DNA of 34,818 bases from contig CAIMHT010000020.1 in assembly GCA_903840935.1 (NCBI GenBank), positions 1 through 34,818 of the forward strand. Reading direction: 5' to 3'. The stretch is from an uncultured Chlorobiaceae bacterium (GTDB taxonomy: Bacteria > Bacteroidota > Chlorobiia > Chlorobiales > Chlorobiaceae). Under the pieces are notes generated by a model. It was not told where the DNA came from and did not search any database. It saw only the letters and a list, made by a program, of their open reading frames with translations. Shown one piece after another: positions 1 through 34,818 of this stretch (position 1 is its first letter; every line of letters starts with the position of its first letter). The position numbers and the translations under genes are program-made.

Positions 1-46
1 CCTGCAGATAACCGAGATCGGCATCCTGGTCATAATAAACGTTCAT
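1..46 (-). CDS. ilvC: ketol-acid reductoisomerase, N-terminal fragment (cut by window edge)
   Basis: On the minus strand an ATG at 44-46 opens a frame reading MNVYYDQDADLGYLQ before the window ends. This matches the usual start of bacterial IlvC, the NADPH-dependent enzyme that converts acetolactate to dihydroxyisovalerate in valine, leucine and isoleucine synthesis. The position, 42 nt downstream of ilvN in the same direction, is where ilvC normally lies. No strong ribosome binding site precedes the ATG. Only about 15 codons are visible, so the call rests on this short match plus synteny. Confidence 0.8.
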   Translation of the reverse strand, partial: MNVYYDQDADLGYLQ

Positions 47-88
47 GTGTTCGGATAGGTTTGATTGATAATTCAGTAAAAAACAGTG

Positions 89-565
89 TTATTCTCCCCG
101 GTGTATCGCTACCGCGCCAGAACGGGCAAGCTCTTTTATACCGTACGGCTTGAAGATATCGATAGTTGTGTTGATCTTGTCCGGAGAACCGATGACCTCA
201 ATAGTAATGGATTTTTGTTTTATATCCACGACTTTTCCTTTAAAAACATTGATCAGCTCAAAAATCTCATGCTGCACCGTTTTGCTGAGCTTCAGGGTCA
301 TCAGGAGCAACTCCCGCTCAACATGCGGCTGACGGGTCAGATCGGTAACCTTGATGGTATCGACCAGCCGGTTCAACTGCTTGAGCACCTGGCCGATAAT
401 CTGGTCTTCACCCCTTGTCACAATGGTCATGCGTGAGATTTCCGTGTCCTCAGTTTCGCCGATGGAGATACTCTCGAGGTTGAACCCCCGGGCGCTGAAC
501 ATGGCCGCAACCCGGTTAAGGGAGCCAAACTTGTTTTCAACCAGTACGGATATAATATGTTTCAT
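89..565 (-). CDS. ilvN: acetolactate synthase small (regulatory) subunit
   Basis: This 158-residue protein is the regulatory subunit of acetohydroxyacid synthase. It activates the catalytic subunit IlvB and mediates feedback inhibition by valine. The N-terminal ACT domain (about residues 3-75) opens with ISVLVENKFGSLNRVAAMFS and continues with RGFNLESISIG, both typical of IlvN/IlvH. The C-terminal half (about 80-158, ending IKELARSGAVAIHRG) is the ALS_ss_C domain. Length is normal for the family. The gene lies just upstream of ilvC, but its partner ilvB is about 5.5 kb further upstream instead of adjacent, so it probably needs its own promoter. Confidence 0.96.
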   Translation of the reverse strand: MKHIISVLVENKFGSLNRVAAMFSARGFNLESISIGETEDTEISRMTIVTRGEDQIIGQVLKQLNRLVDTIKVTDLTRQPHVERELLLMTLKLSKTVQHEIFELINVFKGKVVDIKQKSITIEVIGSPDKINTTIDIFKPYGIKELARSGAVAIHRGE

Positions 566-626
566 AATTTATTGATCGTGTTTACTGCAACTCATGGTAT
601 GGGCCACTGTACCCCTTTGCAAAGAT

Positions 627-656
627 TTTATAAATACTATCATTGCGGTATTGTCC
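627..656 (-). promoter_or_regulatory. candidate minus-strand promoter for ilvN-ilvC
   Basis: Read on the minus strand, a GGACAA hexamer (651-656) and a TATAAA hexamer (627-632) are separated by 18 nt. They lie about 60 nt upstream of the ilvN start. Because ilvN is separated from ilvD-ilvB by oppositely and similarly oriented foreign genes, a local promoter is expected here. The match is to a sigma-70-like consensus only; it is an inference. A small TGCGG/CCGCA hairpin (644-659) overlaps the spacer. Confidence 0.3.
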
Positions 657-835
657 GCAGATAAAAAAATTGGATATTGGAATGACCTTACAAGAACTTT
701 AATATAAAGTTTTTTTTGATATGAGATGGCAGTGAAGTGACGTGAAGTATTCTTGCCTTTCCGTACCCTGCGTTAAAAATCGCCAGTTTCCGTTTATGAA
801 CAATAGACAATTGAATGATTGGTAATGTTTGAATT

Positions 836-1681
836 ATGACCATTTCGCCAGTAAACTTCATATTGATACGCGGTGGCGCATTTACGATGGGCAGCCCGGT
901 CGATGAGGCTGGTCGGGATGATTACCGGTTATTTGGTCTCAAAGCCAATGAAAACCGGCATCAGGTGATCGTGAGCGACTTTTTTATGGGCAAATATGCC
1001 GTCACCGTTGCCGACTTCAGGGAATTTGTTGAAGCCACAGGGTACAGAAGTGATGCTGAAAAAGGAGGCTTCAGCGTCATGTTCATCGATGGTAACCTGG
1101 AAGACCGGCATGGAGTAAACTGGCGTCATGGAGTAACAGGTCTGGAGCGGCCTGAGGCCGAAGAGAACCATCCGGTTGTGCATGTGAGCTGGAATGATGC
1201 GGTAGCCTACTGCCTATGGATGACGGAAAAATCAGAAAAGCGGTTCCGGTTGCCTACTGAAGCGGAGTGGGAGTATGCCTGCCGTGCAGGAAGCCTGACC
1301 GCGTTCAACACGGGTGAAAACCTGACGACCGCAGAGGCAAACTATAACGGAAACTATCCTTGGAACAACAACGAGAAAGGGTGTTTTCTGGGGAACACGG
1401 TTGCTGTTGACAGTTTTGCGCCCAATGCGTGGGGGCTTTACAACATGCATGGTAACGTCTGGGAGTGGTGCAGTGACTGGCTTGGAGGGAACTATTATGA
1501 CGAATGCAAGGAGGATGGGAGAGCTGTCAATCCTGCAGGGCCTGTAACCGGTTCTTTCCGCGTGATGCGTGGCGGGAGCTGGAGCTTCAATGCAGGACGC
1601 TGCCGGTCGGCTTATCGCGGCCACAGCGTTCCAGGTCTGCGATACGGCAGCGTCGGCTTTCGCCTGATCTTTGTTGATTAG
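836..1681 (+). CDS. SUMF1/FGE-fold (C-type-lectin-like) protein with a DGR-style variable C-terminus
   Basis: This 281-residue protein has the formylglycine-generating-enzyme/sulfatase-modifying-factor fold. Visible landmarks are FTMGSPVDE (16-24), VVHVSWNDAVAYCLW (114-128), RLPTEAEWEYACR (138-150), NMHGNVWEWCSDW (203-215) and the C-terminal RVMRGGSWSFNAGRCRSAYR (242-261) ending GFRL. True FGE uses a paired catalytic cysteine motif; here only C256 remains and the partner position is Phe/Asn, so oxidase activity is unlikely. The last ~35 residues look like the variable region of diversity-generating retroelement targets: S250, F251, R255, G262, H263, S264, V265, Y270, G271, S272 and V273 are encoded by NNY codons that could derive from AAY. 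The upstream 270 nt hold no other gene, and no signal peptide is evident. No sulfatase or reverse transcriptase is nearby. Probable role: ligand or surface binding; the partner is unknown. Confidence 0.85.
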   Translation: MTISPVNFILIRGGAFTMGSPVDEAGRDDYRLFGLKANENRHQVIVSDFFMGKYAVTVADFREFVEATGYRSDAEKGGFSVMFIDGNLEDRHGVNWRHGVTGLERPEAEENHPVVHVSWNDAVAYCLWMTEKSEKRFRLPTEAEWEYACRAGSLTAFNTGENLTTAEANYNGNYPWNNNEKGCFLGNTVAVDSFAPNAWGLYNMHGNVWEWCSDWLGGNYYDECKEDGRAVNPAGPVTGSFRVMRGGSWSFNAGRCRSAYRGHSVPGLRYGSVGFRLIFVD

Positions 1682-1693
1682 CCAGTTTGTAGC

Positions 1694-4600
1694 TCACACC
1701 GTTTCCGGTTTTTGAAGCAACTCCGAATTGAGGATAGTATAAACGATTGTCGTCAGCGCTTTGGGGTTAAACGGTTTCTGGATAAAGTTAAGTTTACTGT
1801 CAAGTATCGTGTTGTGGTTAATAATGTCGGCAGTGTAACCTGAAATAAAGAGAATTTTAATCTCAGGACGCATGGCAAGAAGCCTTTTTGAAAGCTCGGC
1901 CCCATTCATTTCCGGCATAATGACATCGGTCACCAACAGGTCAATTGTTCCTTGGTATTGTTCTGCCATTTTGATGGCATCCAGGGCTTTCTCGAATGCC
2001 AGCACGGTATAACCGTTCCGTTCAAGGATGACTTTGCAGAGTTTGAGAATGCCAGGCTCATCCTCCACAAGCAGGATTGTCTGATGGCCTTTCTGGATTA
2101 ATTGCTCCTGTTGTCTGTCCAGATTCGTTGTTGCCTCTGCCTCATGCTTGGGCAGATAAATCGTGATGGTTGTTCCTTTTCCCTGTTCGCTCAGGCACTC
2201 AATATGGCCATTGTTCTGTTTGACAATTCCGTAGACGGTCGAAAGACCAAGGCCAGTGCCTTTTCCCTTCTCTTTTGTGGTGAAAAAAGGCTCAAAAATA
2301 TGTTGAAGATTGTTTTGCGCAATACCACATCCATCATCATGTACAGAAAGTGACACATAGCCTGCGGATAGACCCTCAGTTTTATGGGTTTCACTGGCGA
2401 TTTCCGCCAGAGAGCGGCATTGGTTTTCGATAGTGATGCTGCCATTGCCGGTTATTGCATCACGGGCATTGATACAGAGATTTAAAAGAATCTGGTCGAT
2501 CTGCGATGGATCAATTTTGATATGGCAGTTTTTGCATTTTGGAATCCATATCAGTGTGATATTTTCACCGATGATACGCCGCAACATTGGAAGCATCTCC
2601 GTAATAGCTATGCTCAGCTCAACAATTTTTGGAGAGATAACCTGTTTCCGGGCAAAAGCAAGCAGTTGCCGGGTCAGATTGGCAGAATGGGTTGCCGCCT
2701 TGCGGATAGCATCGTAATTGGCATAGGTTTTCATGGTTGGGTCACTCTCTTCCATGGCAATTTCAGTATGACCAAGAATAATGGTAAGCATATTGTTGAA
2801 ATCGTGGGCTATACCTCCAGCCAGTCGCCCGACCATCTCCATTTTCTGGGATTGCTGAAGCTGAGCATCAAGTTTCACTCTCTCTTCTTCGATTTGTCGG
2901 TGTTCCGTGATATTTATGCTGGTGCCAATAATTCTGAAAATAGTGCCGTTTTCATTATAAACAGGGTTCAGCACGGTTTCCCACAAAGAGTTTTTGCCAT
3001 GAAACATTATAGACTCTTCATAACGAATTGACTTGTTTTCACGGACACAATCGTCATAGTGATAAATAACCGATTTGGCAATAGCAGGAGGAAAAAGTTG
3101 TTCAGGTGTTTGTCCGTCCAGTTTCTCACTGGTGGTTCCCGATATTTGCTCACTGAGCGGGTTAATGGATGAATAGGAGTAAGAGCCATCAGCATCAATA
3201 TCGACAACAAAAATGGCAAAATTGACCTGATTATAGATGCTCTTGAGAAACTGTTTGCTTTCTATTAACTCCTGCTCATATTTTTTACGATCTGAAATAT
3301 CACGAATCAATCCGATATATCCGATAAATCCCTGATTCTCATAATATTGCACATGAATTTCTGCATAAAAGATTGAGCCGTCTTTTTTTCTGTAGTGCAG
3401 TTCGAGCACTTCATCCTTCTGGTTCATCAAACCCTCCTGAAATGAACTGACTGCTCTCTCAATGTCCTCTTCAGCCAGAAACTCGATAAAGGGATGGCCA
3501 ATCACCTCATCAGTTTTATAGCCAGCAATAGTTTCAACAGAAGGTGAGACGTAGGTTGTAACTCCACTTTGATCCGTTATAAAAACTATCTCGGAAATTT
3601 GTTCAGCAATAGAACGAAACAGTCCCTCACTTGCCAGCAATGCCTGGTCAGCCTTTTTGTGCTCAGTGATGTCGTTCATAATCGAATACAGTAGTTCTCT
3701 TTCATGAAATGGAATAGAACAACTGAAAACTTCGACATCGCGGCTTGATCCATCAGCCATACGATGGATTTGACACAGTATGCCATCATGTGGATCTATG
3801 GTGATCTGCTGGATCGTCATCTGTTTGAGCGTTTCAGACGGCCACTGGTAAAAGTTTACAGCCGCTTGATTGGCATCAATGATTCTGCCAGTATCGGGAT
3901 CAGTAACGAGCATGACAGATGAATGCTTTTCAAACAATATCCTGAAGCGATTTTCGCTCTCCTTGAGGGCATCTTCCTTCTGTTTTTGATCGGTGATGTC
4001 AATCATGATACCGACATATCGAATTATTTTACCATCGGAATCCGTTAATGGAGTTCCTTTTGACATAAGCCATCGTTCAGTTCTCTCTGCATTACGTATA
4101 CGCCAGGTACAGTTGTATTCACTGCCTTTTTTTTTGGCTTCACTGATGGCTTGTTCAACTTTTTCCCTGTCTTCCGGGACAATGGTGTTTATCCAGTTTT
4201 CACGGGTAAGCTCACAGCTATAAGGTTTGAGTCCGCAGAGATGCCATACTTCATCTGACCAGATAATGGTATTTGTGCTCATCTCATATTCCCATGTACC
4301 CGCACTTGTTCCTGCCAGAATAAGAGACATCCGTTCATTGGTGGCAACAAGCTTCTCTTGAAAGACCTTGCGTTTGGTAATATCGATAATCGTTCCTATG
4401 TAACGTACCGTTTTGCCATTGCTATTACGCAAGGGTTTACCGCGGGATACCAGCCAGTGGATGGTATCGTCGGGATAACAGACGCGATATTTGATGTACA
4501 ACCCGGTTTCGCTTTTTGCTGCCTCAGTATAAGCGTTGATGACAGACTCACGATCCTCAGGATGAATGAGACTTGCCAGGAGTTGGACGGAGGGATTTTC

Positions 4601-5143
4601 GTTGTTGCTTGACTTCAGACCGTATAAAGGCCATATCTCGTCAGACCAGATATATTCATTCGTTGTCAAATCCCATTCCCAGACACCGGCACGCGCGGCT
4701 TCCAATGCCTGATTAAATTTTGCTATCCATTTGTCGAGCTTGGCTTCTATTCGTTTTGGCCCTGAAATATCTGCAATAGTGATGAACAACCGGGAAATCG
4801 TCTTTTCCGGTGACAGGACAGGATTAATGGTGATTTTCCAAATCAGATCCTCTTTTCCATTTTCAAAACTTATTCGTTTTCCAGTAGAGAGAACTTCTGC
4901 AATCTTTTCCCTGTAGTGCATCACGAGTTCCGGCAATTGCAGTACGGTTGTAATCAGATCATAGATACTTGCTCCGATGCACTCCTCTCGAGAGAGGCAG
5001 AAACGTGCGGCAAACATGGTGTTGGCACTAAAAATTATGCCGTTTGGGTCGATGAGCAGAACTTCCTCAGGAAGGGATTCCAGCAATGCAAAAACCGGAT
5101 CGTCGGCCAGATTGCTGTCGGTACAGAAATTTGTTGAGGGCAT
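1694..5143 (-). CDS. multi-PAS hybrid sensor histidine kinase
   Basis: This is a 1149-residue, apparently soluble hybrid kinase. About six PAS modules run from residue 15 to 755, several with PAC ends (IIDITKRK near 252, IDITDQKQ near 381, MNDITEHKK near 489, IRDISDRKK near 613, INITEHRQ near 743). A HisKA domain follows (phosphoacceptor H780 in GGIAHDFNN). The HATPase domain has N892 in the N box, DDGCG at 936-940 and GTGLGLS at 962-968. The C-terminal receiver has D1073 as phosphoacceptor, S1101 and K1123. No transmembrane helix was seen, so it likely senses a cytoplasmic cue such as redox state or a small ligand. It is convergent with the SUMF1-fold gene (12-nt gap) and lies downstream of the lipoprotein. 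It is paralogous to the kinase at 29565-32933. Signal and output are unknown. Confidence 0.93.
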   Translation of the reverse strand: MPSTNFCTDSNLADDPVFALLESLPEEVLLIDPNGIIFSANTMFAARFCLSREECIGASIYDLITTVLQLPELVMHYREKIAEVLSTGKRISFENGKEDLIWKITINPVLSPEKTISRLFITIADISGPKRIEAKLDKWIAKFNQALEAARAGVWEWDLTTNEYIWSDEIWPLYGLKSSNNENPSVQLLASLIHPEDRESVINAYTEAAKSETGLYIKYRVCYPDDTIHWLVSRGKPLRNSNGKTVRYIGTIIDITKRKVFQEKLVATNERMSLILAGTSAGTWEYEMSTNTIIWSDEVWHLCGLKPYSCELTRENWINTIVPEDREKVEQAISEAKKKGSEYNCTWRIRNAERTERWLMSKGTPLTDSDGKIIRYVGIMIDITDQKQKEDALKESENRFRILFEKHSSVMLVTDPDTGRIIDANQAAVNFYQWPSETLKQMTIQQITIDPHDGILCQIHRMADGSSRDVEVFSCSIPFHERELLYSIMNDITEHKKADQALLASEGLFRSIAEQISEIVFITDQSGVTTYVSPSVETIAGYKTDEVIGHPFIEFLAEEDIERAVSSFQEGLMNQKDEVLELHYRKKDGSIFYAEIHVQYYENQGFIGYIGLIRDISDRKKYEQELIESKQFLKSIYNQVNFAIFVVDIDADGSYSYSSINPLSEQISGTTSEKLDGQTPEQLFPPAIAKSVIYHYDDCVRENKSIRYEESIMFHGKNSLWETVLNPVYNENGTIFRIIGTSINITEHRQIEEERVKLDAQLQQSQKMEMVGRLAGGIAHDFNNMLTIILGHTEIAMEESDPTMKTYANYDAIRKAATHSANLTRQLLAFARKQVISPKIVELSIAITEMLPMLRRIIGENITLIWIPKCKNCHIKIDPSQIDQILLNLCINARDAITGNGSITIENQCRSLAEIASETHKTEGLSAGYVSLSVHDDGCGIAQNNLQHIFEPFFTTKEKGKGTGLGLSTVYGIVKQNNGHIECLSEQGKGTTITIYLPKHEAEATTNLDRQQEQLIQKGHQTILLVEDEPGILKLCKVILERNGYTVLAFEKALDAIKMAEQYQGTIDLLVTDVIMPEMNGAELSKRLLAMRPEIKILFISGYTADIINHNTILDSKLNFIQKPFNPKALTTIVYTILNSELLQKPETV

Positions 5144-5288
5144 CGTTTTGGTAGAATCAGTTTACGCCCATGGCAATCGTAGCGCATTCCGATTGATTTA
5201 CACCATGGTGCGATCAGTAACTTGTTGTACTATAAAAAATTCACCAAGCAATTCCCAAAGTTGGCGGGCAATAGTTTCCGGGTGTCAG

Positions 5289-6029
5289 CTAATAGTCAGT
5301 CGTTGATGAAATCGAATTGATCTCGACGGTCGCGCCAGGCATGATAACAAATTCACTTAACCCGATGTGACGATGGTTATCTCCCCAGTCGTAGGTATAA
5401 CCAAGTCTGGTCCAGGGATATCCATTTGCTCCGTACGACTGCATCTTCAAATCATTGCACCATTTGATGTACTCATCACTGACCGTCACAAATTTATTGG
5501 GTCTCCTGAACTCTGTTTCTGCCTCACAATCACTGATCTCCGGATCCGCACTGGGCCTGAAGAGATCGTTGGGCTTGACCCACATCTCCACAAACTTCGT
5601 TTTTCCCGCTTTCGGTGGAAGTCCCAGAAGCTGTTCCAGTCGCAACGATCTGTTTCCGTTCAGCTTTTTACAGAAATTCTTGATTTCCGGCGCCGTTGCG
5701 ACCCAAACTTCCCTCGAAATTTGGACAGATTGCCCGATTTTGTCATCATAACCGTTATAATTTGTCCAGGTGACCACCAACAGCGTAGCATTTTGTGCAT
5801 CAGTTCTGTTCTTCCACACCAGCTTCTCGTTTGAGGGCACGATGGCAACAAGATTGTGCGATATCTCTGTTTGGTCGGCTATTTGCGCATCAACGATGGC
5901 GCTGAGATAGGCCTTCTGCAGATCAGTCTGATAAAACGCCGGGTGTTGAGCAGCACAGGCTGAAAACAGGCAGGATACAAGCAAAAAAAGCGAGAACCTC
6001 TTTGCCTGAAAAAAGCAGGTTTTCTTCAT
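5289..6029 (-). CDS. putative lipoprotein of unknown function
   Basis: With the ATG at 6029 the product is 246 residues. It starts MKKTCFFQAKRF, followed by a hydrophobic stretch and the lipobox LFSAC, so export and lipidation at that Cys are predicted. An in-frame start 36 nt upstream would give a less convincing signal peptide. The mature part is rich in Asn, Asp, Lys and aromatic residues. It ends with a conserved-looking aromatic block (YPWTRLGYTYDWG, then GLSEFVIMPG). I do not recognise a domain or function. It lies between ilvB and the hybrid kinase, both on the same strand, with 145 nt before the kinase start. A functional link (envelope sensor partner) is possible but unproven. Confidence 0.75.
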   Translation of the reverse strand: MKKTCFFQAKRFSLFLLVSCLFSACAAQHPAFYQTDLQKAYLSAIVDAQIADQTEISHNLVAIVPSNEKLVWKNRTDAQNATLLVVTWTNYNGYDDKIGQSVQISREVWVATAPEIKNFCKKLNGNRSLRLEQLLGLPPKAGKTKFVEMWVKPNDLFRPSADPEISDCEAETEFRRPNKFVTVSDEYIKWCNDLKMQSYGANGYPWTRLGYTYDWGDNHRHIGLSEFVIMPGATVEINSISSTTDY

Positions 6030-6067
6030 CGAATCAACTGGATTTGGTTTCAAGCAGCCCGTCATAA

Positions 6068-6128
6068 TCTGAAGCGGGCAAGTCGGGATAGCGCATATCG
6101 TATGGTACCCCTGACGACCCGCTTCAGA
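6068..6128. repeat. 11-bp perfect inverted repeat downstream of ilvB
   Basis: TCTGAAGCGGG at 6068-6078 and CCCGCTTCAGA at 6118-6128 are exact reverse complements separated by 39 nt. The element starts 8 nt after the ilvB stop on the minus strand. It could form a large stem-loop ending ilvB transcription, or be an operator for the lipoprotein gene. No T-tract follows, so it is not a classical intrinsic terminator. Confidence 0.5.
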
Positions 6129-6135
6129 ATCCGGT

Positions 6136-7857
6136 TCAGACCATGGTTTTGGGGTTCAGCCGTTCAAGGAGCATGTCTGAAATTGAGCCTCCCGCTGGTA
6201 CCATGGGGAAGACCATATCTTTTTTGACTACCCTGAAGTCGACAAGAACCGGTCCTTCGTTCCAGGCGAGGGCCTCTGTGATTGCCTTTCTGGCACTCTC
6301 GGGGTTGTCGGCCATGAGTGCCTTGCAGCCGAAGGCTTCAGCGACTTTGACAAAGTCGGGGTTGCTGTCGCCAAGATCGGTAAAGGAGTATTTTTCTTTG
6401 TGGAAGAGCTCCTGCCACTGGCGCACCATGCCGAGATAGCTGTTGTTGATCAAAAAGATCTTTATGGGGATTTTGGCGTGCACTGCGGTAACAAGCTCCT
6501 GGATATTCATCATGAGCCCCCCGTCGCCGCAGAAGAGGAGGACTGGTTTGTCGGTGACGCCGAAGGCTGCGCCGATGGCTGCGGGAAGGCCGTAGCCCAT
6601 GGTGCCGAGTCCACCGCTGGTGATGATGGAGCGGGGATTGATGAAGGTGTAGAACTGCGATGTCCACATCTGGTGCTGACCGACGTCGGTGACAACAACC
6701 GCGTTCCCTTGGGTCTGTTTTGAAACCTCGTCAATCACAAATTCAGTTCTGAGCTTGTCGTCATCGTTTTTGTAGGTCAGCGGACACTTCTGGCGCCATG
6801 CGTCGATCTGGGCAAGCCAGGGTGCACGGTTTTCAGCGGTGCCAACCGTCTCTTCGATGAGTGAGGCGAGAAAGTGTTTTGCATCGCCGACAATCGGCAA
6901 GTCGACTTTGATGTTTTTGTCGACGTTGGTTGGGTCAATGTCATTATGGATTTTGTATGCCTGCGTCGCAAAGGTAGAAGTTTTTCCGGTTACCCGGTCG
7001 TCAAAGCGTGCACCAACGGCTATGAGAAGGTCACAGGCATTGACGGCCTGGTTGGCCCAGTAGGTGCCGTGCATGCCGAGCATTCCCATGCTGAGTGGAT
7101 GGTTTCCAGGAAAGGCGCCAAGTCCCTGGAGGGTCATAGTGACTGGTATGTTATGCTTTATGGCGAAGGCGCGGAGCTCTTCGGATGCCTCTGCACTGAT
7201 GACGCCGCCACCAATATAGAGAAGGGGGCGTTTTGCCTGTGCAATTTTATGCGCGGCCTTTTGAACCTGGTTGATGTGGCATTTTAGGGTTGGTTTGAAT
7301 CCCCGGATATCAACCGTCTCGGGCCACTGAAAAATGCAGGAGGCGTTGAGGATATCTTTGGGCATATCAACCAGAACAGGGCCTGGCCGGCCGTTTGTTG
7401 CAAGGAAAAATGCCTTGCGGATGGTTAAGGCCAGTTCCTTGACATCCTTGACAAGAAAGTTGTGTTTGGTTATCGGGCGTGTGATTCCAATAATATCGGC
7501 CTCCTGAAAAGCGTCATTGCCAATGAGTGAGCTGGGTACCTGTCCGGTAAAGACAACCATCGGAGAAGAGTCCATGTAGGCGTTTGCAATGCCGGTGACG
7601 GTGTTTGTTGCTCCGGGTCCGGAGGTGACCAGAACAATACCTGGCTTTCCTGTGGCGCGGGCATAGCCTTCGGCCATGTGGGTCGCGCCTTGTTCATGAC
7701 GGACAAGGATGTGCTGGATGTCTTCGACGTCGTAGAGTGTTTCGTAGACTTTCAGCAGCGATCCGCCAGGATAGCCGAAAATATATTCAACATTTTCACG
7801 CCGCAGACATTCAAAAAATATCTCTGAGCCATTGAGTGTTTGACCTGATGCTTGCAT
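6136..7857 (-). CDS. ilvB: acetolactate synthase large (catalytic) subunit
   Basis: This is the thiamine-diphosphate enzyme that condenses pyruvate with pyruvate or 2-ketobutyrate, the first committed step of branched-chain amino acid synthesis. The N-terminal domain carries the catalytic Glu in VRHEQGATHMAEGYARA. The central FAD/DHAP-like domain follows (LQGLGAFPGNHPLSMGMLGM). The C-terminal domain has the ThDP-binding GDG...NN motif (GDGGLMMNIQE through FLINN). Length of 573 residues is normal. I chose the ATG at 7857, 7 nt after the ilvD stop. A TTG at 7878 overlapping ilvD would add seven residues. The layout implies cotranscription with ilvD. Its regulatory partner ilvN is displaced by about 5.5 kb. 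Confidence 0.96.
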   Translation of the reverse strand: MQASGQTLNGSEIFFECLRRENVEYIFGYPGGSLLKVYETLYDVEDIQHILVRHEQGATHMAEGYARATGKPGIVLVTSGPGATNTVTGIANAYMDSSPMVVFTGQVPSSLIGNDAFQEADIIGITRPITKHNFLVKDVKELALTIRKAFFLATNGRPGPVLVDMPKDILNASCIFQWPETVDIRGFKPTLKCHINQVQKAAHKIAQAKRPLLYIGGGVISAEASEELRAFAIKHNIPVTMTLQGLGAFPGNHPLSMGMLGMHGTYWANQAVNACDLLIAVGARFDDRVTGKTSTFATQAYKIHNDIDPTNVDKNIKVDLPIVGDAKHFLASLIEETVGTAENRAPWLAQIDAWRQKCPLTYKNDDDKLRTEFVIDEVSKQTQGNAVVVTDVGQHQMWTSQFYTFINPRSIITSGGLGTMGYGLPAAIGAAFGVTDKPVLLFCGDGGLMMNIQELVTAVHAKIPIKIFLINNSYLGMVRQWQELFHKEKYSFTDLGDSNPDFVKVAEAFGCKALMADNPESARKAITEALAWNEGPVLVDFRVVKKDMVFPMVPAGGSISDMLLERLNPKTMV

Positions 7858-7864
7858 AGCTGCG

Positions 7865-9562
7865 TTATTTGAGTTCAAGAGGAACAGGGTTTTTCAGGAT
7901 TGCGCCGGTATTGGCCGAGGTGACCATTTGTGCATACCTGGCCAGATATCCTTTTTTGATTTTCGGTTCAAATGGTTTCAGCAGTGCCAGCCGCTCATTG
8001 ATGAGCTGGTCGGTCAGGCTGACCGAAATGCTTCTGCCGGGAATATCGATAGTAATCATGTCGCCGTTTTGGAGGATGGCAATCGGGCCGCGCTCGGCGG
8101 CTTCGGGGGAGATGTGTCCGATGCAGGCCCCCCTTGATCCTCCGGAGAATCGTCCGTCGGTGATAAGTGCAACCGATTCGCCGAGACCGCGGCCCATGAT
8201 GGCACTGGTGGGAGAGAGCATTTCCGGCATTCCGGGTCCTCCCTTCGGTCCCTCGTAGCGGATCACCACCACGTCGCCGGCTTTGACATCATCACCCATA
8301 ATGCCTTTGATGGCGTCATCCTGGCAGTCATAAATTTTTGCCGGGCCGGTGTGCTTCATCATTTCAGGGGCAACTGCGCCGGTTTTGACCACAGCTCCCT
8401 GCGGAGCAAGATTTCCGAAAAGGACGGCAAGGCCGCCGGTCAGGGAGTATGGATCTTCTATGCTTCTGATGACGGTGCTGTCAAGAACCTCTGCATCGGC
8501 AATATTTTCGCCAAGTGTTTTTCCGGTTACGGTGAGGGCGGAGAGGTTGAGAAGTCCGTCAATTTTGCTGAGTTCTTTCAGGATTGCCGATACGCCGCCA
8601 GCCCGATCGACATCTTCTATGTGGACTGCCATCGTTGCGGGGCTGACTTTACAGATATAGGGTGTTCTGGCTGAAAGGGCGTTCAGTTCTGAAAAATCGA
8701 AGTCCAACTCAGCTTCATTGGCAATGGCGAGGGTGTGCAGGATAGTGTTCGTGCTGCCGCCCATTGCAAAGTCGAGGGCAAAAGCGTTCAGCAGCGAACT
8801 GCGGGTGAGAATGTCTCGCGGCTTGATATCCTTCTTTACCAGATCAATAATCCGGCGGGATGCCTCCCTGACCAGATCGTTGCGCCGGGGGTCGATGGCA
8901 AGAATGGTGCCGTTTCCGGGCAGGGCAAAGCCAAGCGCTTCGCTGAGGCAGTTCATTGAGTTGGCGGTGAACATGCCGGAACAGGAACCGCAACCTGGGC
9001 AGGCGCTCTCTTCGATGGTCTCAAGTTCCTCGTCGTTGATTTTTCCGGCGCTGTACTGGCCGACCGCTTCGAAGACTGAAATGAGGTCAACGGTTTTGCC
9101 TGCGGGGGTGTGGCCAGCTTTCATGGGGCCGCCGGAGACAAAGATGACCGGGATGTTGATGCGCAATGCTGCCATCATCATGCCAGGGGTGATTTTGTCG
9201 CAGTTCGGAATGCAGACCAGTCCGTCGAGGCGGTGGGCTTCGGCGACGGTTTCGACGCTGTCGGCAATCAGTTCACGGCTTGCAAGGGAGTAGCGCATGC
9301 CGATATGACCCATCGCAATGCCGTCGCAGACACCGATGGTATTGAATTCAAAGGGAACTCCTCCGGCTTTGCGAACTTCCTCTTTTGCGATGCGGCCCAG
9401 CTCCTGGAGGTGGGAGTGGCCAGGGATCAATTCGTTGTAGGAGTTGCATATCCCGATAAAGGGCTTTTTGAAGTCGCTGTTTGAAACAATGGAACCTGTG
9501 GCTTTAAGAAGGCTGCGGTGTGGCGCTTTTTCAAACCCTGTTTTGACAGTATCAGATCTCAT
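7865..9562 (-). CDS. ilvD: dihydroxy-acid dehydratase
   Basis: IlvD is the iron-sulfur dehydratase that converts dihydroxyisovalerate and dihydroxymethylvalerate to the 2-keto acids. The product begins [20 protein letters not shown], the standard IlvD start. Cluster and metal ligands are visible in [25 protein letters not shown] and [11 protein letters not shown]. The C-terminal [19 protein letters not shown] signature is also present. At 565 residues it fits the shorter bacterial IlvD class. A GTG at 9622 would add 20 residues with no family similarity, so the ATG at 9562 is preferred. The gene is first in the minus-strand operon and almost abuts ilvB. The 3' end is TAA at 7865. Confidence 0.97.
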
Positions 9563-9672
9563 GGCAGTAATTTTTTTGGCTGTTAACGAAGATATCTCCG
9601 GGGCTGCCGATCCCGAAGCCACAGTAAAGATACGATTGAAAAGAGAAAAATGGACTTGGGAGCGGTTTTCGT

Positions 9673-9678
9673 ATTATA
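9673..9678 (-). promoter_or_regulatory. candidate -10 element for the ilvD-ilvB operon
   Basis: The minus strand reads TATAAT here in the context TACTATAATACG, a perfect sigma-70 -10 box. It lies about 110 nt upstream of the ilvD ATG. No good -35 hexamer is seen 16-18 nt upstream (GTTCGT at best). This is the only strong candidate promoter in the upstream region of ilvD. Confidence 0.4.
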
Positions 9679-9724
9679 GTACGGGAGGAACGGTTACGAA
9701 CCCTGACCGGAGGGAGTTTGGCAA

Positions 9725-9874
9725 GTGCACGGCAACGACGCAGGAAAATGGCTCGTGATGCTGTACCTGATTTTCACTGCTTCGGATGAAAACGGTGCTC
9801 TGTGGATTGAATGCAGCCATGTTATTGAAATTTTTTTCGGTGTTAAACGAAAATTTGACTTAAACTACATTTAA
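9725..9874 (+). pseudogene. small ORF resembling the N-terminus of a CheW-like domain (probable remnant)
   Basis: A GTG at 9725, preceded by a good GGAGGG Shine-Dalgarno 10 nt upstream, opens a 49-codon frame ending in TAA at 9872-9874. The central part reads MLYLIFTASDENGALWIECS then HVIEIF. This resembles the first two beta strands and helix of CheW-type domains (aromatic-L-I-F, then a Gly, then I-x-x-x-x-V-x-E-I). A full CheW is about 150 residues, so this is at most the first third. It could be a decayed chemotaxis-scaffold gene or a chance frame. The similarity is by eye only. Confidence 0.35.
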
Positions 9875-9903
9875 ACTTTTATTAAAACAAACATTAAAAA
9901 TGT

Positions 9904-9909
9904 TATAAT
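9904..9909 (+). promoter_or_regulatory. candidate -10 element upstream of the lipid-kinase fusion and tol genes
   Basis: A perfect TATAAT lies 75 nt before the ATG at 9985 in a very AT-rich tract. No good -35 hexamer is at standard spacing; a TTGACT at 9855-9860 is too far away. It may drive the fusion gene and possibly the downstream tol cluster, since the next gap is only 25 nt. Confidence 0.35.
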
Positions 9910-9984
9910 CTGGTGGATATTTGCTGTTTATTCTGTACCGTTAACGTTATACATTTTTGTGCAACCAGATTAACAATCCATCTT

Positions 9985-11565
9985 ATGCTGAATCTCCAAG
10001 CTCCATTGCCTCAGGATTTTCCAGCCTTTTTTCTGACACTCTCCCTTGTACTGCTTTTTGTTCTTCTTGCAGAACTACTGACGAGAAAGTTCAGTATCAG
10101 CGCTCTTGTTGTCAGGAAAATCGTTCACCTTTCCATGGGTGTGGTTATCTTTTTTATACCAGCCTATTTCCAGTCAAATTTTTATCCTGTTCTTGCGGCC
10201 GCTCTTTTGTTGCTCTTTAACGGATTGAACATCCGACAGAAATGGTTCGGCTCCCTGCTTGCCCTTCCTGAAGAGAAGAGTGCACAGCCGTCAACAATGA
10301 AAAGTTATGGGTCGCTGCTTTTCCCACTGGTTTTTCTGCTTCAACTGCTCTTTTTATGGGAGTCACACAAGTGGATATTGCAGACATCCATGCTTGTGAT
10401 GGGCGTGAGCGATTCGCTTGCGGCTCTGGTTGGCAGTTCGGTCGGGAAAAAGCATATTGAGCATCTGACGAAAAGCCCCAAAACCGTTGAGGGATCGCTT
10501 ACCATGTTTTTGAGCGGGTTTCTGCTGCTCAGTGCCACTCTTCTAGTATTCAGTACACAGTTCAGCGGGGGACTTGCCGGAAAGTCGATGCTGATGCTTC
10601 TGGGTCTTGCACTTCTTCTTGCCGTTGTTGCCACCGCTGTCGAGGCGCTTTTGTCTCACGGGCTCGACAATTTTTTTATTCCAATCTCAATCGCCTATGT
10701 TCTCTATGTTCTTGAGATGAACCATACCATTCATCTTGAGCAGTTTCTTCTTGGGGGACTTTTTGCTCTTCTTCTGGCTGTTTTTTCGATCAAGGTCAAG
10801 TTTCTTGACAACAGCGGGGCAACGGCGACATTTTTGCTTGGAACAACCATTTTCGGTATCGGCGGGGTAGAGTGGACGGTGCCGCTGCTTACCTTTTATC
10901 TCCTCTCGTCGGTGCTCTCAAAACTGGGCAAGAAAAGGAAGGCGAAGTTTGATCTGGTTTTTGAAAAAGGGTCTCAGCGGGATGCCGGGCAGGTCTATGC
11001 CAATGGCGGAATCGCCTGGATCATGATGATTATTTTTTCGCTGACCAATAATCCGGCACTCTTTTTTGCCTATCTTGGTACACTCGCGGCGGTACAGGCT
11101 GATACCTGGGCGACGGAAATTGGTACCATGTGGCCAAATCCGAAAGCCTGGCTGGTGACTACGTTCAGGGAGGTGCCTGTGGGTACTTCGGGTGGCGTCT
11201 CTGTGCCGGGTACTTCGGGCGCTTTTATCGGCTCACTTTTTATCTGTGCGAGTGCATTGGCGGTCAATGTCAAGTGGATGAGTGACTTCGGGGTGGTACA
11301 GTCTTTTCTGCTCATTGGTTTTTCAGGACTTCTGGCCAGTCTGGTTGACAGTTTTTTTGGAGCAACCGTCCAAGCCCAGTATTTCGATCCAATTCGTGAA
11401 AAGGTGACGGAGAGGACACACAGTTTGGCTCCTGACGGGTCGCTGGTTGAAAACAGGCTTCTCAAAGGGACTCCTCTTGTCAATAATGATCTGGTCAATA
11501 CGCTTTGCGCTCTTTCCGGTTCAGCGTTGGCCTACACGGTGATCCAGAATGTTCATCTGTTTTAA
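9985..11565 (+). CDS. phytol/farnesol kinase (VTE5-like) fused to isoprenyl-phosphate kinase (DUF92/VTE6-like)
   Basis: This 526-residue integral membrane protein has two fused domains. The N-terminal half (about 1-250, with about seven hydrophobic helices) is dolichol-kinase/VTE5-like: RKIVHLSMGV near 46, then GVSDSLAALVGSSVGKK and SPKTVEGS, the CTP-dependent kinase signature. The C-terminal half (about 255-526) is DUF92/TMEM19/VTE6-like: DNSGATATFLLG, GQVYANGG, ADTWATEIGTMWP and GTSGGVSVPGTSG. In plants and cyanobacteria VTE5 phosphorylates phytol and VTE6 phosphorylates phytyl phosphate, so the fusion could carry out both steps of isoprenol salvage to the diphosphate. In green sulfur bacteria phytol and farnesol esterify (bacterio)chlorophylls. 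I chose the ATG at 9985 over a GTG 72 nt upstream that adds a Cys-rich stretch with no family similarity. The substrate is inferred. Confidence 0.85.
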   Translation: MLNLQAPLPQDFPAFFLTLSLVLLFVLLAELLTRKFSISALVVRKIVHLSMGVVIFFIPAYFQSNFYPVLAAALLLLFNGLNIRQKWFGSLLALPEEKSAQPSTMKSYGSLLFPLVFLLQLLFLWESHKWILQTSMLVMGVSDSLAALVGSSVGKKHIEHLTKSPKTVEGSLTMFLSGFLLLSATLLVFSTQFSGGLAGKSMLMLLGLALLLAVVATAVEALLSHGLDNFFIPISIAYVLYVLEMNHTIHLEQFLLGGLFALLLAVFSIKVKFLDNSGATATFLLGTTIFGIGGVEWTVPLLTFYLLSSVLSKLGKKRKAKFDLVFEKGSQRDAGQVYANGGIAWIMMIIFSLTNNPALFFAYLGTLAAVQADTWATEIGTMWPNPKAWLVTTFREVPVGTSGGVSVPGTSGAFIGSLFICASALAVNVKWMSDFGVVQSFLLIGFSGLLASLVDSFFGATVQAQYFDPIREKVTERTHSLAPDGSLVENRLLKGTPLVNNDLVNTLCALSGSALAYTVIQNVHLF

Positions 11566-11590
11566 TGAACCCTAATTGCTCTCTATCTCT

Positions 11591-12250
11591 ATGCTTGATT
11601 CCAGACTCGGTATTTTAGGCCTGCTTTCGGATGCCGGAGTTGTGGTGCTGATGGTGCTTTCGGTGCTGCTCTCATTTTCGATCATCTCATGGGCAATCAT
11701 TGCCTATAAATTTGGATATCTGAGGAAATCCTTGCGCGAGTCGAAGGCGTTTCTTGACTATTTTTTCGAAGTGTATAATATCGACAAGGTCTTTACCGAA
11801 AGTGAAAATTTCAGACATGGCTCATTGCCGAGAGTTTTCCGGTCAGGCTACATCGAGTATCGGGCCCTTGGCGACAAGGGTGATATTCGCCTTGCGAGAG
11901 CGCGTATTGCCCGGGCTGTGAAACGGGAGGTTAATGCAGAAAACAAGAGGCTGTCTGCCCTTGTCCCTTTTCTTGCAACGGTCAGCAATACGGCACCGTT
12001 TATAGGTCTTTTTGGTACGGTGTGGGGGATCATGAATTCGTTCCATACCATCGGTTTGACCCAATCGGCTTCGCTTGCGGCAGTTGCTCCCGGTATCTCG
12101 GAAGCGCTTATTGCTACTGCGGCTGGTCTTGCTGCGGCTATTCCTGCCGTGATTGCCTACAACTCTTTTACGCATAAGATTGGTGTCATAGAGCGGGACC
12201 TGGAGGAGTTTTCTCCTGAATTTGTTGCAGCATTTATCAACGAGCCGTAG
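11591..12250 (+). CDS. tolQ: TolQ/ExbB-type proton channel protein
   Basis: This 219-residue inner-membrane protein is the pentameric proton-channel subunit that powers TolA. It has one hydrophobic helix near residues 18-40 (VVVLMVLSVLLSFSIISWAI) and two in the C-terminal MotA/ExbB domain. Typical motifs are LVPFLATVSNTAPFIGLFGT, VWGIMNSF and GISEALIATAAGLAAAIPAV. The ATG at 11591 is chosen over a TTG 15 nt earlier. It follows the lipid-kinase gene by 25 nt and precedes tolR by 16 nt, so cotranscription is likely. Assignment to Tol instead of Exb rests on the tolB-pal genes downstream. Confidence 0.93.
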   Translation: MLDSRLGILGLLSDAGVVVLMVLSVLLSFSIISWAIIAYKFGYLRKSLRESKAFLDYFFEVYNIDKVFTESENFRHGSLPRVFRSGYIEYRALGDKGDIRLARARIARAVKREVNAENKRLSALVPFLATVSNTAPFIGLFGTVWGIMNSFHTIGLTQSASLAAVAPGISEALIATAAGLAAAIPAVIAYNSFTHKIGVIERDLEEFSPEFVAAFINEP

Positions 12251-12266
12251 GGCTGAACCCCCAGAT

Positions 12267-12692
12267 ATGATAACATCAGGAAAAGGCCGCCGGTTGATGA
12301 GCGACATTAATGTCACTCCGTTTGTTGATGTCATGCTTGTGCTGCTGATCATTTTTATGGTGACAGCTCCCATGATGACGAATGGCGTTAAAGTTGAAAC
12401 GCCCAGTACTACCTTGCAGAAAATGGATGTGGATGAGAAGTCTCTTGTCATCAGCATTGATGCTTCACGGCGGGTTTATATCAATAAGTATGAGCTGAAT
12501 GCATCGGAGGTTCGAGAAAAACTGCCGACGATTCTTGATGTCAAGCAGACCTCAGAGGTCTATCTCAAGGCTGATAAGTCGTTGCCTTATGGATTGGTGA
12601 TGGATGTCATGGCCCAGATCAGGGACGCAGGAATTGAAAAGATCGGTATGGTGACAGAGCCTTTGGCTGTTTCCAGGGAAGGCGGGAGATAG
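12267..12692 (+). CDS. tolR: TolR/ExbD-type protein
   Basis: This 141-residue protein has a short cytoplasmic N-terminus, one transmembrane helix and a periplasmic domain. The SDINVTPFVDVMLVLLIIF segment (12-30) contains the essential membrane Asp (D21), equivalent to D23 of E. coli TolR, which works with TolQ in proton translocation. The periplasmic part (about 40-135) has the usual VxVYLKADKS...Y-x-x-VMDVMAQIRDAGI pattern. The ATG at 12267, 16 nt after tolQ, gives the standard start. An upstream in-frame start overlapping tolQ is less likely. The tolA gene starts 8 nt after its stop. Confidence 0.93.
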   Translation: MITSGKGRRLMSDINVTPFVDVMLVLLIIFMVTAPMMTNGVKVETPSTTLQKMDVDEKSLVISIDASRRVYINKYELNASEVREKLPTILDVKQTSEVYLKADKSLPYGLVMDVMAQIRDAGIEKIGMVTEPLAVSREGGR

Positions 12693-12700
12693 GTGGGCGT

Positions 12701-13573
12701 ATGAAAAAAGGTCAGAAGCTTCCCTATGCTGAAAAAAAATTTTCGCTCTGGCTTATCGGGGCTGCCGCAATGCATGTTTTTGTGCTTTTTTTGGCGGTTT
12801 CTTTTCAATTGTGGGATGCAGGCCGGCATCCAAAGCCGAAAATTGTGACGGTCACTCTTGTTTCATCGCCCGGTTCAGCGACATCCCGTGAATATTCTGA
12901 CCATGAGAGTGCTGCGGGGGTTGTTGAGGCACCTTCCCCGGCGGTGGCTCCACCTCCTCCTGTCAGCAAAAAGAGTGTCAAGGAGCCGGTTCCGGAAAAA
13001 TCGCCGGTTATCGAGAAGAAAATTGCCATAGAGCCGCTGAAGCCCAAGGTGGTTGAGAAGAAGCCGGACATCAACCAGGCTCTTCTGCGCCTTAAAGAAA
13101 ATGTCGATAAAAAAACGGCGCAATTGCCCAAGCCAGCCACCACAAATTTGAGCAATGCACTTGACCGGCTTCAGCAGAAAGTCAAGTCGTCGGGTGAGGG
13201 AGCTGGAACGGGTTCGGGACGTGGACAAGCAAGTTCTTCTGCCGGACGAAATGGTGTGGGAAGAGGGTCTGGGGGTGGAGGAACCGCAGATTCCTATAAG
13301 GCGAAAATTGCGTCGATTATTCAGCAGAACTGGGCTTTTTCAAAGCAGTTGCTCAAAAACAGTTATGGTATGGAGGTCTACGTCCGCATCAATATTGTGG
13401 CTGATGGTACCATTCGCCAGATTCTTTACGACAAGAGAGCGCCGAGCGAGTATTTGAATAATTCAGTGAAAAAAGCGCTTGAGAAATCATCGCCTCTTCC
13501 CGTTTTGCCGAAAGAGGAGGGTGCCCGCGATGTTTGGATTGGCTTTGTGTTTACTCCTGAAGGTATTGAATAG
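12701..13573 (+). CDS. tolA: TolA/TonB-family periplasm-spanning protein
   Basis: This 290-residue protein links the TolQR motor to TolB/Pal. It has a basic N-terminus, a single helix (about 14-36, SLWLIGAAAMHVFVLFLAVS), a long Pro/Lys/Glu/Val-rich spacer (about 60-140), a Gly/Ser-rich hinge (about 163-190) and a TonB/TolA C-terminal domain from about 192 (YKAKIASIIQQNW, then YVRINIVADGTI and ALEKSSPLPVLP). The first spacer segment is Pro-rich like TonB rather than Ala-helical like enterobacterial TolA, so the paralogy is ambiguous. Position between tolR and tolB favours TolA. An AGGTGG Shine-Dalgarno sits upstream of the ATG. Confidence 0.85.
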   Translation: MKKGQKLPYAEKKFSLWLIGAAAMHVFVLFLAVSFQLWDAGRHPKPKIVTVTLVSSPGSATSREYSDHESAAGVVEAPSPAVAPPPPVSKKSVKEPVPEKSPVIEKKIAIEPLKPKVVEKKPDINQALLRLKENVDKKTAQLPKPATTNLSNALDRLQQKVKSSGEGAGTGSGRGQASSSAGRNGVGRGSGGGGTADSYKAKIASIIQQNWAFSKQLLKNSYGMEVYVRINIVADGTIRQILYDKRAPSEYLNNSVKKALEKSSPLPVLPKEEGARDVWIGFVFTPEGIE

Positions 13574-13701
13574 AAAGTGAGATTCCTCTGTTTTTTGCTA
13601 TATTTTACTATATTTACCTTGAAATGCGGGAGGTTGGGTGTCCCTGAATTTTTACGACTGTCAGCCAAGATTACCTGTAACGATTAAAGCCTTGCTTGGT
13701 T

Positions 13702-15015
13702 ATGATTCAATTTTTTCGAGGTGCTGTTTCTTGCGTTTTTTTGCTGCTCTTTTGCTTCGTATCTCCCTTGCATCTCGTCGCGGCTGAGGGTCAGGAGTAT
13801 ATAGCCATACGTAAAGAGGGGTCGGGCAACATTGCTCTTGTGCTTGACAAACTGGATGCAAAGGGTCGAAAAGAGACGAATTTTGCGCAGAGTCTTGATG
13901 TTACCATGCGTGATGGCCTTGATTTTACCAGGCTATTTTCCCTTATCTCTCCACCGCTTAACGTTAAAGACAATAGTGACAGGAAGAACATTGTTATTAA
14001 TTTCCCGGCACTGACTTCGGTAGGCGCAGAGGTATATGCCGGGGGAGTGGTCACGATGAAATCAGATATGATTATTCTTGACATGAAGGTCTACGAGGCT
14101 GCGGGGTCAAAATTACTCATGAACAAAACCTATAGCGGAACAGAAGCTGATCTTCGCTCAATCGGCCATGCCTTTTGTGCAGATATTGTTCAGCTTCTCA
14201 CCGGTAAACGATCTGTATTTGGCAGTAGAATTGTCTTTGTTTCAAATAAAACCGGGTTCAAGGAGATCTATGAGTGTGAATTTGATGGATATGGGGTTAA
14301 GCCACTGACCAATTCGAGATCTATTTGCATGAACCCGGCGCTCTCTCCGGATGGAAAGCATCTTGCCTATATCGACTTTATCTCTGGCAGGCCGACACTG
14401 TATATCAGGAGCCTCACCGGAGGGAGAATCGCAGCAGTCGGCAAGAGTGCTGTCAGTATTGACCCTGGCTGGAGAAACAACAACGAGGTAGCGGCAACCC
14501 TCTCTTTTGATGGCAACCAGGAAATTTATCTTGTAAATACCGACGGGACACTCTCCCGAAGGGTTACGAACAGCAAAAGTATCGATATTTCGCCAACCTT
14601 TTCTCCCGATGGCAGCAAGATGGCCTTTGTCTCTTCACGCAATGGCCTGCCACAGCTTTTTATTCAGGATCTTGCGTCCGGGCAGGTAAAGAGGCTTACC
14701 TTCAGCGGTCGTTATAATACACAGCCATCTTGGTCTCCTGTTGGCGATAAAATTGTGTATACTACATGGGAAAAGGGTGGTGAAATAAATATATTCACTA
14801 TAAATGCTGATGGTTCAGGGCTCATGCAGTTAACGCAAAAATCCGGGGAGAACAAGTCGCCCTCTTGGTCTCCGGATGGCGAAATGATTGTTTTTACGTC
14901 AAACTGCCAGGGTAAAGAAAAATTATACGTCATGAGTTCGAAAGGGGGGAACGAGAGGCTTTTGTTGCAGGTTGATGGTGAGCAGACGCAGCCATCCTGG
15001 TCTTTATTTCGGTAG
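13702..15015 (+). CDS. tolB: TolB periplasmic beta-propeller protein
   Basis: This 437-residue secreted protein begins with a Sec signal (MIQFFRGAVSCVFLLLFCF, cleavage likely near HLVAA/EG). The N-terminal domain (about 30-160) is TolB_N-like. The C-terminal beta-propeller carries PD40 repeats: ALSPDGKHLAYID, PTFSPDGSKMAFVSSR, PSWSPVGDKIVYTTW, PSWSPDGEMIVFTSN and a final truncated PSWSLF. TolB binds Pal and TolA during outer-membrane constriction. The ATG at 13702 is preferred to a TTG two codons earlier. It lies 128 nt after tolA in an AT-rich gap with several TATATT-like hexamers, which may hold an extra promoter. Confidence 0.93.
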   Translation: MIQFFRGAVSCVFLLLFCFVSPLHLVAAEGQEYIAIRKEGSGNIALVLDKLDAKGRKETNFAQSLDVTMRDGLDFTRLFSLISPPLNVKDNSDRKNIVINFPALTSVGAEVYAGGVVTMKSDMIILDMKVYEAAGSKLLMNKTYSGTEADLRSIGHAFCADIVQLLTGKRSVFGSRIVFVSNKTGFKEIYECEFDGYGVKPLTNSRSICMNPALSPDGKHLAYIDFISGRPTLYIRSLTGGRIAAVGKSAVSIDPGWRNNNEVAATLSFDGNQEIYLVNTDGTLSRRVTNSKSIDISPTFSPDGSKMAFVSSRNGLPQLFIQDLASGQVKRLTFSGRYNTQPSWSPVGDKIVYTTWEKGGEINIFTINADGSGLMQLTQKSGENKSPSWSPDGEMIVFTSNCQGKEKLYVMSSKGGNERLLLQVDGEQTQPSWSLFR

Positions 15016-15064
15016 TACTTAGTATCTTTGAAACAAAAATGACAATGAAAAAAAGGGGGAAAAA

Positions 15065-15532
15065 ATGAACGCCATGAAGCCTTTGTTAAGATCGCTGTTT
15101 ATTCCGACCATGCTTTTTCTTGGGGCCTGTGGTTGTTGTGAAAAGGTTGTCGCACCACCTCCAGCCGCACCACCACCTCCGCCAGCGCCTGTAATTGTTT
15201 TGCCAGGTCTTGGGGATGTCTTCTATGATTTTGATCGTTCAGAGCTTCGTGAGGAAGCTGTTGTACAATTGAAGACCAATGCCAACTGGATGGCCGCAAA
15301 TGCAGCACGCAATGTTATCATCGAAGGCCATTGCGATGAGAGAGGCACCAGTGAGTATAATCTTGCTCTTGGTCAGCGCCGTGCAAACAGTGCCAGGGAT
15401 TATGTTATCAATCTCGGTGTTGATGCCGCACGTCTGAAGACGGTCAGTTATGGTGAAGAAAAACCATTTGTTCTTGGCCACACTGAGGAGGCATGGGCTC
15501 AGAACAGACGGGCTCATTTTGTTGCCGAATAA
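15065..15532 (+). CDS. pal: Pal peptidoglycan-associated lipoprotein, copy 1
   Basis: This is a 155-residue outer-membrane lipoprotein. The signal peptide ends in the lipobox LFLGAC (lipidated C22), followed by a Cys-rich GCC and a proline-rich linker (about 28-45). The OmpA-type peptidoglycan-binding domain starts at [12 protein letters not shown] and contains [20 protein letters not shown], including the Asp and Arg that bind diaminopimelate. It ends NRRAHFVAE, as in E. coli Pal. A strong AGGGGGA ribosome binding site precedes the ATG. The gene lies 49 nt after tolB and is followed by an intrinsic terminator. It is paralogous to the next gene. Confidence 0.95.
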
Positions 15533-15555
15533 AAAGATGTTTCGCTGAAAACAAC

Positions 15556-15590
15556 AAGGGGGCGGACGGTGTTCTGTCTGCCCCTTTTTT
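15556..15590 (+). terminator. intrinsic terminator between the two pal copies
   Basis: AAGGGGGCGGAC (15556-15567) pairs with GTCTGCCCCTT (15576-15586), with one bulged G, one G-U pair and an 8-nt loop. A run of six T (15585-15590) follows. This is a good rho-independent terminator for the plus-strand tol operon after the first pal. Read-through to pal2 or a separate promoter in the remaining 26 nt must express the downstream genes. Confidence 0.8.
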
Positions 15591-15616
15591 AATTAATGCT
15601 TAATTGAGCAGAATCC

Positions 15617-16111
15617 ATGAAAAAAAACATCATTATTGTTCTTGCTTTGATGGTGACCGCTGGATGTTCATCAAAAAGCGCAGTAACTCCTGATGAAGGT
15701 ACGTCAAGTCAGCCATCTTTGTCATCCTCGTCATCGCTGCCACCGTCGCCATCCGGTTATGGATTTGATCAATGGCAGACGGGACCGCTGGGTGATGTGT
15801 TTTATGATTATGACAGCGCTACTCTGAGTACTGAAGCACAGGAACAGTTGACGCAAAATGGGGGATGGTTGGCAAGCCATGTTTCCAAGGCAGCTCTTAT
15901 TGAAGGTCATTGTGATGAGAGGGGGACGTCTGAATATAATCTTGCACTCGGAGATCGCCGGGCGGCAAGTGCAAAAGAGTATCTGGTCAGGTTTGGTGTC
16001 AACCCATCTCGCCTTGAAACGGTCAGTTTCGGTGAAGAGCGTCCCTTTGTTCAGGGTTCTAATGAAGATGCTTGGGCAAAAAACCGCCGGGCTCACTTTG
16101 TTGTAAAATAA
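15617..16111 (+). CDS. Pal-like OmpA-domain lipoprotein, copy 2
   Basis: This 164-residue lipoprotein has signal [17 protein letters not shown] (lipidated C17) and a Ser/Pro-rich linker (about 18-50). A Pal-type OmpA domain follows: [32 protein letters not shown] and the terminal NRRAHFVVK. The peptidoglycan-binding residues are retained. The OmpA domain is very close to that of the upstream pal, but the linkers differ completely (Ser-rich versus Pro-rich), which fits a tandem duplication followed by divergence of the tether. A terminator separates the copies, and cpoB follows 22 nt downstream. Which copy binds TolB is not known. Confidence 0.93.
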
Positions 16112-16133
16112 CAGGAAGAAACCTTTACTGGCT

Positions 16134-16865
16134 ATGCATAAAAAGATCAAACCCTTTCTTTTTTTTCCGGTTCTCGCTCTTTCGGCCTGTGCATCAAAAC
16201 AGGATCTTCTTGTTGTAGAAGATAATGTGAGAAAATTGAAAACTGAATCAGAAACCATTAAAACCCAGTCGGCTGTCTCCTATTCAGACGTTCAGCAGGT
16301 ACGGGATGATGTTTCACGCTTACAGGGAAGTATTGAAGAGATTTCTCACAATAATCGTCAGACTTTTGGTCGGCTTGGCATGGAGGATTCCCTTCTGGTG
16401 CACAAGGTTGATGAGCTGGAATTGAGGTTGCAAAAAATTGAGCAGTCTATTGCCTCCGCAAAACAGGAGAGTCTTTCGTCGTCGCCGTTGCCCCCTACGC
16501 AGACTGATGCAGCGCTGCTCAGTGACGGAGAGGAGAAGCTCAACAAGAAAAGCTATGCAGCAGCAAGAGAGAGTTTCTCTCTGTTGTTGCAGAGAAAGCC
16601 TGCATCAACTCTTGCCGATGAGGCTCAGTTTTATGTTGCGGAAAGCTATTTCGGTGAGAAGTGGTATGAAAAAGCCATTCTTGAATATCAGGTAGTTATC
16701 TCAAAGTATACCAAAAGCAGCAAGCGCCCAGCAGCCCTTTACAAGCAGGCACTCTCTTTTGAGTTGACTGGAGATGCTGTCAATGCAAAAGCAAGGTTTA
16801 AAGATTTGGTCAACATCTATCCAGCCTCTTCTCAGGCCGCACTGGCTCGCAAAAAGCTGCAATAG
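16134..16865 (+). CDS. cpoB: CpoB/YbgF-type TPR lipoprotein
   Basis: This is a 243-residue protein encoded at the end of the tol-pal cluster. It carries a signal with lipobox LALSAC and a predicted coiled coil (about 25-105, VEDNVRKLKTESETIKTQ and so on). A C-terminal run of tetratricopeptide repeats lies at about 128-243 (YAAARESFSLLLQRKPAS, YEKAILEYQVVISKYTKS, AVNAKARFKDLVNIYP). E. coli CpoB couples Tol activity to septal peptidoglycan synthesis and has the same coiled-coil plus TPR layout, although it is soluble and periplasmic rather than lipidated. The gene follows pal2 by 22 nt and ends just before a strong hairpin. Its start is supported by the signal peptide. Confidence 0.88.
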   Translation: MHKKIKPFLFFPVLALSACASKQDLLVVEDNVRKLKTESETIKTQSAVSYSDVQQVRDDVSRLQGSIEEISHNNRQTFGRLGMEDSLLVHKVDELELRLQKIEQSIASAKQESLSSSPLPPTQTDAALLSDGEEKLNKKSYAAARESFSLLLQRKPASTLADEAQFYVAESYFGEKWYEKAILEYQVVISKYTKSSKRPAALYKQALSFELTGDAVNAKARFKDLVNIYPASSQAALARKKLQ

Positions 16866-16895
16866 AGCAGCGCTTGCCTGAAATAAAGAGAGTAT

Positions 16896-16960
16896 GACAC
16901 ACCACGATGTAACAATAAACCCCGGCTTAACCGGGGTTTATTGTTACATCGTGGTGTGTC
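16896..16960. terminator. 30-bp perfect hairpin, probable bidirectional terminator
   Basis: The arms at 16896-16925 and 16931-16960 are exact reverse complements over 30 nt around a 5-nt CTTAA loop. The GC-rich part (ACCCCGG/CCGGGGT) lies next to the loop. The element sits between the convergent cpoB (+) and the 16985-17419 gene (-). Neither side has a long T-run right after the stem, but the stem is far longer than a usual terminator. It could also be an RNase III site or a copy of a dispersed palindromic repeat. Confidence 0.7.
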
Positions 16961-16984
16961 TCTGTATGACTGGAAACTCCACGG

Positions 16985-17419
16985 CTACCTGAAAAATTCA
17001 TCAACAGTATAGGTGCGCCGATCAATTTCAACACAGAGTTTCTGCTGAAGTGAGCTGTAAAAGACAGGAATGTCCCTCATGGTACATCTGATACCGCGTT
17101 TATCAAAATCAATGACGTAGCGGTTTTCGTTGTCGAGCACCTTCTGCTTGAGATCAATACCAATATCAGGCTGCGTTGAGAGAACAAAAAGCTCGATTTC
17201 CCCTGAAATAATTTTGTTGATCATCTCTCCGGTTGGCGATAACTTTCTGCGTCCGGAGGCCGGGCCTATCTGGATGTGCAGTTTACCCCAATCATCCCTT
17301 TTTGCAGAGGTTATATAATATTTCCCTACTTTATGAGCCGCATTGCCTGACCATGGTCCCGATTTACTGACCCTGACCTGATTCGTGGCGGTGAACGGAC
17401 GGCTGAGCTGAGGTTGCAT
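16985..17419 (-). CDS. conserved-looking hypothetical protein
   Basis: This 144-residue basic protein has no signal peptide or membrane helix. It begins [20 protein letters not shown]. It contains a pattern of short beta-like segments ([37 protein letters not shown]) and ends [11 protein letters not shown] do not recognise the family. The gene lies downstream of dnaK on the same strand, beyond the dnaK terminator, and converges on cpoB with the 30-bp hairpin between them. A binding or adaptor role is conceivable, but nothing in the sequence specifies one. Confidence 0.7.
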
Positions 17420-17508
17420 GGTTTGCAGTGGTTAAAATTGGCAAATTATAAAACTCTCTGGAGTTGTGCCTTCAACAGGGATTAAATTAGCAAAACCCTG
17501 TTAAATAA

Positions 17509-17537
17509 ACAAAGGGATTCACCTGGAATCCCTTTGT
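17509..17537 (-). terminator. intrinsic terminator of dnaK
   Basis: On the minus strand, 32 nt after the dnaK stop, ACAAAGGGATTC pairs over 12 bp with its partner around a 5-nt loop (stem 17509-17520 and 17526-17537). The following minus-strand bases are T-rich (TTATTTAA). A weaker inverted repeat, AACAGGG/CCCTGTT (17474-17502), lies just beyond. Confidence 0.75.
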
Positions 17538-17568
17538 CTGTTTCTGCAGAACTCACCGTAATCGGTGT

Positions 17569-19533
<1,965 letters not shown>

Positions 19534-19574
19534 TTAAGAATGGTTCACATCGGTCACAAAAATTCAATGCAATC

Positions 19575-19973
19575 TCAACTGATCGAAATTTCCTTTTTCT
19601 TCTTTACCGGTGCTGCTTTGGGAAGGGTAACATGAAGCACTCCGTTCTTGAAATCAGCCCTGATATCTTCCTGATCAATCACCTCGCCAAGATTAAAACT
19701 TCTGGAAAAGCTTCCAGAACTTCTCTCAATACGGTGATAATTCTTGTTGCTCTCCTCTGTTTCCACTTTCCTTTCCGCTTTGATGGTGAGCACGTCATCC
19801 TCAATATTGAGCGTCACATTTTCCTTTGCGATACCAGGAAGTTCTGCGTCAATATGAAAACCTGCCACATCTTCTGAAATATCAACCTTGAAGGCCGGAG
19901 CAGATGGCTGCTGCGCGCCTGACCAGATATCATCAAACAGTCTCATTGGGTCTTTCGATAATTGTACAAGCAT
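19575..19973 (-). CDS. small heat shock protein, Hsp20/alpha-crystallin family
   Basis: This 132-residue small heat shock protein is an ATP-independent holdase. The alpha-crystallin domain (about 27-120) reads [20 protein letters not shown], then [24 protein letters not shown], and ends with the usual A-x-x-x-x-G-V-L motif ([15 protein letters not shown]). The C-terminal tail carries the IxI motif (ISIS) that docks neighbouring subunits. A strong AAGGAGG site precedes the ATG at 19973. It lies just upstream of dnaK in the same direction, and DnaK probably refolds its clients. No CIRCE element was found upstream. Confidence 0.95.
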
Positions 19974-20275
19974 TGCGTCCTCCTTGTTGGTTATTATTAA
20001 CGGTAACCTTTAGTGATAAAGAATCTCATTGATAATTCATCAAAAAGCGTGCCAATGCTTTGTTTATGTGATTAATGGAACTTTTTTGTCAGAAATGACA
20101 CTTATAAAGTAAAAATGTCACACTGTTTCCGCTCAAAAGAAAAAATGTCAGACAATTGATGTCGTAACTGAGGGATGCAATGGGAGTGGAGATTGCCAGA
20201 CTATGGCGTAAGGCAGGCAATCCATCAGAGGTAACTTATTGTGGAGCTATGCTTTGATGTCAGGAAAATAGGGGG
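19974..20275. other. 302-nt intergenic region with phased TGTCA repeats
   Basis: This gap lies between arsR (ends 20276) and hsp20 (starts 19973), both minus strand. It contains TGTCA at 20087, 20116 and 20146 (29-30 bp apart), two identical AAAAATGTCA tracts (20111-20120 and 20141-20150), a TGTCA-GAAA-TGACA inverted repeat (20087-20100) and a 15-bp near-palindrome TTGATAATTCATCAA (20029-20043). No CIRCE element and no ORF of interest were seen. The hsp20 promoter must lie here, but no clear -35/-10 pair stands out. Confidence 0.65.
20087..20150. repeat. TGTCA repeat array, possible IS21-type end relic or operator cluster
   Basis: Three TGTCA copies at about 30-bp intervals are embedded in A-rich tracts (AAAAATGTCA twice), with one inverted TGACA partner. 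IS21-family elements carry several such AAATGTCA-like repeats near their ends, which is why a relic is considered. Phased operator sites upstream of hsp20 would look the same. No transposase remnant is seen nearby. Confidence 0.45.
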
Positions 20276-20665
20276 TCAACTCGATAGAGTGGACTGAATA
20301 TCCTTTACCCAGCGGAGTTGTGCCTCAAGGTTTTCAACAACACCCTTTGAAATCAGATAACAGGCATAGATGACGCTCTCATCGACGATTCGGTAATAGC
20401 ATTTCAATCCCTCTTTTCTGCGGCTTACAATGCCACTCTCATACATTAGTGCCAGATGTTTTGATATGTTTGCCTGGCTTGCATGGATTTCATTGACGAT
20501 CTCCTGAACTGTATGCTCCTGCTCGCAAAGAACGCGCAATATTTTCAGTCTCATTGGTTCAGAGAGCAGCTTGAATCGGCTCGAAACGGCGTCAAGCATT
20601 TCGTCCGGCATATTATGATGCCACTTTTTTACCTCTTCTGCTGTGATGGTAAGCGTTTTGTTCAT
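20276..20665 (-). CDS. ArsR-family winged-helix transcriptional regulator
   Basis: This 129-residue DNA-binding protein has an ArsR-type winged helix at about 28-100: [20 protein letters not shown], the recognition helix [20 protein letters not shown], and the wing [14 protein letters not shown]. The metal-sensing ELCVCDL motif of ArsR/SmtB is absent; only scattered Cys (for example in VLCEQ and KCYY) remain, so sensing may be redox-based or metal-independent. It is the last gene of a minus-strand set with the ECF sigma factor and its anti-sigma, 27 nt behind the latter, suggesting one operon. Targets are unknown. Confidence 0.88.
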
Positions 20666-20692
20666 GATATATGGGGGTTGCTACTGCGCGGG

Positions 20693-20950
20693 TTATTCAT
20701 AAAGGAGGCTCTCTTCATGCTCTTTGGTGTTAAAGTTGGTAAGTTGCATGATCGAAACAATCAGTGCCTCAGGTGCCTTGAACTGTATAATTTTTTCCTT
20801 GATGATCATCTTGGTTTTTTTTGCATCCTCAAACTCCACCCTGCACTCTGTGCATTCCGAGAGGTGCAGGAGAAATTCTCTCTCTTCACTCAGAGAAAGC
20901 TCACCATCTACGGATGCACTTATAAGTACGCCAGCTTTTTTGCAGTTCAT
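20693..20950 (-). CDS. zinc-binding anti-sigma factor (ZAS-like)
   Basis: This small 85-residue protein begins MNCKKAGVLISASVDGELSL and carries H29-x3-C33-x2-C36 (HLSECTEC) together with an early Cys3. This is the zinc-binding pattern of anti-sigma factors that inhibit ECF sigma factors. No transmembrane segment follows, so it would be a soluble, possibly redox-sensitive, RsrA-type regulator. It lies 27 nt downstream of the sigma gene on the same strand, the usual arrangement for a sigma/anti-sigma pair. The short C-terminal half has no recognisable domain. Confidence 0.8.
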   Translation of the reverse strand: MNCKKAGVLISASVDGELSLSEEREFLLHLSECTECRVEFEDAKKTKMIIKEKIIQFKAPEALIVSIMQLTNFNTKEHEESLLYE

Positions 20951-20977
20951 AATAAAAAAAAGTTTGTGCGTCTTGAT

Positions 20978-21607
20978 TTATTGAACGTTATCATTGTTGA
21001 AGCCGTACTTTTTTGCATATCCCTCAAGTTGTGCGCGAAGCAATTTTCTGCCCCGGTACAACCTTGATCGTACTGTCCCGATGGGGCTTTCTACCATATT
21101 TGCAATCTCTTCATAGGTAAAACCTTCAATATCACACAACTGAATCACCTCCCTGAACTCTTCTGGCAGAGAGTGAAGTGCCTGATAGACCTCTTCGTGC
21201 AGCAATGAATGGAAATAATCGCTTTCGCTCTCACTGGTGTCACTCCTAGTGTCCTTTATCGAATGATAAAAATCCTTGATAAGATCATAATCAACTTTCC
21301 CCGGCTCCTTCGAGTTTTTGCGAAACCGGTTGATATAGTTGTTTTTCAGGATTTTAAACAGCCATGCCTTGCAGTTTGTTCCCCGCTCAAAAGAATTAAA
21401 AAATCGATAGGCTTTGAGATAGGTCTCCTGTACAAGATCTTCCGCATCACTTGGATTCATCGTCAGGTGAAGAGCATAATTATAGAGCGCATTGAGATGA
21501 ACTACGGCTTCATTTTGAAACTCAAGCTGCTTTTGGCGCTCCTCACGGGAGAGTGATTCTTTTTTTGTCCTGGTTTTTGTCTGACGGGTCGGATCGGGTT
21601 TATCCAT
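20978..21607 (-). CDS. ECF-type RNA polymerase sigma factor
   Basis: This 209-residue sigma factor contains region 2 (about 38-105; [19 protein letters not shown], then [20 protein letters not shown]) and region 4 (about 140-195; [20 protein letters not shown], then [15 protein letters not shown]). There is a Ser/Asp-rich linker between them and no region 1 or 3, as in the RpoE/SigR group. It directs core polymerase to a stress regulon. A zinc anti-sigma follows, which fits redox or envelope stress control. The N-terminus is long and lysine-rich. It is divergent from crtH, with 136 nt between. A 7-bp inverted repeat lies 36 nt upstream. Confidence 0.95.
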
Positions 21608-21642
21608 GAGCTGTAATCTTCCAGGGGTTCAAATAAGGTTGT

Positions 21643-21659
21643 TTTTGCATTCTGCAAAA
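21643..21659. promoter_or_regulatory. inverted repeat TTTTGCA-TTC-TGCAAAA, candidate operator
   Basis: The perfect 7-bp arms with a 3-nt spacer lie 36 nt upstream of the sigma-factor ATG, in the region shared with divergent crtH. The size and symmetry fit a dimeric regulator site, for example for the ArsR-type protein encoded in the same operon, but no evidence links them. Confidence 0.4.
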
Positions 21660-21743
21660 TCCATTCATAAAATAATTAATTTAAAGCAATATATTTTAAG
21701 GCTTTTCTGAACTTCTTAAACAAAATCAAAACGCACTGGTTCC

Positions 21744-23270
21744 ATGAATGAATTTGCCGCTCTTTCTGCTGATGTTATTGTTGTCGGCTCCGGAATTGGA
21801 GGACTTACTGCTGCCGCGCTGCTTCAGGAGAGGGGCATTTCGACGCTTGTTTTTGAGAAGAACCTTTATGCGGGGGGAAGTTGTTCTTCATTTCAGCGTG
21901 GGGGCTACCGTTTTGATGCAGGCGCATCGGTTTTTTATGGCTTTGGTGAGAACAGCACGAGCGGTACCCTGAACCTGCATACCCGAATATTCAGGAAACT
22001 CGGTATTGAGGTTCGCACCATTGCTGATCCGGTACAGATTCATTATCACTTGCCCAACGGTTTTTCCATACCCGCCTTTTATGATCGTCTCGCATTTCTG
22101 GACGCACTTGCGGCCCGTTTTCCGCATGAAGCTGAAGGGATAAAACTTTTTTACCGTGAGCTTGATGAAGTGTACGAAATTCTCAGCGCTATGCCTGCCG
22201 GATCGCTTGAGGATTTGACGCATCTGCTTTCCGTCGGTGCGGCCAGTCCGCTCAAGACGGTTGCGCTTGCCCTGAAGAGCTTCCGTTCAATGGGCAAAAC
22301 GGCCAGGCGCTATATTCATGATAAAGAGCTGCTCCTTTTTATTGATATCGAGGCCTACTCATGGGCAGTGCAGGATGCGGTTGCAACACCACTGGTCAAT
22401 GCCGGAATCTGCCTTGCTGATCGCCATTTTGGCGGTATCAACTATCCGGTCGGCGGTTCCGGCGCCATTCCGGAAGCGTTGTGCAAAGGAATTGTGAAGT
22501 TTGGCGGACGAATTTGCTACCAGTCGGAGGTTACAGAGATTCTGGTTGAGAATGGAGAGGCTCGCGGCGTAAGGCTTGCTGATGGTACAGAACACTATGC
22601 AAAGGCCGTTATCAGCAATGCTACCGTGTGGGATACCTTTAACCGTCTCGTTACCGATTCACGCTACAGGGTGGATGAGAAGAGATTTTTGAGAGCGCCG
22701 AGCTGGTTTCAGCTTTTTCTCGGTGTTGATGCCTCTGTTATTCCCAAAGGGCTTTATATGCACCATATTCTTGTTGATGACTGGAAAAATTACAACAAGC
22801 CCGGCGGAACCATCTATTTTTCTGCTCCAACCATCCTCGATCCCTCGCTGGCACCTGCTGGCAAGCATATTGTCCATGCCTTCGTCACCGGAGAGGTTGA
22901 AGAGTGGCAGCAGTATAAGAGGGGCAGCAGCGCCTACCTTGCAGCAAAGGAGGAGTTTGCTGCAGGAGTGATTTCCCGGACAGAAAAGATTTTGCCAGGC
23001 TTGTCGAAGGCTATCGAGCTGAAAGTGCTTGCTACACCCCTCACCCATGAACGCTATCTCAATCGTTTTAAAGGGTCCTATGGGCCGCTGATGAAACCGG
23101 GCCAGAATATTTTGCAGAAACCGCAGAATACGACCCCGATAAAAAATCTCTTTGCCGCAGGCGATAGTACCTTCCCCGGTCAGGGCGTTATAGCTGTGAC
23201 TTACTCAGGGGTATCCTGTGCCTCTTATATTGCAAGAAAATTTGGCAAGCCGCTTGATGAACTCCTGTAG
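21744..23270 (+). CDS. crtH: carotene isomerase, CrtH type (phytoene-desaturase family)
   Basis: This 508-residue FAD enzyme has the N-terminal dinucleotide fold VIVVGSGIGGLTAAALLQER and the family signature near the C-terminus (NLFAAGDSTFPGQGVIAVTY). CrtH isomerises poly-cis carotene intermediates (prolycopene) to all-trans lycopene, a step on the way to chlorobactene or isorenieratene in green sulfur bacteria. It is longer than CrtI-like oxidases only slightly and matches CrtISO in layout. The gene is plus strand and convergent with the alanine dehydrogenase, with 9 nt between stops. It shares its upstream region with the sigma operon. The function is assigned by family resemblance; related desaturases cannot be excluded. 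Confidence 0.85.
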   Translation: MNEFAALSADVIVVGSGIGGLTAAALLQERGISTLVFEKNLYAGGSCSSFQRGGYRFDAGASVFYGFGENSTSGTLNLHTRIFRKLGIEVRTIADPVQIHYHLPNGFSIPAFYDRLAFLDALAARFPHEAEGIKLFYRELDEVYEILSAMPAGSLEDLTHLLSVGAASPLKTVALALKSFRSMGKTARRYIHDKELLLFIDIEAYSWAVQDAVATPLVNAGICLADRHFGGINYPVGGSGAIPEALCKGIVKFGGRICYQSEVTEILVENGEARGVRLADGTEHYAKAVISNATVWDTFNRLVTDSRYRVDEKRFLRAPSWFQLFLGVDASVIPKGLYMHHILVDDWKNYNKPGGTIYFSAPTILDPSLAPAGKHIVHAFVTGEVEEWQQYKRGSSAYLAAKEEFAAGVISRTEKILPGLSKAIELKVLATPLTHERYLNRFKGSYGPLMKPGQNILQKPQNTTPIKNLFAAGDSTFPGQGVIAVTYSGVSCASYIARKFGKPLDELL

Positions 23271-23279
23271 TCCGCTGCT

Positions 23280-24500
23280 TCAGGATGCGGCAAGCAGCAT
23301 ATCGATCTCTCTGAAGGGCACGTCGGTCAGTTCAGCAAGGATTTTCTTGGTGACGTAGCCCTTAAACAGGTAGGTTCCCTTCCTCAAACTGTGACTTTTC
23401 CAGAGAATATCCGAAATGGTCTCATGTCCCGTCAGTTTCAGAAGAAAGGGGAGGAGGGTATTGGTCAGGGCGAAAGAGGCGGTTTTTGCAACGGCTGAAG
23501 GGATGTTCGGGACGCAGTAATGGGTAACGCCATGCTTCACATAGATCGGATTGGTATGTGAGGTATGGCGGCTGGTGGCGAAGCAGGCCCCTTGATCAAT
23601 TGAGACGTCAATGATAACCGAACCAGGTTTCATTGATTTCACCACCTGTTCACTGACCAGTGGCTTGATAATTTTCTGTCGAGGGCTCAGGGCGCCAATC
23701 AGCACGTCCGACATTTTTGCAATCTCGGCGATGTAGTGATCGTTGGCGATGGCCGTGACAAGGTGGCGGTTGAAAAATGCTTCAAACCTCCGAAGCCGGT
23801 TGATCTCCTTGTCGATAACGGTGACCTGTGCACCAAGCCCGAGTGCATCCTGTGCGGCAAAAAGCCCGACAGTTCCCGCCCCGATAATGGTGACCCAGGC
23901 AGGCGGAACACCGGCGATTCCTCCAAGGAGTATGCCGCTGCCGCCATATCCGGTTTCAAGGTATTTTGCCGCAGTCTGTATGGCCAGAGAGCCGGCAATT
24001 TCGCTCAGTGTTCTGACAATAGGCAGTTCACCATCTCTTGTTTCGATAAATTCAAATCCAAGGGCCGTAATATTTTTATCAATCAGTGCTTTTATCAGCG
24101 CGGGAGTGACCGTTCCAAGATGGAGGGCCGAGATGAGCAGTTGACCAGGCATAAAAAGCGGAAGCTCTTCAGGCTGCGGGGGAGAGACCTTGACGATGAC
24201 GTTTGATTGCTCATAGAGCTCTTCGGGTGACTCGGCAATGGTTGCCCCGGATTCGCCGTAAGCAAGATCGGTGAAGTTGCAAAAATTGCCAGCAGATTTT
24301 TCGATGACCACCCTGATTCCCTGCTCTACGAGTATCTGCACGCCGGGAGGCGAAATGGCCACCCGGCGTTCATCCTGCGCCCGCTCTCGTGGTATGCCAA
24401 GAACAATCTCCATTGTTTTCTCTGGCTTTATCAGCCAGCGTTCAAGAGTCTTGGCGCCAAGCTCAAACTCGACATCCCCGATATCAGCAGCGTAACCCAT
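23280..24500 (-). CDS. ald: alanine dehydrogenase family protein
   Basis: This 406-residue NAD(P)-linked enzyme is of the AlaDH/transhydrogenase-alpha family. It has ERRVAISPPGV (substrate-binding region), the LISALHLG segment with the catalytic His, the Rossmann motif VTIIGAGTVGLFAAQDALGL, and the VSIDQGACF segment with the catalytic Asp. AlaDH interconverts pyruvate, ammonia and alanine. About 29 extra residues precede the usual start (MEIVLGIPRE). I recall similar N-terminal extensions in some Bacteroidetes/Chlorobi AlaDH, so the ATG at 24500 is kept; ATG at 24413 is the alternative. The Lys of the usual KVKEP motif is partly altered (KVSPP), so substrate specificity is uncertain. It is convergent with crtH and follows the chlorosome protein. 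Confidence 0.82.
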   Translation of the reverse strand: MGYAADIGDVEFELGAKTLERWLIKPEKTMEIVLGIPRERAQDERRVAISPPGVQILVEQGIRVVIEKSAGNFCNFTDLAYGESGATIAESPEELYEQSNVIVKVSPPQPEELPLFMPGQLLISALHLGTVTPALIKALIDKNITALGFEFIETRDGELPIVRTLSEIAGSLAIQTAAKYLETGYGGSGILLGGIAGVPPAWVTIIGAGTVGLFAAQDALGLGAQVTVIDKEINRLRRFEAFFNRHLVTAIANDHYIAEIAKMSDVLIGALSPRQKIIKPLVSEQVVKSMKPGSVIIDVSIDQGACFATSRHTSHTNPIYVKHGVTHYCVPNIPSAVAKTASFALTNTLLPFLLKLTGHETISDILWKSHSLRKGTYLFKGYVTKKILAELTDVPFREIDMLLAAS

Positions 24501-24570
24501 CGGCAGTTCAACGGTTGAAAGAGAAAAAATAAAATATAGTCAATTTCGTGATCGCCCCAAGCCACCTCAA

Positions 24571-25092
24571 TCAACAGACTGTTGTTTCACTCTTCTCCTT
24601 GCATGAGCAGGAACCGCAAAAAGCACTGAAAACAAGCTGCCAGGCATCGCCGATTCCACCGATAACGTCCGTAAGCAGTTGCCAGAGATCAAACTCCCTC
24701 CCTGCCTGCAGACGCAGGGTGTCGGGCACCTTGACAAGCGCCTCCCATCCCATGGTAGCGGCATATCCGCCCAACTCCAGTGGACTTGTTTCTAGCAAGT
24801 GCCGCACCTCTTCTACTGCCGATACAACCCGTATGGTTCCCGGTTTTTCGACCGTGGCCTGACAAGCCATCCTTGCGCCCGCCTTCAGCAGGTTCTCAGA
24901 AAGAATTGCCTTCTCTTCCTCACTCAGGGGAGAGAGAAGTTCTGCCCCTTCAAGCACCTTGACATAACAGGTCTGACAGATGGTGTTGCCGCCGCAGAAG
25001 TATCCTATATGCTCATGGTTGAGCCGGGCAACTTCAAGAAGCCTGTCACCCTGATTCGCCTCATACTGATTATTATTTATCGTGATTTGCAT
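24571..25092 (-). CDS. [2Fe-2S] chlorosome envelope protein (CsmI/CsmJ/CsmX family)
   Basis: This 173-residue protein has an adrenodoxin-like [2Fe-2S] domain at about 1-90 with ligands C33, C39, C42 and C77 (YFCGGNTICQTC, then RMACQAT). A shorter region (about 92-155) resembles the chlorosome envelope domain (SPLELGGYAATMGWEALVKV, then DVIGGIGDAWQLVF). CsmI, CsmJ and CsmX sit in the chlorosome envelope and are thought to control quenching of excitation energy under oxidising conditions. At 173 residues it is shorter than those proteins. The tail adds C159, C162, C164 and C173 in a CxxCxC pattern that I do not recall in relatives. It lies 70 nt upstream of ald, same strand. Confidence 0.85.
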   Translation of the reverse strand: MQITINNNQYEANQGDRLLEVARLNHEHIGYFCGGNTICQTCYVKVLEGAELLSPLSEEEKAILSENLLKAGARMACQATVEKPGTIRVVSAVEEVRHLLETSPLELGGYAATMGWEALVKVPDTLRLQAGREFDLWQLLTDVIGGIGDAWQLVFSAFCGSCSCKEKSETTVC

Positions 25093-25119
25093 GATATGAT
25101 AATGTTATGATTTTAAAAT

Positions 25120-25140
25120 ACAGGACTTTTTTTGTCCTGT
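25120..25140 (-). terminator. candidate terminator after mfd
   Basis: ACAGGAC (25120-25126) and GTCCTGT (25134-25140) form a perfect 7-bp stem around a homopolymer 7-nt loop. On the minus strand it lies about 54 nt after the mfd stop and is followed by ATTTTAAAATC. The stem is short, so this is a moderate candidate only. Confidence 0.45.
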
Positions 25141-25193
25141 TATTAGTAACATCAAAACTGTTGCAAAAGTTGCTGTCTGACAGTGGTCAGTGA

Positions 25194-28100
25194 TTACAAT
25201 GGCAACTCCTTCGATGCCAGATCAAGTTTTTGCAGCAACTCCTTGTAGCGGTGCAGCAAACCGGCTGGCGTTGTGTTGCTGCCGGAAGGGTGGTGCAGCA
25301 CCAGCTTCATCTTTTTATCCATTTTGAATCCCGGTTTGTACTCCTGCATCCAGGGCTCCTGTACCGATACAAAAAGGTATTGCAGGAACGCCTTGTTGGC
25401 AAGCTGCTCATTATCCTGATCGGGCAAGAAAAGGATTGTTGAGTGCGGCTGGAGGTCAATTTTTTCGAGCCCGAGAACTGATCCGGTGATTTTGAGTTTG
25501 GTCAGCAGCAGCAGGTTTGCAACTTCTTCGGGGAGGGGGCCGAAGCGATCCTTGAGTTCTGTCTCCAGATTATCAACTTTATGCTCTGTGGAGGCTTTCG
25601 AGATTTTGTCATAAAAGGCAAAGCGCTCGGGGGTGGCGGTGAGGTAGTATTCCGGAATGAGGGCGTCAAAAAAGAAGAGGAGGTCACACGCTTTTGTCGC
25701 TCTTGCTGCTTTGGCCCCCTCAGTTGTAAACATGTGGCTGAACTCGGTTGATTTGAGTTCGGCAACAGTCTCTTCGAGCATTTTCTGGTAGAGATCGAAA
25801 CCGAGTTCATGGATATAGCCTGATTGTTCCGCACCGAGCAGGTTGCCTGCCCCCCGGATATCAAGGTCACGCAGGGCGATGTTGAAGCCCGATCCCAGTT
25901 CCGTAAAGCTTTCAATAACGGCGAGGCGCTGAACGGCATCCTTTTTCAGTGTGTTGAGCGGCGGGGTGATGAGGTAGCAGTAAGCTTTTCGTTCACTCCG
26001 TCCAACCCTTCCGCGTAACTGATAGAGATCGGAGAGTCCGAACATATCGGCGCGGTTAATGATAATGGTATTGGCATTGGAGATGTCGAGCCCGGAACCG
26101 ATGATGGTGGTGGAGATCAGCACGTCCACCTCTTTCTGCATGAAATCCATCATGATTTTTTCAAGCTCTCTCGGGGGCAGTTGGCCGTGGGCGAAGACAA
26201 TCCGGGCAGACGGGACAAGATCGCGGAGTGTTGTCAGGATATCATCAAGTGATGCAATACGGTTATGGAGAAAAAATACCTGCCCTTCCCGCTTGATCTC
26301 TCGCGTGATAGCCGACTGGATAAGGGCCGGATCATAATCGGTAATGAGGGTTTCAACGGGCTGGCGGTTTTTTGGAGGGGTCGAGACAATGGAGAGATCC
26401 CTGGCGCCAAGCATCGAAAACTGGAGTGTTCGCGGAATGGGGGTGGCCGACATGGTGAGTGTATCGACCCCGGGGAATTGTTCGCGCAGCTTCTCTTTCA
26501 CCTCCACGCCAAAGTGCTGCTCTTCATCAATGACGAGGAGGCCGAGATCCTTGAAAAGCACATCTTTCGAGACAAGCCGATGCGTCCCTATAACAATATC
26601 AATGGTTCCGAGTGCTATTTTTTTAATGATCTCCTGCTGCTCCTTGCGTGTCACAAAGCGGCTGAGCACCGCTATCGAAATCGGAAAATTCTCAAACCTT
26701 CTGGTAAAGGATTCTGCGTGCTGGTGGGCGAGTATGGTTGTCGGAGTCAGCACGGCAACCTGTTTGCCGGATTCAACCGCCTTGAATGCCGACCGCATGG
26801 CAATTTCAGTTTTTCCAAAACCGGCATCTCCACAAATCAGCCGATCCATCGGATGTGGTTCCTGCATATCCTTTTTGACATCATGAATTGCCTTGAGCTG
26901 ATCAGGTGTTTCGTCGAAAATAAACGAGGCTTCGAATTCACGCATGTAGATAGAGTCGGGAGCGAAGGCAAAGCCGCTCTGCATTTTCCGCTGTGCATAC
27001 ACCTTGATCAGATTTATGGCAATATCGCGGAGCTGCTTGCGGACTTTATCCTTTTTGGCGGCCCATTTTGAACTGCCAAGCTTTGAGAGGGCCGGGAGAG
27101 AGCTTTCGGAAGCCGTATATTTCGACAGCAGCCGGATGTTCTGGATATTGACAAAAAGCTTGTCTCCTCCTGCGTATTCAACAAGCACACACTCCTGCTC
27201 GGAATTTCCTGCTGTTATGGTTTCAAGTGAGCAGAAAATTCCGATGCCGTAATCTTCATGGACAACATAGTCGCCCACTTTGAGCTTTTGGAGATCCTTG
27301 AGTGAGATGCCCCGAATTTTTCTTTTTCGGTGCGCCTTGTGGGCGTGCAGCTTGCCGAAGATGTCCGATTCGGTATAGAGGTCAAGATCACCGAAGATAA
27401 AGCCGGTGTGGAGGTTGAGCGGAATCCAGCTTGCTTCAAGCTGGCCGGTGTTTTTTGAGTTCGATATCTCCTCGGCAAGAAAATCGGTCAACTCGGCAAT
27501 TTCGCGGCGTGAGCTGGTTGCAAAAAGGGGCTTTTTGTGTTCTGCACTCTCCTGCTGGAGCAGGATTGCAAGAGTGCGGAAATTGGCGTTCAGTTTTTTC
27601 TGCGGGCTGGAACAGAAATCGATTGCTGAAGGGGCCGAAGTGTCAATTCTTATGGTGCGGAAGCGTGAAAGCGCTCTCGTCATGCTCTCATGGTTATCCC
27701 GTAACGCAAATTCCGCGCTGTCATCAATAATAATGATCGTTGAGGGATCAAGATAGTCAAGAATGGTTGTTTCAGCCTCTGTCGTGCTGTTCAGGGCATC
27801 GGTAAAACTGGCGGTCAGATCTGCGCTCATCACGGTTTTGCCGGAAAGCTGACTGTTGATATCAAACACGCGCAGTGAGGTGACGGTATCGCCGAAAAAC
27901 TCTATCCGCAAGGGTTCCTGCGCCCCGAAAGGAAAGACGTCAATGATTGAGCCGCGCACGGAGAACTCTCCCTCATCTTCAACAAACTCCCTCAGTTCAA
28001 AGCTGTTTTCCGCAAGAAAGCGTTTCAATGTTTCATATCCTGCTTTGAGATCGGTTGTCAGCCGGAAAATCCGCTTCCCGGCTTCGGCTGGCGGGCAAAG

Positions 28101-28523
28101 GGTAACTTCGAGATCATCAAAAAAGGAGAGAATGACCGATTTTTTTTTGGTTGAGAGCGCTCCGATTGAGAGGGAGAGCTCATCTGAGGTGTTGCAGATG
28201 CTCTCTTTTGGCAGAAGGGCAGCAAAATCAGTTTCATAGCGCTCGAAGCTGTTCTGGCCGCAGAGAATCATGAGTGATGAGGGGTGGTCAGTAAAAAGTG
28301 CTGCGGCAATGATCGAAGCGAGTGATCCTTGAATGCCGGAGATAGAGGTTGGGGTATACTCTCCTTTATTGCCGGGCAGGCTCGTTGCCGGTGCTTTTTT
28401 CAGCAAGGCGTATGGACTTGATTGCCTGATGGTATCAAAAAGAAAACCGGAATTTTTTTTACTGACGGGACTGCTTTGAAGGTCTGAATCTGATAACGTT
28501 TTCATATGTAGCGTACAAACCAT
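25194..28523 (-). CDS. mfd: transcription-repair coupling factor Mfd
   Basis: This protein of about 1109 residues removes RNA polymerase stalled at lesions and recruits UvrA. Visible elements in order are a UvrB-like N-terminal part ([20 protein letters not shown]), the polymerase-interacting domain ([17 protein letters not shown]), and helicase motifs [57 protein letters not shown] and [17 protein letters not shown]. The C-terminal TRCF domain ends the protein. The start is ambiguous: ATG 28523 is used here, with ATG 28505 and TTG 28547 as alternatives. It is divergent from the ABC ATPase gene, with 69 nt between. Confidence 0.97.
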
Positions 28524-28592
28524 ATTTTCATGCTTGACTCCGGCCAACGGAATCTTTAAAACCAGCGCCTGCGGGATATAAGATTGTTATAT

Positions 28593-29564
28593 ATGGAAAA
28601 AATTCTTGAACTGAAAAATCTCAGAACCTGGTACTCAACGGAGAGTGGTGTTGCAAAAGCCGTTGACGGTGTGAGCTTTTCGCTGGGCCGCAACCGTACG
28701 CTGGGAATTGTCGGGGAGTCGGGGTGCGGAAAATCGGTAACGGCGCTCTCTCTGATGCGTCTTGTGCCCATGCCTCCCGGTTATTTTGCGGGAGGGGAGA
28801 TTTTTTGGAAAGGGAGGGATCTGCTTAAACTTTCTGAAGATGAGATGCGCAAGTTGCGGGGCAATGAAATTGCCATGATCTTTCAGGAACCGATGAGTTC
28901 GCTCAATCCGGTCTTTACCTGCGGCAGCCAGATTATGGAACAGATTCTCATTCACCGTGATGTCAGCCATGCTGAGGCGAAAAAACGCTCTGTTGAATTG
29001 CTTCATCTGGTTGGAATTCCAAACCCTGCTGATCGTTTTTTATCCTATCCCCATGAACTTTCGGGCGGGATGCGCCAGCGAGTGATGATTGCCATGGCGC
29101 TCTCCTGCAATCCCGAGCTGCTTATTGCCGATGAGCCGACCACAGCGCTTGATGTCACTGTCCAGGCGCAGATTCTTGATCTTATAGGCAAGCTTCAGGG
29201 TGACACCGGGATGAGTGTGATGCTCATAACCCACGATTTTGGGGTTGTGGCCGAGCTTTGTGAAGAGGTTCTTGTCATGTATGCATCAAGAGTAGTCGAG
29301 AAGGGTTTGGTACAGCAGCTTTTCAATAATCCGCTGCACCCCTATACCAGGGGGTTGCTGCACTCCATTCCCCGTCTCGGTTCTTCAAAAGAGCGGCTTC
29401 ATGTTATCGAAGGCAACGTGCCAAGTGTCGTCAACTTGCCTGAAGGGTGCCGGTTTGCGGGCAGGTGCCCTCATGCCGCTGCCCGCTGCCGCTGCGAACA
29501 GCCTGAACTGCGTGTTTATGAAGCGGGTCATGAGGCGGCCTGCTGGAAAGTCGGGGAGCTTTGA
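28593..29564 (+). CDS. oligopeptide/dipeptide ABC transporter ATPase (OppD/DppD type), orphan
   Basis: This 323-residue ATPase powers peptide import in the OppBCDF/DppBCDF systems. It shows Walker A GESGCGKS (41-48), Q98 in the Q-loop, the signature LSGGMRQR (156-163), Walker B LLIADE (176-181) and the H-loop His214. The C-terminal oligo_HPY extension is present, with the Cys cluster C286, C292, C299 and C317 typical of iron-sulfur-binding DppD-like subunits. No permease, binding protein or OppF gene lies in the window, so the partners must be elsewhere. The ATG at 28593 is preferred to a TTG 9 nt upstream. Its TGA is followed directly by the ATG of the hybrid kinase. Confidence 0.92.
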
Positions 29565-32500
29565 ATGAAAAAAAAGAGTCAAATCAAGCTGCAGACAACG
29601 GAGCACAACCTTCGTGCTCTTTTTAATGCCATTCCTGAAGCCATGTTTCTCATGGATCGGCAGGGTGTCGTGCTTGAGGCCAATGAGCCTTTTGCTGCAC
29701 GCTTTGGGAAAAGTTTGACAGATTGTATTGGTAAAAATGCTTTCGACCTGTTGCCTCCTGATGTGGCGAATTATCGACGAAACAGGGTTGCGGAAGTGTT
29801 GCGCACTGGCAAAAAGATCTCTTTTGAGGGTGATCTGGAGGGTGACAGCCTGCTTCCGGGAAGGAAGATCCACCATATTTGTCCTCTTTTTGGTTTGAAT
29901 GGCGAGGTAAACCAGTTGGTTGTTTTTTCACAGGACATTACCGAGTTCAAGCATAAGGAAGAGAGCTTGAGAGTTGCGCAAGAGGCTCTTGATGAAGATC
30001 TTCAGGCAATGACAAAACTTCATGAAATCTCCGGGCTTTTTGTTCGTGAAGGTAATGTGGAAGTGGTTTTTGAGAAGGTTATTGATGCGGCATGTACTAT
30101 TACCGGGGCAGAGATGGGAAGTATCCGTCTCGTTGATTCAAAATCAGGCCTCCTTAAAATCACTGCCCAGCAGGGTTTTTTCCCTCCTCTTCAGGAATGC
30201 AGCCATGACCCCACTGATGGTAACTGCCTGTGCGAAAGTGTGTTGCAACTCAGAGAGCAGGTTATGGTAGAGAATATCTCCACCTGTCCCCTTATTTGGG
30301 GCAGAAAGGAGTTTCAGGCTCATCTTACCGACGGTGTACTCTCTTTTCAGTTAACTCCACTGGTGAGTCGCAGCAGAAAGCCGCTTGGCATACTTACCAC
30401 CTATTTCCGTACTCTTCACCATACTGAAAATCGTGTTTTGAAACTGCTGAATCTGATTGCAATTCAGATCACCGATATTATAGAAAGGACTGAAAAAGAG
30501 CGTGCGCTACAGCACAGTGAAGAGCAACGGCGTCTGGCTCAGGATGCCGCCATATCAGGATCGTGGACATGGGATATTCAGACAAACAACACGACATGGT
30601 CAGATGAGTTATGGCAGCTTTACGGCCTTGATCCAAACGAGTGCTCACCCTCCTTTGAGGCCTGGCGGCAGACACTGCACCCTGATGACCGGGAACGGGT
30701 TGTGCGACAGGTAACGGAAGTCGCCTGTAAGGGTGGTGATTTGAATGTTGAGTGGCGCGTACAGCATAATGATGGCAGCGAGCACTGGCTCATGTCGCGA
30801 GGGAGATTGGTTTGTAATGCGGAGGGGATGCCATTAGAGATGCTTGGCATTGTCATCGACATTACCGATCGCAAGCAGATAGAATATGCATTGCGCAAGA
30901 GTGAAAAAAAGTTCCGTTCCATTACTGAACAAATGGCGGATATGGTGTTTGTTACCAATAATATTGGTCAATTAACCTATGTGTCACCAGCGGTTGAAAA
31001 AATTTTCGGTTATACCTCCCAAGAGGTTATTGGCTGTCCAATTTCTGATTTTATTGTTAAAGATGAACGGCCTCGATTAATGGGCATTTTCAATGACGCT
31101 TTGTTGCAACCCTCTACTCTTCAGGTATATGAATTCAGATACATCAAAAAAAACGGGTCAATATTTGATGGAGAGGCACATGTACACTCGTATTATGAAG
31201 ATGGTCTTTTTGCTTTAATCGGCTTGATCTCTGATATTACTGAACGAAAGCGCAATGATGCGGTCACTAAATTCCGCCTCCGTCTGCTTTTGCTGCCTGA
31301 CTCCTGTTCGATTGAAGAGGTGTTGCGCTCTACGCTTGACGAAGCGGAGAGGTTGACAGAAAGCAGTATTGGCTTTTTTCATTTTCTTGATGCAGACCAG
31401 ATGACCATTTCTCTGCAGGTATGGTCAACCAGTACAGAAGAAAATAGTTGCCGGGCAGAGGGTTGTCCAGGCCACTATCCGCTTAATGATGCGGGAGTCT
31501 GGGCTGATGCTGTTCGTGAACGTCGGGCTCTGATCCATAACAATTACGACGAACTTCCAAATCGCAAAGGGATGCCGAACGGCCATGCCAAGGTAACACG
31601 TGAGTTGGTTGTGCCCATCATGCATGGCGAAAAGATCGTGGCCATTATTGGTATTGGCAATAAAGCTGATGATTATGATCAGGAACATGTTAAACTTTTA
31701 TCGGCCTTGGCAAGTTTTGCCTGGGATATTATTGCCAGAAAGCAGGCCGAGTTGTCGGAACGCAGGATTCAAAATGAGCTGGTCAAGGCGCAGAAAATGG
31801 AGCTGGTTGGAAGGATGGCTGGTGGTATTGCCCATGATTTCAACAACATGCTTTGTGTGATTCGGGGCCATGCTGAAATGTCATTACTTGACAGTCATCA
31901 TAATGAATCACTCACAGCAGCTTTGCAGGAAATTATCAAAGCGGCCGAAAAATCAGCCGATCTGACACAACAATTACTTGCGTTTGCCCGAAAACAGCCC
32001 CTGATTGCGAAGGTTCTTGACCTTAATGTCCTCATAGGGGATATGCTAAATATGCTTCGTCGGCTTCTTGGTGAATATATCAAGCTGGTTTGGCATCCAG
32101 GCCAAAATCTCTCCCCTGTCACTATGGACTCATCCCACTTTGACCAGATCCTTGTCAATCTTTGCGTTAATGCTCGTGATGCCATAGTGGGGACCGGCAC
32201 CATAGTCATCGAAACAAAAAATGTAACGCTTCAGCAATCCTCAGCAGTTGACTGGACAGAAATCCCTGCTGGTGAATATGTCATGCTTTCAGTAAGTGAT
32301 AGTGGCTGTGGTATAGAAGAAAAAGATGCCGGGCATATTTTTGAACCATTTTTTACAACCAAGGAGGTTGGTAAAGGTACTGGTTTAGGTCTTTCGACGG
32401 TCTTCGGTCTTGTGAAACAGAATAACGGCTCGATCAAGTTCTCCAGCACCCCTGGCAAGGGGACGGAATTCATTGTTTATTTACCGAAATACCGTGGCAG

Positions 32501-32933
32501 TGATCTGTCGGTCAAGAGAGGGCAACAGGCCGAATCGGTCAAGCTCGGTCAGGAGACCATACTCATTGTTGACGACGAACATGAGATTCTGAAACTGAGT
32601 AAACTGATCCTTCAGAAACAGGGTTACCGTGTGCTGACGGCAGGTTCGCCCGCGCAAGCCATCAAGATTGCCGAAGAAGAGGAGGGGGAGATTCACCTCT
32701 TGCTTACCGACATTATCATGCCTGAAATGAATGGTCGTAATCTTTCCTCCAAAATCCTCTTGACCTGTCCGCGTATCAAGGTGCTCTTCATGTCCGGATA
32801 TACCGCAGACATTATTTCCACCCATGGAGAGATTTACGAGTGGACGACTCTTTTACGAAAGCCCTTTACAGTAAGGGAGTTGACAACAAAAGTCTACGAT
32901 ACCCTGCATCCTTCGCTCTCTTCCCGGGAGTGA
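29565..32933 (+). CDS. PAS/GAF hybrid sensor histidine kinase
   Basis: This 1122-residue soluble hybrid kinase has PAS 1 (about 12-128), a GAF domain (about 150-308, MGSIRLVDSKSGLLKI), PAS 2 (about 325-437, with the SWTWDIQTNNTTWSDELW signature) and PAS 3 (about 445-562). A second GAF of GAF_2 type follows (about 570-727, CPGHYPLNDAGVWADAVRER). HisKA has H757 in GGIAHDFNN. HATPase has N869, SDSGCG at 911-916 and GTGLGLS at 938-944. The receiver has D1049 as acceptor and K1099. The start codon touches the TGA of the ABC ATPase (TGAATG), implying translational coupling. It is paralogous to the 1694-5143 kinase at PAS 1 and from HisKA onward, but the middle sensor set differs. Stimulus unknown; no response-regulator gene is adjacent. 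Confidence 0.94.
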   Translation: MKKKSQIKLQTTEHNLRALFNAIPEAMFLMDRQGVVLEANEPFAARFGKSLTDCIGKNAFDLLPPDVANYRRNRVAEVLRTGKKISFEGDLEGDSLLPGRKIHHICPLFGLNGEVNQLVVFSQDITEFKHKEESLRVAQEALDEDLQAMTKLHEISGLFVREGNVEVVFEKVIDAACTITGAEMGSIRLVDSKSGLLKITAQQGFFPPLQECSHDPTDGNCLCESVLQLREQVMVENISTCPLIWGRKEFQAHLTDGVLSFQLTPLVSRSRKPLGILTTYFRTLHHTENRVLKLLNLIAIQITDIIERTEKERALQHSEEQRRLAQDAAISGSWTWDIQTNNTTWSDELWQLYGLDPNECSPSFEAWRQTLHPDDRERVVRQVTEVACKGGDLNVEWRVQHNDGSEHWLMSRGRLVCNAEGMPLEMLGIVIDITDRKQIEYALRKSEKKFRSITEQMADMVFVTNNIGQLTYVSPAVEKIFGYTSQEVIGCPISDFIVKDERPRLMGIFNDALLQPSTLQVYEFRYIKKNGSIFDGEAHVHSYYEDGLFALIGLISDITERKRNDAVTKFRLRLLLLPDSCSIEEVLRSTLDEAERLTESSIGFFHFLDADQMTISLQVWSTSTEENSCRAEGCPGHYPLNDAGVWADAVRERRALIHNNYDELPNRKGMPNGHAKVTRELVVPIMHGEKIVAIIGIGNKADDYDQEHVKLLSALASFAWDIIARKQAELSERRIQNELVKAQKMELVGRMAGGIAHDFNNMLCVIRGHAEMSLLDSHHNESLTAALQEIIKAAEKSADLTQQLLAFARKQPLIAKVLDLNVLIGDMLNMLRRLLGEYIKLVWHPGQNLSPVTMDSSHFDQILVNLCVNARDAIVGTGTIVIETKNVTLQQSSAVDWTEIPAGEYVMLSVSDSGCGIEEKDAGHIFEPFFTTKEVGKGTGLGLSTVFGLVKQNNGSIKFSSTPGKGTEFIVYLPKYRGSDLSVKRGQQAESVKLGQETILIVDDEHEILKLSKLILQKQGYRVLTAGSPAQAIKIAEEEEGEIHLLLTDIIMPEMNGRNLSSKILLTCPRIKVLFMSGYTADIISTHGEIYEWTTLLRKPFTVRELTTKVYDTLHPSLSSRE

Positions 32934-32934
32934 A

Positions 32935-33450
32935 TCAGCAGCTTCCGTCCACGGAGTCGTGCAGGGCGGCATCGGTGATGATCTGGCGGTGCAAGGGGAT
33001 GCGCACCTCAGGAATGAGATGGCGGGGATAAAAATCTGCTTCGAAAAGTTCATGGTTGATCGTTATGGCGTCATCAGCAACCACGACCCTGTAGGCAACA
33101 ACAAGGAGCGAACCGTACAGCTCAACCTCCCGGTGATAAATACCGATCAGACGATCAATTTTCCCTTCAAGAGAGGTCTCTTCCATCAGTTCACGCAGAC
33201 ATCCTTCGTGCGGCTCTTCGCCAGCTTCAAGAAAACCTCCCGGAAGGGCCCATTCATTGAGTGCCGGTTCATGAGCCCGGCGGATGACAAGGAGTTCGTT
33301 CCTGGTGTTAAGGGTATAGGCGACTGCCACAGGAAGGGGGTTGATATAGTGCACCCATAAGCATGATGGGCAAAACATCCGGTTGCGGCCATCAATCATG
33401 GCCCGGTCAAGGCTTGTGCCGCATATCGGACAGAATGAGTATTGCTTCAT
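32935..33450 (-). CDS. Nudix hydrolase with N-terminal zinc ribbon
   Basis: This 171-residue protein has an N-terminal zinc ribbon (C7-x2-C10 and C27-x2-C30) followed by a Nudix domain. The Nudix box is GGFLEAGEEPHEGCLRELME (71-90) plus E91; G72, E78, R86, E87, E90 and E91 fit Gx5Ex7REUxEE, with S93 replacing the usual Gly. The zinc ribbon plus Nudix layout resembles NudC-like NAD(H) pyrophosphatases, but the NudC SQPWPFPxS motif is missing, so substrate class is open (nucleoside-diphosphate derivatives). Its stop lies 1 nt from the stop of the convergent hybrid kinase. It is divergent from bcp. Confidence 0.9.
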   Translation of the reverse strand: MKQYSFCPICGTSLDRAMIDGRNRMFCPSCLWVHYINPLPVAVAYTLNTRNELLVIRRAHEPALNEWALPGGFLEAGEEPHEGCLRELMEETSLEGKIDRLIGIYHREVELYGSLLVVAYRVVVADDAITINHELFEADFYPRHLIPEVRIPLHRQIITDAALHDSVDGSC

Positions 33451-33534
33451 GGTTCAGGAAAGAAACTTTTTGCTGTGGTGATTGATTTAATAAAAAGAAC
33501 ACTTTTATAAACAGAATAAGTATCATTCACACCA

Positions 33535-34005
33535 ATGTCAATACTTCAAGAGGGTGCGATTGCCCCGGCCATATCGGCAAAAGATCAGGATGGAAGGACG
33601 GTAACGCTCGAAGAGTACCGTGGCCGCAAGGTTGTGCTCTATTTTTATCCGAAGGATGATACCCCCGGATGTACCAAGGAGGCTTGTGCTTTTCGTGATA
33701 ATTTCCCTAAATTTAACATTGCAGGGGTGGAGGTACTTGGTGTCAGTGTTGATGATGAGGGCAGGCACAAAAAGTTTGCTGAAAAGTACCACCTCCCGTT
33801 TCGTCTTGTTTCCGACCCCGACAGAAAGATTGTTGAAGCGTATGGTGTCTGGGGGTTGAAAAAGTTTATGGGACGTGAGTATATGGGTACCAGCAGGGTT
33901 ACTTATCTGATTAATGAGGCGGGTGTTATCGAACATGTTTGGCCGAAGGTCAGTGTGGCCCAACATGCTGAGGAGTTGCTTAACTATTTGCAGCAAGAAA
34001 CCTGA
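33535..34005 (+). CDS. bcp: thiol peroxidase, Bcp/PrxQ-type peroxiredoxin
   Basis: This 156-residue thioredoxin-dependent peroxiredoxin has the active-site block YFYPKDDTPGCTKEACAFRD: peroxidatic C46 and resolving C51 five residues later, as in E. coli Bcp. It reduces hydrogen peroxide and organic hydroperoxides in the cytoplasm, useful for an anaerobe exposed to oxygen. The protein ends soon after the conserved GVIEHVWPKV segment, as in the family. It is divergent from the Nudix gene (84 nt) and precedes yqgE by 9 nt, so the two plus-strand genes probably form an operon. Confidence 0.96.
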   Translation: MSILQEGAIAPAISAKDQDGRTVTLEEYRGRKVVLYFYPKDDTPGCTKEACAFRDNFPKFNIAGVEVLGVSVDDEGRHKKFAEKYHLPFRLVSDPDRKIVEAYGVWGLKKFMGREYMGTSRVTYLINEAGVIEHVWPKVSVAQHAEELLNYLQQET

Positions 34006-34014
34006 GAGAGAAAA

Positions 34015-34578
34015 ATGGTAAACGAATTTGACAAGCTTAAAGCCGGAAAACTTCTGCTTGCCTCAGCCAATATGCTTGAATCGAGTTTCAAGCGGACTGT
34101 TCTGGTTATGTGTGAGCATAATGAGCGCGGCTCGTTGGGTTTTATACTGAATCGTCCGATGGAGTTCAAGGTTTGTGAAGCCATATCCGGCTTTGAAGAG
34201 GTCGAAGAGCGTTTGCATAGGGGTGGGCCTGTTGAGGCTGATACCGTTCATTTTCTTCATTCAAGGGGTGATCTCATTGATGGCTCACTTGAGATTTTTC
34301 CAGGGCTTTTCTGGGGAGGAGACAAAAACGAGCTCAGTTATCTGCTCAATACCGGTGTCATGCTGCCCTCCGAGATCCGCTTCTTTCTTGGTTATGCAGG
34401 CTGGAGCGCCGGACAGCTTGAAGCGGAGTTTGAAGAGGGGGCTTGGTACACTGCGCGGGCATCGAAGGAGATTATTTTCAGTGACGCCTACGAAAGGATG
34501 TGGGGCCGCACGGTGCGCTCCAAGGGAGGAGAGTACCAGCTTGTCGCCAACTCTCCCGAGCTTCCCGGGTTGAACTGA
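34015..34578 (+). CDS. YqgE/AlgH family (UPF0301) protein
   Basis: This 187-residue protein belongs to the YqgE/AlgH (UPF0301, DUF179) family. The start KAGKLLLASANMLESSFKRT followed by VLVMCEHNERGSLGFILNRP is the family signature. RGGPVEADTVHFLHS and FLGYAGWSAGQLEAEF are also typical. The biochemical role is not established; AlgH was linked to alginate regulation in Pseudomonas, which does not transfer directly here. It follows bcp by 9 nt with a GAGAGAG purine stretch before the ATG, so cotranscription with the peroxiredoxin is likely. Confidence 0.95.
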   Translation: MVNEFDKLKAGKLLLASANMLESSFKRTVLVMCEHNERGSLGFILNRPMEFKVCEAISGFEEVEERLHRGGPVEADTVHFLHSRGDLIDGSLEIFPGLFWGGDKNELSYLLNTGVMLPSEIRFFLGYAGWSAGQLEAEFEEGAWYTARASKEIIFSDAYERMWGRTVRSKGGEYQLVANSPELPGLN

Positions 34579-34737
34579 TGTTTTTTTTGAATTAAAGCTG
34601 CTGGATAGTTGTTGTTCTATTGAGCGAAAAAGTATATATAGGTACTGCTTCTATCGGAGCATTGTTTTTTGTCAAGATGGGGATGACAGGCTTTTGACAG
34701 GGCAGGTGTAAGATGGAGTTGCACTCCGAGTTTCAGC

Positions 34738-34818
34738 ATGGATGGACTCGTTAAAGAAGTCTATGCAAACATTACATGCAGACGATTATTCGTATGCAAT
34801 GGCTGCCTGATTAGCACA
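34738..34818 (+). CDS. possible start of a gene running off the right edge
   Basis: An ATG at 34738 opens a frame that stays open for all 27 remaining codons (MDGLVKEVYANITC then RRLFVCNGCLIST). It contains three Cys but is too short to recognise. The ribosome binding site is weak, and the frame may be chance. The preceding 160 nt (34579-34737) hold only a TGTCA/TGACA inverted repeat (34670-34688) and a TTGACA at 34694-34699; no good -10 follows. Confidence 0.25.
   Translation, partial: MDGLVKEVYANITCRRLFVCNGCLIST

Follow-up and report, generated by a model that had tools for sequence, protein, structure and literature searches.

A probable former target of a diversity-generating retroelement with a conserved variable region in an uncultured Chlorobiaceae bacterium

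Results and discussion

The gene at positions 836–1681 of the window is most probably a decommissioned former target of a diversity-generating retroelement (DGR), with a variable region (VR) that is now under purifying selection. The window, i.e., the whole stretch of DNA that was analysed, is contig C20 (34,818 bases) of a 2.0-Mb draft assembly of an uncultured Chlorobiaceae bacterium (100 contigs, 85.7% complete). The VR is homologous to those of the DGRs of the genus, the flank behind the stop codon is decayed, the VR residues are conserved between species with turnover at silent sites, and in two species the gene coexists with a DGR reverse transcriptase. The sequence-only reading had taken the end of this gene for a remote DGR target. 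By descent this is supported by the paralogous targets and the decayed flank; as a description of a live hypervariable region it is contradicted by the conserved orthologues.

The gene and its locus

The following features of the window are used below.

89–565, minus strand: acetolactate synthase small subunit (ilvN-like; PF10369, PF22629), the same neighbour in two orthologous loci
836–1681, plus strand: stand-alone FGE-sulfatase/C-type-lectin (CLec) gene, 281 amino acids (open reading frame; PF03781 at residues 7–278)
1568–1663, plus strand: probable former VR, codons 245 (RGG) to 276 (GFR), recognised by hypervariability in paralogues and alignment with templates, conserved in orthologues
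within 1583–1651, plus strand: the 15 VR positions (codons 250–252, 254, 255, 260, 262–265, 267, 268, 270–272), hypervariable in paralogues
1682–1702, plus strand: DGR-target 3' flank in decayed form, the 21 bases behind the stop codon, compared with the consensus of 64 intact flanks
1694–5143, minus strand: PAS hybrid histidine kinase, convergent with the CLec gene, its stop lying inside the old flank
6136–7878, minus strand: acetolactate synthase large subunit, anchoring the locus in orthologues
7865–9622, minus strand: dihydroxy-acid dehydratase, anchoring the locus in orthologues

The product of 836–1681 matched the Pfam FGE-sulfatase family with an E-value of 1.2e-62, and the frame has no N-terminal effector domain. 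The AlphaFold2 model of the 281-residue protein had a mean pLDDT of 91.4. Foldseek aligned it with FGE structures at a TMq of 0.80 and with Treponema denticola variable protein 1 (2y3c) at 0.69. The gene has the CLec-type scaffold with a C-terminal variable region homologous to that of known DGR targets. In the alignment with human FGE (the numbering 336/341 is the same in the mutant titles of the structure listing), F251 occupies the place of Cys336 and C256 that of Cys341. One of the two catalytic cysteines is present, and the pair is incomplete, as had been read from the sequence; F251 was found in five of five orthologues too.

Wherever an orthologous contig was long enough, the ilv neighbourhood was the same. 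In genomes G023 and G011, the order was as in the window: ilvB, a small ORF (in G023 as fragments only), kinase, CLec, and ilvN. The CLec contig of G033 carried ilvD and ilvB and gave no kinase match; in G025 the small ORF was directly beside CLec, and the contig of G009 held fragments. Since the orthologues share this neighbourhood, the CLec gene has probably resided among the ilv genes since before the species split. The kinase was full-length at two of the five orthologous loci, matched by a 46-residue remnant at one and without a match at two, and the CLec gene has probably outlived it in at least two species.

Conservation of the VR in orthologues

Five orthologues of the window protein were found, with identities of 84–86%; the next relatives reached at most 67% (search of 61 genomes, then of 65 genomes of the genus). 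The sequence-only reading had expected present-day hypervariability, and this expectation failed: the 15 VR codons were nearly unchanged in the five orthologues and differed almost only at silent sites. Over the six species, 2 amino-acid changes against at least 16 silent ones were placed on the tree, a silent excess with p 7e-10 against the 80% non-silent expectation; the body of the gene had 107 amino-acid changes among 277 base changes. The pooled dN/dS was 0.04 for the 15 VR codons (chosen post hoc, from variability among relatives) and 0.16 for the body. The dS inside the VR was 0.82, so that the VR identity cannot stem from recent transfer or gene conversion. The opposite outcome named in advance, variation spread evenly among strains, does not fit either, as amino-acid variation was almost absent. 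The comparison is one between species, with one strain of the window species, and all genomes are drafts, mostly MAGs.

DGRs and their targets in sister species

A DGR reverse transcriptase sharing at least 64% identity with the G013:C4 enzyme across more than 200 residues was present in 20 of the 65 genomes of the genus. The enzymes of the sister species carry the motifs IGNLTSQ and YMDD. The best match among solved structures was 8ub7 (E 1.3e-39), which is titled just "Reverse transcriptase" and which we take to be the Bordetella phage DGR enzyme. The reverse transcriptase is adjoined by an AAC-rich template encoding NNNAENCRSAxRNNNTPDNRNNN or similar (nine templates), and FGE/CLec targets share the contig with both. 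In all three cassettes examined, an ORF with an HRDC domain was located just before the reverse transcriptase, at the position that Avd occupies in other DGRs:

L084, 8656–9165: HRDC-domain ORF
L083, 3277–3777: HRDC-domain ORF
L085, 5446–5928: HRDC-domain ORF

A search for Avd with PF05635 gave no match; as the control genomes gave none either, this result is uninformative. Of 13 targets with a template on the same contig, 11 differed from it only at template adenines (5–18 of 24–29), and the other two had 1 and 5 further changes at other bases. The window protein and these targets are paralogues, with about 55–67% identity. Their variable region aligns codon for codon with the C-terminal segment of the window gene, and the same 15 codons are hypervariable among paralogues (2.1–3.0 bits each, 25 relatives). 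The likeness of the segment to a variable region, first seen in the window alone, is therefore one of homology to the VRs of real DGR targets of the same genus. A different DGR of the genus was observed at L090 (G027:C30), with a template near 2901 and a target upstream on the contig.

Block layout and adenine content

The blocks on which the sequence-only reading had been based are present: RGGSW at codons 245–249, CRSAYR at 256–261, and GFRL at 274–277. Its list of intervening codons was accurate for those that it named (AGC 250, TTC 251, CGC 255, GGC 262, CAC 263, AGC 264, GTT 265, GGT 267, TAC 270, GGC 271, AGC 272, and GTC 273) and incomplete, AAT 252, GGA 254, TAT 260, and CTG 268 having been omitted. 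Adenine is indeed scarce, with 17 of 121 bases at 1560–1680 (14.0%) compared to 25.4% in 836–1559; an adenine content as low was found in 1.9% of all 121-base windows of the same strand. The majority consensus of 30 FGE-type proteins of several phyla reads RGGSWxxxAxxCRSAxRxxxxPxxRxxxxGFRLV. The RGGSW/CRSAxR/GFRL layout is an ordinary signature of the FGE/CLec family and, taken alone, is no evidence for a DGR.

Compared with the template of G011:C28, the VR of the window gene was changed at 19 of 27 adenines and at 13 of 69 other bases (p 4.8e-6). The same skew towards adenine, with 11 changes at other bases, was shown by three FGE genes from other phyla: L250 from Desulfatirhabdium, L217 from a Planctomycetaceae MAG, and L220 from an Acidobacteria MAG. 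The pattern of codons derivable from AAC or AAT by changes of adenine is thus there as claimed, but it does not discriminate, since FGE genes of other phyla pass the test about equally. We rejected the adenine test as proof of a DGR. The control consisted of 29 FGE homologues from a genome scan, among them three Chlorobiaceae genes near templates (L209, L211, L212), and other controls may include targets as well. The constraint of the FGE family itself puts variable loops at the AAC positions of the template. For the reading of genomes in general, an FGE/CLec layout with scarce adenine does not show an active DGR.

The 3' flank

The sequence TCAGTTGGCAGCTCATTCCGG... follows the stop codon in 64 of the 108 paralogues with a readable flank, and templates have a different flank in its place. 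The window gene is followed by CCAGTTTGTAGCTCACACCGT, which matches 15 of the 21 consensus bases (shuffling test, p about 1e-5). Of the 2582 other stop trinucleotides in the window, not one reached 13. The local score of the window flank was 13, compared to at least 20 in the 64 intact flanks, and the flank is therefore a degraded one. Among the orthologues, agreement was 14/21 in G011, 13/21 in G023, 9/21 in G025, 6/21 in G009, and 4/21 in G033; for three of the six orthologues the likeness to the flank was not significant (p 0.05, 0.43, 0.83). Other groups of conserved genes keep different remnants (19/21 on contig C33 of the same assembly, 15/21 at L150).

A perfect 5-base inverted repeat, GCTCA/TGAGC, was found in 41 of the 64 intact flanks and in none of the 44 degraded ones. 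Any inverted repeat of at least 5 bases occurred in 54 of 64 intact flanks; when each flank was shuffled once, 23 of 64 had one. Neither the window flank nor the three intact flanks examined folded better than their shuffles. With folding at chance level, a hairpin is not claimed, and we use the term flank instead. Retrohoming in phage BPP-1 depends on a short stretch downstream of the VR (PMC3240598). By its position and by analogy with this phage, the flank may be the homing element of this DGR family; the requirement in BPP-1 also makes it plausible that loss of the flank is the switch that ends diversification.

Two groups of paralogues

We compared 109 paralogues from 36 genomes. The sample is not random, having been drawn from a ranking by similarity to the window protein; it includes most matches that reached residue 270 and had a retrievable sequence; duplicate loci (L034, L037, L041), second matches on one gene end, and matches ending before residue 270 were dropped. 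When each gene was scored by its highest VR identity to any gene from a different genome, the distribution was bimodal, with 30 genes at 0.67–1.00 and 79 genes at 0.53 or below. All 30 genes with a VR shared across species had a degraded flank, compared to 14 of 78 others (p 2.6e-16). The splits (0.6 for VR identity, 18/20 for flank score) were set after the scores had been seen; as the flank cut-off was raised from 10 to 22, the counts moved from 19/30 vs. 9/78 to 30/30 vs. 29/78. The 14 genes with a degraded flank and no partner of the same VR fit singletons and could equally be exceptions. For pairs from different genomes with bodies at least 90% alike, mean VR identity was 0.16 (0–0.33, n = 12) with intact flanks and 0.92 (0.80–1.00, n = 16) with degraded flanks.

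The 30 genes with conserved VRs formed eight groups of 2–6 species and one looser pair, the window gene belonging to group A. The dN/dS of the VR was at or below that of the body in groups A, B, D, E, F, and G. In group H it was 0.30 vs. 0.22 for the body, and in group C it was 0.89, above the body value, from 8 against 2 pooled differences. Stand-alone frames of fewer than 400 residues made up 28 of 30 conserved-VR genes and 30 of 68 others (p 1.9e-6; frame length was missing for 11 of the 109 genes). A body tree was built for the 105 of 109 genes that were long enough; its root is not fixed, and 32 of 102 branches are weak. On it the label of intact or degraded flank changed 16 times, at least five of these changes being forced by strong branches, so that the tree does not prove for each node that frozen genes are nested among active targets.

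Fourteen of the 30 conserved-VR genes were in genomes with a DGR reverse transcriptase. Two of these genomes, G023 (99% complete) and G011 (97%), hold the orthologue of the window gene together with an open DGR reverse transcriptase and its template. A frozen gene in a genome with this enzyme means that absence of the enzyme is not what keeps the gene constant; the protection probably acts in cis.

Reverse transcriptases and further copies in the host genome

As the sequence-only reading had stated, no reverse transcriptase of the DGR type is present within the window. The genome-wide search that it had proposed, for a template and a DGR reverse transcriptase, found neither in the 85.7% complete assembly: the template DNA of G011:C28 matched only the VRs of four FGE genes (E < 0.01), and the DGR reverse transcriptase query gave a single weak match (E 3.7e-5). 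PF00078 (RVT_1) had five matches, on contigs C18 and C41, the readable ones with the motif QGG[IV]ISP of the group II intron type. These contigs (L001–L005) carry several group II intron-type reverse transcriptase frames, some of them broken, which adjoin one another on C18.

Besides the window gene, three FGE/CLec copies were located in the assembly:

L082, contig C40, 2532–4415: 628-residue frame ending in CLec, with an intact DGR flank
L080, contig C33, 8341–9312: second frozen gene, group G
L081, contig C17, 3427–4177: further FGE/CLec copy over two overlapping frames, flank degraded

The C40 gene differs from the G011:C28 template at 18 of 27 adenines and at 2 of 69 other bases. Judged from its sequence, it is this genome's strongest candidate for a target of recent diversification, and its intact flank with nearly pure adenine changes speaks for recent DGR activity in the host lineage. 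The VR residues of the C33 gene are identical in G081 and have two differences in G019. The C17 copy is probably broken by a frameshift. Between G033:C63 and G009:C219, the bodies are 98% and the VRs 13% alike, and neither assembly yielded a close DGR reverse transcriptase. Such divergence makes a missing reverse transcriptase in drafts a weak argument; a draft genome without the enzyme does not show that its DGR is inactive.

Proposed history and alternative explanations

The ancestor of the window gene would have encoded a variable protein of the CLec type, with its diversity generated by a DGR like those found in the sister species. One copy, among the ilv genes, would have lost its functional 3' homing flank, and mutagenic cDNA would no longer have been copied into it. 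The residues that the binding surface had at that moment would then have been held by purifying selection through the divergence of the species. We infer that it was the loss of the flank that caused the freezing, and the fixed residues would bind a particular ligand. The case suggests that a binding site that arose by random diversification can become a permanent bacterial gene.

The main competitor, which we regard as unlikely, is that the gene is an FGE/CLec paralogue that was never diversified, either a stable counterpart of the targets or the ancestor from which they were recruited. It would account for a layout that occurs throughout the FGE family and for an adenine test that unrelated FGE genes also pass, the protein tree leaves the root unfixed, and DiGReF takes such paralogues for conserved "ancestor" genes (PMC3521204). 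It does not explain why a remnant of the non-coding target flank follows the window gene and two of its orthologues, or why other frozen groups hold other remnants (those of C33 and L150). The labels alternate on the body tree, and repeated gain of a 21-base flank is less likely than its loss.

A far smaller probability is given to a live remote target, served in trans by a reverse transcriptase encoded in the 14% of the genome that is missing from the assembly. The incomplete assembly, the fresh-looking C40 target with its intact flank, and the diverged VRs of the G033/G009 pair would allow for it. Between species it is contradicted by VR residues that stayed constant over six species at the dN/dS given above; the flank is degraded, and in two species with a DGR reverse transcriptase the orthologue was left untouched. 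Slightly less probable still, and highly improbable in itself, is a working formylglycine-generating enzyme or another FGE-fold enzyme with a C-terminus conserved for catalysis. The fold, the overall match, and the conservation of the segment among orthologues agree with it, but phenylalanine replaces the first catalytic cysteine in the window protein and all five orthologues, the same positions are hypervariable in close paralogues, and all NCBIfam equivalogs of the FGE fold scored far below their cut-offs (best GldK, 109.7 vs. 350). A decommissioned target remains the preferred explanation.

Relation to known systems

DGRs are usually studied as engines of change, and the frozen genes concern what becomes of their products. 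We are evenly divided on the broader proposal that the DGRs of the genus work as a factory of permanent genes, in which targets repeatedly lose the flank, leave the diversified pool while diversification by the DGR continues at other sites of the genome, and keep their binding surface as stand-alone genes through the divergence of species (eight groups and one pair). If this were true, stand-alone CLec genes would be a heritable record of binding specificity once found by random search. The fate of good DGR variants becomes testable through the ligands of the frozen proteins and through the question of whether loss of the 3' flank alone stops homing. No report of cross-species conservation of former DGR VRs with flank decay was found in the literature searched, which mostly excluded subscription papers.

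Among green sulfur bacteria, DGRs are recorded in DiGReF for Chlorobium phaeobacteroides DSM 266 and Pelodictyon phaeoclathratiforme BU-1 (PMC3521204). With the green sulfur DGR proteins of the FGE-sulfatase/CLec fold, the window gene shares the family, the C-terminal VR, the multi-gene target set, and the reverse transcriptase and template of the genus; it differs by a VR that is constant between species, by the degraded flank, and by the lack of a detected template or reverse transcriptase in its own assembly. Because of their decayed target flanks and fixed VRs, several stable paralogues look like descendants of targets, unlike the ancestor reading of DiGReF.

A related case is all3226 of Nostoc sp. 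PCC 7120, which PMC7517822 describes as a target paralogue with remnant homology between template and variable region (TR-VR) and no nearby reverse transcriptase; the same source proposes for cyanobacteria that favourable variants may become conserved when the DGR components are removed. The window gene likewise has remnant TR-VR homology and no reverse transcriptase nearby. The suggestion from Nostoc comes from one gene in one genome, whereas the present case comprises six species whose orthologues show silent turnover, together with flank decay and no fewer than eight parallel groups.

Human and Streptomyces FGE (2q17, 8aru) have the same fold as the window protein (TMq about 0.8), which differs from them by the loss of one of the two catalytic cysteines. 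The 2y3c structure is presumably TvpA of a Treponema denticola DGR. It has the same CLec/FGE fold and carries its variable surface in the same C-terminal segment, TvpA being a DGR target and the window gene probably a former one.
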